The notes under the pieces are model-generated. The model made no database searches, had not been told where the DNA came from, and saw only the letters and a list, made by a program, of their open reading frames with translations. Shown piece by piece: positions 1 through 64,000 of a DNA stretch of 64,000 nucleotides. Both the position numbers and the translations under genes were made by a program. Every line of letters starts with the position of its first letter. Within the stretch, counting starts at the first letter, position 1. The DNA comes from Opitutaceae bacterium EW11 (GTDB lineage: Bacteria > Verrucomicrobiota > Verrucomicrobiia > Opitutales > Opitutaceae). The stretch lies in assembly GCA_003054665.1 (NCBI GenBank), contig QAYY01000010.1:248001-312000 (forward strand). The letters run 5' to 3'.

Positions 1-258
1 CGTGAACGGCTTCCGGGTGCCGCCCTGCATGTCCAGCAGCATGATGATGAACAGAAACAGCGCCACCACGGCGCCGGCGTACACCAGGATCAGCATGAAC
101 GCCAGGAGGTAGGCATCCAGCATGACGAAGAGCACGCCTGTGCAGCATAGGCTGACGAAGAAGCTCAGCGCCGCAGCCACGGCGTTGCGGAGAAACACGA
201 CGGCTCCCGCGGAAAGGAGCGTCAGCGCCGCAAAGAAATAGAAGAGCGAGTTGGACAT
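1..258 (-). CDS. nuoJ: NADH-quinone oxidoreductase subunit J, partial at window edge
   Basis: This is a membrane-arm subunit of respiratory complex I. The frame starts with ATG at 258 and runs off the left edge, so only the first 86 residues are visible. They are almost entirely hydrophobic and form about three membrane helices. The segment LILVYAGAVVALFLFIIMLL is the typical NuoJ helix with the VYaGA signature. It lies downstream of nuoI in the same operon, separated by a 178-base gap that holds a repeat element. The remaining genes (nuoK to nuoN) would be expected to the left of the window. Identification is firm from the motif and the gene order. Confidence 0.9.
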   Translation of the reverse strand, partial: MSNSLFYFFAALTLLSAGAVVFLRNAVAAALSFFVSLCCTGVLFVMLDAYLLAFMLILVYAGAVVALFLFIIMLLDMQGGTRKPFT

Positions 259-260
259 GG

Positions 261-434
261 AAAAGGCGAAGGACGAATTACGAATGCAGAATGCAGAAGG
301 GAAGATCCCCCGCGCCGGCAGCGCGTCCCCAACAAGCGCCGCGTGCCACGGTCGGCCAACAGGTGTTTCCGTCGTTCTTCATTCTGCATTCTCCATTCTT
401 CATTCTTCATTAGCGAAGCGTGAAGCCGCTTCGC
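261..434. repeat. Intergenic inverted heptamer-repeat element 1 (nuoI/nuoJ)
   Basis: Read in the operon (minus) sense, the nuoI stop is followed by a GC hairpin with an 8-bp stem (413-420 with 427-434). Next comes a purine-rich array of units like GAATGAA/GAATGGA/GAATGCA (about 373-412). After a spacer of about 70 bases, a pyrimidine-rich array of GCATTCT-like units (about 270-302) runs to within about 12 bases of the nuoJ start. The two arrays are imperfect inverted repeats of each other. Four related elements occur elsewhere in this window. Confidence 0.75.
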
Positions 435-436
435 GC

Positions 437-976
437 TCAGTGCGCGTTCCCCTCCTGTTCGGCGTGGAGCTTTTTCTCCCACTTGAAATGTTTGTCGGGC
501 AGGGTGCCGCCGAGTTCGAGGAGCTTGTCCTTGTGATTCACCATCTCCTCGCGCGTGTAACCTGTCATCGAATACTGATTCTGGAGGAAGATCGCCTCCT
601 CCGGGCACACTTCCTGGCAGAAGCCGCAGTAGATGCAGCGCAGCATGTCGATGTCGAAGGCCTGCGGCGCCTTCTCGATCTGCCGGTTGGGAGAACCGGG
701 AGGGATCTCGCCCGGCGTGATTCGGATGGCCTTCGGCGGGCAGACAAACTCGCACAGCTGACACGAGACGCACTTTTCCCGGCCGTGCGGATCCTTCACC
801 AGGGTGGGAACGCCGCGATAGCCCGGAGGGATGTTCGGCCGCTGCTCGGGATACTCGAGAGTGACCGCGGTCGACCTCAGGTGCTTCCAGGTGGTTTTCA
901 GCCCGGAAAGTATCTGAGGGATGTAAGTGCGCTCCGCGAAGGTCAGCGGTTTGCGGTCAACTTGGATAACGGCCAT
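437..976 (-). CDS. nuoI: NADH-quinone oxidoreductase subunit I
   Basis: NuoI is the peripheral-arm subunit of complex I that carries clusters N6a and N6b and passes electrons toward NuoB. The 179-residue protein has two ferredoxin-type motifs: C69-x2-C72-x2-C75-x3-C79-P and C114-x2-C117-x2-C120-x3-C124-P. Length and motif spacing are normal for the family. It follows nuoH by 45 bases and precedes nuoJ. The start codon at 976 has no Shine-Dalgarno sequence; the leader ends in TTTCCC. No anomalies were seen. Confidence 0.97.
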   Translation of the reverse strand: MAVIQVDRKPLTFAERTYIPQILSGLKTTWKHLRSTAVTLEYPEQRPNIPPGYRGVPTLVKDPHGREKCVSCQLCEFVCPPKAIRITPGEIPPGSPNRQIEKAPQAFDIDMLRCIYCGFCQEVCPEEAIFLQNQYSMTGYTREEMVNHKDKLLELGGTLPDKHFKWEKKLHAEQEGNAH

Positions 977-1021
977 GGGAAATCGATTTGACGAAAACGG
1001 CGGGGATCGCGGACCGGCCCC

Positions 1022-2179
1022 TCATCGGTGGCCGAAGTACTCCATCCCGCCGATGATGCAGGTGTAAACGATGAGGTTGAGAATCGAGAGCGGAAGCAGC
1101 TGCTTCCATCCGATCCGCATCACCTGATCGTAGCGGAAACGGGGGAGCGTCCAGCGCACCCACATGAAGAAGAAAATCGAGGCGAGAACCTTCCCGATGA
1201 AGATCAACACTGAGAGAATGCCGAGCACCACCGGATGCCCGGTCAGATGCAGCCAGCCTCCGAGCGTCTGGAGCGAGACCCAGGGAAGCGGATTCCAGCC
1301 CCCGAGAAACAGCAGTGCGAACACCGCTGAGCCCACGGTCATGTGCGAATACTCCGCCACGAAAAAGAGCGACCACTTGAACGAGCCGTACTCCGTGTGG
1401 AAACCGCCCACGAGATCCGCTTCGGACTCGGGCATGTCGAACGGCTGGCGGTTCGTTTCGGCAAAAAGCGCGACGAGGAAGATGAAGGCCGAAACCGGCA
1501 TCAGGAAAACAAACCACATGCCGCCGAGGAATCCGGGCTGGCTCTGATACTCGACGACACGCGCCAGGCTCAAGGAACCGCTCTGCCCCGGGGCGTTGAT
1601 CCACAAAAACACCGGCAGGACCGAGAGCGTCATCGAGAGCTCGTACGAGATCAGCTGCGCGGAGGCGCGGACCCCTCCGAGGAACGGATACTTCGAGTTG
1701 GAGGCCCAGCCGGCGAGGATCAGCGAATAGACGCCGAGCGAAGCCAGCGCGAAAACGCCGAGCAGGCCCACGTCGACGTTGGCCAGAATCAGCGGCACAA
1801 CCTGCTTCGCTTCGCTGACGTAGGCGCCGAAAGGAACGAAAGCCACCGTGCTGAGCGCCGGGATCATCGCGACAAGCGGCGCCATCACGAAGTAGAACTT
1901 GTTCACGTGGCCCGGAAGCGGGTCTTCCTTGAACAGCAGCTTGCCGCCGTCGGCCAGCAGGTGAAATGCGCCGAGACGCTGCAGAAAGGGGCCGATGATG
2001 GGAATGATGGCGAACCACGGCGGGATCGCGCGGCTCGGGCCAGGGCGGTCCTGAATCCAGGCGGACACCTTGCGTTCCGCCATCGAACAGGCGCCCGCGA
2101 TCGGAAAGATCACGGCGATCACGGCCAGGCCTTTCAGCGCGGCTTGAACCCAGAGCGGAAGTTCGAAGAAGAAATCCAT
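1022..2179 (-). CDS. nuoH: NADH-quinone oxidoreductase subunit H
   Basis: NuoH is the membrane subunit that contacts the quinone-binding chamber of complex I. The 385-residue product begins MDFFFELPLW. It carries the conserved loop AERKVSAWIQDRPGPSR near residue 40 and about eight or nine hydrophobic helices. The open frame extends further upstream, but that part overlaps nuoG out of register and looks non-coding. The ATG at 2179, 13 bases after the nuoG stop, is therefore preferred. The second conserved acidic loop, with AETNRQPFDMPESEADLVGG, is intact. Confidence 0.96.
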   Translation of the reverse strand: MDFFFELPLWVQAALKGLAVIAVIFPIAGACSMAERKVSAWIQDRPGPSRAIPPWFAIIPIIGPFLQRLGAFHLLADGGKLLFKEDPLPGHVNKFYFVMAPLVAMIPALSTVAFVPFGAYVSEAKQVVPLILANVDVGLLGVFALASLGVYSLILAGWASNSKYPFLGGVRASAQLISYELSMTLSVLPVFLWINAPGQSGSLSLARVVEYQSQPGFLGGMWFVFLMPVSAFIFLVALFAETNRQPFDMPESEADLVGGFHTEYGSFKWSLFFVAEYSHMTVGSAVFALLFLGGWNPLPWVSLQTLGGWLHLTGHPVVLGILSVLIFIGKVLASIFFFMWVRWTLPRFRYDQVMRIGWKQLLPLSILNLIVYTCIIGGMEYFGHR

Positions 2180-2192
2180 CGGTGTGAAAAAC

Positions 2193-3896
2193 TCAGGCCG
2201 GGACGGGCGCGGAAGCCGCTGCCGGTTTGTAGTGCAGGGTCTCGCCTTCGGGGAAAACCAGATTGGCGAAGTCGCTCGCGTTGAGAACGACGCCGGTATC
2301 CGAAATCTTGGCGAACGAAAGTCCGGCCAGGACGGCAACCTCGCCGACCAGCTGCGCCCAGACGCCGGTAAGATCCGTCGGCGCCGACGAACCGCCCACC
2401 TTTGCGAGCAGCTTGCCGAGCACGACCAGGTCGTTGACGGCTCCGGCCAGACCCGGAATCGCTGCATGGAATTTTTGGATACGGAACTGCTGGTTGACCA
2501 GTGTGCCGCTCTTTTCGAAGACCGTGAGCGTGGGCAGCACGACTCGGGCAGCAGCCGAAGTCGCGTTCGCATGGGTGCCGACGTACACGATCGCGACCTT
2601 GCCCAGCTGGGCCTGCGTCAAGCCGGCGGCGGAGAGATCCTCGTTGATCGCGAGCACCGTCTTCACCTTGCCCGCGTCGATCGCGGCTCCGAGTTGCGAC
2701 AGCTGGGCTTCCGGGAGGCGGTTGATCAAACCGGTGACAAGCGCGCCGCGGACGTTCGGGTTGCGATCTGCGGAAAGGAGAATCTTGTCGCCCTGCCCCA
2801 CCCGAGCCACGAGCTGCGTGGAGGCTTTGAGCGTGTCCGCGATTTTCTTGGTGAGGAACTGCTCCTCGACCGAGCTGCGACCGGATCCGACGACAGCGAC
2901 CGATCCGGCTTTGAGAAGCTCGGCGGCGGTATGGATCGCGATGTCGAGGCTGGAAGCCTGCCCGTCGACCTGCACCGCCGTGAGACGGTTCTCCTGGCGC
3001 ACTTCCTTGAAGAGCAGGCGCCCGCTGTCGGTCATCCAGGTGTCGTTCACCTCGTCGTTGCGACGGGGCGTGATGCGATAGATCACACCCTCGCGACTCC
3101 ACACGACGGTGTTGGCGCCGACCGAGGACTCGGTGTCGATGCTGTTCGTCTGCTTGAGGAACCAGACGCGCATCTTGAAGCGGAAGTCGGTGCTGGTGAG
3201 CGCGCCGACCGGGCAGATGTCGACGGTGTTGAGAGAGTAGTTGTTCGCGAGCTCCTTGCCCGGATAGCACGTGAGCGTCGAATAGCTGCCGCGATCGACG
3301 AAGCCGAGTACGTCGTCCTTGGCGACCTCCTTGCAGAAGCGGATGCAGCGGGAGCAGAGGATGCAGCGTTCGTCGTCGAGCGTGACACGGGGTCCCAGCT
3401 GCGTGCGCTTCGGCTTCACGTTCTTATGCTCGATGAACCGCGAATAGCCGCGGCCATAGCCCATCGACTGCTCCTGCAACCGGCATTCGCCGGCCTGGTC
3501 GCAGATCGGGCAATCGAGCGGGTGGTTGATGAGGAGAAACTCCATCACACCCTCGCGGCAGTCCTTCACCGACGGAGTGTTCGTGCGAATGTGGAGGCCC
3601 GGAGTGGCGTTGGTGGCGCACGCAATCGTGGGACGCGGCACCCAGTTGATCTTCTGCTTGCCCGTCGCCGGATCCATCACCGGCTGCTTCGTCGCCGGAT
3701 CGACCGCGGGGAGGCCCATCTCGACCAGGCACATGCGGCAGTTGCCCACCACCGTCAGCTTCGGGTGGTAGCAGTAGTGCGGCACGTCGACGCCCGCGAG
3801 GCGCGCGGCTTCGATCATATTCGTGCCCTTCGGCACGGAGACTTCCCTGCCGTCGACGTTGACGGTGACGAGGTCGGGCTTGGCGGGCTGGGTCAT
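2193..3896 (-). CDS. nuoG: NADH-quinone oxidoreductase subunit G (short form)
   Basis: NuoG is the large iron-sulfur subunit of the NADH-oxidising arm. In the 567-residue protein the 2Fe-2S site (C42, C53, C56, C93) comes first. The His/Cys-ligated cluster region HPLDCPICDQAGEC follows, then a 4Fe-4S motif CILCSRCIRFC with the later CP at DICPVGAL. The remaining roughly 330 residues are a shortened version of the molybdopterin-oxidoreductase-like domain. E. coli NuoG is about 900 residues, so this copy is short. The start at 3896 gives the canonical N-terminal ferredoxin fold and lies 16 bases after the nuoF stop. Confidence 0.95.
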   Translation of the reverse strand: MTQPAKPDLVTVNVDGREVSVPKGTNMIEAARLAGVDVPHYCYHPKLTVVGNCRMCLVEMGLPAVDPATKQPVMDPATGKQKINWVPRPTIACATNATPGLHIRTNTPSVKDCREGVMEFLLINHPLDCPICDQAGECRLQEQSMGYGRGYSRFIEHKNVKPKRTQLGPRVTLDDERCILCSRCIRFCKEVAKDDVLGFVDRGSYSTLTCYPGKELANNYSLNTVDICPVGALTSTDFRFKMRVWFLKQTNSIDTESSVGANTVVWSREGVIYRITPRRNDEVNDTWMTDSGRLLFKEVRQENRLTAVQVDGQASSLDIAIHTAAELLKAGSVAVVGSGRSSVEEQFLTKKIADTLKASTQLVARVGQGDKILLSADRNPNVRGALVTGLINRLPEAQLSQLGAAIDAGKVKTVLAINEDLSAAGLTQAQLGKVAIVYVGTHANATSAAARVVLPTLTVFEKSGTLVNQQFRIQKFHAAIPGLAGAVNDLVVLGKLLAKVGGSSAPTDLTGVWAQLVGEVAVLAGLSFAKISDTGVVLNASDFANLVFPEGETLHYKPAAASAPVPA

Positions 3897-3912
3897 TGAA
3901 ATGCGAATACGT

Positions 3913-5274
3913 TCAGACGAGCTCGAGGGTGCCGTCTCGTTTGGGCTGTTTCTTGGCGTCCGGGTACGCTTTGAACTCGTCGCCGAACTTCTGGATGAAG
4001 CTCTGGGTCGGCCACGAGCAGGCTTCGCCGAAGGCGCAGATGGTCCGGCCGGCGATCTGGTCGGCGACGCTCTTCAGCAGCGCTCCGTCCTCGGTGCGCG
4101 CGTCGCCGTGAACCATGCGGTTGGAGATCTTCTTCATCCACAGCGAGCCTTCGCGGCAGGGCGTGCACTGGCCGCAGCTTTCGTGGGCGTAGAACGCGTT
4201 GATGTTGGCCAGCGCGTCGACCATGTTGACGGAGTCGTCCATCACGATCACGCCGCCGGAACCGCCCATCGATCCGATCATCGCGAGCGAATCGAAATCC
4301 ATCGGGACATCCTCGAGGGCCCAGTCGTAATCGACCATCTCGGCGCCGGCCTTGCGCTTGCCTTTGAACCGTTCGCCGAACTTGAGCACCTTGGCGGAGG
4401 AGCCGCCGGGAATGACGGCCTTGAACTTGCGCCCCGGCAGGGGTCCGCCGCAGACCTCGTTCAGCAGCTGTCCAAGGGTGATCTTGCCGGTCTCGAATTC
4501 GTAGTAGCCGGGCCGCTTCACGTGGCCGGACACGCAGAAGATGCGCGTGCCGGTGTTGTTCGGCGTGCCGATCTGCGAAAACGCCTGACCGCCCACGTCG
4601 GCGATGTACTTCACGTGGCAGAGCGTCTCCACGTTGTTCACGATGGTCGGGCACATGTAGAGCCCGAGCACCGCGGGGAAATACGGGGGTTTGATGCGTG
4701 GATACGGGCGTTTGCCCTCAAGAGACTCGATCAGGCCCGTTTCTTCGCCGCAGATGTACGCGCCGGCTCCGCGGTGAACGTAGATTTCGCAGCTGTAGCC
4801 GGTGCCGAGGATGTTCGGACCGGCGAAATTGCGCGCACGCGCTTCCGCGATCGCTCGCTCGAGGATGCGGGCGCCCTCCGGAAACTCGCCGCGAATGTAG
4901 ATGTAAGCCTGCTTCACGTTGTTCGCGAAGCACGTGATCATGATGCCCTCGATCAACTGATGAGGGTCCTGGTGGATGATATAGCGGTCCTTGAACGTGC
5001 CCGGCTCGGACTCGTCGGCATTGACCACGAGGTAGATCGGCTTGCCGCTCTTGCGGTCGAGCAGCGACCACTTCACGCCACAGGGAAAACCGGCGCCGCC
5101 GCGCCCGCGCAGGCCGGACTTCTTCACCTCGTCGACGATCTCCTCCGGTTTGCGCTGTACCGACTTCTTCAATACTTCGTAGCCGCCGTTGCGCACGTAG
5201 CAATCGATGTCCGGGGTGTAGCCAGGCTCGTCGATGTGCTTGAAAATGATGCGGCGTTGTTCCGGTGCGGGCAT
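3913..5274 (-). CDS. nuoF: NADH-quinone oxidoreductase subunit F, FMN- and NADH-binding
   Basis: NuoF oxidises NADH through FMN and holds cluster N3. The 453-residue sequence contains the FMN/NADH-binding glycine-rich stretch GLRGRGGAGFPCGVKW near residue 55. The conserved YICGEETGLIESLEGKR region follows, and the C-terminal 4Fe-4S motif is ESCGQCTPCREG with a later Cys in EACSWP. Length is normal. It starts directly after the pyrimidine-rich arm of repeat element 2, and no Shine-Dalgarno sequence precedes the ATG (leader CTTTTCCTCCCA). It is followed by nuoG. Confidence 0.97.
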   Translation of the reverse strand: MPAPEQRRIIFKHIDEPGYTPDIDCYVRNGGYEVLKKSVQRKPEEIVDEVKKSGLRGRGGAGFPCGVKWSLLDRKSGKPIYLVVNADESEPGTFKDRYIIHQDPHQLIEGIMITCFANNVKQAYIYIRGEFPEGARILERAIAEARARNFAGPNILGTGYSCEIYVHRGAGAYICGEETGLIESLEGKRPYPRIKPPYFPAVLGLYMCPTIVNNVETLCHVKYIADVGGQAFSQIGTPNNTGTRIFCVSGHVKRPGYYEFETGKITLGQLLNEVCGGPLPGRKFKAVIPGGSSAKVLKFGERFKGKRKAGAEMVDYDWALEDVPMDFDSLAMIGSMGGSGGVIVMDDSVNMVDALANINAFYAHESCGQCTPCREGSLWMKKISNRMVHGDARTEDGALLKSVADQIAGRTICAFGEACSWPTQSFIQKFGDEFKAYPDAKKQPKRDGTLELV

Positions 5275-5281
5275 TGGGAGG

Positions 5282-5387
5282 AAAAGGCTGAAGGACTGAA
5301 GGGCTGAAAGGCTGAGGATGCCAGGGATTCGTGAGCGAAGGATTCTGGGCGTTCAGCCCTTCAGCCTTTCTGCCCTTCAGCCTTTCG
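5282..5387. repeat. Intergenic inverted octamer-repeat element 2 (nuoE/nuoF)
   Basis: In the minus-strand sense, the last nine codons of nuoE and the following bases (5351-5387) form a purine-rich array of AAGGCTGA/AGGGCTGA octamers. The complementary pyrimidine-rich array (5282-5316) ends a few bases before the nuoF start. The arms can pair over roughly 30 bases with about five mismatches. The loop contains GCCAGGGATTCGT (5320-5332), which recurs with one change in element 3. The period is 8 here, whereas it is 7 in the other elements. Confidence 0.75.
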
Positions 5388-5852
5388 TTTGATCTGTGCG
5401 GCGATCTCGCGGGCCTTGGCGCAATCGACCTTCTCGTGCAGCACGTCGTCCACCATCACCACGGGCGCGGTGCCGCAGCTGGCGAGGCATTCGACGAACT
5501 CGATCGTCACCTCGCCGTCGGGAGAAATCTGGTTCAGCCCCGTGTTGAACTCCTTTTTGAACTCCTCGCAGGTCCGGTACCCGCCCATCAGCGCGCACGA
5601 CAGCGTGCGGCAGACCTTGATATGGCGCCGCCCGATGGGCTTGCGCCGGAACATCGGGTAGAACGTCACCACCTCGTAAACGTTGATCGGCTGGAGCTCG
5701 AGTTTCTGCGCAACCCACTCCATCGCCGAGTCGGAGATGTAGCCGGCATCCTCCTGAATGAGGTGAAGCAGCGGCAGCACCGCACTCCGTTTGGTCGGGT
5801 AGTGCGTAATGACCTCTTCGATACGAGCGAATGTCTCAGGCTTGAGATCCAT
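5361..5852 (-). CDS. nuoE: NADH-quinone oxidoreductase subunit E
   Basis: NuoE is the 24-kDa-type thioredoxin-fold subunit that carries the 2Fe-2S cluster N1a beside NuoF. In the 163-residue protein the four cysteine ligands are recognisable as C-x4-C in CRTLSC and C-x3-C in ECLASCGTAPVV. The N-terminal helical part (HLIQEDAGYISD) is typical. The final residues KRKAEGQKG are encoded by the purine arm of repeat element 2, so the repeat has become part of the coding sequence. Flanking elements 2 and 3 separate it from nuoF and nuoD. Confidence 0.96.
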   Translation of the reverse strand: MDLKPETFARIEEVITHYPTKRSAVLPLLHLIQEDAGYISDSAMEWVAQKLELQPINVYEVVTFYPMFRRKPIGRRHIKVCRTLSCALMGGYRTCEEFKKEFNTGLNQISPDGEVTIEFVECLASCGTAPVVMVDDVLHEKVDCAKAREIAAQIKRKAEGQKG

Positions 5853-5860
5853 GGAGAAGA

Positions 5861-6015
5861 CGAATGCAGAATGAAGAATGGAGAATGAACAATGAGCGAG
5901 CCGCCGCGGGTTCGCGGCGGGCAGAAAGAAAACGCCAGGGACTCGTTCGTCCGGTTTTCATTCTACATTCAGCATTCTTCATTCTTCCTTAGCTGAGGCG
6001 CATCGGCGCCTCAGC
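5861..6015. repeat. Intergenic inverted heptamer-repeat element 3 (nuoD/nuoE)
   Basis: In the operon sense a 10-bp-stem hairpin (6006-6015 with 5992-6001, loop CGAT) overlaps the nuoD stop codon. It is followed by TAAGGAAGAATGAAGAATG and further GAATGNA units (5955-5991). An internal hairpin (5901-5908 with 5913-5920) lies in the spacer. The inverted array of CATTCTN units (5861-5895) then leads to the nuoE start. The spacer holds GCCAGGGACTCGT (5934-5946), nearly identical to the loop of element 2. Confidence 0.78.
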
Positions 6016-7243
6016 GATCACACTCTCCCATCACGAAGTCGAACGACCCGAGGATCGAAACGACGTCCGAGATCATGGCGCCGACGCACACTTTCGGGAG
6101 AATGGAGAGGTTGCAGAACGAGGGGCTGCGGATCTTCAGGCGCCACGGGACGCCGCCGCCTTTGCTCACGATGTAAAACCCGAGGATGCCCTTCGGATTC
6201 TCCGCCTCGAAGTAGACTTCGCCGGGCGGGATCAACGGGCCTTCCGTCACGATCATGAAATTGTGGATCAGCTCCTCCATCGAGGAGAGCACCTTGTCCT
6301 TCGGCGGAGCGAAGATCTTCTTCGCGTCCTTCGCGTACCAATCGCCGCCGGGAAACTTGGCCACGGCCTGCTTGATGATGCGCACGGACTGGCGCATCTC
6401 CTCGCCGCGGACGAGATATCGGTCGTAGCAGTCGCCCTTCGTGCCCACCGGCACGTCGAACTCGTACTGCTCGTAACCGGAGTACGGCTTGTCTTTGCGA
6501 AGGTCGAGCGCGACGCCCGAGCCGCGAAGATTGGGCCCGGTCAAACCGTAGGCGACCGCGTCGTCCTTGGAGATGACGCCGATATCGACCGTGCGGTCGG
6601 TGAAGATCTTGTTTCGCGTCAGGAGGCGAAGGATTTCCTCGAGGATCGGGAGGAACTGATCGCAGAAGGCGTTCACCCGATCCGTCCACCCCTCGGGAAC
6701 GTCGCGGGACACGCCGCCGATGCGCGTATAGCTCGTCGTGAAACGCGCGCCGGTCAGCTCTTCGAAGAGACGATAGAGCTTCTCGCGTTCGGTGAAGCTG
6801 TAGAGGAAGACCGTCCAGGCGCCGACATCGATGCCGTAGGCGCCGAGCCCCATCAAATGGGAGGAAATGCGGGCGAGTTCACAGCAGATGACGCGGATTG
6901 CCTGACAGCGCGGGGGAATCTCGAGGTTCGCGAGTTTTTCGACGGCGATGGCGTACGCGACGTTGTTCGCGAGCGGAGCCAGGTAGTCCAACCGGTCCGT
7001 GTACGGCACGAACTGATTGTACGTCATGTTCTCGGCGATCTTCTCGTCGCCACGGTGCAAATACCCGAGGATCGGCTCGGCCTTCGTCAGGACTTCGCCG
7101 TCAATCTCCATCTGCAGGCGGAGCACGCCATGGGTCGACGGATGCGAAGGCCCCATCGAAAGCGACATCTTCTCGCCTTCGAACTCCTGGGCGGCTGCGG
7201 CGGCTTTCGCGCCTGCTTCGGGAAACACGTGCTCGGTCGGCAT
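6011..7243 (-). CDS. nuoD: NADH-quinone oxidoreductase subunit D
   Basis: NuoD is the 49-kDa-type subunit that lines the quinone site together with NuoB. The chosen start MPTEHVFPEAG at 7243 gives 410 residues. The diagnostic SMGPSHPSTHGVLRL motif lies near residue 30, followed by GYLHRGDEKIAE. The C-terminus DVVSILGSFDFVMGECDR matches the family ending. The frame stays open upstream but would overlap nuoC, so the internal ATG is preferred; it lies 22 bases after the nuoC stop. Its stop codon is embedded in the hairpin of repeat element 3. Confidence 0.97.
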   Translation of the reverse strand: MPTEHVFPEAGAKAAAAAQEFEGEKMSLSMGPSHPSTHGVLRLQMEIDGEVLTKAEPILGYLHRGDEKIAENMTYNQFVPYTDRLDYLAPLANNVAYAIAVEKLANLEIPPRCQAIRVICCELARISSHLMGLGAYGIDVGAWTVFLYSFTEREKLYRLFEELTGARFTTSYTRIGGVSRDVPEGWTDRVNAFCDQFLPILEEILRLLTRNKIFTDRTVDIGVISKDDAVAYGLTGPNLRGSGVALDLRKDKPYSGYEQYEFDVPVGTKGDCYDRYLVRGEEMRQSVRIIKQAVAKFPGGDWYAKDAKKIFAPPKDKVLSSMEELIHNFMIVTEGPLIPPGEVYFEAENPKGILGFYIVSKGGGVPWRLKIRSPSFCNLSILPKVCVGAMISDVVSILGSFDFVMGECDR

Positions 7244-7265
7244 GGAAAGAGTCGGCAATCGTCGT

Positions 7266-7910
7266 TTAGGCGGAAGGCTCGGCGGGTTTTTCGCGCCGCT
7301 CGTTCCAGCTTTCGTCTTTGGCGCGCGGCTCGGCGTCCGAGGGGTTGATCTCGCCCGGCGAAGCGACAAACGGCCCGCCCGCCATGGGAGCCGCGATGGC
7401 TTTCGCTCCGGTTTCCGCGGCGACCTCCGGGTCGTGGAGCTCGGTTTCGATTCCCGCGAGAGGAAATTCCTTCCGCAGCGGATGATAGGGATAGCCCTCC
7501 CACATCAGAATCCGGCGCAGGTCGGGATGCCCGGTGAAACGGATGCCGAGCAAGTCCCAGGTCTCGCGCTCGTGCCAATTGGCGCCGGGCCAGAGTCCGA
7601 CGGCGCTCGGCATCGACGGCTCGATGTCGCTTTCGCAGGCCGCGGCGATGCGAATATAGCCGTGCGAGCTGGACGAGTGCAGGTGCCAGACGACGGTAAA
7701 GCGCGGTGACGCTCCCTCGGCCCAGTCGACCGCCGTGATATCCATCAGGAAATCGAAGCCGAACTCGTCGCGCAGGGCTTTCAGGACGGCCAGCGCATCC
7801 GTTGCCGGAACGTTAAACGCCGGGTGGTCCGAACTGGGACGCGGGCTAATCTGCGGAAATTTCGCCTGAAGAGCGGCGGAGACGTCGGCGGGCGCGGTCG
7901 CGGTTGGCAC
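7266..7910 (-). CDS. nuoC: NADH-quinone oxidoreductase subunit C
   Basis: NuoC is the 30-kDa-type structural subunit of the peripheral arm. The 214-residue protein starts with GTG at 7910. It contains the family signature ERETWDLLGIRFTGHPDLRR near residue 135, followed by ILMWEGYPYHPLRKEFPL. The C-terminal 50 or so residues are polar, Pro/Ala-rich and extend past the conserved domain. It lies between nuoB and nuoD as a separate gene; no nuoCD fusion is present. Confidence 0.96.
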   Translation of the reverse strand: MPTATAPADVSAALQAKFPQISPRPSSDHPAFNVPATDALAVLKALRDEFGFDFLMDITAVDWAEGASPRFTVVWHLHSSSSHGYIRIAAACESDIEPSMPSAVGLWPGANWHERETWDLLGIRFTGHPDLRRILMWEGYPYHPLRKEFPLAGIETELHDPEVAAETGAKAIAAPMAGGPFVASPGEINPSDAEPRAKDESWNERREKPAEPSA

Positions 7911-7935
7911 GGTGAAAAGGTCCGGGACGGGGCTG

Positions 7936-8442
7936 TTAGGCGGTGAGTCGTTTCAGCGAGGGTTCCTTGCGGACTTTGCCCTGCAGTTTGATCAGCGCGT
8001 CGAGCAGGGCTTCGGGACGGGGCGGGCAGCCGCTGACGTAGACGTCGACGGGGATGATTCGGTCTACGCCCTGCAACGTCGCATAGCTGCGGTACATCCC
8101 GCCCGAGCTCGCGCAAGCGCCCATGGCGATAACCCACTTCGGCTCCGCCATCTGGTCGTAAATGCGGCGGACGTGCGGCGCCATCTTGTAGGTCACCGTA
8201 CCCGCGACGATCATACAATCTGACTGTCGGGGCGAAAACCGCATGACTTCGGCGCCGAATCGGGAAATGTCGAAACGACTGGCCGCGACGGCCATCAGCT
8301 CGATCGCGCAACATGCCAAGCCCATCGGCATCGGCCACATGGAGTTTGTGCGAATCCAGTTGATCGCTGCATCGAGACGCGTGGGCACAATGTCGCCCTC
8401 AATCTTGCTGTTATACGCTAACTCGGTGTTGGCAGAGACCAT
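7936..8442 (-). CDS. nuoB: NADH-quinone oxidoreductase subunit B
   Basis: NuoB carries cluster N2, the last iron-sulfur centre before quinone. In the 168-residue protein the N2 ligands are visible: the tandem cysteines of [11 protein letters not shown], the Cys of [10 protein letters not shown] and the Cys of [10 protein letters not shown]. It is the first complex I gene of this operon, transcribed leftward. The usual preceding gene nuoA is absent: the 362 bases up to the tRNA gene contain no NuoA-like frame. The leader has no Shine-Dalgarno motif. Confidence 0.97.
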
Positions 8443-8894
<452 letters not shown>

Positions 8895-9218
8895 AGGTGT
8901 CCAGTTGGCACATCGTTCAATGTGCTGTCCGGATGAGCGAAGGGGCACATAAGGCGACGGGACGCGAACGGGTCAACGGAATTCCTGGGCAGTGGGAAAC
9001 AATCGCACGAAACCGATCCCGGCGCTTGGGAACGACGAATCGAGCCGGGGCCTGCCCGAACGATCACGCCGAGGGCGCACGTATGCATCGTTCGACGCAG
9101 GCACTTCATTCCGCGCCTTGGTCATCGCCGCTTTTCAATACGTCGTTCGCACGCGGAGCGTATCCCGTTTCTCCGCGCTGTTTCCCGGTCGCTCCCCGGC
9201 GAGTGGCCATGCGGACAC
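8895..9218. other. Intergenic region, no gene recognised
   Basis: About 320 bases upstream of the tRNA gene, with short overlapping open frames on both strands and no recognisable product. The tRNA promoter should lie at the left end of this stretch on the minus strand. No repeats or strong hairpins were noticed before the terminator at 9219. Confidence 0.4.
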
Positions 9219-9247
9219 AAAAAAAGAGCCCGATCGCTCGGGCTCTT
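9219..9247 (-). terminator. Rho-independent terminator
   Basis: A 10-bp stem (9224-9233 with 9238-9247, loop TCGC) reads on the minus strand as a hairpin followed by seven T residues (9225-9219). It lies about 30 bases after the stop of the small gene at 9276-9536. Confidence 0.85.
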
Positions 9248-9275
9248 CCGAAAGTGTCTAGATCGATAGATCTGT

Positions 9276-9536
9276 TCAGGCCTGATTGCGAAGGCGGCTG
9301 ATCGCTTCGTCCATCAGTGCGAAAGGCCACGCGCATTTCTTCGGATTGATATCAACCCAGACGTTCCAAATCAGCGCATCCGCGAGTTCTTCGTTGGTAA
9401 GGCGGCGGGCTTTGGCGGTCTCTTTGAGATACAGCGTGCTCACCACCTGCTCGACCGTAAGTCCACACTCGGCAGCCATCGATTCGATTTCTGCGATGGG
9501 GTACGGGAGGTCGGTTCCGTGGTGGTTCTTTTCCAT
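9276..9536 (-). CDS. Small hypothetical protein (86 aa)
   Basis: No family was recognised. Starting at MEKNHHGTDLPYPI (9536), the protein is small, acidic to neutral and probably helical. A segment reads LTVEQVVSTLYLKETAKARR, and the rest is rich in Trp, Asn and Ala. The frame stays open upstream to 9767, but that part overlaps the divergent aminotransferase start and is Arg/Ala/Ser-rich, so the internal ATG is preferred. A strong terminator directly downstream supports this being a transcribed gene. Function is unknown. Confidence 0.6.
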   Translation of the reverse strand: MEKNHHGTDLPYPIAEIESMAAECGLTVEQVVSTLYLKETAKARRLTNEELADALIWNVWVDINPKKCAWPFALMDEAISRLRNQA

Positions 9537-9732
9537 GGTCTCTATATCGGCATGCGCGAAAGCGGTCTTTAGCAGCCGAGAGGAAGAATCCGCCAATATT
9601 TCGTACAGAAATTGGGAAAATCCTCTCAAGCGCGCGGCGAACGCGACGACGCGTAGCAGCCCACTGAAGACAGTCGTGCAAAATCCGCTGGCATGGGGCG
9701 TCGATTTCACCGAAAGCTGGGGACTACTGCCC

Positions 9733-10887
9733 ATGCCCGCCACGTCGCGCCGCACCGCCCGCTTCACGGAATCGCTTATCCGCGAGATGACCCGCGTGGC
9801 TCAACAGCACGGCGCCATCAATCTCTCGCAGGGATTTCCCGACTTCGACCCGCCGCCCGCGCTCATCCAGGCGGCGAAGGAGGCGATGGATGCCGGACGC
9901 CATCAATACGCCGTCACTTGGGGAGCACCTGAGCTGAGAAACGCATTGGCGGCCAAGCTCCACCGCTTCACGGGCATCGAAGTGGATCCGGATCGCGAAC
10001 TCGTCGTCACCTGCGGCGCCACCGAGGCGATGATGGTCGCAATGATGACCGTCTGCGATCCGGGAGACCGCGTCGGGTTGTTCTCACCGTTCTACGAGAA
10101 CTACTCCGCCGACGCCATCCTCTGCGGGGCTGAACCCGTCCACGTCACACTCCAACCGCCGACCTATCGCTTCGATCCCACGGAGCTTCGCGCGGCCTTC
10201 GCGAGCGGCCTCAAAGCCTTTGTCCTCTGCAATCCCTCGAACCCATGCGGGCGCGTGTTCACCCGCGAGGAACTGCTTCAGATCGCAGCGCTCGCGGAGG
10301 AATTCGATGTCTTCGTCATCACCGACGAGGTCTACGAGCACATCGTCTTTCCGCCTCATCGGCACACGTATTTCGCCGCGCTGCCGGGAATGGCGCGCCG
10401 GACGCTGTCGTGCTCCTCGCTTTCAAAGACGTTCTCGATCACCGGATGGCGGCTTGGATACGTGCATGCGCCAGCCGCGATCATCGCGCAGGCCCGGAAG
10501 GTGCACGACTTCCTCACCGTCGGCGCGGCCGCGCCGCTGCAGCACGCCGTGGTCACCGCGCTGAATTTTCCGGCGAGTTATTACGACCAGCTCGCCGCCG
10601 ATTACGGTGCTCAGCGCGACATCCTGCTCGGCTACCTCGACCGCGTCGGGCTCGCCTACAGCCGTCCGGAAGGGGCCTATTTCGTCATGGTCGATGTATC
10701 ACCTTTCGGATACAGTAGTGACGTGGAGTTCGCCCGTTGGATGACGCGGGAAATCGGCGTCGCTCCCGTTCCGGGATCCAGCTTCTTCGCCAACGGTGAA
10801 AACCGCTACGTGCGCCTCAATTTCGCCAAGCGCCCCGCAACACTGCACGCCGCCGGCGAAAGGCTGCTCAAGCTTCGCCGCGGCTGA
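9733..10887 (+). CDS. PLP-dependent aminotransferase, class I/II (KAT/YbdL-like)
   Basis: This is a fold-type I aminotransferase of 384 residues, expected to move amino groups between an amino acid and a 2-oxo acid in the cytoplasm. The substrate-binding start INLSQGFPDFDPP near residue 30, the NPSNPCGRVF loop and the PLP-lysine motif SLSKTFSITGWRLGY are all intact. The NLSQGFPDFDPP start and the GATEAM segment resemble the kynurenine/methionine aminotransferase branch (YbdL, KAT). That branch assignment is by resemblance only. The ATG at 9733 places the N-terminus at the usual distance; longer frames upstream overlap the divergent gene. Confidence 0.88.
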   Translation: MPATSRRTARFTESLIREMTRVAQQHGAINLSQGFPDFDPPPALIQAAKEAMDAGRHQYAVTWGAPELRNALAAKLHRFTGIEVDPDRELVVTCGATEAMMVAMMTVCDPGDRVGLFSPFYENYSADAILCGAEPVHVTLQPPTYRFDPTELRAAFASGLKAFVLCNPSNPCGRVFTREELLQIAALAEEFDVFVITDEVYEHIVFPPHRHTYFAALPGMARRTLSCSSLSKTFSITGWRLGYVHAPAAIIAQARKVHDFLTVGAAAPLQHAVVTALNFPASYYDQLAADYGAQRDILLGYLDRVGLAYSRPEGAYFVMVDVSPFGYSSDVEFARWMTREIGVAPVPGSSFFANGENRYVRLNFAKRPATLHAAGERLLKLRRG

Positions 10888-10921
10888 CCGAGCAGCCGCG
10901 CCCGGATCGCGACCTCTGCCG

Positions 10922-12265
10922 ATGAAACCGCATCCCTCGTTCGGCGAAGCGTTCCGTTTCTGGCTAAAGCTCGGCTTCATCAGCTTTGGCGGTCCCACCG
11001 GGCAGATCGCGATCATGCATACCGAGTTGGTGGAGCAACGCCGGTGGATCGGCGAGCAGCGGTTCCTTCACGCGCTCAATTACTGCATGCTGCTGCCGGG
11101 ACCGGAGGCGACGCAGCTCGCGACCTACTGCGGCTGGCTGCTCCACGGAACCTGGGGAGGAATCGTCGCAGGCGTCCTGTTCGTCCTGCCTGCGGCCCTG
11201 CTCCTCTGGTTGCTCAGCTACATTTACGTCGCCTTCGGGCAGATTGCCTGGATCGCGGCGCTTTTCGGCGGGCTGAAACCCGCGGTGACGGCCATTGTCG
11301 CCGCCGCCACCATCCGCATCGGACAACGCGCGTTGAAGACCCGTCCGATGTGGCTTCTCGCCGCCGTATCCTTCGTCGCGTTGTTTGTCTTCGAGGTTCC
11401 CTTCCCCGCCATCGTCGCCGGGGCCGCCGCGATGGGATGGCTTGGCGGGTGGTTCTGGCCGGCTGCGTTCACCACCGCAACCGGACCGGTCGGTGCGAGC
11501 AGCGGGACGGTCGTCGACGACGCTCAAACGACGGTGGATCACGCACGTCCCACGTTTGCTCGCGCCCTCCGCGTCAGCGCTGTCTGCCTGGCGCTCTGGT
11601 GGACGCCGGTGATCGTGGCGGCTCTCGCCCAGGGTTGGTCGGGCACATTGGCGCGTCAGGGCCTGTTCTTCAGCAAGGCCGCAATGGTCACTTTCGGGGG
11701 CGCCTACGCCGTTCTTCCCTACGTGGGCCAGCAGGCGGTCGATAGTTATCAATGGCTCACCGCGCCTCAGATGCTCGACGGACTCGGACTCGCCGAGACG
11801 ACCCCGGGCCCGCTGATCATGGTGGTCCAGTTTGTCGGTTTCCTGGGCGGCTGGAATCACCCCGGCGCGCTATCACCGCTGCTATCGGCGACACTCGCGG
11901 CTGCGCTCACCACTTGGACGACGTTTGTCCCGTGCTTCTACTGGATCTCCCTCGGTGCGCCGTACATCGAGCGCATGCGGGGCAACGTCGCCGTGAATCG
12001 CACCTTGACCGCGGTGACCGCCGCCGTCGTCGGCGTGGTGGCAAACTTGGCCGTCTGGTTTGCGCAGCATGCGTTGTTTCCGGGCTTCAAGTTCACCTCG
12101 GAAAACAGCGCCGACGGCTATCGGCTGCACTACCAGCTGGGTGCGGACGTCTTTTCCATCGCCGTGGCTATCGCCGCGTTCGTCGCCCTTCACCGCTTCA
12201 GGGTCGGACTCGTGCCGGTGATCGCAGCCTGCGCGGCGGTCGGTCTCGTCCGGCACCTGCTCTAG
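10922..12265 (+). CDS. chrA: Chromate transporter, long-chain CHR family
   Basis: A 447-residue polytopic inner-membrane protein with two homologous CHR halves. The N-half carries GFISFGGPTGQIAIMHTEL and LLPGPEATQLATYCGW. The C-half carries the parallel VTFGGAYAVLPYVGQQAV and ETTPGPLIMVVQFVGFLGG. Characterised long-chain CHR proteins export chromate by a proton-linked mechanism; whether this one does is inferred from the family. A hydrophilic linker with few conserved residues joins the halves near residue 200. It begins 34 bases after the aminotransferase stop and may be co-transcribed with it. Confidence 0.92.
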   Translation: MKPHPSFGEAFRFWLKLGFISFGGPTGQIAIMHTELVEQRRWIGEQRFLHALNYCMLLPGPEATQLATYCGWLLHGTWGGIVAGVLFVLPAALLLWLLSYIYVAFGQIAWIAALFGGLKPAVTAIVAAATIRIGQRALKTRPMWLLAAVSFVALFVFEVPFPAIVAGAAAMGWLGGWFWPAAFTTATGPVGASSGTVVDDAQTTVDHARPTFARALRVSAVCLALWWTPVIVAALAQGWSGTLARQGLFFSKAAMVTFGGAYAVLPYVGQQAVDSYQWLTAPQMLDGLGLAETTPGPLIMVVQFVGFLGGWNHPGALSPLLSATLAAALTTWTTFVPCFYWISLGAPYIERMRGNVAVNRTLTAVTAAVVGVVANLAVWFAQHALFPGFKFTSENSADGYRLHYQLGADVFSIAVAIAAFVALHRFRVGLVPVIAACAAVGLVRHLL

Positions 12266-12305
12266 TTCGAGGACTGGCCCCGCCGACGATGCCGGCGCTG
12301 TCCTG

Positions 12306-12761
12306 CTAGGCCGAATACTCGGCCCAGCTGGAACTGGTCTCCGTGACCCGGACGCGCTCCACCCTGACTCCGACGGGAATCCGGTAGGCCGAATTCGTCT
12401 GTTTCTGGCCTTCGGCGAGCCGGCGGGTGAGTTCGTCAAAAATCGCCTTGGCCATCACCTCGCTGGTCGGATCCGTAGAGGTGAAAATGACCACTCGATC
12501 GCCGTACGCCTGCTGGTAGAAATCGCGATTCGCGTCGGCCGAATTGAGGCAGAGGGCATGATCCCACGAATCGATATAAGCGCCGATCCGCTCCTTCAGC
12601 GCCTTGAAATCGCAGACCATGTCGTTCGCGTCGAGCGAGTCGGCCGCCAACACGATCTCCACCCGGCGGCTGTGCCCATGGGGAAACCGGCACTTGTCAG
12701 GGTGCTTCGACAAGATGTGCCCGCTTTCGATTTCGAAGGATTTGCTGATGCGATACGGCAT
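12306..12761 (-). CDS. queD: 6-pyruvoyl-tetrahydropterin synthase / QueD family protein
   Basis: This 151-residue T-fold enzyme is related to 6-carboxy-tetrahydropterin synthase, which makes a queuosine precursor. The zinc ligands include a His near residue 15 (ESGHIL) and the pair in FPHGHSRRVEI. The family motif appears as KCRFPHGH, with the catalytic Cys before it. The conserved DHALCLN stretch follows, and a C-terminal glutamate lies in VTETSSSWAEY. No other queuosine genes are adjacent, so the exact reaction (queuosine or pterin) is left open. It runs convergently with the chromate transporter. Confidence 0.85.
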   Translation of the reverse strand: MPYRISKSFEIESGHILSKHPDKCRFPHGHSRRVEIVLAADSLDANDMVCDFKALKERIGAYIDSWDHALCLNSADANRDFYQQAYGDRVVIFTSTDPTSEVMAKAIFDELTRRLAEGQKQTNSAYRIPVGVRVERVRVTETSSSWAEYSA

Positions 12762-12998
12762 GGCGACTCATGCTATCAAAGCGCTGAACCGCCCTCCGGC
12801 GCAAGCCAGCGGAGCGAGTTGTCCGGCCACCAAACGCCCGACCATTTCATTCCGTCTTAGCGGCGATCATCACCCCTAATTTCGAGGCAGTTTCGCGCCT
12901 GCAGGTTTGTTTCGGAATTAAGCGGGCGCACACTTCACCTCGCCCCCACCGGGCGATTGCCACATCGCCCACCAGCATCCGCTCCTCTGACGCTCGTC

Positions 12999-15239
12999 AT
13001 GATCCCGACGCCGCTTGCCGCGCATTTTCAGGCTTATCTGTCGTCGCGCACTGGACTCTTCAAACAGGTCCGTAAGCGCGATGGTCGTGTCGTGCCCTTC
13101 GAGCCGGCTCGGATACACCGCGTATTCGCGCGTGCAGGCGCCGCCACGGGCGAGTTCGACGACGAGACGGCTCTTCGGTTGGCAATCAAGACGATCAACC
13201 TCGCCGATCAGACGCTCGCGACGGAAATCCCGTCCGTGGAGCAGATCCAGGACATCATCGAAGAGGTGCTGCTTAACTCCACTTTTCGGAAGACCGCGCG
13301 GGCAGTGATCATCTACCGCGACCAGCACAAACGACTGCGCGAGATTCGCGCAGGCGAAAACATCGAGCTGATCGACGGCTATCTCCGGAAAGCCGATTGG
13401 CAGGTGCGCGAGAACAGCAACATGGGCTACTCGCTGCAGGGGCTGAACAACTACATTTCCAGCGCCGTCAGTCAGAGCTACTGGCTGAACGCCATCTACT
13501 CCGCGGAAGTGCGCGAGGCCCACGAAGCGGGCGACCTCCACATCCACGACCTCAGTCAGCTCTCCGTCTACTGCGTCGGCTGGGACCTGCTCGATCTGCT
13601 GCGTGAGGGGTTCAAAGGCGTGCCTGGCAAGATGGAGACGAAGCCGGCCCGGCATTTCCGGAGCGCGCTCGGGCAGATCATCAATTTCTTCTATACGCTC
13701 CAAGGCGAAGCGGCGGGCGCCCAGGCCTTCTCCAACATCGATACGCTGCTTGCGCCGTTCATCCGCTACGACGGTCTCGCCTATGAGCAGGTGAAACAGT
13801 CGATCCAGGAGTTTGTATTCAACATCAACGTACCGACGCGGGTCGGTTTTCAGACGCCGTTCACCAACGTCACGCTCGATCTGGTCTGCCCCCAGCACCT
13901 GCGGTATCAGCCCGTGATCATCGGCGGCGAATTCCAGCCCAACACCTACGGCGAATTCCAGGCGGAAATGGACACGTTCAACCGCGCCTTCTTCGAGGTG
14001 ATGATCGAGGGCGACGCACGCGGTCGGATCATGACGTTTCCGATTCCGACCATCAATCTGACCCGCGACTTCGACTGGGATAACCCGAACCTGGCGACGC
14101 TCTGGGAGCTCACGGGAAAATACGGCGTTCCGTATTTCTCGAACTTCATCAACTCCGAGATGGATCCCGGTGACGCCCGCTCGATGTGCTGCCGGCTGCG
14201 CATCGACAACACCCAGCTGTCCGTACGGGGCGGCGGCCTATTCGGCGCCCATCCGCTGACTGGCAGCATCGGCGTGGTGACCATCAACCTGCCGCGAATC
14301 GCCTATCTCGCAAAAACCCACGGCGAGGGCCGAACCGGCTTCTTCCCCCGTCTCGCCAAACTGCTCCGCATCGCGCGCGAAAGCTTGGAAACAAAGCGCA
14401 AGTTCCTCGAGAACCTTACCGCTTCGCACCTCTACCCATACACCGCGTATTACCTGCGCCATATCTTCGAGCGCTCCGGCAAATACTGGACCAATCATTT
14501 CTCGACCATCGGGCTCGTGGGCATGAACGAGGCGTGCGCCAATCTTCTCGGCACGACCATCGCCACCGCGGAAGGCCGGACGTTTGCCATCGAGACGTTG
14601 GACTTCATGCGGGCACAACTGCTCGAGTTCCAGGCGGAGACGACCCATCCGTACAACCTCGAGGCAACGCCCGCGGAATCCACCGCGTACCGTCTGGCCA
14701 AGAAGGACAAAGAGCGCTTTCCCGACATCCTGGTCGCCAACGAGGAAGACCTGCCGTCGGGAGCGAAGCCTTTCTACACGAACTCCAGCCACCTGCCGGT
14801 CGAGTACACCGACGATCTGTTCGAAACGCTGGACCTCCAGGACGATCTGCAGACTCGGTACACCGGCGGAACCGTGCTGCACCTCTTTCTCGGCGAGCGT
14901 ATTCAGGATACGGCGACCGTTAAGACGCTCCTGCGCCGAATCGCGTCCGGATACCGGCTGCCCTATTTCTCGCTGACGCCGACATTCTCCGTGTGCCCGG
15001 AGCACGGCTACGTCACCGGCGAACACCCCAAGTGCCCCAAGTGCGAACGCGACTGCGAAGTCTACTCGCGCGTCGTCGGGTACCTCCGCCCTCTGAGCCA
15101 GTGGAACGAAGGCAAACAGGCCGAATTCCACCGCCGTCGCGTCCTCCGGGTTCCGCCCCGCGGTGCCAGCACGCTGGCTCCCTTCCCCTCTACTTCTGCC
15201 GCAGCCGATTCAGATGATTCCGACCTGCGCGGGTCGTGA
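12999..15239 (+). CDS. nrdD: Anaerobic (class III) ribonucleoside-triphosphate reductase
   Basis: NrdD reduces ribonucleotides to deoxyribonucleotides without oxygen, using a glycyl radical. The 746-residue protein starts with an ATP-cone domain (VRKRDGRVVPFEPARI, residues about 20-110) and then the catalytic barrel. A C-terminal zinc site of Cys pairs (CPEHGY, CPKCERDC) precedes the radical motif RVVGYLRPLSQWN. The ATG at 12999 is preferred over an upstream TTG in the same frame. After the radical loop there is a Ser/Ala/Asp-rich tail that looks longer than usual. Its activase gene follows 29 bases downstream. Confidence 0.95.
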   Translation: MIPTPLAAHFQAYLSSRTGLFKQVRKRDGRVVPFEPARIHRVFARAGAATGEFDDETALRLAIKTINLADQTLATEIPSVEQIQDIIEEVLLNSTFRKTARAVIIYRDQHKRLREIRAGENIELIDGYLRKADWQVRENSNMGYSLQGLNNYISSAVSQSYWLNAIYSAEVREAHEAGDLHIHDLSQLSVYCVGWDLLDLLREGFKGVPGKMETKPARHFRSALGQIINFFYTLQGEAAGAQAFSNIDTLLAPFIRYDGLAYEQVKQSIQEFVFNINVPTRVGFQTPFTNVTLDLVCPQHLRYQPVIIGGEFQPNTYGEFQAEMDTFNRAFFEVMIEGDARGRIMTFPIPTINLTRDFDWDNPNLATLWELTGKYGVPYFSNFINSEMDPGDARSMCCRLRIDNTQLSVRGGGLFGAHPLTGSIGVVTINLPRIAYLAKTHGEGRTGFFPRLAKLLRIARESLETKRKFLENLTASHLYPYTAYYLRHIFERSGKYWTNHFSTIGLVGMNEACANLLGTTIATAEGRTFAIETLDFMRAQLLEFQAETTHPYNLEATPAESTAYRLAKKDKERFPDILVANEEDLPSGAKPFYTNSSHLPVEYTDDLFETLDLQDDLQTRYTGGTVLHLFLGERIQDTATVKTLLRRIASGYRLPYFSLTPTFSVCPEHGYVTGEHPKCPKCERDCEVYSRVVGYLRPLSQWNEGKQAEFHRRRVLRVPPRGASTLAPFPSTSAAADSDDSDLRGS

Positions 15240-15268
15240 TCGTCCTCCAACCCAGACGCGATCTCATC

Positions 15269-15958
15269 ATGAAAATCGGCGGCTATCAGAAATGCTCGCT
15301 CATCGACTACCCGGGAAAGGTGGCTGCAGTCGTGTTCACGCAAGGCTGCAACTGGCGATGCCCATTCTGCCACAACCGCTCTTTGGTGATCCCCGCGCGG
15401 TTTCAGCCCGCGGTTCCAGAAGAGCAGCTCTTCGCTCACCTAGAGCAGCGGCGCGGACAGCTCGACGGCGTGGTTGTGACCGGCGGCGAACCGACGCTCC
15501 AACCGGGACTGGCGGCGTTTCTGCGCCGCGTCCGCGCGCTGGGCTATGCGACCAAGCTCGACACCAACGGCAGCCGTCCAAACGTGATCGCCGCCCTTCT
15601 CAATGAGCAGCTGCTCGATTACGTGGCGATGGACGTGAAAGGACCGCTCGCCAGCTACTCACGCTTCGCCGGTCACCACGTGGATACCGGAACGATCGAG
15701 TTGAGCATCGAGCTGATCCGCACTTCAGGAGTCTCGTACGAGTTCAGAACCACGCTGGTCGGCGGCTTGCACACCGAGGACGACCTCCGCGCGATGGCGC
15801 CTCTCGTCACCGGAGCCAAGCGCTATGCTGTGCAGGGATACCGCTCTCCCCCGACGGCGTCGAAGTGCTACGACAACTACCGCGCGCCTTCCTCCGAACT
15901 CTTCGAGGCCGCCGAGACGATCCTCCGCTGCCACGTCGACGACTTCGTGGTACGCTGA
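15269..15958 (+). CDS. nrdG: Anaerobic ribonucleoside-triphosphate reductase activating protein
   Basis: A radical SAM enzyme of 229 residues that would install the glycyl radical on NrdD. The SAM/4Fe-4S motif is C-x3-C-x2-C within GCNWRCPFCHN near residue 27, followed by GGEPTLQ. The N-terminus IGGYQKCSLIDYPGKVA and the length fit the NrdG2-type activases rather than the shorter E. coli NrdG. Position just after nrdD supports the role. The ATG at 15269 is chosen because it begins at the conserved part; an in-frame GTG at 15236 would overlap the nrdD stop. Confidence 0.92.
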   Translation: MKIGGYQKCSLIDYPGKVAAVVFTQGCNWRCPFCHNRSLVIPARFQPAVPEEQLFAHLEQRRGQLDGVVVTGGEPTLQPGLAAFLRRVRALGYATKLDTNGSRPNVIAALLNEQLLDYVAMDVKGPLASYSRFAGHHVDTGTIELSIELIRTSGVSYEFRTTLVGGLHTEDDLRAMAPLVTGAKRYAVQGYRSPPTASKCYDNYRAPSSELFEAAETILRCHVDDFVVR

Positions 15959-15960
15959 TC

Positions 15961-15983
15961 CCTGCCGGCGCGAGACCGGCAGG
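15961..15983. other. Short hairpin after nrdG
   Basis: An 8-bp perfect stem (CCTGCCGG, 15961-15968, with 15976-15983) begins two bases after the nrdG stop. It lacks a T-tract on either strand, so it is a weak candidate for a transcript end or 3'-stabilising structure. Confidence 0.4.
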
Positions 15984-16054
15984 AGCAGATCGCGCCGCAT
16001 TGCGAGGCCCGGGCAGCCGCCAGCGCGGTTGAAAGGCGGCGCGACGGACTCAGG

Positions 16055-17323
16055 TCAGCTTCCGCCGAAGAATTTCAGGATTCGGCGCATCGAAGAAACC
16101 AATACGTCAATTTCCTCCGGCGTGTTGTAGACGTAGAAGCTAGCCCGCGTCGTGCTCGGCAGGCCGAGCTTTTTCATCAGCGGCTGATTGCAGTGATGGC
16201 CACCGCGCAGCGCGATTCCGTCCTGGTCGGCAAAGGTGACGACGTCGTGCGCGTGAACGTCCCGGAAAGCGAAGCTCACGAGCGCCCCGCGGTTCTCACG
16301 CGGGCCAAGGATCCGAATGCCAGGCAGCATGCTGAGCGCGTCGTAGGCACGACGGGCCAGCGTGTCGTCGTGCGCACCGATGGCCGGCCTTCCCAGCTTG
16401 TCCAGGTAGTCCATTGCCGCGTGAAGGCCGATTGCGTCGGCGACATTCGGCGTGCCCGCTTCAAAACGCTCCGGCGAGGGCTTCCATTTGCTCTCGAAGA
16501 AATCGACCTGAGTGATCATGCCTCCGCCCCCCTGCCAGGGAGGCATCGCGTCGAGCAGCGCACGCCGGCCGTAGAGCACGCCGATCCCCGTGGGCCCTGC
16601 CATCTTGTGCCCGGAGAAAGCTAGGAAATCGCAGCCTATCGCCTGCACGTCGATCCGTTCGTGTCCGCTCGATTGCGCGGCATCCACGACCGAAATCGCT
16701 CCGACCCGTCTGGCTTTCGCACAGAGATCCGCGACGGGGTTGATGACCCCGAGCGTGTTCGAGATGTGCGTGAAGGCGAAGACCTTCACCTCGGAAGTGA
16801 GCAGCCGGTCGACTGCGTCGAGATCGAGGCCGTATTCGGCGTTTTCGCCGGCAATCGGAACGTACCGGAGCTTCGCGCCCGTGCGCTGGGCAATCAACTG
16901 CCAGGGCACGAGATTCGAGTGGTGCTCCATCTCGGTGAGCAGGATCACGTCGCCCGGCTTCAGGTTAGCTCCGCCCCAGCTGTTCGCGACGAGGTTGATG
17001 GACTCCGTGGTACCGCGGGTGAAAACGATCTCCTCCGCGGCGGCGGCATTGAGGAATTGGGACGCGCGCAGGCGAGCCGCCTCGTAACCGTCTGTCGCGC
17101 GCATCGAGAGCGCGTGGAGACCGCGGTGAACGTTGCTGTTGTCCCGTTCGTAGTAGGCCGTGAGCGTATCGATCACGGCGCGCGGCTTGTGCGTCGTCGC
17201 GGCGTTGTCGAGATACACCAGCGGTTTCCCGCTCACGACTTGATGAAGCGTCGGAAAGTCCGAACGCACTGCGGGCCAGCCGCGCGAGGGCAGCTGGTAA
17301 GGAGCCACGGGACCGCTGCTCAT
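16055..17323 (-). CDS. sufS: Cysteine desulfurase, SufS type
   Basis: SufS takes sulfur from cysteine and passes it to a scaffold or shuttle for iron-sulfur cluster assembly. In the 422-residue protein the PLP lysine is K240 in the motif SGHKMAGPTGIGVLYG. The N-terminal YLDNAATTHKP, the EMEHHSNLVPWQ segment and the catalytic Cys in RGGHHCNQPLM are typical of type II desulfurases. The ATG at 17323 overlaps the sufU stop (ATGA), so the two are translationally coupled. The longer open frame upstream is sufU read in another register. Confidence 0.95.
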   Translation of the reverse strand: MSSGPVAPYQLPSRGWPAVRSDFPTLHQVVSGKPLVYLDNAATTHKPRAVIDTLTAYYERDNSNVHRGLHALSMRATDGYEAARLRASQFLNAAAAEEIVFTRGTTESINLVANSWGGANLKPGDVILLTEMEHHSNLVPWQLIAQRTGAKLRYVPIAGENAEYGLDLDAVDRLLTSEVKVFAFTHISNTLGVINPVADLCAKARRVGAISVVDAAQSSGHERIDVQAIGCDFLAFSGHKMAGPTGIGVLYGRRALLDAMPPWQGGGGMITQVDFFESKWKPSPERFEAGTPNVADAIGLHAAMDYLDKLGRPAIGAHDDTLARRAYDALSMLPGIRILGPRENRGALVSFAFRDVHAHDVVTFADQDGIALRGGHHCNQPLMKKLGLPSTTRASFYVYNTPEEIDVLVSSMRRILKFFGGS

Positions 17324-17751
17324 GCGCCCGCCTCCGGCTTCTTCAAAGCTTCGAGCGCGGCATGCCACGCCAGGGTCGCGCACTTGATTCGCGCCGGATA
17401 GGCGTGCACGCCCGCAAAGGCCGCCAGTTCGTTGAATTCCTCCGGGGCGTTGCCGGTCTTCACGATGTCGGAAAACTCCTTGTAGATCGCTTCGGCTTCC
17501 ACGGCATTCTTGCCCTTGAGCTGCGTGGTCATGAGCGACGCCGACGCCTGCGAAATCGCGCAACCGGAGCCGTCGAAGGCGATCTCGCCGATGCGATCAC
17601 CGTCCATCTTCAGATAGACAGTGCATTGATCCCCACACGTAGGATTGTCCCCCGAGGCAACACGATTGGCGGTCGGCAGTTTGCCACGATTCCGCGGGCG
17701 CTTGTTGTGATCGAGGATTACGGATTGGTAGAGATCGGACAGATCGCTCAT
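17320..17751 (-). CDS. sufU: Iron-sulfur assembly sulfur-acceptor, SufU/IscU-like
   Basis: SufU accepts persulfide sulfur from SufS through a zinc site. The 143-residue sequence from MSDLSDLYQSVILDHN has the three ligand cysteines in GDNPTCGDQC, DGSGCAISQASASLM and ARIKCATLAWHAAL, with Asp near the first Cys. The RIKCATLAW motif and pairing with sufS favour SufU over IscU. The start at 17751 is the first ATG giving the conserved N-terminus; the open frame upstream is Arg/Ala-rich and looks untranslated. No sufBCD genes are nearby. Confidence 0.93.
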   Translation of the reverse strand: MSDLSDLYQSVILDHNKRPRNRGKLPTANRVASGDNPTCGDQCTVYLKMDGDRIGEIAFDGSGCAISQASASLMTTQLKGKNAVEAEAIYKEFSDIVKTGNAPEEFNELAAFAGVHAYPARIKCATLAWHAALEALKKPEAGA

Positions 17752-17962
17752 TGAGGCACGGACCGTACTGACCGTGAGCCCAAACGCAACGGCGGGAGAA
17801 CAGGCCGCCCGCTGCGAAACACTCGGTCTGCGGCTATCCGGAGCGGGAATCTCAGCCCGCGGCCGACTGCACCTCATCGGTTTTCGCCCCGCTGTGAGGC
17901 GCATACCGGGCCGGATCCTGCCCTCGCCGGCTGCGAAGTGCGTCTGTTCTTGGGCTGAAGCG

Positions 17963-19369
17963 CTAGATGACTTTCGAGTGGCGCCGCGGAGCCTGCTGGA
18001 GCGTGGCGTCGAAACGCATCGCCACGACCCGGAGAAGCGGACCGCCCGCCGGCGTGACCTCCATGCCGGACGGCGAACACCGCACGATGCCGTCGGCTTC
18101 CAGGTCTGCGAGCGAACTCAGTTCGTGGGCGTACGCCTGCTGGAAGTTGAATCCAAAATCTCGTGACAGGCGCTGATAATCCAGTTTCCGATCGCACATC
18201 ACGCGCATGATGATCGTCCGCCGCCGCTTGTCCTCGTCGGTCAAGCGGAGGCCTTTCTCAACCGGCATCGTTCCGGCAGTCACAGCGGCGACATACCCGT
18301 CCAGCGTTTTATGGTTCTGCCGATAGGTGTCCTGCGTCTGCGAAATGGACGTCATACCGAAGCTATAAAGCGAAGCCCCGGCGTGCGTGCTGTAGCCCTG
18401 GAAGTTGCGATGGAGCGTTCCAGCCTTCTGCGCGAGCGCCAGCTCGTCGTCTGGGCGGGCAAAATGATCGAGCCCGATATCGATGTAGCCGGCAGCCGTG
18501 AGTTTCTCGTGCGCCACGACAAACATGGCGAATTTCTCCTCCGTCTCCGGCAGTTGTCCGCGATCCTCGAAGATCTTCTGCGCCGGTTTCAGCCAAGGCA
18601 CGTGCGCATAGCTGAACACCGAGAGCCGATCCGGGCTGAGGGAGACGACGTCCGCGATCGTTTCGGCGAACGATTCGGGCGTCTGGAGCGGCAGCCCGTA
18701 GATCAGATCGAAGTTGATCGAGCGGAACCCCTCCTCGCGCAACCAGTGGACCGCCTGACGATTGAGGTCGTGCGGCTGGAAACGGTGGATCGCGAGTTGA
18801 ACACGGCGGTTGGTGTCCTGCACACCGAGCGAAGCGCGGTTCGCACCCAGGCCATGCAACGCCTGGACATGCTCCAGCGTCAGGCGACGAGGATCGATCT
18901 CGACGCTGATCTCGGCGTCGGGCGCGAATTTGAACCGGCTGTGGATCATTTCGCCGATCCGACGGAGCTGATCCGGAGGTAGGAACGTAGGCGTGCCTCC
19001 GCCAAAATGGAGCTGCGCGACCGGCCGTGAGCAGTCGATCCGCCCGGCAGTAAGGGCGACCTCCTTCTCCAGAATATCCACGTACTCCGATGCCGCTTCC
19101 CGGCGCCGGGTGATGATCGTGTTGCAGCCGCAGTACCAGCAGCGCGACTCGCAGAACGGGATGTGGAAATAGAGGGAAAGCGGTCCAGCTCCCGGCGCGT
19201 TGTCGTCTCGAAGCGCATCGTCCAGCCGCAGGGAGGCCAAATCCGTCGTAAACTGGGTAGCCGGGGGGTAGGAGGTGTACCGCGGCGCTGCGATGGAGTA
19301 TTTCGCCACGAGCGACGGGTCGAACGTCAACCCAGCGCGGGCCGACGTTAAATCATTCGGAGAATACAT
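17963..19369 (-). CDS. hemN: Oxygen-independent coproporphyrinogen III oxidase
   Basis: HemN converts coproporphyrinogen III to protoporphyrinogen IX anaerobically in heme synthesis. The 468-residue radical SAM protein has the expected C-x3-C-x2-C-x-C motif (CESRCWYCGC) near residue 70, preceded by YFHIPF. HFGGGTPTFL and the HemN-specific N-terminus APRYTSYPPATQF are present, which separates it from HemW. The ATG at 19369 is chosen; an in-frame ATG at 19399 would add ten residues and cannot be excluded. It fits the other oxygen-independent enzymes in the window. Confidence 0.94.
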   Translation of the reverse strand: MYSPNDLTSARAGLTFDPSLVAKYSIAAPRYTSYPPATQFTTDLASLRLDDALRDDNAPGAGPLSLYFHIPFCESRCWYCGCNTIITRRREAASEYVDILEKEVALTAGRIDCSRPVAQLHFGGGTPTFLPPDQLRRIGEMIHSRFKFAPDAEISVEIDPRRLTLEHVQALHGLGANRASLGVQDTNRRVQLAIHRFQPHDLNRQAVHWLREEGFRSINFDLIYGLPLQTPESFAETIADVVSLSPDRLSVFSYAHVPWLKPAQKIFEDRGQLPETEEKFAMFVVAHEKLTAAGYIDIGLDHFARPDDELALAQKAGTLHRNFQGYSTHAGASLYSFGMTSISQTQDTYRQNHKTLDGYVAAVTAGTMPVEKGLRLTDEDKRRRTIIMRVMCDRKLDYQRLSRDFGFNFQQAYAHELSSLADLEADGIVRCSPSGMEVTPAGGPLLRVVAMRFDATLQQAPRRHSKVI

Positions 19370-19507
19370 GAGCAGAAGTGACGGCACATGGTCGCACACA
19401 CAAAAGACAAAATCTGCGCAGTCGTTGCCTAAGGAACCGCAATTCTTGCACCGATCGGCCAGAAACGCAAAAGGGCGGCTGAATGCGGAGCCACCGTCGG
19501 AATTGCC

Positions 19508-20455
19508 TTACTGCGGGATCTTGAGCTCCTGCCCGATCCGAAGCGGATCGTCTTTTGAGCGAAGCACATCCCGGTTGGCTTCGAAGATATCGCGCCAGCG
19601 GGAACGGTTGCCGTAATACCGCTGGGCCAACGAATACAAGGTGTCGCCTTTGGCGATTACGTGGCGCCGGGCCGCATTCGCCGAAGCTGCCGGAGGAGTC
19701 GTCGCCGTGCGTGTTGGGGTGGTAGCCGCAGCCTGGGCGGGTTTGGGGGCCGGAGCCGCGGTTGCCAACGGGACGGTCTGCACCGGCGTTGTCACCGCAG
19801 AGCGACTGGGCGGAGGAAGTGCAGGAGCCGTCTCGGTCGCGTCGCCTCCTGGGGCGGCGGATACCGGCGAACCTTCGGAGGCGTACGCCGGGCCGGTGGA
19901 TTCCGTGACATTGTCTTCCGCCGCAACGGCCGAACCGTCGGCACGACCTTTGGGGACGATCATGGAGCGTGCGCGTGCGAGTTCGGCTTTGAGCTGCTCG
20001 TTCTCGCGCTGCAACCGCTGCACGACGTCGGTCATGTCGTACCGCTCCATGTTGTCCATGGGTTGCCCTGGAAGCTTGCTGGCGAATTCACGCGTAGCGG
20101 CCTCGATGCGCTGCCGGACCAAGTCGGCCTGCGGGCTCGTCGGCTTGAGCTCGCGGTACCTGCGATAGTGATAGATCGCCGCGATCGGGTCGCGAATATG
20201 GAATTGATACAACAGGCCCAGTTCGAGGTGGGACTCGGGCGCATTGTTCAGCCCGCGCTTTTCGATGACTTTCTGGAACTCCGCGAGCGCTTCCTGGTTG
20301 CGACCCTGGCGCAGGAGTTCCTTTCCGCGGCGGTAGTCTGCCTCGTCGACTTCCGCTGTGAACAGTGAGTTGTCGCGCCGCTCGCATCCCGCGGCCAACA
20401 GCAGCGCCGCAAAAGCAAAAATACAGAGCGGAACGAGTCGAAACCGGATCTTCAC
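19508..20455 (-). CDS. LysM-domain lipoprotein with TPR-like N-terminal part
   Basis: The 315-residue protein begins with a lipoprotein signal peptide ending in the lipobox LAAGC (Cys near residue 24). A helical region of about 90 residues follows with TPR-like spacing (YRRGKELLRQGRNQEALAEF). A coiled-coil stretch, VVQRLQRENEQLKAELARA, comes next. A long Ala/Pro/Thr-rich linker leads to a C-terminal LysM domain (HVIAKGDTLYSLAQRYYGN). The architecture suggests a membrane-anchored protein that binds peptidoglycan. It is divergent from kdsD. The exact role is unknown. Confidence 0.88.
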   Translation of the reverse strand: MKIRFRLVPLCIFAFAALLLAAGCERRDNSLFTAEVDEADYRRGKELLRQGRNQEALAEFQKVIEKRGLNNAPESHLELGLLYQFHIRDPIAAIYHYRRYRELKPTSPQADLVRQRIEAATREFASKLPGQPMDNMERYDMTDVVQRLQRENEQLKAELARARSMIVPKGRADGSAVAAEDNVTESTGPAYASEGSPVSAAPGGDATETAPALPPPSRSAVTTPVQTVPLATAAPAPKPAQAAATTPTRTATTPPAASANAARRHVIAKGDTLYSLAQRYYGNRSRWRDIFEANRDVLRSKDDPLRIGQELKIPQ

Positions 20456-20523
20456 GAAAAAGACTTTGATCGAAAAAAAGTTGCCTTTACCTTCCGCAAC
20501 CCGCCCATCGACTCAAACCATAA

Positions 20524-21513
20524 ATGGCCCTCGAACCCAAATCCGCACTGACGCGCGCACGGGCTTGCATCCGGATCGAGATGGATGCGCTCGACGCCAC
20601 CGCGAAGGGGCTCGGCGAAGAATTTGTGGAGGCCGCCGCCGCCATCGAAGCAGCGATCACGGCGGGCCGAAAACTGATCTTCAGCGGCGTGGGAAAGTCC
20701 GCTCACGTTGGCGAGAAACTCGTCGGCACCTTCAACAGCACGGGCGTTCCGTCCTGTTTCCTGGACGCCACTCAGGCGCTGCACGGCGACCTCGGCCTCT
20801 GCACGGAGGGAGACGTCGCGATCATTCTTTCGAATAGCGGCCAGTCGGAGGAAGTGCTCCGCCTCGTCCCTGTGCTGAAACGCTTCGGGGTCAAAATCGT
20901 CGCGCTGACGAAAGAGCCCGATTCCGACCTCGCCCGGCACGCCGATTTCCGTCTGATCTACTGCGTGCCGCGAGAGGCGTGCCCTCTCAAACTAGCTCCG
21001 ACTGCGAGCACGACAGCGGCCCTCGCGCTCGGCGACGCCTTGGCAATGGTCCTGCTGGAGAGCCGGGGTGTGACTCGCGAAGATTTCGCCCGCTACCATC
21101 CCGCTGGCAACCTGGGCCGCCTGCTGCTGCTCAAGGTGAAAGACATCATGCGCTCCGGAGACCGTCTGCCGGTGATGGAAGACGACGGCACGCTTCAGGA
21201 CGCGATCCTCGCGATGACGAAGGCCAAATCCGGCAGCATCGCCCTCGTGAGCGGAAAAGCCGGCCGGCTGGCGGGCATCCTCACCGACGGGGACTTTCGC
21301 CGGAGCGCGCTGAGCGGTCCCGATTTTCTCAGCAAACCCGTATCACAGTTCATGACCCGAACACCGAAGACCATTCAGGAAGACGCTCTCGGAGTGGAGG
21401 CGTTGAGAATGTTCGAAGCCCACAAAATCGACGACCTCATCGTGGTGAACAGAAAAGGCCAGCCGGTCGGTCTCGTGGACGGTCAGGATCTGCCGAAGCT
21501 GAAGATCGTGTGA
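20524..21513 (+). CDS. kdsD: Arabinose-5-phosphate isomerase, KpsF/GutQ family
   Basis: This 329-residue enzyme converts ribulose-5-phosphate to arabinose-5-phosphate, the first step toward Kdo of lipopolysaccharide. The N-terminal SIS domain (about 1-190) contains IFSGVGKSAHVGEKL and ILSNSGQSEEV. The conserved LAPTASTTAALALGDALA segment and the HPAGNLGR motif follow. Two CBS domains occupy about 200-329 (VKDIMRSGD..., SQFMTRTPKTI). Length and order are normal. Its GTGA stop overlaps the GTG start of the next gene, indicating coupling. Confidence 0.94.
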   Translation: MALEPKSALTRARACIRIEMDALDATAKGLGEEFVEAAAAIEAAITAGRKLIFSGVGKSAHVGEKLVGTFNSTGVPSCFLDATQALHGDLGLCTEGDVAIILSNSGQSEEVLRLVPVLKRFGVKIVALTKEPDSDLARHADFRLIYCVPREACPLKLAPTASTTAALALGDALAMVLLESRGVTREDFARYHPAGNLGRLLLLKVKDIMRSGDRLPVMEDDGTLQDAILAMTKAKSGSIALVSGKAGRLAGILTDGDFRRSALSGPDFLSKPVSQFMTRTPKTIQEDALGVEALRMFEAHKIDDLIVVNRKGQPVGLVDGQDLPKLKIV

Positions 21514-22772
21514 AGGCGCCGATCCGAATCGGGATCGTGGGAATGGGAGGCTACGCCGGCTCCCACCACGACGCTGTCCTGGGGCTCGAGGAAAGAAAAC
21601 TCGCACGGCTCGTCTGCACGTGCGACCCCCAGCCGGACACCTTCCTCGCCCAGCAGTCCGCCTGGCGGTTTCGCGAACGCGGGGTGTATGTCTTTTCCGA
21701 TTACTCCTCGATGCTCTCGGCCTGCGCGAAGCATCTCGACCTGCTGGTCGTCCCCACGCCGGTCCATCTGCATGCGGAAATTCACAGGGCTGCGATCGAC
21801 GCCGGTTTGGCCGTTTACCTGGAGAAGCCGCCGACGCTCGATTACGCGGAGCTTGAGGAAATGATCGACCGAGACCGTCGAGCGGCCAAAGCGAGCCTGG
21901 TGGGCTTCAACTTCATCATCGAGCCGCCGCGACAGGTTCTGAAGCGACGCATCCTGGATGGCGAATTCGGCTTGTTGCGCGAAGTCAGGCTGCACGCGAT
22001 GTGGAGCCGGCCGACATCGTATTTCCGCCGCTGCCCGTACGCCGGGCGCCTCTTTGTCGGCGATCGGCTTGTGCTCGATTCCTGCCTGAGCAACGAATTT
22101 GCCCACTTCGCGCACAACGCGCTGTTCTGGGCGGGAAGCGCATCGGTCGCGAGCTGGCCGCAGCTGAGCTCCGTGAAAGCCGAGTTGTACCGCGCTCATG
22201 TGATCGAAAGCGCGGATACGATCTGCGCGGAAGCGCGCACCGAGAACGGCGTGACCGTGCGACTTGCGCTCTCGCTCGCGCACGCCGGCCCTTGCTCGCA
22301 CGCCGAAACCGTCGTTTGCGAGAATGCGACGATCGAATACATCGTTGGGCAGGGCGCGCAGATCCGGTGGGCGTCCGGCAAGCTCGAGAGAATCGCTTGG
22401 GAGCTGTTTGATCCGCTCCTGCAAAACCACTTGGCGTATCTGCGATACCTCACGGACGAGGCCCCCCGGCCGGCGACCACCCTCACCGACTGCCGGGCCT
22501 TCGTAATCCTGAACGCGCTCGCTTTCGTCTCCAGCGGAACCATCGCCGCCATTCCCGCCGAGCAAGTCTCGCTCGTTTTCAACTCAAAGGAGCAAAAGGA
22601 CTATGTGTCCGTTGCCGGGCTCGACGGAGTGATGGACGAGTTCGCGAAACACGGGCGGTGGCCGAGTGCAAACGGCTGGTTCCGCGCCTCTCCCCCTGCG
22701 CGTGCCACCCCGGCCGAGCTTCCCCGGCTGCAGGAACGCTTGCGGCCGCTCGCCACACCGCTTCCCGCCTAG
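21510..22772 (+). CDS. Gfo/Idh/MocA-family oxidoreductase
   Basis: The 420-residue protein begins with an N-terminal Rossmann fold for NAD(P) (IGIVGMGGYAGSHHDA). The family active-site loop EKPPTLDYAELEEM lies near residue 110 and GFNFIIEPPRQ near 140, followed by the C-terminal alpha/beta domain. Members oxidise or reduce sugar-like substrates; the substrate here is not evident. The start is GTG at 21510, overlapping the kdsD stop by four bases. No ATG gives the conserved N-terminus. Coupling to kdsD hints at carbohydrate or envelope metabolism. Confidence 0.85.
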   Translation: MKAPIRIGIVGMGGYAGSHHDAVLGLEERKLARLVCTCDPQPDTFLAQQSAWRFRERGVYVFSDYSSMLSACAKHLDLLVVPTPVHLHAEIHRAAIDAGLAVYLEKPPTLDYAELEEMIDRDRRAAKASLVGFNFIIEPPRQVLKRRILDGEFGLLREVRLHAMWSRPTSYFRRCPYAGRLFVGDRLVLDSCLSNEFAHFAHNALFWAGSASVASWPQLSSVKAELYRAHVIESADTICAEARTENGVTVRLALSLAHAGPCSHAETVVCENATIEYIVGQGAQIRWASGKLERIAWELFDPLLQNHLAYLRYLTDEAPRPATTLTDCRAFVILNALAFVSSGTIAAIPAEQVSLVFNSKEQKDYVSVAGLDGVMDEFAKHGRWPSANGWFRASPPARATPAELPRLQERLRPLATPLPA

Positions 22773-22938
22773 ACTCAGTCGCGAACCAACCGCAGCCGCC
22801 AGATTGCGCGAGCGCCTCCGGTCCAGCGCTGGCGTGACGTCCATTCTCTCCTAATCCGCACCCAACGCCTCCTTATTCTTGGCCGCACTCCGATTTAGCG
22901 CGCCCCAGATTTCTCCAAATCGGCTACTCTTCCCTCTT

Positions 22939-24591
22939 ATGGCTACGCCTCCCTTCGTTTATCAGGACCCGTTCCCGCTCGGGAGCGACGACACCGAATA
23001 CCGCCTCGCTTCCAAAGAGGGCGTTTCCACCACCACCTTCGAAGGCCGCGAGATTCTCAAGGTCGACCCGGAAGCCCTCGCCTTTGTCGCTCAGCAGGCG
23101 ATGCGCGATTGCTCGTTCATGCTTCGGACCAAGCACCTCAAACAGGTCGCCGCGATCCTCAACGACCCCGAAGCCTCCGCCAACGATCGGTACGTCGCGC
23201 TCACGCTCCTCAAGAACGCAGAAATCGCCGCCGAAGGTATTCTGCCGTTTTGCCAGGATACCGGTACCGCAACCGTCGTGGCCAAAAAGGGACAGCAAGT
23301 CTGGACCGGGGCCAACGACGCCGAGTGGATCTCGAAAGGCATCTACGAGACGTACACGAAAGAGAACCTCCGCTATTCGCAGACGGTGGCGCTCGACATG
23401 TACAAAGAGACGAACACGGGCACCAACCTCCCTGCCCAGGTCGATCTCTACGCCACCGAAGGCGCCGAGTACAAATTCCTCTTTGTGGCCAAGGGCGGCG
23501 GTTCGGCGAACAAGACCTATCTTTTCCAGGAGACGAAGGCGCTGCTCAATCCGAAGAGCCTCGAAGCCTTCATCACCGAAAAGATGAAGATGCTCGGTAC
23601 CGCAGCCTGCCCGCCCTACCATCTGGCTTTCGTCATCGGCGGTACCAGCGCCGAAGCCTGCCTGAAGACCGTGAAGCTGGCCTCGACGAAGTATCTGGAC
23701 ACGCTGCCCACCACCGGAAACGAGCACGGCCGGGCCTTCCGCGACGTGGAACTCGAGAAGCGCGTGCTTGAAATCGCGCAGAAATCCGGAGTCGGAGCCC
23801 AGTTCGGCGGCAAGTATTTCGCCCTCGATGTTCGCATCGTCCGGCTTCCGCGCCACGGTGCCAGCTGCCCCGTCGCGATGGGGGTCTCCTGCAGCGCCGA
23901 TCGCAACATCAAGGCGAAGATCACCAAGGACGGCATCTTCATCGAGAAGCTCGAGACCAACCCGGGACAGTTCATCGCGCCCGAGCTTCGCACCCTGAAA
24001 GACGACAAGATCGTCCGAATCGATCTGAACCGCCCGATGGAGCAGATCCGCGCGGAACTCTCGAAGCTGCCCGTGACCACTCGCGTCGCCCTCAACGGCA
24101 CGATCATCGTCGCCCGCGACATTGCTCACGCGAAACTGAAGGAACGTGTCGACGCCGGCCAGGGCCTGCCCGACTACTTCAAGAGGCACCCGGTGTATTA
24201 CGCCGGCCCGGCGAAGACTCCGAAGGGCTATGCCTCGGGCAGCTTCGGTCCGACAACGGCAGGCCGCATGGACAGCTATGTGGATCTGTTCCAGTCGCTC
24301 GGTGGATCGATGGTGATGATCGCCAAGGGCAATCGCAGCCAACAGGTCACCAACGCCTGCAAGAAATACGGCGGCTTTTACCTCGGCAGCATCGGCGGCC
24401 CGGCCGCCATTCTGGCCAAGGACAACATCAAGAAAGTCGAGGTCGTGGAGTACCCCGAGCTCGGCATGGAAGCCATCTGGAAGATCGAGGTGCAGGATTT
24501 CCCCGCGTTCGTGTTGGTCGACGACAAGGGCAACGACTTTTTCGTCTCGGGCTGCGGCTCCTGCGTGCCGAGCGGAAACGGTAAGCACTAA
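22939..24591 (+). CDS. fumA: Class I fumarate hydratase (iron-sulfur)
   Basis: This enzyme interconverts fumarate and malate in the TCA cycle with an oxygen-sensitive 4Fe-4S cluster. The 550-residue length matches single-chain class I fumarases. Cluster cysteines are recognisable in [10 protein letters not shown] near residue 112, in [10 protein letters not shown] and in [10 protein letters not shown] at the C-terminus. Substrate-binding stretches [12 protein letters not shown] and [14 protein letters not shown] are intact. The ATG at 22939 has a pyrimidine-rich leader and no Shine-Dalgarno sequence. An unrelated class II fumarase is encoded 1.2 kb downstream. Confidence 0.95.
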
Positions 24592-24651
24592 GCGGATACC
24601 GTTTCGATCTCTCCACCGGGCCGCTCGACGGCTCGGTCTCTCTTGCCGGAT

Positions 24652-24680
24652 GAGCCGGGGCGGAACCGCCCCGGCTCTTT
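24652..24680 (+). terminator. Terminator-like hairpin after class I fumarase
   Basis: A near-perfect 11-12 bp GC-rich stem (GAGCCGGGGCGG, 24652-24663, with 24666-24677) is followed by only TTTC. It lies about 60 bases after the fumarase stop and at the end of the convergent yjbQ gene. Confidence 0.65.
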
Positions 24681-25099
24681 CATTCCCCGAGGCCGGTGAT
24701 GACCAGATTGCGCGAATGCCCGCGCCGCCGGTGTTCCCAGAGGAAAATCCCCTGCCAGGTGCCCAGCAGCATCCGGCCATCCGCGACTGGCACAGTCTCG
24801 CTCGTGCGCGTCAGAGCCATCTTGATGTGACTCGGCATATCGTCGGCGCCTTCGAGCGTGTGTTCGAAATGCGGGTCGCCCTCCGGCACGAGCCGATTCA
24901 GCCAAGCTTCAAGATCGTCGCGAGCCGAAGGGTCGGCGTTTTCCATGACGACCAAGCTGCAGCTCGTGTGTTGGCAGAAGACCGTCACCACTCCGCGCCG
25001 CATTCCGTGACTCGCAACTTCACGGGCAATGGCCTCGGTGATTTCAACGGTGCCCTGCCCCGTGGTGCGAATGGTGAGAACCGTCTGGAATATAGTCAT
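24680..25099 (-). CDS. YjbQ/UPF0047 family protein
   Basis: A 139-residue member of the YjbQ (UPF0047) family. It shows the family hallmarks: VTVFCQHTSCSLVVMENADP near residue 45, DDMPSHIKMALTRTS near 88, and the C-terminus GTWQGIFLWEHRRRGHSRNL. The conserved His and Cys residues fit a metal-dependent or thiamine-phosphate-type activity reported for some members; the cellular role here is not settled. The ATG at 25099 gives the canonical length. It is convergent with the class I fumarase and 32 bases downstream of the RNHCP gene. Confidence 0.9.
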   Translation of the reverse strand: MTIFQTVLTIRTTGQGTVEITEAIAREVASHGMRRGVVTVFCQHTSCSLVVMENADPSARDDLEAWLNRLVPEGDPHFEHTLEGADDMPSHIKMALTRTSETVPVADGRMLLGTWQGIFLWEHRRRGHSRNLVITGLGE

Positions 25100-25131
25100 G
25101 GGAGAAGGCCGCCGGACTGGGCGGAACAGAA

Positions 25132-25500
25132 CTAGATCGGGAACGGCGCACGGCACAAGGGTCGCACGGCAAGCGCGAGAAGCTCGCGTTCACTGTCGTC
25201 TCCGGCAACGCGGTTGACGTGCACGGCCCTGCAAGTGCCGCAGCGATGCACGATCAGCCACTCGCCGTCGGGGCGCGCACTGATCGCAATCGGTTCCATG
25301 CCGCCCCTGCAATCGGCTGCACGGTCGCCGGGTGTGTTGTCGAGATGCACGCTCCAGAGGCACCACGGGCAATGGTTGCGATGACGCGTGCCTGGCGCGT
25401 CCAGGGAGAATTCTCCGCCGCAGTGGTGGCACCGTAGATATGCGGGACGACCACGAGGCGGATCGCGATCGTCGGATGATCGCAGGTCCAAATGTGACAT
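25132..25500 (-). CDS. RNHCP-domain zinc-ribbon protein
   Basis: A 122-residue protein with an N-terminal CxxC pair (LRCHHCGGEF) followed by the name-giving RNHCPWCLWSVHLDNTPGDR segment. A second cysteine pair lies in HRCGTCRAVHVNRVAGDD. The four CxxC-type pairs suggest two zinc ribbons. RNHCP proteins have no assigned function as far as I know. The ATG at 25500 is chosen because it starts just before the first zinc ribbon; the upstream frame is not conserved-looking. It may be co-transcribed with yjbQ. Confidence 0.82.
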   Translation of the reverse strand: MSHLDLRSSDDRDPPRGRPAYLRCHHCGGEFSLDAPGTRHRNHCPWCLWSVHLDNTPGDRAADCRGGMEPIAISARPDGEWLIVHRCGTCRAVHVNRVAGDDSERELLALAVRPLCRAPFPI

Positions 25501-25778
25501 TGTGAGAGAGATGCCCGGCTGAACTTCAGGAATGCCGCGATGCGCGCGGCCAGCCTTTGCTCCCAACGGGACCGAACCATGAACACACGCCAAAACAGCC
25601 GGAGCACTCACTCCGCGCGGCTCAGGGAAACGGGATCCACCCGTTGGGATGTTCAGGCAAGGTCCGACAATGACAACACGCTGGCCAGAGAAGCCGCGGG
25701 AGCCTGCGGGTCAAGCCTAGCGCTTGATGGCGGAGCACAGTACCCCATGACAGAGACGACTACTGTTACGCGGACTAT

Positions 25779-27188
25779 CTAGCCGCCACCGGCGCCCAGC
25801 GCGCCTTCTCCCGGCCGGGTCATGCTCAGCGGTTCGAGCGCCTTGTCCAGCGCCGCGGCATCCATCAGGTGTTTCTCGAGCACGATCTCCCGGAGCGTCC
25901 GCCCGGATGCATATGCCTCCTTGGCCACGATCGCCGCGGCGTCGTATCCGACGTACGGATTCAACGCGGTGACGAGCATGAGCGATCGCTCGACGAGTTC
26001 CCGACACCGAGCCTGGTCCGCCTCAATTCCATCAACGCATCGCTCGGCAAAGAGCCGGCAAGCGTTGGTCAAACATCGGATCGCCTCATGGAGCGCATAG
26101 GCGATGAGCGGGATGGTTACGTTCAACTCGAAGTGTCCGTCGCGCCCGCAAACCGCGACCATGCCGGAGAGCCCCTGCACATAAATGCACGTCTGAACCA
26201 GCATCTCGCTCATCACGGGATTCACCTTCCCCGGCATGATAGAGCTTCCTGGTTGAGTCGCGGGCAGGCGAATCTCCTGCAGCCCACTCCGAGGCCCGGA
26301 TCCCATCAGGCGGATATCGTTCGCAATCTTGCTTAGGCTGGCCGCGATTGCAGTGAGATAACCCGCCACCTCCACGGCATCGTCTCGCCCACCCTGCGCT
26401 TCGAAATGATTATCGGCTTCCCGGAAGAGCAAACCCGTGCCCTCGGATAGATTCTGGCAAACGCGGGCAGGGAATTCCGGGTGGCAATTGATCCCCGTGC
26501 CGACAGCGGTCCCACCGACCGCCAGTTCTTGCAGCGCAATAATGGCCTTATCTGTCCGAACGACGGCCTTCCCGACTTGGGCTGCGTATCCGGAGAACTC
26601 CTGCCCGAGCGTCATGGGAGTCGCATCCATCAGGTGTGTCCGCCCGATCTTCACGATAGTGGCGAACTCATCGGACTTGCTGGTAAGTGCGCGCTGGAGC
26701 CGTTCGAGTGCAGGTCTCAGTTGGTCGTTCAGGGCCAAGGAAACCGAGACGTGCAGCGCCGTAGGGATGATATCGTTCGAAGACTGCCCGAGATTAACGT
26801 CGTCGTTCGGATGAAGCGGCTTGCGCGAGCCGATAGGATAGCCAGCCAGCTGGCTCGCCCGGTTCGCGATCACTTCGTTCATGTTCATGTTGGTCGAGGT
26901 GCCTGAACCTGTCTGGAAAACGTCAACGGGGAACTGGTCGGAAAGCTTCCCCTCGGCGATTTCCTCCGCCACTCTCTGAATCGCTGCGCTCTTCTCGGGC
27001 GTCAGCCGCCCGAGTTGTTCGTTGGCTTGCGCACAGGCCGACTTCACGCGGGCCAGCCCCCGAACAAACGCCGACGGCATCTGGAACCCACTCACAGGGA
27101 AATTCAGCACCGCTCGCTGTGTCGAAGCCCCAAAAAGCGCCTCGTCCGGCACCTGCATCTCGCCCATCGAATCTCGTTCGGTCCTCAT
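25779..27188 (-). CDS. fumC: Class II fumarate hydratase
   Basis: This is the oxygen-stable, iron-free fumarase that interconverts fumarate and malate. The 469-residue protein belongs to the aspartase/fumarase superfamily, with the signature GSSIMPGKVNPV near residue 320. The conserved TGSGTSTNMNMNEVIANRA and KIGRTHLMDATPMTLGQE segments are present. The ATG at 27188 is used; another in-frame ATG at 27200 would add four residues. The last residues GEGALGAGGG are glycine-rich. It has a different fold and cofactor from the class I enzyme at 22939. Confidence 0.95.
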   Translation of the reverse strand: MRTERDSMGEMQVPDEALFGASTQRAVLNFPVSGFQMPSAFVRGLARVKSACAQANEQLGRLTPEKSAAIQRVAEEIAEGKLSDQFPVDVFQTGSGTSTNMNMNEVIANRASQLAGYPIGSRKPLHPNDDVNLGQSSNDIIPTALHVSVSLALNDQLRPALERLQRALTSKSDEFATIVKIGRTHLMDATPMTLGQEFSGYAAQVGKAVVRTDKAIIALQELAVGGTAVGTGINCHPEFPARVCQNLSEGTGLLFREADNHFEAQGGRDDAVEVAGYLTAIAASLSKIANDIRLMGSGPRSGLQEIRLPATQPGSSIMPGKVNPVMSEMLVQTCIYVQGLSGMVAVCGRDGHFELNVTIPLIAYALHEAIRCLTNACRLFAERCVDGIEADQARCRELVERSLMLVTALNPYVGYDAAAIVAKEAYASGRTLREIVLEKHLMDAAALDKALEPLSMTRPGEGALGAGGG

Positions 27189-27221
27189 GGCCCCGAGCAT
27201 AGCGCGTCGGGGTTCAAAAGC

Positions 27222-27250
27222 AAAAAAGCCGCCCCGAGCGGAGCGGCTTT
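27222..27250 (-). terminator. Rho-independent terminator
   Basis: On the minus strand an 8-bp stem (AAAGCCGC, 27243-27250 pairing with 27225-27232) is followed by a run of T residues (27227-27222). It lies 22 bases after the stop of the membrane protein gene at 27273 and separates the sigma-factor operon from fumC. Confidence 0.8.
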
Positions 27251-27272
27251 CGAATTGGGAAACGGACCTGCG

Positions 27273-28145
27273 TCAGAACTGAATGGATACGCCTCCGTCT
27301 TTCACGCCAAGACGACGGATCGAGTCGTACAGCGCCTCCTCATTGAGATGGGAAGCGATTCTCTCGCGGGACCTGATCACACCCGTGCTGTTGCTGTACT
27401 GGGGAGTACGTGTGTCGACGGAACTCGTGAACGCAAGTAGTCGAGCACGCCGTGCGTCTCGAGGCGTCGACATTTGAGCGAGGGGCTCAACGGCCGAGGG
27501 CTTAACCGAATGGAAGGAGTCGTCCGACTGAGCCAACACCGTATGGTCAAAACTGAACTCCGGCATCGTCGAGGACGCCTTCACGGTAGCGGTGGCGAAT
27601 CGCGCCGTCGGTACCGAATCCGAATCTGCGTCGACCGCTATTCCTGCCACTTGCTCAGTGACGCTCGCCAAATGTCCAGCAGGCACGGAAGGCTCGGGCG
27701 TCTGAACGGGCAAGGAGGCTTGTTCCACGACTGGCTCTGAAACAGTGGGCGCGGATTCTGCGGTCGCCACCGCTGCGGCAGGAGTTGGAATACCTGCTGA
27801 CGCAACCACGACGACCGGAGGCGGGACAGAGGCCGCTCGGGACTCATTTCGGGCTACCGGAACGCTTTTTACTCCGGCGATCGGCGCCATAGATTGCTTG
27901 GAGCGAGAGGAGAAAGAAATGACCGTAACGGTCAGCGCAGCTGCAGCGCCCACGGGTACGGACCAACGAGAAATGCCGCGCCAGGATTTCCACCACGGGC
28001 GTTTCTCGACCAACGCGGCCAACTGCTTTGCGCGAAGGCTGCGTTCGAAGTCCACCCAGAACTCCGGCGGCGGACGCTCCGCCCGCTTGAAGCGAAGGAG
28101 ATCTTCCACGGAAACTTTCGCAGAGGCCCGCTGCTGATCGCTCAT
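27273..28145 (-). CDS. Membrane protein coupled to ECF sigma factor, putative anti-sigma factor
   Basis: No family was recognised with confidence. The 290-residue protein has a cytoplasmic N-terminus of about 60 residues (VEDLLRFKRAERPPPEFWVDFERSL). One predicted membrane helix follows (VPVGAAAALTVTVISF). A long low-complexity Val/Pro/Ser/Ala periplasmic region ends in a short conserved-looking tail (REGVKDGG-like, ending SIQF). Its start overlaps the sigma-factor stop by four bases. That layout is typical of anti-sigma factors, so the role is inferred from context. No zinc-binding HxxxCxxC motif is visible. Confidence 0.7.
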   Translation of the reverse strand: MSDQQRASAKVSVEDLLRFKRAERPPPEFWVDFERSLRAKQLAALVEKRPWWKSWRGISRWSVPVGAAAALTVTVISFSSRSKQSMAPIAGVKSVPVARNESRAASVPPPVVVVASAGIPTPAAAVATAESAPTVSEPVVEQASLPVQTPEPSVPAGHLASVTEQVAGIAVDADSDSVPTARFATATVKASSTMPEFSFDHTVLAQSDDSFHSVKPSAVEPLAQMSTPRDARRARLLAFTSSVDTRTPQYSNSTGVIRSRERIASHLNEEALYDSIRRLGVKDGGVSIQF

Positions 28146-28777
28146 AGACGCGTGTAATTCTGGAGTTCGGCTTGAAGGAGCTGTTTCGCGTAGTGAAGAC
28201 GTGACCGCACCGTGCCAACCGAGCAGTCCATCACCTCAGCAATCTCCTCATGGCTCAAGCCGTCGATTTCAAATAGGGTTACCACAGTACGATGCTTGAT
28301 AGACAATTTTTGCATCGCCTCGTTCAATTTTTCCTGGAGCTCCTTCACGAACAACTCGCGATCGGCACCCGTCTTGTCCGTTAGCAAGCCGATGAGCTCC
28401 GAGGATTTATCCTCCTCGTTGATCTTCTCGAAACTGAAAAACGTACGAAGCTTGGCCTTTCGGAGGTGAGTCAGGGTCGAGTTCACCGCGATCCGGTACA
28501 GCCATGTGAAGAACGAAGACTGGCCCTGAAACCGGTGGATCGACTGGAACGCTTTGATGAACGAGTCCTGGGTCAAATCGGCGGCGTCCTCACGGTTGGC
28601 CGTCATGTTGTAAATCACACCGTAGACCCGCTCCCGGTATTTGAGAATCAGTTCGTCGAAACCGGCGAGCTCTCCGCTTTGAACGCGCTGCACCACTGCC
28701 CAATCGGAGTCCGCTTCTTGCTTACGCTCCGGTGAGGCCACCAGAGCTTTTTCAAGTGCTTTGGACCCGACGTTCAT
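28142..28777 (-). CDS. RNA polymerase ECF sigma factor, RpoE-like
   Basis: A 211-residue group IV sigma factor. Region 2 spans roughly residues 35-100 (FDELILKYRERVYGVIYNMT, DLTQDSFIKAFQSIHRF, FFTWLYRIAVN). Region 4 lies near the C-terminus (LSIKHRTVVTLFEIDGLSHEEIAEVM) with its helix-turn-helix DCSVGTVRSRLHYAKQLL. Such factors direct transcription of envelope or stress regulons. It overlaps the downstream membrane protein gene by four bases (ATGA), which suggests a sigma/anti-sigma pair. Its target promoter is not evident. Confidence 0.93.
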   Translation of the reverse strand: MNVGSKALEKALVASPERKQEADSDWAVVQRVQSGELAGFDELILKYRERVYGVIYNMTANREDAADLTQDSFIKAFQSIHRFQGQSSFFTWLYRIAVNSTLTHLRKAKLRTFFSFEKINEEDKSSELIGLLTDKTGADRELFVKELQEKLNEAMQKLSIKHRTVVTLFEIDGLSHEEIAEVMDCSVGTVRSRLHYAKQLLQAELQNYTRL

Positions 28778-28845
28778 CTGGGATTTGACTGTGCCCGGAA
28801 CGGCACGGTTCGCAAACGCATTCTCGGCGAGATCCGGGCGACATC

Positions 28846-29886
28846 TCAGGGTTTCAGGCGCGCAACTTGCCCACGCAATACATCCGTGAGCCTCAAAAGC
28901 CGCGCAGTCGGCGGCTCTCCAGCATGCAGCGCCAATTCGGCCTCACCGACGGCCAACTCTTGTCCAATTTCGGCTTCCACAATCTGGAACACACCGAGCT
29001 CCTTCATTTGGCCCAGTCGCTCCGCAAAATCAGGCGGACGGCGACCTTGGATCTCCTCGAACAACTGGACACGACTTGGCTCCGGGAGACGCGCCGAAAG
29101 GGCAAAGAGCGGGAGCGTCAGTTTGCCGCTGGCTAAGTCGGTGCCAAGCGTCTTCCCAATCTGCTGTTCGTTTCCAAAAAAGTCCGCCAAGTCATCGTAG
29201 ACTTGATACGCACTGCCTAACCGCCTGGCGAAGCGACTGGTCGCGGAAACGAAGCTTTCGCTGTAGCCGGCCAAATGGCTGCCCAAATAGCAGGAGAGAT
29301 GAAAAAGTTCGGCCGTCTTTAGGTCGATGATACGGCGGTAATCGTCCGCCGTGACGTTGGTCGTGCCCCTCCGGAGTGTTTGAACAATCTCTCCGGCGCA
29401 GACTTTTCGCATTGAGTCCGAGACCGCACGGCAGACTTCGGTCGTCGGAAACTGAGTGGAAAGGTTCAGGGCATGCGAGAAAAGTGCGTCGCCAAGAAGA
29501 ACCGCCGCAGCCGCTCCATACTCCCGGGCAGCCGTCCGGCGGTTTCGTCGAAGCTCAGCCGAATCCATGATGTCATCGTGAACCAAAGTCGCCAGGTGAA
29601 CGAGTTCCACGACTGCGGCTGCCTTAATCAGGTCTGGCGAAACAACAGGCTCGTTCCGCCAGCCGCTTAAGAACACGAGCGCCGGACGGATTCGCTTACC
29701 TGATGTGTCGATGCAGTAATCGACCATCGACCGAATCTCTGGCTCGAAAGCCTCCAATTGCAGCCGAAGGAAGCAATCCAGCTCCGACATCTGCGGCTTC
29801 AGAAGCCCAAATACGGAGGAGAAGCTCAAATCAGGTGAAGGGTCTGCGGGCACAGTCGGGCTGACGGCCATAAACGGGTTGAACAT
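28846..29886 (-). CDS. Polyprenyl diphosphate synthase (trans-type)
   Basis: This 346-residue enzyme elongates allylic diphosphates with isopentenyl diphosphate, probably to make the side chain of a respiratory quinone. The first aspartate-rich motif is LVHDDIMD (D104-D108). The second is YDDLADFFGN with DDLAD near residue 230, and GKRIRPAL near 65 is the diphosphate-binding stretch. Chain length cannot be told reliably from motifs alone. It is divergently transcribed from the CPBP gene, with a 114-base gap between the start codons. Confidence 0.92.
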   Translation of the reverse strand: MFNPFMAVSPTVPADPSPDLSFSSVFGLLKPQMSELDCFLRLQLEAFEPEIRSMVDYCIDTSGKRIRPALVFLSGWRNEPVVSPDLIKAAAVVELVHLATLVHDDIMDSAELRRNRRTAAREYGAAAAVLLGDALFSHALNLSTQFPTTEVCRAVSDSMRKVCAGEIVQTLRRGTTNVTADDYRRIIDLKTAELFHLSCYLGSHLAGYSESFVSATSRFARRLGSAYQVYDDLADFFGNEQQIGKTLGTDLASGKLTLPLFALSARLPEPSRVQLFEEIQGRRPPDFAERLGQMKELGVFQIVEAEIGQELAVGEAELALHAGEPPTARLLRLTDVLRGQVARLKP

Positions 29887-30000
29887 TAAGCGAGTGCTGC
29901 CAATTGGCTAGGCCGTCTGTTGAATACGTTCCCCGGCTCGGCTGGCCAGGAAATACTCTCCCGCGCTCCGCGTGGCCATCGTTCCGGCGGGATCTCTCTC

Positions 30001-30612
30001 ATGCAAAACAACCCTCTTGCGGTCATCGCGATCATCCTTGTCAGCATTTACGTCATCAAGCTCTGGCTGGACGACCTCCGAGCCATGCGCTCCGGAAAGC
30101 CCCATCCCAAAGCGCTTCCAGGTGCAACGCCCACATCCTGGACCGCGGTCGGTATCGCAGCGCTGGGCGCCACTCTCATCCTCGCAGGCGAAACGATCGG
30201 CGAAATCCAACTCGGCCTCGCCGAACAGCAGTCGAATATGACAGTGCTGTTCGCCGCCTACACGCTCTGTGCGGCAGTGGTCGAAGAGATTGTCTTTCGG
30301 GGCTATATTGTGGTGGAAAACCGCGGAACCGCGGTCAAATGGATGGCTGTACTCGGCGCCTCTATCCTCTTTGCCGCGCTGCACCCTTTTCTTTGGGACT
30401 GGAGAGAGGGGCGCATCCTCTGGACCCTAGGTGCCAAAGGTTGGTTTAGCACCGTGGTGGTGCTGCTCAGCTCAGTCTGGTTCTACACCGTGCGATTTGC
30501 TCGGTTCAATCCGTCGGGTTCGCTTCTGCCCTGCTTCGCCGCGCACCTGACGAAGAATGTCGGTGTGATCGCGATCAAAGCGATCCAAGGGCACTTGATC
30601 GGCTTATACTAA
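30001..30612 (+). CDS. CPBP-family intramembrane metalloprotease
   Basis: A 203-residue polytopic membrane protein of the CPBP (Abi) family. The catalytic motif EEIVFRGYI lies near residue 98. The second conserved segment is FAALHPFLW and the third histidine is in CFAAHLTKN. Family members cleave membrane proteins or act in CAAX processing; the substrate is unknown here. The ATG at 30001 is preferred, since the open frame upstream is not membrane-like. It follows a divergent polyprenyl synthase gene and is convergent with the secretin gene. Confidence 0.87.
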   Translation: MQNNPLAVIAIILVSIYVIKLWLDDLRAMRSGKPHPKALPGATPTSWTAVGIAALGATLILAGETIGEIQLGLAEQQSNMTVLFAAYTLCAAVVEEIVFRGYIVVENRGTAVKWMAVLGASILFAALHPFLWDWREGRILWTLGAKGWFSTVVVLLSSVWFYTVRFARFNPSGSLLPCFAAHLTKNVGVIAIKAIQGHLIGLY

Positions 30613-30616
30613 AAGC

Positions 30617-30645
30617 AAAAGGCGCGGTCCTCACGGACCGCGCCT
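30617..30645 (-). terminator. Terminator between convergent CPBP and secretin genes
   Basis: A perfect 11-bp stem (AGGCGCGGTCC, 30620-30630, with 30635-30645; loop TCAC) is followed on the minus strand by TTTT and another short T-run. It lies 22 bases after the secretin stop. It may also end the convergent CPBP transcript, though the plus strand has no T-tract. Confidence 0.75.
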
Positions 30646-30666
30646 GGAAAGCTTAGCCAGAGAAGT

Positions 30667-32313
30667 CTACTTCTTCGCCTCCGGCGCCGGGGGCTGGTAG
30701 AACGGGTCCGAGCCATCCCGATAGCCGGGTAACTCGTCTTTGGTGATCTTCATTTCGCGTACCATACGCGGATCGAACACTTCACCGACCGTGGCACCGT
30801 CCGGTTTCAGCGTACGAGCCGTGATGAACACGATCAGATTCCGATTCGTGTTATCTTTGCTGTCGGACCGGAAAAGCCGTCCGAGCCCGGGAATAGATCC
30901 AAGGACAGGAACCTTGCTCTCCGCTTTGATATGGGTCGATTCGACCAAGCCGCCGAGTCCCAGCGTGAAACCATCCTTAATGGTGACCTGAGTCTTCGTC
31001 TTGCGAACGCCGATGATCGGAATCTCCGCGCCGCCCGCGCCGCCGAAGTTCACCGTGCCGTTACGGCTGCTCACCTCAGGCTCAACAGTCAGCTTGATAA
31101 ACCCAGCGCTATTCACCTGGGGAGTGACTTTCAGGATCACGCCGATCGGCTTGTAAACGAAACCGCTAACCTCGAAAGAGCCCCGTTCCTGGTTGTAAGT
31201 ATAGTTCGGAACTGGGAACTCTTCACCGATATTGATATTGGCTTCGCTGTTGTTGAGCGTCACCACCGTCGGATTCGAGACCAGCTTCGTATCGTTGAGT
31301 GTCTTGAGAGCACTAACGACGAGCTTGAATTCGTCCGCATTAAAGACCGCGCTCGTCGCACGAGAAAGCTCGTTTGTAAAGCCCTTCGTGAGTTCGGACG
31401 TAGGCCCAAGATCAGGATAGGTGATGGTGCCTGTTTGCGGATCGAGGGTGTACTTTGGGCCGAGAACCGCATTCGGATTCTGTCGACGGGCTAGAACACC
31501 TGCGCGATCATAGCCGTCTTGCATATACGGAACATCAATGTTCTGTTCGGACCTGGTCTGATTGTCCGTGCGCGTAGACGTATTGCCATACTTCCGGCTG
31601 AACGGACCTGCGCTCATGTTATACCCGGAAAGCGAAGCCCAATTGATGCCGATATTCTTCACATCGCGATCGGTGACTTCGATGAACTTGGTCTCGATCA
31701 TCACCTGCTCGGTAGGCTTATCGAGATTCAGGATGATAGGCTTGATCCGCTGAATAGCGGATGGTCGTTCAGTAACGACCAGCGCATTACTGCGCGTATC
31801 CACCACGATCTTGCCACCCATTTTTGCGTCAACCAGAGCTTCAAGGCTGGGCTTGATATCGGCGGCACGCGCGTAGTTGAGAACAAAGACTTCAGTCGTG
31901 ACGGGTTCCATGTTCAAGGAATCGATCGTCACGACTTTGATGATATTTCCGTCTTCGATGAAGGTATAGCCGACAGGCTCGAGAACCACTTTATAGATCT
32001 GCCTCCACGTGACGTCACGCAGCTTGATCGACGTCTTGCCCTGGAGGGTGTCGGGAACAACGAGGTTCAACTCGAAGAGGTCCGCGACATTGCGGAGCAC
32101 TGTGCGAATCTCCTCATCGGGAAAGTCAACGGACAGGGTGTCCTTGCCTTTTGCGACAGTCGCTTTCGGGGCAGCGGCATCAGCCGCAGGTGCAGCAGCG
32201 GCAGGCGCAGGGGCTGCGGGAGCAGCGGGCTGCTGCTCTGTGGACGCGGTTTGCGCTCGGAGGGTAAGCGCCGCGGCAGATAGCAATGCTATAGAAAGCA
32301 AGCGTGTTCTCAT
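30667..32313 (-). CDS. pilQ: Secretin, PilQ/GspD-like outer-membrane channel
   Basis: The 548-residue secretin has a signal peptide (SIALLSAAALTLRAQ) and an Ala/Pro-rich linker. An STN/N0-type module (SVDFPDEEIRTVLRNVADLF, about 60-130) and an N1-type domain follow. The C-terminal secretin domain carries GVILKVTPQVN and VPVLGSIPGLGRLF. It would oligomerise into an outer-membrane ring for a type IV pilus or related secretion apparatus. It is the last of five overlapping genes (pilM-like to pilQ-like), so pilus or competence function is favoured over type II secretion. Confidence 0.88.
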   Translation of the reverse strand: MRTRLLSIALLSAAALTLRAQTASTEQQPAAPAAPAPAAAAPAADAAAPKATVAKGKDTLSVDFPDEEIRTVLRNVADLFELNLVVPDTLQGKTSIKLRDVTWRQIYKVVLEPVGYTFIEDGNIIKVVTIDSLNMEPVTTEVFVLNYARAADIKPSLEALVDAKMGGKIVVDTRSNALVVTERPSAIQRIKPIILNLDKPTEQVMIETKFIEVTDRDVKNIGINWASLSGYNMSAGPFSRKYGNTSTRTDNQTRSEQNIDVPYMQDGYDRAGVLARRQNPNAVLGPKYTLDPQTGTITYPDLGPTSELTKGFTNELSRATSAVFNADEFKLVVSALKTLNDTKLVSNPTVVTLNNSEANINIGEEFPVPNYTYNQERGSFEVSGFVYKPIGVILKVTPQVNSAGFIKLTVEPEVSSRNGTVNFGGAGGAEIPIIGVRKTKTQVTIKDGFTLGLGGLVESTHIKAESKVPVLGSIPGLGRLFRSDSKDNTNRNLIVFITARTLKPDGATVGEVFDPRMVREMKITKDELPGYRDGSDPFYQPPAPEAKK

Positions 32314-32807
32314 GGAGTTTTTCCTGGTTTAATAGGCCGTGTAAATTCTTCGTGGTTGAGCCGGACCGTGAAAGTCCCGCGTTCAATCGCGACCACCTCT
32401 AGATCAAATTGAGCATTTTCAAAGGCTACAGGGATCACCTCACCCACTTTGACCTTCCTTTGACCAAACAGCAGGAATTGCTCACCCTCTCGCTCTGCAG
32501 AGCCCGTTGGGGACAGCTGATTTGCAAGGAATGCTACTCGCTCTCGGTCACTTGCAGGCAATAGGGTCTTTGCACCTTTCACGTCGGCCGATGGCTCCAC
32601 TGCATCCGCTACAAATGGATTCCGAAGCTGAGGAGATATTTTGTCCGCGAGTGTTTTGTTCCGAGTAAGCAGCTTCTCTCCCTTTGAGACGATGGCCACC
32701 CGATCCGACGGCGAATTGAGGTCGGAACGCCGCCCCTGAGCCCAGATGTCGCATACCAGCGTAAGCACCGCGAGTCCCAGCAGAGCTATCGTTTTATCTC
32801 GTTTCAT
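32310..32807 (-). CDS. Hypothetical secreted protein in pilP position
   Basis: The 165-residue protein has an N-terminal signal or anchor (IALLGLAVLTLVCDIWAQ). A polar region follows, and a C-terminal beta-rich part (FLLFGQRKVKVGEVIPVAFENAQFD is the core segment, given here in part). Sequence similarity to PilP was not recognised. Its place between pilO-like and secretin genes, where PilP is normally encoded, suggests it links the inner-membrane complex to the secretin. It overlaps both neighbours by four bases. Confidence 0.7.
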   Translation of the reverse strand: MKRDKTIALLGLAVLTLVCDIWAQGRRSDLNSPSDRVAIVSKGEKLLTRNKTLADKISPQLRNPFVADAVEPSADVKGAKTLLPASDRERVAFLANQLSPTGSAEREGEQFLLFGQRKVKVGEVIPVAFENAQFDLEVVAIERGTFTVRLNHEEFTRPIKPGKTP

Positions 32808-33358
32808 AGAGCACCAAGAAGCTCGAGGTTGATAGACATGTTCACGATATTCGCGGCGGTCGCTTCACTGCTGCTCGTCACAACCACATTGGTTATGCGA
32901 GCAATATGTTGCCCCTTCTCCACTCGCCTGAGGAAGTCCAAACCTGCGACGAAATCGCATTGGAGAGAGATACTGTAGGGCACCTGTATATATGCAGACT
33001 TCTGCGCTGCTTTCGCCGAATACGTCTGCTTTACTTCAGTTGTCTTGGCCTCCGTTGCGGCCTCAATCTTGTAGAAATATTGTAGGTTCTGCCCGAGATT
33101 CTCCGGCTTTACCGCTCGCGCAAGTAGTTGCCGATTGATATTCGCAAGCTCCTCCGTCTGCTCCTTGAGCATCGCCGAATTACTCACGTTGGCCTGCATT
33201 CTTTCCCCTTCCGCGGATCTCGTATCTAAGAGCTCACGGCTTTCTCCGAGCGACAGATGACGGTATCCTGCAAAGCCCCCAATCACTAAAGCCGCTGCTC
33301 CGCAGATCGAGGCGAACCGGTATTTGGCAAATGTCTGCTTTAGGGCGGATGGTTTCAT
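32804..33358 (-). CDS. PilO-like pilus assembly protein
   Basis: A 184-residue bitopic membrane protein. One N-terminal transmembrane helix (ASICGAAALVIGGFAGY) is followed by a coiled-coil segment (MLKEQTEELANINRQLLAR). The C-terminal alpha/beta domain resembles the ferredoxin-like fold of PilO (QVPYSISLQCDFVAGLDFLRRVEK). PilO pairs with PilN in the inner-membrane alignment complex of type IV pili. It overlaps the pilN-like stop and the next start by four bases each. Assignment rests on topology and gene order as much as on sequence. Confidence 0.75.
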   Translation of the reverse strand: MKPSALKQTFAKYRFASICGAAALVIGGFAGYRHLSLGESRELLDTRSAEGERMQANVSNSAMLKEQTEELANINRQLLARAVKPENLGQNLQYFYKIEAATEAKTTEVKQTYSAKAAQKSAYIQVPYSISLQCDFVAGLDFLRRVEKGQHIARITNVVVTSSSEATAANIVNMSINLELLGAL

Positions 33359-33984
33359 TTCTTCTTCCCCGCAGTTTCAAATTTCATCGCGATCTCGAAA
33401 TTCAAACGCCCCGCCTGTGCGTCCGGCACGAGATTCACCAGGCTGATCGAGGCGAACTTCGGTCCAATGACAGGATCGTCTTTGAGCCGTTTTTCGAAGG
33501 CGCTCGCGATTCCAGTTGCCTGATCCAGCTGGGCCCGGACAGCCCCCCTGAGCGTCACGCCTGCGGAACCATAATCGACCAGTGTGAGCGACAAATTCCG
33601 AGGTAGAATCTCAGTGATGCGAGAAAAGAACTCTGTTGCTACAAAACGCTCCGCTCCCACAAAGGCTTCAACTTCTGCGAGCTTTCGCTGCTCCTCCTGG
33701 AAGTTCTTGTAGAGTCCAATCGCCTGGTTGCTGGAGGCACGATCTCGCGAGATGGCGGCATCCCACTCGGCCAACTGCCGATCAAGAATCGATATTTCGT
33801 ACTCCTGATATGCCACAAAGGTGCCGACAGCGAGCACCACCAACACGGCAAGGCCGTTCACGAAAAACGAAGTGCGCACCGCCTTGGTGTCCGGCAATTG
33901 CGCGAAATCGCGAAAATTGGGGTGCCAAGCGGCCGACTGATTTCTTCCACCCTTTTCAGGATTTTTCTTGAGAAGCGACAGCAT
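33355..33984 (-). CDS. PilN-like pilus assembly protein
   Basis: The 209-residue protein begins at MLSLLKKNPEKGG and has a short cytoplasmic N-terminus. One membrane helix (FFVNGLAVLVVLAVGTFVAY) and a coiled-coil region lead into a C-terminal domain (FFSRITEILPRNLSLTLVDY, GVTLRGAVRAQ). The latter motifs resemble PilN/GspL-type periplasmic domains. The ATG at 33984 lies inside the end of the pilM-like gene, overlapping it by 29 bases. That fits the pilM-pilN order, where the PilN N-terminus docks on PilM. Confidence 0.78.
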   Translation of the reverse strand: MLSLLKKNPEKGGRNQSAAWHPNFRDFAQLPDTKAVRTSFFVNGLAVLVVLAVGTFVAYQEYEISILDRQLAEWDAAISRDRASSNQAIGLYKNFQEEQRKLAEVEAFVGAERFVATEFFSRITEILPRNLSLTLVDYGSAGVTLRGAVRAQLDQATGIASAFEKRLKDDPVIGPKFASISLVNLVPDAQAGRLNFEIAMKFETAGKKK

Positions 33985-35005
33985 GGTCGTGGGAAAGCAT
34001 GAGGCTGAAAAGACCAAGGCTTCGCGGATCAATCTCGGTCCGGGCAACTGCGGCGCCAAACGAGATCCCACGCGCTTCGAGCCATGGTTTGAGGTTCAGA
34101 TCGAGTACGCCGACACCAAGTTGGCCGGCGATTGCCCCTTGCAGCCAGCCCATCTTCGGCGGCAACAGCGTGCAAAGCACCTGGCCGATTGATTGACCCG
34201 TTTGCACTTCGTAGAAGCCAATCGACGACTGCAGCTCCTTGATGAGCCGCTTAACCAGAACGGGGCCCATCCCGGTAAAATCGAACGTATTCGAATAAAA
34301 GAGTTTTCTGGCTGATTCTTCGTCCTTCAGTCCAAGTTCTTTCTGGACGGCGGGTATCATTGCATCGAGTCCCTGCGCGATTGGCCGTGACGTATCCACG
34401 CCTGACTCACTCAAAATAAACGCTTGGGTTGCCTCCGCATCGATTTCCAGCACCAGCGTCGGCGCTTTCACCGATGCAAACGATAGATAGTCCACGATCG
34501 CACCGAGGGTGGCTAGAGTGCCGATTTCCAACCGGCTCGGATACACTCCCATTTCGAGGAGCCGCTTTTGGACCGAGGAGATTTCCTCGGACGGCATCCC
34601 GGCAAAAACGGCTTCCTTGTCGGTCCCGCTCTCAAGATCGAAATCCGCCCCGGTATTCGCGTTGAGCGCGGCCAGCGTGTATTTGTCCGGCTCGATACGA
34701 AACTGCGCAGAAACCACCTCACTTAGGTACTCGGGCTCTTTGAATCGTTTCGGGTCAAGGGTCGCTCGCCTCACAATTCGCCGGGTCGTATACACGCCAC
34801 AATTGGCATGGATGTATCCAGAAGAGCCGCCGCGTTTCGGCTGAATCTCGCGAAGCAGACCCGACACCGCGTTCGCATCGGCCGCAGGGCAGCTCCGAAT
34901 CTCTTCGATCTGAGCCGGCCGTGATGCCGACGATGCTCGTGCCACAGTGAGGGTGTGATCACTCAGATCCAAGTAGATGGCCTGACTTTTTTTCGAAAAC
35001 AGCAT
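33956..35005 (-). CDS. pilM: PilM-like actin-fold protein
   Basis: A 349-residue cytoplasmic protein of the PilM/actin-like ATPase group. The N-terminal AIYLDLSDHTLTVARAS resembles the PilM phosphate-1 region. The central part LVLEIDAEATQAFILSESGVDTSR corresponds to the second phosphate loop. It begins the five-gene pilM-N-O-P-Q-like run. PilM recruits PilN to the pilus base. The ATG at 35005 is chosen for its fit to the family N-terminus. No pilus motor genes (pilB, pilT, pilC) are in this window. Confidence 0.8.
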   Translation of the reverse strand: MLFSKKSQAIYLDLSDHTLTVARASSASRPAQIEEIRSCPAADANAVSGLLREIQPKRGGSSGYIHANCGVYTTRRIVRRATLDPKRFKEPEYLSEVVSAQFRIEPDKYTLAALNANTGADFDLESGTDKEAVFAGMPSEEISSVQKRLLEMGVYPSRLEIGTLATLGAIVDYLSFASVKAPTLVLEIDAEATQAFILSESGVDTSRPIAQGLDAMIPAVQKELGLKDEESARKLFYSNTFDFTGMGPVLVKRLIKELQSSIGFYEVQTGQSIGQVLCTLLPPKMGWLQGAIAGQLGVGVLDLNLKPWLEARGISFGAAVARTEIDPRSLGLFSLMLSHDHAVASQEKS

Positions 35006-35231
35006 GTGATCAACAGAAGCGTAAAACAGGAGTCGGTACGGGCGCCGCAAAACTGAATCGTTATCTTATGATCCGCTGCGGGCATTCGGGGCGACGGGGT
35101 GCTGACCATGCGTCTGCGCGTTCCAGAGTGACAAGAGGAAAGCCTCACGTAAACTCCAGACAGACGGTATTTACCGTTTATTTAGCCAGCGGATTGCAAC
35201 TAAATCACGCGGCAGCTGCCTCCCTAAACGC

Positions 35232-35259
35232 AAAAAACCCGCTCGAAAATCGAGCGGGT
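35232..35259 (-). terminator. Rho-independent terminator of bS22-like gene
   Basis: On the minus strand a 10-bp stem (ACCCGCTCGA, pairing 35250-35259 with 35237-35246, loop TTT) is followed by six T residues (35237-35232). It lies 35 bases after the stop of the 33-residue basic protein. The remaining bases between it and the pilM-like start (35006-35231) show no gene. Confidence 0.88.
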
Positions 35260-35293
35260 CGACGGGAAAATCGAAAGGCTGAAGACCGGCGCC

Positions 35294-35395
35294 TTACTTC
35301 TGCCAAGTACGCTTCTTGTGGCGATTAGCCTTCAGGCGCTTCCGGCGCTTGTGCTTGGACATCTTCAGGCGGCGTTTCTTCTTCAGGTTACCCAT
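35294..35395 (-). CDS. Very small basic ribosomal peptide, bS22-like (AURKAIP1/COX24 domain)
   Basis: The frame encodes 33 residues starting [20 protein letters not shown] and ending HKKRTWQK, with more than half of the residues Lys or Arg. The core [15 protein letters not shown] matches the small AURKAIP1/COX24-type proteins such as mycobacterial bS22, which has KKRRKRMSKKKHRK. Those bind the 30S subunit. It lies between a strong terminator and rpsT on the same strand, a ribosomal context. The leader lacks a Shine-Dalgarno motif (TTTTCCAACT). It is below the size at which gene callers usually report genes. Confidence 0.85.
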
Positions 35396-35487
35396 AGTTG
35401 GAAAAGTGAATCGGTTGTTGTGCCTGTTGGCGCCAGGAGTGTAAAGCGCAATTTACCCTAGCCCACAGCCCCGTCTTCTCAGGACAC

Positions 35488-35516
35488 AAAAATGCCCCAG
35501 CTCAGTCAGCTGGGGC
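35488..35516 (-). terminator. Rho-independent terminator of rpsT
   Basis: A 9-bp stem (GCCCCAGCT, with arms at 35494-35502 and 35508-35516) is followed on the minus strand by ATTTTT. It lies 14 bases after the rpsT stop. The strength and position suggest the downstream bS22-like gene has its own promoter. Confidence 0.87.
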
Positions 35517-35530
35517 GAACCATGCGAGGG

Positions 35531-35791
35531 TTATTTCGCCTGCGCGTATTTCGCGGCGTGGGACTTTGCGCGAGCCGCAGCGTTCTTGTGAACGACTCCT
35601 GACTTAGCGGCCTTATCCATCGCGGAAGCGTAGGCCGACGCTGCCGTCTTGGCCTCATCCGCTTTGCCGGACTTGATCGCGGCCTCGAGCTTCTTGTGGA
35701 GCGTCTTCAAACGGGTTTTTACCGCCTTATTGCGGGTAGTGAGGCGCGTCGCCTTGCGGGCGGCTTTGATGGCAGATTTCGTGTTGGCCAT
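35531..35791 (-). CDS. rpsT: 30S ribosomal protein bS20
   Basis: An 86-residue, Lys/Ala-rich helical protein that binds 16S rRNA in the small subunit. The N-terminus ANTKSAIKAARKATRLTTRNK and the later GVVHKNAAARAKSHAAKYA are typical of S20. Length is normal. It has its own terminator at 35488 and is transcribed away from the histidine kinase gene at 35920. The leader is CTCTTCCAACGAC with no Shine-Dalgarno motif, a pattern shared with many genes in this window. Confidence 0.96.
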   Translation of the reverse strand: MANTKSAIKAARKATRLTTRNKAVKTRLKTLHKKLEAAIKSGKADEAKTAASAYASAMDKAAKSGVVHKNAAARAKSHAAKYAQAK

Positions 35792-35919
35792 GTCGTTGGA
35801 AGAGGTTGAAGCGGAGCAAAAACTCAGAGTGCTCAGAGCGAGTCAAGGGTTTTGTCGGTCCGCAACCGAATCTCGCCAGCACGCCAAATTGGTACCATGA
35901 CGTTAAGTCTACCCCATCG

Positions 35920-37485
35920 ATGAAGCTGAATGTACGGTTCGCTCTGCTCATCAGCGCCCTTCTCGCCGCACTCATCGGGAGCATTCTGCTCCTCAACGCT
36001 GCGCACGAATCGCAAACCAAACGCTCGGTAGACACGTTAGTCCGAGAGCAAAGTCGGCAGCTAGATCAGCTGCTTTTGTTAACCGGCTATCCACTGCAGC
36101 AGTTCGCGCGGGACTACTCGCTGTGGGACGACATGGTGACGTTCGTCTCCGACCCCAAACCCGACTGGGCCAAGGTCAACATCGATTCCAGTATCGATAC
36201 GTTTCACCTCGCCGGCGCTTGGGTGGTGAACGAGACGGGTGAACTGATCTACGGAGCCGCTCGTGCTCCGCTGCCGACCGATGGCAAGTTGCCGGTGCCG
36301 CCCAAAGCGCTGATGGAGGAACTCCGGCAGACACGCTTCCCCCACTTTTTCCAGAAGGTGGGAACCGAGCTACTTGAGTTCCAGGCCTCGCCCATCCAAC
36401 CATCCGGCGACACGCTTCGCACGTCGTCCGCCAAAGGCTGGCTCATCGCTGCGAAGCTCTGGGACGATCGTGCGCTACAATCTCTCGCCGAGGTGACGCG
36501 CGCCCAGATCTCGCTCGAAGGAACGGATACACCCAAGGTCACCGCCTCTACGGTCGGGTCTGTCGAAATGGGCCGGGCACTGCCGGGCCTTGATCATCGC
36601 CCCATCGCGAGGCTGCGCCTGCATTTTGAACCTGAGGAGTTGGTCAACTTGCAGGCCTATGGGCATCAGGTATTGGGAATCCTGATTCTTCAGGGGTTGG
36701 TCACCATCGTTGTCACGGTGCTTGGCGTGCATTTTTGGGTCGTGCGCCCATTCCAGAAGATCACCGAGAGCCTGAGTACCCAGGATCCAACCCCGGTAAA
36801 GCAGATCGCCGAGTCCAAGACCGAGCTCGGCCACATCGCACGATTGGTGGGAGAACACTTCGAAGCGGTATCTGCCTTGAAGCGCAGCAAAGAGTCCCTC
36901 GACCGGGCGCTGGAAGAACGCGTCCGACTGGGCCGAGATCTCCACGACGGCGTGATCCAGGCTATCTACGCGGCAGGTATGGGTCTGGCGGCTACGCGGG
37001 AGACCATCCGCACGGATCCCGCCGCAGCACAGCGCAAACTCGACGAGATCCGAAACCTGCTGAACGAGACGATTCGAGAGGTTAGGGGGTTCATCGTTCG
37101 ACTCGAGCTCGACGATCTCGAGGAAAAATCCTTCAGGCAGACAATCGAGGACATCGCCAAACGGCTGGCCGCTGGTCAGGCGATTGAACTAACAATCGAC
37201 GTCGACAACGAGTTGGCGGAGAGACTTCCTATCGACGTAAAAACACATGCGCTCGAGTCGATTCGGGATATACTTCGGTCAGGTTTGCTGGACCGTCACG
37301 CGACACGTTTCACCGTGACTCTGAGCCTTCGACACAATTCCCCGACTCTCCTGATTTCCGACAACGGGCGCGCCTCTGCCGGGGCCCGTCCATCCATCAC
37401 CAGCCCCACCGGACCGGACGGACTGACGAGCTTCGAGACATTCCCGGGCGGGACTCGAGCGACCATCACGTATTCACTCTCTTAA
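35920..37485 (+). CDS. Membrane sensor histidine kinase, NarL-partner type, with degenerate ATPase domain
   Basis: The 521-residue protein has an N-terminal membrane helix (FALLISALLAALIGSILLL) and a periplasmic sensor of about 230 residues resembling CHASE4 (LLTGYPLQQFARDYSLWDDM). A second membrane helix lies near residue 255. The HisKA_3 dimerisation segment contains GRDLHDGVIQAIYAAGM, with H342 the likely phospho-acceptor. The C-terminal ATPase domain looks weakened. The N-box position reads ALESIRDILRS without the usual Asn and His, and after DNG there is no GxGL box. It is followed 6 bases later by its response regulator gene. Phosphorylation activity is therefore uncertain. Confidence 0.85.
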   Translation: MKLNVRFALLISALLAALIGSILLLNAAHESQTKRSVDTLVREQSRQLDQLLLLTGYPLQQFARDYSLWDDMVTFVSDPKPDWAKVNIDSSIDTFHLAGAWVVNETGELIYGAARAPLPTDGKLPVPPKALMEELRQTRFPHFFQKVGTELLEFQASPIQPSGDTLRTSSAKGWLIAAKLWDDRALQSLAEVTRAQISLEGTDTPKVTASTVGSVEMGRALPGLDHRPIARLRLHFEPEELVNLQAYGHQVLGILILQGLVTIVVTVLGVHFWVVRPFQKITESLSTQDPTPVKQIAESKTELGHIARLVGEHFEAVSALKRSKESLDRALEERVRLGRDLHDGVIQAIYAAGMGLAATRETIRTDPAAAQRKLDEIRNLLNETIREVRGFIVRLELDDLEEKSFRQTIEDIAKRLAAGQAIELTIDVDNELAERLPIDVKTHALESIRDILRSGLLDRHATRFTVTLSLRHNSPTLLISDNGRASAGARPSITSPTGPDGLTSFETFPGGTRATITYSLS

Positions 37486-37491
37486 TCCATC

Positions 37492-38172
37492 ATGTCCGAT
37501 TCCACGCCGATTCGTGTCCTGCTTGTCGACGACAGTGCGCTCGTACGACAAGGCATCCGCTCCGTCCTCGAAGGGCATCCGAGCCCGGTCAAGATCGAGC
37601 TGGTCGGAGAAGCCGGCTCGGTCAGCGAGGCGGTGGCCGCGGCGAAGGAACTGCGCCCCAACGTAGTGCTGCTGGACATACGACTCCCGGACGGCTTCGG
37701 GTTCATCGCATGCCGCGACATCCTGCGCGATAATCCCGACGCCCACGTTCTGGTTCTCACGTCGTTCACCGACGACACATTCATTTACGAGGCGATCACC
37801 GCCGGCGCCCAGGGATACTTGATGAAAGAGATCGACCCTGCGGGTCTGGTCGACGCGATTCAGCGCGTCGCCGCCGGCCAGTCCGTCATCAGCCCCGATC
37901 TGACGGCTCGAATGCTCGCGATCGTTCGGTCGAACTCCCAGCAGGCGAACTCGATCTTTACGCTGCTTTCACCCCAGGAGAAAAAAGTGCTCGAACTTGT
38001 GGTTCAGGGACGAACGAACAAGGAGATCGGCGAGAAGCTGAATCTCAGCGAAAATACGGTTAAGAACTATCTGGGCAACGTGTTCGAAAAACTGCACGTC
38101 CGGCGGCGCTCCCAGGCCGCGGCCCTGTTCATCCAGTCGCAGACGACCCCGAGTAGGCCAAAAAGAACGTAG
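37492..38172 (+). CDS. NarL/FixJ-family response regulator
   Basis: The 226-residue regulator has a receiver domain (residues 7-125) with D62 as phospho-acceptor in VVLLDIRLPDGFGF. The acidic pair in LLVDDSALVRQG and the lysine in GYLMKEI are also present. A linker leads to a LuxR-type helix-turn-helix near the C-terminus (LSPQEKKVLELVVQGRTNKEI, with SENTVKNYLGNVFEKL). It probably binds DNA as a dimer after phosphorylation by the preceding kinase. Downstream minor-pilin-like genes are co-directional and are possible targets. Confidence 0.93.
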   Translation: MSDSTPIRVLLVDDSALVRQGIRSVLEGHPSPVKIELVGEAGSVSEAVAAAKELRPNVVLLDIRLPDGFGFIACRDILRDNPDAHVLVLTSFTDDTFIYEAITAGAQGYLMKEIDPAGLVDAIQRVAAGQSVISPDLTARMLAIVRSNSQQANSIFTLLSPQEKKVLELVVQGRTNKEIGEKLNLSENTVKNYLGNVFEKLHVRRRSQAAALFIQSQTTPSRPKRT

Positions 38173-38240
38173 AGGCTAGGCCCATCCACGGGACCCCTCC
38201 GCCTCTAACGCAATGCCGCGGCCCGGTGTACTGTCGCGGC

Positions 38241-38768
38241 ATGGACAGGCAATCTCCTTGCACAGCTAGCTCCCCTCTGAGCCGAGGCCGGGCTACGCAT
38301 ACCCGGAAGCGGCTGAGCTCCCGGCAAGGCTTCACCATCGTCGAAGTCGCAATGGCCGGCTTCGTCTTGGTGGTCGCGCTCTGCGCTTCTCTTTCAACAC
38401 TCACCCGCGGCTACCAGATGCTCGATGCCGCGCGCAGCAGCACGATGGCCGCGCAGATTCTCCAGAGTGAGATCGAACGAATTCGTCTGATGTCCTGGAC
38501 GGACTTGACGACCCTCCAGACCACGATTGCTGCCGATTCCAGCAAAGCGACCGTCGACCTCAACGGACTCGGCATCTCCAGCGACGTCGCGGACCGCTTC
38601 AAGGACACCTCGATCGCCCTCGAGAAAGATCCCGACCGCAACATGATGTCGATTACCGTGACGGTGCGCTGGAAGGGCAGCACCGGAATCCCCGAGCAGC
38701 GTTCGTTCACCACTCGGTATTCAAAAAACGGATTCTATGACTACTGCTACACCATCGGCCATCCGTGA
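38241..38768 (+). CDS. Minor pilin, PilV-like
   Basis: The 175-residue protein has a type IV prepilin signal. A basic leader is followed by SSRQG-FTIVEVAMAGFVLVV, with cleavage expected after Gly near residue 30 and Glu at +5. The rest is a short globular domain ending in RYSKNGFYDY. Such proteins prime pilus assembly or decorate pili. The following pilW-like frame starts inside its 3' end (32-base overlap), so they form an operon. The leader peptide is longer than average. Family assignment is by signal and order. Confidence 0.8.
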   Translation: MDRQSPCTASSPLSRGRATHTRKRLSSRQGFTIVEVAMAGFVLVVALCASLSTLTRGYQMLDAARSSTMAAQILQSEIERIRLMSWTDLTTLQTTIAADSSKATVDLNGLGISSDVADRFKDTSIALEKDPDRNMMSITVTVRWKGSTGIPEQRSFTTRYSKNGFYDYCYTIGHP

Positions 38769-39345
38769 TCCGCTTTCCCGGTACCGGCGCGGGTTCACGC
38801 TGGTTGAGGTAATGATCGCCACCGCCCTGATGGTCGTGATCACCGGAGGCGTGCTTAGCACTGCCTTATTCATGAGCAAGGGCGGGCTCAACGCGTCCCA
38901 CTACAGCGACATGGAGCAGCAGGCCCGCCGTGGACTGGAGATTTTCGCCCGCGACGTGCGGATGGCCAACAAGATCACCTGGATCGACACCAACCAGATG
39001 GTCCTCCGGGTTGTGACCTCGTCGAGCGGACTGACCACCGACGTGCAGTATATATTCGACAGCGCCGCCCACACTTTCACACGCAACGTCGGAGGCACCT
39101 CCGAGGTGCTCTTCTCTGGCGTAACGAACTCCGACACGGACTACCCAATGAGCGGATACAAGCTGACGGGCGATCCAGTCACACCGACGGACATCGCCAC
39201 GAGTCCGGCCCAGGCCTCGGCCAACACGAAGGAGATCCAGCTCAACCTCACCTGTAACCGGACCCGCACCGGCATGGCGACGTCCACCAGCCGGGTCATT
39301 TCCGCCCGCTTCATCCTGCGCAACAAGCTCGTCACTTCCATTTAG
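38737..39345 (+). CDS. Minor pilin, PilW/GspJ-like
   Basis: A 202-residue prepilin-type protein with the processing motif YRRG-FTLVEVMIATALMVV near residue 18. The N-terminal hydrophobic helix leads into a soluble domain (MEQQARRGLEIFARDVRMANKITW) resembling GspJ/PilW pseudopilins. It overlaps the pilV-like gene by 32 bases and precedes the pilX-like gene by 7 bases. The arrangement PilV-PilW-PilX is common in type IV pilus minor pilin operons. Confidence 0.8.
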   Translation: MTTATPSAIRDPLSRYRRGFTLVEVMIATALMVVITGGVLSTALFMSKGGLNASHYSDMEQQARRGLEIFARDVRMANKITWIDTNQMVLRVVTSSSGLTTDVQYIFDSAAHTFTRNVGGTSEVLFSGVTNSDTDYPMSGYKLTGDPVTPTDIATSPAQASANTKEIQLNLTCNRTRTGMATSTSRVISARFILRNKLVTSI

Positions 39346-39352
39346 GATTCCC

Positions 39353-40864
39353 ATGAAAACGTCCCTGAGGTCGCCCCGCGGCTCCGCCCTAATCGTGGCG
39401 ATGCTGTTCACGCTTATCCTCGCCGCGCTGATCGGCACATACTACAGCCTTTCTCTCAACTCCTACCGGCTGACCACCCGCGCATTCCACGCCACCTCGG
39501 CGATGAACGTCGCGGAGCTCGGCGTCGAGGAAGCGATGTGGTCGGTGAACAACGTCGTCGACCAGCTCAATTCCGGCACCGGCGCGGACTATTCCAAGGC
39601 CTATTCTTCGAAATACTGGAGTTGGGACGGCTCGACCCCCTTCGCCACGATGACCGATGTGGCTCTTGGCGGCACAGCCGGCACTAGCGTCCGAGTGATG
39701 GTGGCCAACCAGGGCTCAAGCAAACCGATCATCGTTTCCCGCGGCGTAATCGACCTGCCAGGCAATACATCGGTGGAAAAATGGGTAGAAGTCACCTTGT
39801 CGCGCAGCTCCCGATACAAGAACGGTCTGCTCGGACGCGATGGCATCGATTTCGACGGCAAGAACCCTGTGTGCGACAGCTGGGACTCCTCCGTCGATCC
39901 AAGCGGATCTGGCAAAGCCTACAGCTCATACCAAGACGCCTACAACGCCGACCTCGCTAAATTCGGCGAGAGCAAGACAAGCAAAGATGGTCTCGCTGAC
40001 CATCAATACGTTCACGACAAGTGCCCCATCGCAACCACGTCCATCACCGCCCAGATTACGGTAGATGGAGCTACCGTTTTTGGTAGTGCCTCTGTCGCGG
40101 CGGACAGCACCTCCGCTGTTAATGTCGGGCCGCAGGGAGCAATCGGACCGTATGGAACTGCCGATGGAGAACAATTTCCGGGCTCCGTCTCAACCGACTA
40201 CAAAGACAACATCGATCTGCCGGTCACGCCCACCCCGCTGCCCGCCGCCACCAATCCCGTCCCAACGACGTTCGACAACACGAGCACCACAGCGGACAGC
40301 CCGCAGATCGTGGTGATCAACTCCGGCATCAGCAATTCGACCGGTCCGATCACGGTGAAAAAGAACACCCACATCGTGCTGGTGATTGCGGTAAGCGACA
40401 ACAAGACCGCCCTCAACTTGACCAAGAACAGCGGCATCATCCTCGAAGAGGGCGCATCGTTGGACATCTACACAGCCGGTGACGTATCGATCGCGGGTCT
40501 CGGCATTGCCAATAACAGCGGCGCCACCGGCACGCTTGGGAGTCCGAGCAGCCTTCGGATCTTCGGAACCAGCACCAAAACCAGCAACCCGTGGCAAAAC
40601 ATTAGTGTTTCGGGCAACGGCTCGCTCAGCGCGGTCGTCGATGCACCCAACGCCTTGGTCACGATGTCGGGCGGCGGCAGCGGCACGCAGGACGTGCTCG
40701 GTGCGTATATCGGTCGAAAGATAAACATCGCGGGGAATTCAAGATTCCACTACGATGAAGCCCTCGCGAAGGGTGACCCGAAGAGCCCGTACTCGGTGCA
40801 GCTATGGCGGGAACTTCTCACGGCCGCCGACCGTGCGACGTACACAAAATATCTGACCCCTTGA
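39353..40864 (+). CDS. PilX-like surface protein with N-terminal membrane helix
   Basis: The 503-residue protein has an N-terminal PilX-type segment (RGSALIVAMLFTLILAALIG) without a clear prepilin Gly-Phe cleavage site. A large extracytoplasmic region follows, rich in Ser, Thr, Asn and Gly. Residues roughly 330-460 contain repeated short beta-strand-like units (KKNTHIVLVI, ASLDIYTAGDVSIAGLGI, GNGSLSAVVDAPNALVTM). These suggest a beta-helix. Such long PilX-like proteins are seen as the last gene of minor-pilin operons. Function is unknown; an adhesion or pilus-tip role is only a possibility. Confidence 0.72.
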   Translation: MKTSLRSPRGSALIVAMLFTLILAALIGTYYSLSLNSYRLTTRAFHATSAMNVAELGVEEAMWSVNNVVDQLNSGTGADYSKAYSSKYWSWDGSTPFATMTDVALGGTAGTSVRVMVANQGSSKPIIVSRGVIDLPGNTSVEKWVEVTLSRSSRYKNGLLGRDGIDFDGKNPVCDSWDSSVDPSGSGKAYSSYQDAYNADLAKFGESKTSKDGLADHQYVHDKCPIATTSITAQITVDGATVFGSASVAADSTSAVNVGPQGAIGPYGTADGEQFPGSVSTDYKDNIDLPVTPTPLPAATNPVPTTFDNTSTTADSPQIVVINSGISNSTGPITVKKNTHIVLVIAVSDNKTALNLTKNSGIILEEGASLDIYTAGDVSIAGLGIANNSGATGTLGSPSSLRIFGTSTKTSNPWQNISVSGNGSLSAVVDAPNALVTMSGGGSGTQDVLGAYIGRKINIAGNSRFHYDEALAKGDPKSPYSVQLWRELLTAADRATYTKYLTP

Positions 40865-40875
40865 ACGCGGGGGAG

Positions 40876-41379
40876 TCCTTAGTTTCGGAGCCGTAAGCCG
40901 GATTCTGTGGGGCGCCGTGAGGCGCCCCTAATTGTCATTTCTCTAGGCTGCTTGTGCAGCCTTCCCACCGAAGCGGGATGCGACATACCCGCGGCTTTGG
41001 GACGGGCCGTCCAGCCGCCTATTTTGTCTTGCACCGGATTGGGTTTTTCGTGCCGCCGCCCTCGCGGGCGAACGCGGTGGGCTCTTACCCCACCTTTTCA
41101 CTATCACCTCGCGCCGGACGCTTTCGCGGCCTGCTGGAGGCTACCTGTTTTCTGTGACACTGTCCGTCGCTTCAGCTTGACCTGAAGCGCCCCGGCTTGA
41201 GCAGAAGCGACTCCGGACGGTGGCCTTGCGGCCTGCCGCGCCGGCGCGACAACGTTTCTTGCCTGGAATCCTGCCCTGCAGTGTCCGGACTTTCCTCTCC
41301 ACGGTTCAACGAGCGCGGCGTTACCCGCGCCTTGGGATCAAAGAACGTGGAGCGACAATCTGGCTCCGAAACTAAGGAC
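40876..41379 (-). ncRNA. rnpB: RNase P RNA
   Basis: This is the catalytic RNA that matures tRNA 5' ends. Read on the minus strand it contains the conserved GAGGAAAGTCCGGAC block (complement of 41283-41297), an ACAGA(A) region near the 3' end and the AAGCCGGATTCTGT complement (about 40894-40910). The ends (40876-40893 and 41362-41379) form a perfect 18-bp P1 helix. At about 500 nt it is longer than many bacterial type A RNAs. No protein-coding frame in the region looks real. Confidence 0.93.
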
Positions 41380-41536
41380 GGGGACGTTCGCCGGGGCCGC
41401 TCTCCGAGGCAAGCCCTCGCAGGAAAAGCGTGATGCCTTCAGACGAGCGAGAGGATCGCACCCATAATCGCCCACACCGGCCAGCCGTTCTATTTCGACG
41501 TTCCGAGCGAGCCTCAGAAACGTTCGGGCGGAGCAA

Positions 41537-42241
41537 TCAAGCCTCCCAATAGACGATCCGGCCACACTGGTCGCACGTGGGGAGCTTCTCGCCTTTGCGC
41601 GCCTCCGACTCCACGTCGCTGGACACCTTCAGGTGACAACCTCCGCATTTGCTCTCGCGGATGGGGACAACGGCGACAGCGTGCCGGGCAGCAACACGGT
41701 CGTACAGCCGCAACGTAGGATTATCCAGGGGAGCACGGGCCGCTGCAACCTGCTCCAGTGCTCCTTTGAGCTCGGCCGAAAGGCTGGTCTCCCGCTCCCG
41801 CAGCGTTCGGATGCGAGCTTCATGCCCCGAGATCGACTCCTTCAGAGTCTTCTCGGCGCCGGCGAACTTCTTTTTCGCCTCATCGATTGCGTACATCACG
41901 CCGAGCTCCGATTCCTCGAGACCGCCAATCGAAGCCTGCATCGTCTCGATCTCGTGGCCGAGAGCCTGAAACTCGTCGTTCTTCCGCACCGCCATCTGCT
42001 GGGTCTTGTACTTGCCCAATTTCTCTTCGGCCGAACGAATATCGCCTTCCAGCTGCTTCTTTTTCCCCTCGAGCTCCTTCATCTCCGATCGGGCCGTCTC
42101 GATGGCCGCCTTGTCGGTTGAGATCTTCTGCTCCGTCGCAGCGATTTCGCGAGGAACGGCCTTGAGCTGCGTCTCCAGCCCCAGGCGTTTGCTATCGCGA
42201 TCTTGGAGAATCAAGAGCCGGTCCAGAGCGGGGTGACGCAT
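41537..42241 (-). CDS. Coiled-coil zinc-ribbon protein, CdsZ/DUF164 family
   Basis: The 234-residue protein is mostly a long coiled coil (residues about 10-165, many Glu/Lys heptads such as KELEGKKKQLEGDIRSAEEK). It ends in a zinc ribbon with CxxC pairs KCGGCHL and TCDQCGRI. This matches the C4-type zinc-ribbon family known in Chlamydiae as CdsZ and found widely as DUF164. The molecular role outside Chlamydiae is unclear. It sits between the RNase P RNA gene and the Rrf2 gene on the same strand. Confidence 0.85.
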   Translation of the reverse strand: MRHPALDRLLILQDRDSKRLGLETQLKAVPREIAATEQKISTDKAAIETARSEMKELEGKKKQLEGDIRSAEEKLGKYKTQQMAVRKNDEFQALGHEIETMQASIGGLEESELGVMYAIDEAKKKFAGAEKTLKESISGHEARIRTLRERETSLSAELKGALEQVAAARAPLDNPTLRLYDRVAARHAVAVVPIRESKCGGCHLKVSSDVESEARKGEKLPTCDQCGRIVYWEA

Positions 42242-42344
42242 GGGCTCAGCGAAATGCGGCGCCGAAAGCGCGTCAAAGCGATACTTCGGCCAAGCAAGGG
42301 GCTGCCCACAGGGGCATCAGATCCCGCGCCTGACGCTTTCAGAG

Positions 42345-42758
42345 CTAGATGTAATACATCCCCTCGCCGCCCTTGGTGATCAGCTTGTCCAGCGTGTAGC
42401 TTTGCACCTTCTGCTCGAGCGAGGCCCGGACCTCCTGCCAAATCTGGTTTACCCGACGGCCGGACTGACCTTCCCCCGAGGTGGTGATCTCCAGAAGCTC
42501 ACCCTCGATCACTTTGACGATATCGAGCAGGGTGATCTGTTCCGGTGGCCGGGCGAGCGCATAGCCGCCCTGCTTGCCGCGCCGACTCACGATCAATCCG
42601 CCGTTGCGAAGCTCACTCAAGATTTGGACGAGGTAATTGGCCGGTACCGCTTCGGTCTTTGCCAGCTCCTCGATATGCGCCAAACCCTCACCGCCATGCT
42701 GGCGACCCAGTTGCGCGAGAACCCGGCAGGCGTAGTCGACTTTGACCGAAAGCTTCAT
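42345..42758 (-). CDS. Rrf2-family transcriptional regulator without cluster cysteines
   Basis: A 137-residue winged-helix regulator. The DNA-binding part is MKLSVKVDYACRVLAQL with the Rrf2 hallmark IEELAKTEAVPANYLVQIL and GGLIVSRRGKQGGYALAR. IscR-type regulators have three cysteines near residue 90 for a 2Fe-2S cluster; here that region reads EITTSGEGQSGRR with none. It resembles the cysteine-free members such as CymR instead. It is divergent from gyrB, and palindromic sequences in the shared gap are candidate operators. Confidence 0.88.
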   Translation of the reverse strand: MKLSVKVDYACRVLAQLGRQHGGEGLAHIEELAKTEAVPANYLVQILSELRNGGLIVSRRGKQGGYALARPPEQITLLDIVKVIEGELLEITTSGEGQSGRRVNQIWQEVRASLEQKVQSYTLDKLITKGGEGMYYI

Positions 42759-42796
42759 GTCCGGACGCCTATCGGCACTATCTTTAGTCCGCAACC

Positions 42797-45429
<2,633 letters not shown>

Positions 45430-45444
45430 CGCCGCGCCGCGACC

Positions 45445-45599
45445 AAGGCAGAAGGATGAACGCAGAATGCAGAATGACCGACGCTTCCAGCGGATCGTCT
45501 GTATTCACTCCTTCGACACCCGGTGCTCACTTGATTCCATAGCGGAACTCCGGCCGAGGGATCGGAGTTCTGCCTTCTTCATCCACCCTTTTTCATTCG
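45445..45599. repeat. Intergenic inverted repeat element (gyrB/gyrA), degenerate
   Basis: About 15 bases after the gyrB stop lies a purine-rich array (AAGGCAGAAGGATGAACGCA then GAATGCAGAATGA, 45445-45477). A complementary pyrimidine-rich stretch, TTCTGCCTTCTTCATCC and onward (45568-45599), ends just before the gyrA GTG start. A local hairpin (45545-45552 with 45563-45570) lies inside the element. Units are more degenerate than in the nuo elements, but the placement and base bias are the same. Confidence 0.65.
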
Positions 45600-45606
45600 A
45601 TTTCCC

Positions 45607-48159
<2,553 letters not shown>

Positions 48160-48187
48160 TCTTCTTCGTCCACCGATTCGTTTCTGC

Positions 48188-48216
48188 AACGGCGCCTTTC
48201 GAGGCGCCGTTTTTTT
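48188..48216 (+). terminator. Rho-independent terminator of gyrBA
   Basis: A perfect 9-bp stem (ACGGCGCCT, 48189-48197, with 48202-48210; loop TTCG) is followed by seven T residues. It lies about 30 bases after the gyrA stop. The further 240 bases to the next gene at 48459 contain no recognisable coding sequence. Confidence 0.93.
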
Positions 48217-48458
48217 CGGCGGATTCGGTCCTGGGCTCGTGTGGGCCGGACCCCGTCGTTATCGAGGCGCTTCGCACTCTCGGCGTTGCAGAGCGCAAAC
48301 CGCCACGGCGCAAAACAGCGATCCTGGGAGAGCCCTCGGGCAGCCATCGGGCCGCGTGCGGAATCCGCCCAAGAAATTCCAGAAAGTGCCGATTCCACCC
48401 TTGCCAATCTGAAGACCCAGCGTCTGTTTTCCCATCTCCCCGCAGCTTTTTTGGTCGT

Positions 48459-48947
48459 ATGGTCGGACGCCTGTCCCAGCTCCTCGATCCTTCTCGGATC
48501 ACGCTTCGCTTGCAGAGCAGCAAACGCACGGCTGCGCTGAATGAAGTCGCCAAGTTGCTCGAGACGCACCCGCTGGTGGTGAATTTCCAGGGATTCTACA
48601 ATGAGCTGCTCGCCCGCGAACGCCTGGATGCGACCTGTCTCGGAAACGAAATCGCCCTGCCCCACGCCCGGACGGAGCACGTTAAGAAGATCGTCATGGC
48701 CGTCGGGCGCAGCAACCAGGGCGTGCATTTTGAGAACTGCAACCAGACGGTGAAGCTCCTGTTTGTTCTCGGGACGCCTAAGTCGAATCCGACCGACTAC
48801 CTCATGGTCGTGAGTTCGCTCTGCAAAGTTCTGAAAGATGCGGGAAACCGCGCGGCGCTGATGACGGCGGAGACCCCCGAGGCATTCATCCAGGCGTTGG
48901 TCGACGCGGAAGAGCGACTGCTCGCTCCCATTCAGGCAACCGCCTGA
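48459..48947 (+). CDS. PTS EIIA domain protein, EIIA-Ntr/PtsN-like
   Basis: A 162-residue single-domain EIIA of the fructose/nitrogen-related class. The phosphorylatable histidine is H69 in NEIALPHARTEHVKK. Segments FYNELLARERLDATCLG and LLFVLGTPKSNPTDYL are typical of PtsN-type domains. No membrane EIIC partner is nearby, so a regulatory role is more likely than sugar transport. It has its own upstream gap after the gyrA terminator and ends before a bidirectional terminator shared with the convergent S46 peptidase gene. Confidence 0.85.
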   Translation: MVGRLSQLLDPSRITLRLQSSKRTAALNEVAKLLETHPLVVNFQGFYNELLARERLDATCLGNEIALPHARTEHVKKIVMAVGRSNQGVHFENCNQTVKLLFVLGTPKSNPTDYLMVVSSLCKVLKDAGNRAALMTAETPEAFIQALVDAEERLLAPIQATA

Positions 48948-49073
48948 TCTCCGACGCCTGACAGCGGACACGGAGGCCGGAGCGTCGCGTGCGACGATTG
49001 CGCGTCCGAGCACTGAGTTGCCCACGACCGGCCCGCGCGGCTCAGAACGCGTGAGAGTCCCGCGCGAAAACGA

Positions 49074-49109
49074 CGAAAACGCATCCGACCGAGATCGAAT
49101 GCGTTTTCG
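49074..49109. terminator. Bidirectional terminator-like hairpin
   Basis: An 11-bp stem, CGAAAACGCAT (49074-49084) with ATGCGTTTTCG (49099-49109) and a 14-base loop, lies between the convergent EIIA and S46 peptidase genes. The A/T runs are inside the stem, so it reads similarly in both directions. Confidence 0.6.
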
Positions 49110-49148
49110 TGTCGATAGTCGCCCACGCAGCGCGGGCTCAGGAGCGGG

Positions 49149-51233
49149 TTATTTCTGCTGCAGCATCTCCGCTACGAGCGCATCGGCTCCGTAGACGTTC
49201 TTCAACGTCTCAAGGATGGCTCGGATATCGACGGAAAGCGCCCGCGACTGGACGTCGCTGTAGCCATAGTCGGCCACGAGCGAATAGATGTTTCCGTCGA
49301 AGATGATGCCGACGAATTCGCCGACTTTGTTGATCGTCGGGCTGCCGGAGTTGCCCCCGATGATGTCGCAGGTGCTGACGAAGTTGAAAGGAACACCGAG
49401 GCCGAGACGTCCCTTCGCCTTCACCCAGCTCTCCGGCAGGTCAAACGGCTCGCGGTTGTCGTGCTCGGCGCTGCGCTCGTACGTGCCCCCGAGCGTGGAA
49501 AACGGCGCGATGTGTTTTCCAAGCTCCTCGTACCCCTTGATCACACCGAAGGACAGACGGAGCGTGAACGTGGCGTCTGGATACACGCTTGTGCCATACT
49601 TCGCATACCGGACCTTCTCGATCTTGGCATGGGCTTGTTCCTTGGCCTCGTTCTGCTCCTCGATCACTTTCCGCTCGGCCCGCGCAATCGGGTCGATCGT
49701 CCGCACGAACGCGATCAAGGGATCGTCCACCTTCGCCATCTCGTCCGGCGTCATCGCGTAGAGCCGTTTCCGAAACGCGACGTCCTTTACCTTCGTGCCG
49801 AGAATCAGCTCGCTGGCGCGCGCTTGCGGGCCTTTGCCGCCGAGAGCCAGCCGGATCGCGGGGTCGTTCACCCCGAGCTGCATCGTGGCGTAGATCAGAG
49901 CCTGCGTGAGTTTCACCTGCTCGAAGTCGTCGTAAATTGGCTCTTCGGAGAAGAGCTCCAGCTCGAGCGAGGGCAGGTTCGAGTCGCGGTATTCACGGAG
50001 CCGATCGCCGCTCGGCTTCGCCTTTTCCACGACGGAGCGGTAAAGCCCCCGGGCCAACCGCACCAGGCTCGAATCAAAGGCCGTGGCTTCGATGAAGTAG
50101 TTCTTCAGGTAATGCTCTCCGATGATCTGTTGGGCAGCGGCGATTTTCGGCCAGGCCTCCAGCGCTTCGGCCAGGTCAGGCCTCGTTTTCGCGAAGGCCT
50201 GAAGCTCGCCCTCCTCCTTCGCCTTGTCGTCGAAAAGTGCATGGTCCAGCAAAGCCGCGATGCGGCCGTCGTACACCTTGCGCGAATTCTGGAAGGAAAA
50301 CAGGTCGTCGCGGGCGCGGCGGGCGTTCTCCTTGCTGCGAGCCGACCAGCTGGTAAGGGCGACTTCGTTCATCTTTATATAACCCAGCGCCGTCGGCACC
50401 CGCACGTCGCGCATGAACGCGAGTTCGGCCGACGTCAGCAGCCGGCTTGTGCTGCCGGGATGGCCGCTGACGAAAACGAGTTCGTTGTCCCCGGCGCCCT
50501 TCGGCTGAACCTTGAAGTAATGGTCGATCTTGGCGGGCTGCCCGTTCTCGTAGGCGCGCACCAGGGTGATATCCAGGTCGAAGCGCGGAAACTCGAAGTT
50601 GTCCGGGTCTCCGCCGAAAAACGCCGCCTGCTGTTCGGGCGCGAACACCAAACGCACATCCGTGTAGCGCTTGTAGCGGTACAGGTGGTATTGGCCGCCC
50701 TGGTACAAGGTCACGACGTCGCTCCGAAGGCCCGTTTTCGCGAGCGATTCCTTTTCGATCGCCGACTTGGCGGCGCGCCGGGCGGCGAATGCCTCCGCAG
50801 CCGTCGCCCCGGGCTTCACGGCCGCATTGATCTTGTCGGTCACGTCCTCGATCGAAATGAGCACGTTGAGCTCGAGATCCTTGCATTTCAGCTCGTCCGC
50901 GCGGGTCTTCGCATAAAAACCGTCGCGAAGATAATTGTGCTCCGCGGAACTGAGTTTCTGCACGGCATCGGCGCCCACGTGGTGGTTCGTGATGATCAAA
51001 CCATCGGCCGTGATGAACGAGCCCGACCCGCCGTTGTTGAATCGCACCGACGACTTCTGAACGTGCTCCAGCCAGGCCGGAGTCGGTTCAAAACCGTAGG
51101 CATCCTTCAGCCGCTGCACGGGCGGCGCGTTCAAAAGCCACATGCCCTCGTCGGCACGCAGCGAAGTCACGGACACGACACCGGCGATCGCCATCACCGC
51201 CGGAGTCCCGAAGAAGCGCATCAGATTACGCAT
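49149..51233 (-). CDS. Secreted S46-family dipeptidyl peptidase
   Basis: The 694-residue serine peptidase belongs to the DPP7/DPP11 group, which removes dipeptides from peptide N-termini in the periplasm. A signal peptide (FFGTPAVMAIAGVVSVTSLRA) precedes the mature start ADEGMWL. The catalytic His lies in LIITNHHVG, and the Ser in DIIGGNSGSP near the C-terminus. The start at 51233 is chosen because it is followed directly by the signal peptide. It is divergent from the first corA. Secreted M3 and M28 peptidases are encoded about 9-14 kb away, which points to peptide scavenging. Confidence 0.92.
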   Translation of the reverse strand: MRNLMRFFGTPAVMAIAGVVSVTSLRADEGMWLLNAPPVQRLKDAYGFEPTPAWLEHVQKSSVRFNNGGSGSFITADGLIITNHHVGADAVQKLSSAEHNYLRDGFYAKTRADELKCKDLELNVLISIEDVTDKINAAVKPGATAAEAFAARRAAKSAIEKESLAKTGLRSDVVTLYQGGQYHLYRYKRYTDVRLVFAPEQQAAFFGGDPDNFEFPRFDLDITLVRAYENGQPAKIDHYFKVQPKGAGDNELVFVSGHPGSTSRLLTSAELAFMRDVRVPTALGYIKMNEVALTSWSARSKENARRARDDLFSFQNSRKVYDGRIAALLDHALFDDKAKEEGELQAFAKTRPDLAEALEAWPKIAAAQQIIGEHYLKNYFIEATAFDSSLVRLARGLYRSVVEKAKPSGDRLREYRDSNLPSLELELFSEEPIYDDFEQVKLTQALIYATMQLGVNDPAIRLALGGKGPQARASELILGTKVKDVAFRKRLYAMTPDEMAKVDDPLIAFVRTIDPIARAERKVIEEQNEAKEQAHAKIEKVRYAKYGTSVYPDATFTLRLSFGVIKGYEELGKHIAPFSTLGGTYERSAEHDNREPFDLPESWVKAKGRLGLGVPFNFVSTCDIIGGNSGSPTINKVGEFVGIIFDGNIYSLVADYGYSDVQSRALSVDIRAILETLKNVYGADALVAEMLQQK

Positions 51234-51342
51234 GCGGGACCCAAAACCAACCGCTGCCCCGTGACAAGCGCTCGGCCGACTTCGCCGCCACCAGGATACT
51301 TGGGCTTGCGACCTCTCAGACGACGTAAATCCTCGGCCGAGG

Positions 51343-52314
51343 ATGATCCGCTCTTTCGTTTTCAGCGAAGGCAAGCTTGTCGGCCGCGACCTCGAAGTGG
51401 AGGCGTTGCGGATCGTCCGCGCCGACAAGGGCCTCGTCCTCTGGGTTGACCTTCAGGACCCGACGCCCGAGGAGATCAAAACCATCCTGGAGGGCGTCTT
51501 CCAGTTCCACCCGCTGGCGATCGAAGACTGCGTCTCGCCGACTTCGCTGCCCAAGGTCGAGGACTACGACGAGTATTTGTTTCTCGTCATGCACGCGGTC
51601 GACTTCACCCAGACGGAGAAGTTCAGCACCACGGAACTCGATCTCTTCCTGGGCAAGGACTACCTCGTCACGTTTCACCGCGCCAAACTGAAATCCATCG
51701 ATCTGGCGATGGACCGCTGCGCGAAGACCTCCGGCGTCATCGCTCGCGGTCCGGACCGGCTGGCCCATTCGGTCCTCGATCTGTTGGTCGACAACTACAA
51801 ACCGGTCACGGACGAGCTGCGCGCCGAGCTCGAGGTGATCGAGGGACGGGTTTTGGGCGAGGACACGACTAAGGACCTCATTCCCGAGCTGCTCCAGGTG
51901 CGCTCCGAAATCTCGCACCTTCGACAGATCATCCGCCCGCAGCGCGACACCGTGAACCGCCTCACCCACGGCGATACAAAGATGATTCGCGGCGTGATGC
52001 TGCCCTATTTTCGCGATCTGCGGGACAACCTGATCCGGATCGACGAAACCGCAGCGACCTACGCCGACCAGTTGCTCATCTCGTTCGATCTCTACCTGAG
52101 CCGCTCCGACTTTCAGGCCAACGAGGGCATCAAAGCCCTCACCGCCCTCACGGCGTTAACGCTGCCTGCCACGCTCGTCGGCACCTGGTACGGCATGAAT
52201 TTCGAACACATGCCGGAGCTGAAGTCGCCGTACGGATACCCCTCCGCGCTGATCGTCACCGTCCTGCTGACCTACTGGATGTGGCGCTGGTGCAAGCGGA
52301 GAGGATGGATCTGA
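51343..52314 (+). CDS. corA: CorA-family metal ion transporter (copy 1)
   Basis: A 323-residue member of the CorA magnesium/cobalt channel family, which assembles as a pentamer in the inner membrane. The large cytoplasmic N-terminal domain includes FQFHPLAIEDCV and YDEYLFLVMHAVD. Two C-terminal helices carry the pore motif YGMNF (in GTWYGMNFEHMPEL). The C-terminus WRWCKRRGWI is basic. A second, similar gene of equal length follows after 155 bases. The two probably arose by duplication and may be subunits with different expression. Confidence 0.94.
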   Translation: MIRSFVFSEGKLVGRDLEVEALRIVRADKGLVLWVDLQDPTPEEIKTILEGVFQFHPLAIEDCVSPTSLPKVEDYDEYLFLVMHAVDFTQTEKFSTTELDLFLGKDYLVTFHRAKLKSIDLAMDRCAKTSGVIARGPDRLAHSVLDLLVDNYKPVTDELRAELEVIEGRVLGEDTTKDLIPELLQVRSEISHLRQIIRPQRDTVNRLTHGDTKMIRGVMLPYFRDLRDNLIRIDETAATYADQLLISFDLYLSRSDFQANEGIKALTALTALTLPATLVGTWYGMNFEHMPELKSPYGYPSALIVTVLLTYWMWRWCKRRGWI

Positions 52315-52318
52315 ACGC

Positions 52319-52466
52319 GCCTGGCGCCGAAGCGGCACCAGGCTAATGAAGAAGGAAGAAGGATGAATGAAGAATTCAGCACTCCGGCGGAACAATCCCC
52401 ACACGTGGCGCAACGCGTCTTTTATTCTGCATTCTTCATTCTTCCCTCATCCTTAGGCCTACGGCC
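52319..52466. repeat. Intergenic inverted heptamer-repeat element (corA/corA)
   Basis: Five bases after the first corA stop lies a hairpin with a 10-base stem and one mismatch (52319-52328 with 52334-52343). TAATGAAGAAGGAAGAAGG (from 52344) and a GATGAATGAAGAA stretch follow. After a spacer comes the inverted array ATTCTGCATTCTTCATTC... (about 52425-52455). A small hairpin, GGCC-TAC-GGCC (52456-52466), then precedes the second corA start by three bases. The layout matches the elements in the nuo operon. Confidence 0.75.
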
Positions 52467-52469
52467 GCA

Positions 52470-53441
52470 ATGATCTCCTCCCTGGTCTATCGCGATTCCA
52501 AGCTCTCGGCGGTGAACCCGCCGCCGGAGACGCTCGCGATCCTGCGGACCGAGCCGGGCGTCATGATCTGGGTCGACCTCTCGGCCCCGACGGATTCGGA
52601 GACGAAGCTGATCCTCGAGCAAACCTTCGCCTTTCACCAACTCGCGATCGAAGACTGCGTGAGCGACTCGCCGTTTCCAAAACTCGAGCCGTACGACGAT
52701 TATCTCTACCTGGTGATGCACGCGGTCGACTACCGGCAGGATCATGTCTTTAGCACGACCGAGCTGGATCTGTTCATAGGGAAGAATTTCCTCGTCACCT
52801 ACCACCGGGAACCGCTCCGCCCGGTCGACGCCTCGCTCGATCGGTTCAGCAAAAGCCCCACGATCGTCGTGCGAGGGCCCGACCGCTTCGCTCACACAAT
52901 CCTCGATTTCATGATCGAGGCGTACAAACCGGCCCTCGACGCGCTGCACCGCCAGATCGAAGGCGTGGAGAGCGGCGTCCTGAGCGGGATCAGCGCCCCC
53001 GAGTTGTTTCCGCAGGTCGTCGGTCTTCGGAAACAGCTCTCGCAGCTCCGGCAGATCGTCCGCCCGCAACGCGAGATCATCGTCGAACTCGCGCAGGGAA
53101 AGTATCGCCTCATCCGAAGCGTGATTCTGCCGTACCTGCGCGATCTTTCGGAAGAGATGGGGCGTATCGAGAATCAGGCTACAGGTTGGTCCGAACAGCT
53201 GATTCTTTCCTTCCGGATATTCCTCAACAAATCCAGCCACGAGGCAAACGAGGGCATCCGCGTCCTCACCGCGATTACCGCTCTCACCTTCCCCGCCCTG
53301 GTCGTCGGCGGCTGGTTCGGGATGAATTTCGAGCACATGCCGGAGCTCCACGCGAAGCACACCTACCCTGTCGCCTGGTCGCTCATGCTCGCCAGCACCT
53401 ACGCGATCTGGCTATTCATGCGCCGAAGAAAATGGTTGTGA
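52470..53441 (+). CDS. corA: CorA-family metal ion transporter (copy 2)
   Basis: This paralogue of the preceding gene has the same length (323 residues) and the same layout. The cytoplasmic domain contains FAFHQLAIEDCV and YDDYLYLVMHAVD, and the pore motif is FGMNF in GGWFGMNFEHMPEL. The C-terminal tail is MRRRKWL. The proteins match closely in the regions quoted but differ widely elsewhere, so the duplication is not recent. It sits 29 bases before the sigma-54 activator gene, so read-through into that gene is possible. Confidence 0.93.
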   Translation: MISSLVYRDSKLSAVNPPPETLAILRTEPGVMIWVDLSAPTDSETKLILEQTFAFHQLAIEDCVSDSPFPKLEPYDDYLYLVMHAVDYRQDHVFSTTELDLFIGKNFLVTYHREPLRPVDASLDRFSKSPTIVVRGPDRFAHTILDFMIEAYKPALDALHRQIEGVESGVLSGISAPELFPQVVGLRKQLSQLRQIVRPQREIIVELAQGKYRLIRSVILPYLRDLSEEMGRIENQATGWSEQLILSFRIFLNKSSHEANEGIRVLTAITALTFPALVVGGWFGMNFEHMPELHAKHTYPVAWSLMLASTYAIWLFMRRRKWL

Positions 53442-53470
53442 CCTGAGGCTAGCCCCAGCCCGCCCGGACC

Positions 53471-54874
53471 ATGCCCCTGAAAAACGCGCGATTCTTGTTG
53501 CTGGAGGACGAGCCGATCTTTCGGCGGAGGATTTCTGCGTACCTGGAAAAGGCCGGGGCGGAAGTCACGCCGGCAAAGTCTCTGGCCGAAGCCCGAGAAC
53601 TCCTGCGGACACTCGCCTTCGATTTCGCTTTGTTGGACGTCAATCTTCCGGACGGCCGCGGCCTCAGTCTTCTCAGCGACAAATCCGTCCCCGATAGCGT
53701 CGTGACGCTCGTCATGACGGCAGAGGGCGCTGTCGAAGGGGCGGTCGAAGCCATGCGCCTCGGCGCGGCGGATTACCTGGTGAAGCCGTTCGATCTCGAC
53801 GAGCTGTCTGTCCGGCTCGCGCGAGCGCGACGCGATCGCCAGAAGCGACGGGGAGAACAGTTCCGTCGCGAGCAGCAAGCCGCCGCCGGTCAGTTGTTTT
53901 TTTTCGGCGAGGCGATGCGTGCGATCGAGGTTCAGGTGGAGAAAATTCTCGCCGCCGATCGCCGGATCCAGGGCGCACCACCGCCGCCCATCCTTCTCGA
54001 AGGCGAGACCGGCACCGGGAAAACGACCCTCGCCCGCTGGATCCACCAACACGGCCCGCGTTCCGATGGCCCTCTGATCGATGTCAACTGCTCCGCGTTG
54101 CCCGACACGTTGGCGGAGTCGGAGCTTTTCGGCCATGAACGGGGCGCTTTTACCGACGCGAAAGAAGCGCGCATCGGGCTCCTGGAGGCCGCGGAGGGAG
54201 GAACCGTTTTTCTGGACGAGCTTCCCAGCCTCTCGCCCGCCATTCAGGCGAAACTGTTGAAGGCAGTGGAAGACCGCAACATTCGGCGCCTGGGGAGTTC
54301 GCGCACCGTAAGCATCGACGCGCGGCTCATCGCCGCCACGAACGCCGATCTGCAGGCGCTGATCGCGACAGGACGTTTCCGCGAGGACCTCTACCACCGC
54401 CTCGATCTTTTCCGGATCCGGATTCCTCCTCTCCGCGAACGCGGGCAGGACATCGTGCCCCTTGCCGAGATGATCGCCGCTCGGGTCGCGAAAAACTACG
54501 GGCTTCGCTCGCAATCCATCCCGGCCGTGGGCCAACTACGCCTGCGCGCCCACCGCTGGCCGGGCAACGTCCGCGAACTGGCACACGAGATCGAACGTTC
54601 GTTGGTGTTCGACGACGACAAGCTGACCTTTTCCAGCCTCGCTGCCTCGACCGGCGCGAGCACCGCCTCGGGCGAATCCTGGATGAGCCCGCAGTTCAGG
54701 TTTCCCGAGAACGGTTTCGACCTGGAAAAAGCGATCGACGGGTTCATCCAACGCGCACTCGCGCAAGCGGAGGGAAATGTCTCGGCCGCCGCCCGACTGC
54801 TGGGCGTTTCTCGCGATTACGTTCGATACCGATTGAAAGATCGGGACCGTCCCGAAGAACCCCACGCGCCCTGA
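53471..54874 (+). CDS. Sigma-54-dependent response regulator, NtrC type
   Basis: The 467-residue regulator has a receiver domain (1-120; D56 in FALLDVNLPDGRG). The central AAA+ domain has Walker A GETGTGKT near residue 178 and Walker B GGTVFLDEL. The arginine-finger region is FREDLYHRLDLFRIRIPPL, and a Fis-type helix-turn-helix lies at the C-terminus (NVSAAARLLGVSRDYVRYRL). The sigma-54-contact loop reads GAFTDA rather than GAFTGA. A strong -24/-12 promoter with an upstream dyad lies just downstream, so the next operon is the likely target. Its kinase partner is probably encoded at 56698. Confidence 0.93.
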   Translation: MPLKNARFLLLEDEPIFRRRISAYLEKAGAEVTPAKSLAEARELLRTLAFDFALLDVNLPDGRGLSLLSDKSVPDSVVTLVMTAEGAVEGAVEAMRLGAADYLVKPFDLDELSVRLARARRDRQKRRGEQFRREQQAAAGQLFFFGEAMRAIEVQVEKILAADRRIQGAPPPPILLEGETGTGKTTLARWIHQHGPRSDGPLIDVNCSALPDTLAESELFGHERGAFTDAKEARIGLLEAAEGGTVFLDELPSLSPAIQAKLLKAVEDRNIRRLGSSRTVSIDARLIAATNADLQALIATGRFREDLYHRLDLFRIRIPPLRERGQDIVPLAEMIAARVAKNYGLRSQSIPAVGQLRLRAHRWPGNVRELAHEIERSLVFDDDKLTFSSLAASTGASTASGESWMSPQFRFPENGFDLEKAIDGFIQRALAQAEGNVSAAARLLGVSRDYVRYRLKDRDRPEEPHAP

Positions 54875-54904
54875 GGTTGGGCAACCAGCCCCGCCGTTTT
54901 GCCG

Positions 54905-54928
54905 GAATTGGGGGCTATTTCCCAATTC
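54905..54928. promoter_or_regulatory. Dyad upstream of sigma-54 promoter, candidate activator site
   Basis: Perfect 8-base inverted arms GAATTGGG (54905-54912) and CCCAATTC (54921-54928) are separated by eight bases. The centre lies about 85 bases upstream of the -24/-12 elements at 55002. This is a typical distance for an NtrC-type enhancer site. Binding by the regulator at 53471 is inferred. Confidence 0.6.
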
Positions 54929-54951
54929 GGGGTAGCCTGCGAACAGAGTCA

Positions 54952-54992
54952 ATATACTGTAACAAAATGATATACTGCTAGTTACACGTAAC
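54952..54992. promoter_or_regulatory. Direct and inverted repeats in the sigma-54 promoter region
   Basis: ATATACTG occurs twice as a direct repeat (54952-54959 and 54970-54977, 18 bases apart). It is followed by the dyad GTTAC-AC-GTAAC (54981-54992). The stretch is AT-rich compared with its surroundings and may be a bending or secondary regulator site. Confidence 0.4.
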
Positions 54993-55001
54993 TTAGCCCC
55001 C

Positions 55002-55017
55002 TGGCACAGCCCCTGCA
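55002..55017 (+). promoter_or_regulatory. Sigma-54 (-24/-12) promoter
   Basis: TGGCACAGCCCCTGCA matches the sigma-54 consensus TGGCAC-N5-TTGCA except for one base. The invariant GG (55003-55004) and GC (55015-55016) have the required 10-base spacing. Transcription would start near 55028, just before the small secreted protein gene at 55040. The sigma-54 activator gene lies immediately upstream. Confidence 0.85.
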
Positions 55018-55039
55018 CCTTCCGGTGCCGACGCCAATC

Positions 55040-55420
55040 ATGAAAACTTCCACCAAAATCAGCCTACTTGCTTCCGTGCTGTTGCTGAGTCTGCCTGCCG
55101 CATTCGCGCAGTCGAACAACGCGAACACACATCGCCCCGATCCGGGTGTTCCGGCGAATGCCGGGAAAGGTTCTGCGGAATCCGACGCCGTTCGCGCCCT
55201 GATCAAAGAATTCGAGACGAAGCGCGAGCAGTACATTTCCGACCGGAAAGCCCTGATCGCCCGCCTCCAGGGTGCCACCGCCGATGAGCGTAAGCAGATT
55301 CTCGAGCAGCTGCGGACAGAACAGCAGTCGCGCATCGAAGAACAGCGTGCGCTCGCCAAGCAAATCCGCGAGGAGCTGAAAACGCTCCGGCAGCAGCGCA
55401 AATCCGGAAACGGTGGGTAA
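55040..55420 (+). CDS. Small secreted coiled-coil protein
   Basis: The 126-residue product has a clear signal peptide (MKTSTKISLLASVLLLSLPA, cleaved near AFAQ). A Pro/Asn-rich segment leads to an amphipathic helix from about residue 45 to the end, rich in Glu, Lys, Arg and Gln (TADERKQILEQLRTEQQSRI is part). No family was recognised. A periplasmic coiled-coil or Spy/CpxP-like chaperone shape is possible but not shown. It is the first gene after the sigma-54 promoter and probably the most strongly induced one. The ATG at 55040 follows the expected transcription start closely. Confidence 0.8.
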   Translation: MKTSTKISLLASVLLLSLPAAFAQSNNANTHRPDPGVPANAGKGSAESDAVRALIKEFETKREQYISDRKALIARLQGATADERKQILEQLRTEQQSRIEEQRALAKQIREELKTLRQQRKSGNGG

Positions 55421-55507
55421 TACTACCGGCGCAGTCGCCTCGGGGTGACTGCTCTCCATTCCAGGGCAGGGCGGACGCGCACTGCCCTGTCGTTTTGTCG
55501 AATCCGA

Positions 55508-56695
55508 ATGGCCGCACTTTCCTCCTCCCGCCTTCGCACCGTCGCACTCCTCGCCGCGAGCTACCTCGGCGCATGGAGCGTCGATAACCTGCGAGCACAG
55601 GCATCCGACGTCGCGGGGGATCAATCCCTGCCCAGGGAGCTGCAGTCGGAATTGGATGCGCTGCTCAAGCCAGGTTGGATCATTTCGGGTTCAGCCAAAC
55701 TCGCCGCTGGCTATCGCGACAACATCCTGCTCTCCGCCTTCGACGCCGCAGGCCGCGGCTTCGTCGACGGCCAAGTGGAGACGCTCGCCCTGCGGCCCGC
55801 GGAATCCGCCTGGGAATACGTGGCGTTTCTCAACGCCGACGTGCTTCGGTATATCTCGCCGCTGCCGGGCGCGAACGGAGAACAGCAATGGTTCGGCCAG
55901 GGAGAAGTGCGCTGGATCCCGGATTCGCGCGTCCGCGCCGGATTCTCTCTCCAGGGCTACTACCAGGACATGGTGGTCGATCTTTCCGAAACGGAAGCCC
56001 AGCGCGTCATCGCGCCCATCAAGGCGCGCGGCGTGATGGCCGCGGTATCCAGCCGCGTCCTACTGCCCTGGCATTTCAGCCTGGAGCCGGCTGTCCAGGA
56101 GCACCTGAGCGATTACCTCGACTATCCCGGCGACTACCGGGAGCAGAAGTCCGGCACGCGCCTCGAGTGGAAAAAGTGGGAGTGGCTCGCGCTCTCCGGT
56201 GCTTGGTTTCACCACGAACGAAAGTACAAGGATCGGCCCGACTACACTGCCGGAGGCCGCGCGCTTCCAGGCACCCGGCTGAACTTCAGCCAGGAGGAGG
56301 GCGAACTCAAAGCATCGTCCGCGTTCGCTGGAGCGGGAAAATGGACGATGTCCGCGTCGGTCGGCCGCCTGAGCAACCGCGACGGAGCGTCGGGCTACTT
56401 CGACTACAACCGGAAGCAGGCCAAACTCGCGATCGGATGGTCGTACGGCGCTTGGAGCGTGAACGCGGAGGGGACCGCGCAGCGATTCGACTATCTTGTC
56501 CAGACGGTGGGGATCGGAATCTCGCCGCCGCCCAGGGTGGCGGACAACTTTGACACGCTCCTGCGCGTGGAACGCCGTTTGGGCCGGCACTGGACCGCTT
56601 TCGCCGAGGGCCGTTGGGAGCGAAACCGCTCCAACGAGGCGGAATTCGATTACCGCGGCAGCACGGCGCTCGCCGGCGTGGGGCGGGAATTCTGA
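55508..56695 (+). CDS. Predicted outer-membrane beta-barrel protein
   Basis: The 395-residue protein has a signal peptide (LRTVALLAASYLGAWSV...) and many short alternating hydrophobic strands bounded by aromatic residues (ISGSAKLAAGYRDNILLSAF, WSYGAWSVNAEGTAQRFDYL). It ends in a C-terminal phenylalanine (ALAGVGREF), the usual outer-membrane insertion signal. No specific porin family was recognised. It lies 87 bases after the small secreted protein and 2 bases before the sensor kinase, all in one orientation. The ATG at 55508 is chosen ahead of the signal peptide. Confidence 0.78.
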   Translation: MAALSSSRLRTVALLAASYLGAWSVDNLRAQASDVAGDQSLPRELQSELDALLKPGWIISGSAKLAAGYRDNILLSAFDAAGRGFVDGQVETLALRPAESAWEYVAFLNADVLRYISPLPGANGEQQWFGQGEVRWIPDSRVRAGFSLQGYYQDMVVDLSETEAQRVIAPIKARGVMAAVSSRVLLPWHFSLEPAVQEHLSDYLDYPGDYREQKSGTRLEWKKWEWLALSGAWFHHERKYKDRPDYTAGGRALPGTRLNFSQEEGELKASSAFAGAGKWTMSASVGRLSNRDGASGYFDYNRKQAKLAIGWSYGAWSVNAEGTAQRFDYLVQTVGIGISPPPRVADNFDTLLRVERRLGRHWTAFAEGRWERNRSNEAEFDYRGSTALAGVGREF

Positions 56696-56697
56696 CG

Positions 56698-58107
56698 ATG
56701 AAAGCACACCCGACATCGCCCTGGCTCGTCCCTGTCTCGGTCACCGCGACGGTCACACTCGTATTCGGGCTCCTAGTGGGCGGGCTCACGCTGAAACTCC
56801 GCAGCGAACTCCACGACGAGGTGCTTCGCCGCGAAGCAGAGGCGATTCACGCCGTCGCCCAAATGCAGCTGGGGGCAGCCGAGCTCCATCTCACCGACGT
56901 CGGAGTGCAGGACCCGGTTCAGGATCTCTTTGCCGCCGTGCTCGAATCGTCGAGGCTGCGCGGCGTTCTTGCTGTGCGGTTGTACGACGAAAAAGGCGAC
57001 CTGCGCGATGCCCTGCCGGTGCTCGATGAAACAGCTCCGATGCCGGCTTGGTGGATACGTTTCACCCGGCAAAACCAACCGATTGCGCGCTTTCATCCCG
57101 AGGCGCCTCTCGAATCGGTTTACGGCTTACCCGTTCAAACCGGCTCCCGTCGCGGCAATGTCCCGTTGCTCGAAGTGGCCGTCCCCCTGCTTGCCAGCAA
57201 GGGCGGTCAGGCGCCGCTCGGAGTGGCGCATTACTGGATCGACGGCCGCGCCGTGGCCGACGAGTTCGCACGCACGGACCGCGGACTGGCCTGGCAGGCG
57301 GGCGCCGCCTTCACGGTGAGTTCGCTCTTGGTCGTCGCCGTTCTGGCGTGGGCTTTTTCCCGTCTCGAGAAGACCAACCGACAACTCCGTGTCCAGGGCG
57401 CCGATTTGGCCCGCGCCAACCAGGAACTGTCCTTCGCCGCCAAAACCGCCGCAGTCGGCGCGATCAGTTCGCATCTGATCCATGAGATCAAAAACCCGTT
57501 GATCGGCCTCGAGGGTTTCGTCCGGTACCAGGTCGGAAAGCCGAACGATCCGGCCGCGGCGGAGACCTGGCGAGAAGCCGCCGACGCGACCCGGAGGTTG
57601 CGCGACATGATCAACCAGGTGGTTTCGATCCTTCGCGACGAGACGTATGGAGGACTCGACTACAGGATGTCCGCCACCGAGGTGGTGCACACGGTGCATG
57701 CGCGCCTGGCCGATCTCTCCGCCAAGACCGGCGTCGTTTTCTCCGACGAAACGCCGGAGGGAATAGAACTCACGGCCCGCACCGCCAACCTCGCCTGCCT
57801 CATTCTGGTCAATCTCGTCGGCAACGGCATGGAAGCCGCTCCGCGCGGAAGCATGGTTCGCCTCAACGCCGGGAAAGACGGCCAGCAGGTCAGATTCACG
57901 GTCAGCGACTCCGGCGGTGGACTGCCCGCAGCCGTCCTCGAGTTTCTTTTCCACCCAGTGACGAGCAGCAAACAGGGAGGCTCGGGCATCGGCCTCGCCA
58001 TCAGCCATCAGCTCGCGCAACAAGCCGGCGGAGAGCTTCAGCTCGTCCGCAGCGACCCGCAGGGAACCGAGTTCGTTCTCACCGTACCTGCGGCCCCCGC
58101 CGAATGA
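56698..58107 (+). CDS. Sensor histidine kinase within sigma-54 operon
   Basis: The 469-residue kinase has an N-terminal membrane helix (VSVTATVTLVFGLLVGGL), a periplasmic domain of about 170 residues and a second helix (AAFTVSSLLVVAVLAWAF). A short linker leads to a HisKA-type dimerisation segment with the acceptor His in LIHEIKNPLIGLEGFV. The ATPase domain is complete: N-box LVNLVGNGMEAAP, G1 SDSGGGLP, G2 GSGIGLAIS. It is the obvious partner of the NtrC-type regulator at 53471, although it lies downstream of the promoter that regulator should control. It overlaps the following gene by four bases. Confidence 0.9.
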   Translation: MKAHPTSPWLVPVSVTATVTLVFGLLVGGLTLKLRSELHDEVLRREAEAIHAVAQMQLGAAELHLTDVGVQDPVQDLFAAVLESSRLRGVLAVRLYDEKGDLRDALPVLDETAPMPAWWIRFTRQNQPIARFHPEAPLESVYGLPVQTGSRRGNVPLLEVAVPLLASKGGQAPLGVAHYWIDGRAVADEFARTDRGLAWQAGAAFTVSSLLVVAVLAWAFSRLEKTNRQLRVQGADLARANQELSFAAKTAAVGAISSHLIHEIKNPLIGLEGFVRYQVGKPNDPAAAETWREAADATRRLRDMINQVVSILRDETYGGLDYRMSATEVVHTVHARLADLSAKTGVVFSDETPEGIELTARTANLACLILVNLVGNGMEAAPRGSMVRLNAGKDGQQVRFTVSDSGGGLPAAVLEFLFHPVTSSKQGGSGIGLAISHQLAQQAGGELQLVRSDPQGTEFVLTVPAAPAE

Positions 58108-60152
58108 TCCCTTCTCCCATGACCGACCGACGCTCGCCCCTCGCCTGCACGTTCTGCCTCAGTCTGGTTCTCGCCGCTTCTTTTTGTCTCGCGGTCAGAA
58201 CCACGGCGCAGGCGGACGGCGCTCAGCGATGGGCTTTCAGCACCCTCTCCAGTTCCACGGCTGGCAATATTGTCGCGACCCCCGCGACCGGCCCGGACGG
58301 CGCCATCTATATCGGCGTGGAAATCGGGACTTCGACGAGTTCGTCCAACACGGGGAAACTCTTCGCGGTGAATCCGGACGGAAGCGTGAAGTGGACTTTC
58401 GATGCCCCCGACTGGATCGACTCCACCCCGGCGGTCGGGAGCGACGGGACGGTGTACGTGGGGTGCTGGAACGGCGTTCTCTACGCGCTGAAATCCGACG
58501 GCACGAAGCTCTGGAGCTACGACACCCATTCTTTCATTGCCTCGTCCCCGGCACTCGCGACCGACGGCACGGTGTACGTCGGCGCAGGAAACGGGAACCT
58601 CTACGCCATCGCCAGCAACGGCACGCTCAAGTGGACATATCCCTCCGCCGATTGGGTCGACTCCGCTCCCGCGGTGGCGCCGGACGGCACGATCGTTTTC
58701 GGTTCGTGGGATTCCACGCTCTACGCGGTAAACCCGGATGGAACGGAGAAGTGGCACTACAAGACGGCCGGCAATCTCGCCAGTTCACCCGCGATCGCCG
58801 CCAACGGCACCGTCTACATCGGCTGCCGCGACGACCAGCTCTACGCCTTCAGCCCGGACGGCTCGCTCAAGTGGACTTTCGACGCGGCGGACGTGATCGA
58901 CTCCTCGCCGGTGATTGGAAACGACGGCACCGTCTATGTCGGTTCGCTCGGCGGCCGGCTCTTCGCCCTCAATCCCGACGGAACGGAAAAGTGGCGCTAT
59001 CCGCGCGCCGACCAAGCCGCCTTGAAATCGATCTCCTCCACGCCGGCAGTCCGAGCCGACGGCAGCATCCTCTTCGGGACCGGCGGCGGCGGAACCTCCG
59101 GCAATGCGGTGTATGCACTCCGTGCCGACGGCACGCTGCTCTGGTCCACCGCGCTCGGCGACTGGGTCGACTCTTCACCCCTCGTGAGCGACGACGGTGC
59201 GATCTACGTCGGCTGCACGGACAAGAAGCTCTACTCGTTAAAAAGCGGGTCTTCGCCGTTTACCGCGGATTGGAGCCAGTATCATCGGGATCCCTTTCGC
59301 AACGGCCAGCAGGTGATGGGCGCCAAGTCCGGGACCACCGGCCGGCTGATCAACCTTTCCGCCCGCGCGGATGCGGGCACGGGCGACAACACCCTGATCA
59401 CGGGCTTCATCATCGCCGGCACCGGACAGCGCAACGTCATGGTGCGCGGCATCGGACCGACGTTGAGCCAGTTCGGCGTCGCGTCGCCGCTCCAGGATCC
59501 GATTCTCACGACCTATGTCGGCGCCGCACCCGACCTCACCAACGACAACTGGGGCACGGCGACAAATCAGTCGGTGATTGGCACCGCTACCTCCGCCACC
59601 GGAGCGTTTTCACTTCCCGCCGGGAGCAAGGACGCGATCATCGCCGCCGGTTTTCCGGGTGGCCCGCACACGGTCCACGTGACCGCAGCCGCTGGAACGA
59701 CGACCGGCGTCGCGCTGATGGAGGTGTATGACTTCGGTGGAGACGCCTCGGCGCGACTCTCAAATCTTTCCGCCCGCAGCACCGTCGGAACCGGGGCCAA
59801 CGTCCTGATCGCCGGTGTCATTGTGTCGGGCTCGACGCGATCCGTGGTCATCCGGGGCGTAGGTCCCACGCTTGCTCAGGCACCGTACAATGTCGGCGGC
59901 GTGCTCGCGGATCCTCAGCTGCGGCTCTACAAGAGCCAGCAGGTCATCGCGGAAAACAACGACTGGCTGACCGCGAGCGATCCGACTTTGGTCAAATCCG
60001 CGATGCAGTCGTCAGGGGCGTTTCCGCTCCCCGACGGCAGCAAGGACGCCGTCTTGGTCGTGACGCTTCCTCCCGGGGCCTACACCGCTCAGGTGTCCGG
60101 CGTGAACCTCACGAGCGGTGTGGCGATCGTCGAATTGTACGAGCTGCCTTGA
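58104..60152 (+). CDS. Secreted PQQ-like beta-propeller protein with verrucomicrobial C-terminal repeats
   Basis: The 682-residue protein has a signal peptide and then about seven propeller blades of the type DGTVYVGxxNGxLYALxxDG, residues 60-390. Two copies of a second module follow: RLINLSARADAGTGDNTLI with VRGIGPTL, then RLSNLSARSTVGTGANVLI with IRGVGPTL. I associate the latter module with surface proteins of Verrucomicrobiota. No catalytic residues are evident; ligand or polymer binding outside the cell is plausible. The start at 58104 overlaps the kinase stop (ATGA); an ATG at 58119 is an alternative. Confidence 0.85.
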   Translation: MIPSPMTDRRSPLACTFCLSLVLAASFCLAVRTTAQADGAQRWAFSTLSSSTAGNIVATPATGPDGAIYIGVEIGTSTSSSNTGKLFAVNPDGSVKWTFDAPDWIDSTPAVGSDGTVYVGCWNGVLYALKSDGTKLWSYDTHSFIASSPALATDGTVYVGAGNGNLYAIASNGTLKWTYPSADWVDSAPAVAPDGTIVFGSWDSTLYAVNPDGTEKWHYKTAGNLASSPAIAANGTVYIGCRDDQLYAFSPDGSLKWTFDAADVIDSSPVIGNDGTVYVGSLGGRLFALNPDGTEKWRYPRADQAALKSISSTPAVRADGSILFGTGGGGTSGNAVYALRADGTLLWSTALGDWVDSSPLVSDDGAIYVGCTDKKLYSLKSGSSPFTADWSQYHRDPFRNGQQVMGAKSGTTGRLINLSARADAGTGDNTLITGFIIAGTGQRNVMVRGIGPTLSQFGVASPLQDPILTTYVGAAPDLTNDNWGTATNQSVIGTATSATGAFSLPAGSKDAIIAAGFPGGPHTVHVTAAAGTTTGVALMEVYDFGGDASARLSNLSARSTVGTGANVLIAGVIVSGSTRSVVIRGVGPTLAQAPYNVGGVLADPQLRLYKSQQVIAENNDWLTASDPTLVKSAMQSSGAFPLPDGSKDAVLVVTLPPGAYTAQVSGVNLTSGVAIVELYELP

Positions 60153-60286
60153 GGCGGCGCGGGACAGCCCCGGGCCACACGCAGAACCGCTGACGACGAA
60201 CGCCGTGCGCTCGCCTCCGTCGACAAAGGCCCCGCGAGCGTTTCCGACAAATTCGCAGCGTCGAAAACGCCCGGGAGTTACTCGGC

Positions 60287-62203
60287 CTACTTCCCCTGCT
60301 TGGAACTGGCCTCGATCTTCGCGGCCTCCTGCTCGAGGCGGGAAACCAGTTCGTCCAGGCTGTCGACGACGGCCTGAACGGTCTCCTTCTGAGTCAGGTC
60401 CACGCCGGCTTTCTTCAACTGCTCGACCGGATAGTCGTTCCCGCCGCTGCGCAGAAGCGTGAGGTACCGTTCCGTCGCCGCCTTGCGCGAACCTTCGTCC
60501 CCCCGGGTCATTGCCTTGAACAGCTTGGCCGACGAGGCGAAGCAGGTCGCGTACTGGTAAACATAATACGGCGTGCCGTAGAAGTGCGGGATGCGCGCCC
60601 AGGTGATCTTGTCCAGTTCAGGGATCTCGGCGGAATCGCCGTAGTAGTCGTGCATCAGCTTCATGAAGATCTCGTTCAAGATCTCCGCGGTGATCGGCTG
60701 GCCCTGTTCCACCCGGCGGTGCGCCTGGAGTTCGAAGTCCGCGAACATCACCTGCCGGTAGAAGGTGGTGATGATCGAGTCGACGGCGTGCTGCAGGAGG
60801 ACAAACCGTTCCTTCGGGTCGTTCGTCTCGGAGAGGAACTTCTCCAGCAGGAACCGCTCGTTGGTGGTCGAGGCCACCTCCGCCACGAAGATCGTGTAGT
60901 CGGACGTGGCGAACGGCTGGCTCTCGTACGAGAGCACGGTGTGCATGGCGTGGCCGGCCTCGTGGGCGAAGGTGAAAACCGCGTCCATCGTGTCGTTGTA
61001 GTTGAGCAGCAGGTACGGGCCGACGCCGTACACTCCGGCGGAGTAGGCGCCGGCCCGCTTGCCGTCGTTTTCGTAGACGTCGATCCGTCCGCCCGAGACG
61101 AATTTCTTGTATTTCGAGACGTAGTCGGGCCCCAGCGGCGCAACGGATTCGATGAGGAGTTCCTTCGCTTTTTCGTACGGGTAAGTCCGATCCACGGCGT
61201 AGATCGGGATCATGTTGTCGTACGGATGGTAGTGCTCCAGGCCGAGCAGCCTCTTGCGCAGGCGGAAGTACCGCTGGTAAGGCCCTGTGCCTTCGCGCGT
61301 CGTCTTCACAAGCGTCTCCACAACGGCGGTCGGAATCGCGTCGGAGTCGAGCGAGGCGTCGAGCACCGATGGATAATTGCGAGCCTGCGCGGTGAACCAA
61401 CCGCGCTGAAGCACGCCGTTGTAGATAGCGGCGTAGGTGTTGAGCGTGTTCGCAAATGTCCCGAAATGCGCCTCGAACGTTTTGGCGCGGTCGGCCTGGT
61501 TTCGATTCGTCAGCAGGATCTGCTGGTAGTTGCCCAGACTCATCGTGACCTGCTTTCCGTCGGAAAGCGTGATTGTCGGAAACTTGATATCCGCCGTGCT
61601 GAGTTCGCTGTAGGTGGCGCGCGGCGTTTGCTCAAGCTGAGTCGCGTACGAGAGGAGCCGCTCGCCCTTTTCGTCGAGGACGTGCTTCTGCTGGCGATAG
61701 GCGTTGAGGATGCCGAAACGATACGGAGCGAGGCCCGGCGTCTCGGAAATCCACTTCTCCATCGTCTCTTGCGGAATCGCCAGGAGTTCGGGCGTGAACC
61801 ACGCGGTCGCCGTGCCAAAGCGCGCCATGACGCCTTGGACGCGCTGGAGCTTGGCGTTGACGTCGTTGTTTCTCAGGTCGACGTCGCGCTGGAGCTGCGG
61901 ATACCGGTAGACTTTATAGAGCAGCTGCTCGATCTCGTCGTGAAGCGTGAACGCCTTCAGGACCGCCTGCGGCCCCTGGGCGAGCGAACCTTTCAACGAA
62001 GCATAGACGCCCATCTTCGCTTCCATGTCTTTCAGCCCGGCGTCCCACGCATTCCAGTCGGTGAACAGCGGAGTGAAGTCCCACCGATATTCCGCCGGGA
62101 TTTCCGCACGGTTTCGGGTTTGGGGTTTGGCGGAGCCGGTGGTGAGGATCATTGAGGTGCCTGCAAGGAGTGTTCCGGTAACTTTCCAGACTGCTGTATG
62201 CAT
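60287..62203 (-). CDS. pepF: M3-family oligoendopeptidase F with signal peptide
   Basis: The 638-residue zinc metallopeptidase carries the HExxH motif as FAHEAGHAMHTVLSYES, with the further Glu ligand about 25 residues downstream (FVAEVASTTNERFL). The C-terminal GTPYYVYQYATCFA segment is typical of PepF. The N-terminus (WKVTGTLLAGTSMILTTGSA) looks like a signal peptide, so it is probably periplasmic, whereas most PepF enzymes are cytoplasmic. The ATG at 62203 is chosen because it precedes this signal. It is divergent from the M28 peptidase gene. Confidence 0.92.
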   Translation of the reverse strand: MHTAVWKVTGTLLAGTSMILTTGSAKPQTRNRAEIPAEYRWDFTPLFTDWNAWDAGLKDMEAKMGVYASLKGSLAQGPQAVLKAFTLHDEIEQLLYKVYRYPQLQRDVDLRNNDVNAKLQRVQGVMARFGTATAWFTPELLAIPQETMEKWISETPGLAPYRFGILNAYRQQKHVLDEKGERLLSYATQLEQTPRATYSELSTADIKFPTITLSDGKQVTMSLGNYQQILLTNRNQADRAKTFEAHFGTFANTLNTYAAIYNGVLQRGWFTAQARNYPSVLDASLDSDAIPTAVVETLVKTTREGTGPYQRYFRLRKRLLGLEHYHPYDNMIPIYAVDRTYPYEKAKELLIESVAPLGPDYVSKYKKFVSGGRIDVYENDGKRAGAYSAGVYGVGPYLLLNYNDTMDAVFTFAHEAGHAMHTVLSYESQPFATSDYTIFVAEVASTTNERFLLEKFLSETNDPKERFVLLQHAVDSIITTFYRQVMFADFELQAHRRVEQGQPITAEILNEIFMKLMHDYYGDSAEIPELDKITWARIPHFYGTPYYVYQYATCFASSAKLFKAMTRGDEGSRKAATERYLTLLRSGGNDYPVEQLKKAGVDLTQKETVQAVVDSLDELVSRLEQEAAKIEASSKQGK

Positions 62204-62265
62204 GGGGCGGCACCCTAACGAATTGGTCTCTTGCGTCGAGCGAGCAGCGCTGCGACGCATCGAGT

Positions 62266-63648
62266 ATGCGCGTCCAAACCTTGCTGATCGCCGCTAGTCT
62301 GACCGTCGTATCCGCCGTTTCACGCGGCACCGAAACCGCTCCGGAGCCTCTCCAGCGGTTCTACGAGGAGGCGCTGGCGCATTCGCCGTCCTATGAACAG
62401 CTGGTCGATTTGGTGAACCGCTATCCGGGACGTCTCGCCGGATCTCAGGCGATGGACGGCGCCATGAAGTGGGCGGAAGAAACGCTTCGCAAGACCGGAT
62501 GCAACGACGTCCGCGTGCAGCCCGTCGCCGTGCCCTCTTGGGAGCGCGGCGGCCCGGAGAGCGTCGGTCTTGTTGGCGTCGGAGGCGCGCCTTTCGAGCC
62601 GCTGGCCGCGGTGGGCTTGGGGTGGTCGGTGGCCACGCCGGAAACCGGACTCCAGGCCGAGGTCGTCGAAGTCCAGTCACTGCAGGAGTTGGAGAAACTC
62701 GGTCGGGCCGCCGTGGAGGGGAAGATCGTCTTCTTCAACCGCCCGATGCCCAGAACCATCGTCGACCCGAGCGCCGCGTACCGCCGCACGTCCGACCAGC
62801 GTAACCGCGGCCCGGCGGCGGCGGCCCGGCTGGGCGCCGTGGGAGCGCTGACGCGCTCGCTGACCCAGAGCACCGACGATGTTCCGCACGCCGGATACAC
62901 CGGATTCCCGGCCGGCGGTCCGAAGATTCCCGCCGCCGCCCTGAGCGTGATCGCCGCCGACCATTTGAGCGCGGCGCTCAGGCAGGACCCGCACCGTCCG
63001 GTCCGCATGACGCTTCATGGCCGCTGGGTCGGCGATCGGCCTTCAGGCAACGTCATTGCCGAGATTCGCGGATCCGAGTTTCCCGACGAGGTCATCGTCG
63101 TCGGCGCGCACCTCGACTGCTGGGACACCAGCCCCGGGGCGCACGACAACGGCGCCGGGGTGGTTCAGGCCATCGAGGTCATGCGCCTTTTCCGCGCCCT
63201 CGGTATCCGTCCGCGCCATACGCTTCGCTGCGTTCTGTTCGTCGCCGAGGAGAACAGCCTGGCCGGCGGGAACGAATACGCGCGGGTCGCAAAGGAAAAG
63301 AAGGAGAAACACGTCTTCGCCATCGAATCGGACTCGGGCGGTTTCGGTTGCCGCGCTTTCGCTCTTTCGAACAAGAGTTTCCCTGCCCACGAACGCGCCG
63401 CGCGCTGGAGCAGCCGTTTCGCTCCGTTTGGCGTCGTTTCGTTCACCAATGTCGGCGCCGGCGGGGACATCGAACCGCTGGAAGAGCTGGGCGTGACGAT
63501 CGCCGAGATCCGGCCGGAATCGGCGCGCTATTTCGATTATCACCACACGCCGATCGATACCGCGGACAAAGTGAATCCCCGGGAACTCGAACTGGGCGCC
63601 GCCGCGATGGCGTCCCTGGTCTGGCTCGTGGACTCCGAGGGACTTTGA
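62266..63648 (+). CDS. Secreted M28-family aminopeptidase-like zinc peptidase
   Basis: The 460-residue protein has a signal peptide (TLLIAASLTVVSAVSRG) and a PA-like insert. The M28 catalytic core has zinc ligands in VVGAHLDCWD, AHDNGAGVV, VAEENSLAGG, AIESDSGGFG and YHHTPIDTAD. The family removes N-terminal residues from peptides, or in some members cleaves other amides. The start at 62266 gives the signal peptide. With the S46 and M3 enzymes nearby it completes a set of exported peptidases that could break down peptides in the periplasm. Confidence 0.9.
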   Translation: MRVQTLLIAASLTVVSAVSRGTETAPEPLQRFYEEALAHSPSYEQLVDLVNRYPGRLAGSQAMDGAMKWAEETLRKTGCNDVRVQPVAVPSWERGGPESVGLVGVGGAPFEPLAAVGLGWSVATPETGLQAEVVEVQSLQELEKLGRAAVEGKIVFFNRPMPRTIVDPSAAYRRTSDQRNRGPAAAARLGAVGALTRSLTQSTDDVPHAGYTGFPAGGPKIPAAALSVIAADHLSAALRQDPHRPVRMTLHGRWVGDRPSGNVIAEIRGSEFPDEVIVVGAHLDCWDTSPGAHDNGAGVVQAIEVMRLFRALGIRPRHTLRCVLFVAEENSLAGGNEYARVAKEKKEKHVFAIESDSGGFGCRAFALSNKSFPAHERAARWSSRFAPFGVVSFTNVGAGGDIEPLEELGVTIAEIRPESARYFDYHHTPIDTADKVNPRELELGAAAMASLVWLVDSEGL

Positions 63649-63789
63649 CCGACGCTTCGCACGGCAGCGCCCGACGAGGAGTTTCCCCTCGTCATCCCAC
63701 CTCGCGCATTTCCATGCTCACCGGATGCGAGATGACGATTCAACACGCGGCTTCCGTGCGGAAGAGCGTCCCAAGGTCGGCGGCAAACG

Positions 63790-64000
63790 ATGATTCGCGC
63801 GCTCGTTTTCGATTTTGACGGACTGATTCTGGATACCGAAACGCCGATCATCGAGGCGTGGATGGAACTGCACGAGGAGGCCCGGGTGCCCTACGAGAAA
63901 TCGTACGCCGCCAACATCGTCGGGCACGTCGACATCGATTTTGACCCGTGGATCGCGTTCGACGCCGCGGTGGACCGTGAGGCGCTCGAACGCGAGCACA
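63790..64000 (+). CDS. HAD-superfamily hydrolase, beta-phosphoglucomutase-like, partial at window edge
   Basis: The frame begins MIRALVFDFDGLILDTETP, with the nucleophile Asp in the DFDG motif and the following LDTE typical of subfamily IA with a helical cap. About 70 residues are visible before the right edge. The cap start (IIEAWMELHEEARVPYE) resembles beta-phosphoglucomutase or phosphoglycolate phosphatase-like proteins; the substrate cannot be told. The 141-base gap before it shows no gene. Confidence 0.85.
   Translation, partial: MIRALVFDFDGLILDTETPIIEAWMELHEEARVPYEKSYAANIVGHVDIDFDPWIAFDAAVDREALEREH

Follow-up and report, generated by a model that had tools for sequence, protein, structure and literature searches.

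An inverted pair of octamer arms between nuoE and nuoF

The window analysed here, the whole 64,000-nucleotide stretch of the genome of Opitutaceae bacterium EW11 (contig QAYY01000010.1, positions 248,001 to 312,000), includes two genes on the minus strand which we take to be nuoF (3913-5274) and nuoE (5361-5852); these names, like atp, lysC, thrC and rfb elsewhere in this work, were assigned by eye. At their junction lies an element (5280-5388) composed of two facing arms of tandem AARGRCTG units, with a left arm of 37 nt (5280-5316) that is purine-rich on the plus strand, a loop of 35 nt (5317-5351), and a right arm, also of 37 nt (5352-5388), that is purine-rich on the minus strand. The start codon of nuoF stands 5 nt past the left arm, and the C-terminus of nuoE lies within the right one, which is purine-rich on the nuoE coding (minus) strand, pyrimidine-rich on the plus strand, and encodes the last 8 codons of nuoE, its TGA stop and 1 base of the preceding codon. 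A first, sequence-only reading had rightly placed the end of nuoE in this arm but had counted nine codons there, the whole of the translated C-terminus KRKAEGQKG, which is one too many. Its stem of about 30 bp also stands, with 4 mismatches rather than about five: the inverted arms 5283-5315 and 5353-5385 are 33 nt long and 88% complementary, with 37 nt between them. Both arms have a period of 8 (Tandem Repeats Finder), the span 5283-5385 is the top-scoring inverted repeat of the window (score 21, the 3 others listed scoring 15-16), and RNA folding gives z-scores of -5.76 on the plus and -7.34 on the minus strand, with 0 of 200 shuffles equally stable. The inverted octamer arms between nuoE and nuoF are thus real.

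Further elements of similar layout occur in the window. One with a 7-base unit (GAATGNA) occupies the nuoD/nuoE gap (5855-5991), where a 57-nt loop separates the arms 5855-5894 and 5952-5991, and others of the 7-base family, recognised by an inverted repeat scan and by reading of the arms, lie at 268-412 (loop 72 nt) and 52344-52448 (loop 32 nt), together with a weaker one at 45451-45584 (short second arm, loop 82 nt) that is absent from the inverted repeat scan. All told, 5280-5388 has facing arms of a single 7- or 8-base unit, ~30-37 nt each; its unit being 8 bases long, it differs in unit length from the heptanucleotide repeats (STRR, GGGAATC, TAACTGA), a length that the neighbouring 7-base family does share. 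STRR is the name for tandem heptanucleotide repeats in gaps of Calothrix and Nostoc. Separately, a tandem repeat with an 11-base unit (GGTGTAGATCC), next to a tRNA gene at 8767-8797, is seen again near seven-base elements at the ends of contigs C7 and C15 (loci L218 and L227).

Element families across the genome

In the 6.4-Mb genome, the 7-base pattern has 103 matches, against 2 for a reversed control, and the 8-base pattern 173, against 3. Among the matches listed are at least 41 two-armed elements, namely at least 15 seven-base ones (a tandem duplicate at L214 included) and at least 26 eight-base ones (including 5280-5388 and one gene-holding copy), along with at least 24 unpaired arms. The purine-rich arm comes first in 41 of the 41 two-armed elements listed, and the arms, judged by eye, often adjoin start or stop codons. 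No periodic two-armed element came up when 400 kb of contig C11 was scanned without bias, so that the elements are either clustered or sparse. Several assembly ends (contigs C7, C13, C15 and C20) lie inside seven- or eight-base elements or adjoin them. At L214 (861-1227), a seven-base element and its flank form a near-exact tandem duplication with a 186-nt step, and the one-sided array at L199 (893-1009) consists of more than 10 near-perfect copies of TTCAGCCC, compared with the usual 4-5 units; part of the L199 flank is also present in the L209 loop.

The interiors of these elements are unrelated. It had been noticed earlier that the loops of 5280-5388 and of the adjacent 7-base element share a 13-base motif, and both copies are indeed there (GCCAGGGATTCGT at 5320-5332, GCCAGGGACTCGT at 5934-5946), with a 12/13 match that 0 of 300 shuffles reached when these two loops alone were compared. 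The further suggestion that this loop is conserved fails genome-wide: with one mismatch allowed, the motif occurs in only 2 of 41 element loops, with a third, weak occurrence (L204) at 2 mismatches, and the 3 of its 5 occurrences in the genome that lie outside this pair have no such arms within 150 nt on either side. It was accordingly rejected as a mark of the family. As the 41 loops make 820 pairs, and two other pairs from separate sites also share exact 12-mers, we read the common 13-mer as coincidence or local copying. The same comparison bears on the idea that the elements are MITEs, miniature derivatives of some ordinary insertion sequence of the DDE type whose ends are rich in repeats, an idea that their small size, dispersal, inverted ends and lack of a gene would suit; exact 12-mers common to no more than 3 of 820 loop pairs, one of them a tandem duplication, speak against it, as does the kind of gene that is found between the arms, S23/IVP, and we consider this origin very improbable.

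S23/IVP genes between the arms

One octamer copy (L212/L243, contig C4), located by eye in the atpA/atpG gap, has between its arms an open reading frame with a match to PF05635 (23S_rRNA_IVP), whereas 5280-5388 has no S23/IVP gene between its arms; nor was any IVP remnant found in the ORF-less loops, that of 5280-5388 included. All 3 IVP genes found in the genome have facing arms on their two sides, the units being AAGGCTGA, GGAAGTT and approximately GGTCAGA; none of the 3 matches the 7-base GAATGNA family. The domain is common among relatives: of 150 genomes from the family, 126 have it, with up to 19 matches each.

For a wider survey, each locus was scored by the best local inverted match between the 200 nt upstream and the 200 nt downstream of the domain, and called enclosed at a score of at least 12.5, the 99th percentile of shuffles. 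Arms enclose 98 of 112 IVP loci from Verrucomicrobiota, Cyanobacteria, Azospirillum and Gemmatirosa, the other 14 being below the cut: 3/3 in the EW11 genome, 26/30 among the best-scoring other loci of the family, 35/40 among further family loci chosen blind to their flanks, 20/25 among loci from genomes with nuoE/nuoF elements (4 duplicates dropped), and 14/14 on plasmids (12 from cyanobacteria, 1 from Azospirillum, 1 from Gemmatirosa), these last being taken from 35 matched records and including two near copies, L277 and L278. Random segments pass the same cut in about 1% of cases (13/992 in the EW11 genome, 7/1000 on a cyanobacterial plasmid) and other controls in about 3-9%: 2/29 NuoE genes, 1/29 plasmid coding sequences, and 65/1056 and 137/1560 mismatched upstream/downstream pairs, the last two figures being inflated because units are shared between loci. 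Among the 28 coding sequences below the cut in the cyanobacterial plasmid control is the IVP gene itself (NC_007412), because its arms overlap the coding sequence once the annotated ends, and not the domain match, set the limits.

The IVP gene is co-directional with both neighbours in 10 of 12 annotated plasmid cases, such as cas10-IVP-cmr3 and cas6-IVP-cas4. Three loci of cyanobacterial plasmids (L276, L281 and L282) have IVP elements between CRISPR-Cas genes (cas10/cmr3, cas6/cas4). An atpA-IVP-atpG arrangement with octamer arms occurs in two genera, with IVPs that are 64% identical, and in both genomes the nuoE/nuoF gap, too, contains an octamer element. Reverse transcriptase was considered as a partner of these elements and rejected: RVT_1 is absent from the EW11 genome and equally frequent in IVP-rich (3/10) and IVP-less (3/10) relatives.

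The repeat unit goes with the type of IVP

Arm similarity rises with IVP identity, both in the Opitutaceae set (r = 0.647; 0 of 2000 permutations) and across phyla (r = 0.470; 0 of 5000 permutations). The relation extends to pairs from different contexts, defined by the lack of a blastp match at 1e-6 between flanking frames, among which a common unit is found in 23 of 24 pairs with IVPs at least 80% identical, 31 of 62 at 70-80%, 8 of 84 at 60-70% and 4 of 3380 at 30-60%, these pairs being not independent (the top class is dominated by a single GAGTAGC cluster) and their flanks, some as short as 700 nt, able to hide homology. A clear case of a common unit in different contexts is that of the AGGAGTC elements of cyanobacteria and Opitutaceae. 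At one site (rfb genes, by eye), IVPs that look orthologous are accompanied by GGCTAGA arms in L249, L256 and L259 and by GGGTCAT arms in L251, L254 and L271. Arms thus enclose IVP genes across phyla, and unit and IVP type go together even where the flanks are not detectably related. This association of the arms with S23/IVP is well supported; because the unit tracks IVP identity in apparently unrelated sites, arms and IVP behave as one mobile element, a mobility for which support is fair.

The arms themselves are of rather uniform make-up. Those of 174 that passed the periodicity cut comprise 89 of period 7, 6 of period 8, and 1 each of periods 9 and 6; period-7 arms have a median length of 32 nt, with 47/89 between 30 and 34 nt, and some cyanobacterial arms are much longer than the rest. 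Units consist of a fixed core with one to three variable positions. An expectation of exactly five cores per arm was borne out in part, with 5 cores in 24 of 42 seven-base arms, but eight-base arms have 4 (29/64) more often than 5 (19/64). The purine-first order is not universal (82 values above 0.55, 9 between and 7 below 0.45). Two IVP loci, L347 and L356, have nearly perfect arms (35/35 in L347) that are pyrimidine-first.

The nuoE/nuoF gap in relatives

From 110 nuoE/nuoF loci of relatives, 70 were left (L129 among them mis-framed) after 17 identical sequences and 23 without a detected nuoF start had been dropped. Inverted periodic arms occur in the gap in 12 of these 70, with AAGGCTGA-like 8-mers (L006, L128, L130), GAGTAGC (L012, L056, L117), GAGTCAG (L028, L029) or units of ~10 bases such as ACACGAATGG (L016, L067, L081, L083); several further relatives have a one-sided periodic tract, and in 13/70 the gap is at most 8 nt and the element absent. 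Since no examined IVP locus of those genomes matches the ~10-base units, these may be two-armed elements of another kind. The NuoE tail KRKAEGQKG is found in none of the listed relatives; a partial counter-case to its co-occurrence with the inverted arm is L009, which has the tail KREKAERPNG and an octamer tract on one side, a second arm not being detected.

The sequence-only reading had also supposed a structure that is kept while its unit drifts. A two-arm layout with differing units is indeed what these 12 gaps display, but the loop is not conserved and, as described below, each arm in the EW11 genome fits its own partner no better than it fits arms of other elements. It is more accurate to say that the unit follows the kind of S23/IVP protein. 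Units in the nuoE/nuoF gap resemble the IVP arms of the same genome (similarity 0.563 versus 0.425; 48 of 5000 permutations; 11 genomes with at most 3 IVP loci each), and clearly match them in 5 of 11 genomes. In the EW11 genome, the unit of 5280-5388 is that of an IVP-bearing copy (similarity 0.82). On the strength of arms shared with IVP-bearing copies, we regard 5280-5388 as quite probably a gene-less version of a small two-armed element that includes an S23/IVP gene when complete.

Is the stem itself under selection?

A different explanation for the locus is a regulatory or processing hairpin of the nuo mRNA, such as an RNase III site or a stability determinant, under selection for pairing and with incidental repeats. 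The predicted fold, stable on both strands, and the position in an operon gap agree with this, and RNase III cuts the stems of intervening sequences (IVSs) in 23S rRNA (PMC4990558). Yet in the EW11 genome arms fit their own partners no better than others (mean rank 0.467, n=15, and 0.505, n=26), and the IVP arms, read on the IVP strand, have 45 G-U against 65 A-C mismatches and hence no wobble excess. The hairpin is, moreover, missing from most relatives' nuoE/nuoF gaps, Rfam matches in the whole window are limited to RNase P and one tRNA, with no match above the gathering score at 5280-5388, and a scan for intrinsic terminators gave nothing there (one chance-level match elsewhere, 5531-5551). 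We therefore judge a paired regulatory structure improbable. Templating of the arms from each other, or their selection to pair, is likewise rejected for the EW11 genome on the same mean ranks; at IVP loci the own-partner rank averages 0.58 (p 0.18, from 15 of 42 loci). An in-register comparison (28/30 higher in register) is biased, the register having been chosen as the best, and was left unused as evidence. Own-partner fit at chance and the lack of wobble excess suggest that the stem is mainly a by-product of two facing copies of one putative binding array.

Replication slippage combined with arm-to-arm correction at a quasi-palindrome could in principle build such arrays without any protein, and would suit the varying number of tandem units and the long arrays at some loci, L199 included. 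Correction, however, predicts a match between partners that is not seen in the EW11 genome, arm length is narrowly peaked, and the unit follows IVP identity across contexts and phyla; slippage accordingly seems to us slightly less probable still than selection for pairing.

A mobile element with a ring-shaped protein?

The preferred reading, that of an ORF-less copy of an S23/IVP element, has the following form. The full element has one S23/IVP four-helix-bundle gene (PF05635) between two arms of ~30-37 nt, each built from 7- or 8-base units in tandem, with the purine-rich strand running 5' to 3' towards the middle; it sits in operon gaps, where its arms often supply the stop or the last codons of a neighbouring gene. 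The arms may be the recognition ends of a mobile element, and gene-less copies may have spread, or be acted on, in trans. By analogy with the TRAP ring, which binds triplets arranged in tandem, we propose that an S23 homopentamer reads the cores, binding with one subunit per core on arms of 4-5 cores. Each of the two related solved structures, 2gsc and 2rld, comprises 5 chains, and the protein of 2gsc (XCC0516 of Xanthomonas campestris) is described as a toroidal homopentamer without known function (PMC4990558). More speculatively, and in our view with the odds against it, S23/IVP proteins might be the recognition rings of minimal mobile elements across phyla, a ring on the evenly spaced cores of single-stranded RNA or DNA arms guiding spread without a transposase or reverse transcriptase of the element's own; the intergenic heptamer repeats scattered through cyanobacteria, xanthomonads and other bacteria would then be ends and gene-less offspring, and the IVSs of 23S rRNA a special landing place.

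Relation to known systems

The closest counterparts are the 23S rRNA IVSs of Coxiella, Leptospira and Salmonella, which have complementary ends, a long stem and often an S23/IVP ORF (PMC4990558). The present elements differ in lying in protein-operon gaps, many per genome, with arms of tandem 7- or 8-base units, and 5280-5388 in particular stands between nuoE and nuoF rather than in a 23S rRNA helix and has no ORF. The intergenic 7-base repeats of Xanthomonas and Nostoc (GGGAATC, GGGGA(T/C)T), mostly of four units with two variable positions, are similar, and X. campestris has 70 convergent pairs of them; that source, which also cites 3 Calothrix heptanucleotides, does not mention S23 and found no general link with mobile elements (PMC4692102). 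TAACTGA repeats of Beggiatoaceae, cyanobacteria and Bacteroidetes are comparable as short 7-base sets by start codons with a patchy distribution across phyla, but are nearly all direct, with one inverted case, and the candidate binders proposed for them are S1, Csp and CsrA, with no mention of S23 (PMC4679880). Unlike STRRs as known, the heptamers on cyanobacterial plasmids here are paired ends around S23/IVP genes. The fold of bAvd, an accessory protein of diversity-generating retroelements, is related to the S23/IVP four-helix bundle (PMC10053308), although, unlike bAvd systems, the EW11 genome lacks a reverse transcriptase. Among the open-access papers searched, none was found to connect S23/IVP genes to arms of heptamers or octamers.

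Biological meaning

Intergenic heptamer repeats have been reported without known origin from cyanobacteria, xanthomonads and Beggiatoaceae, and S23/IVP proteins with a pentameric shape and no known function (PMC4990558; PMC4692102). If arms and protein belong together, S23/IVP gains a candidate ligand and the repeats gain an origin. Odd C-terminal tails, such as the KAEGQKG of NuoE, would then be the ends of elements that overlap genes, and the pattern as a whole suggests that such tiny mobile elements form a widespread family, present in several bacterial phyla.
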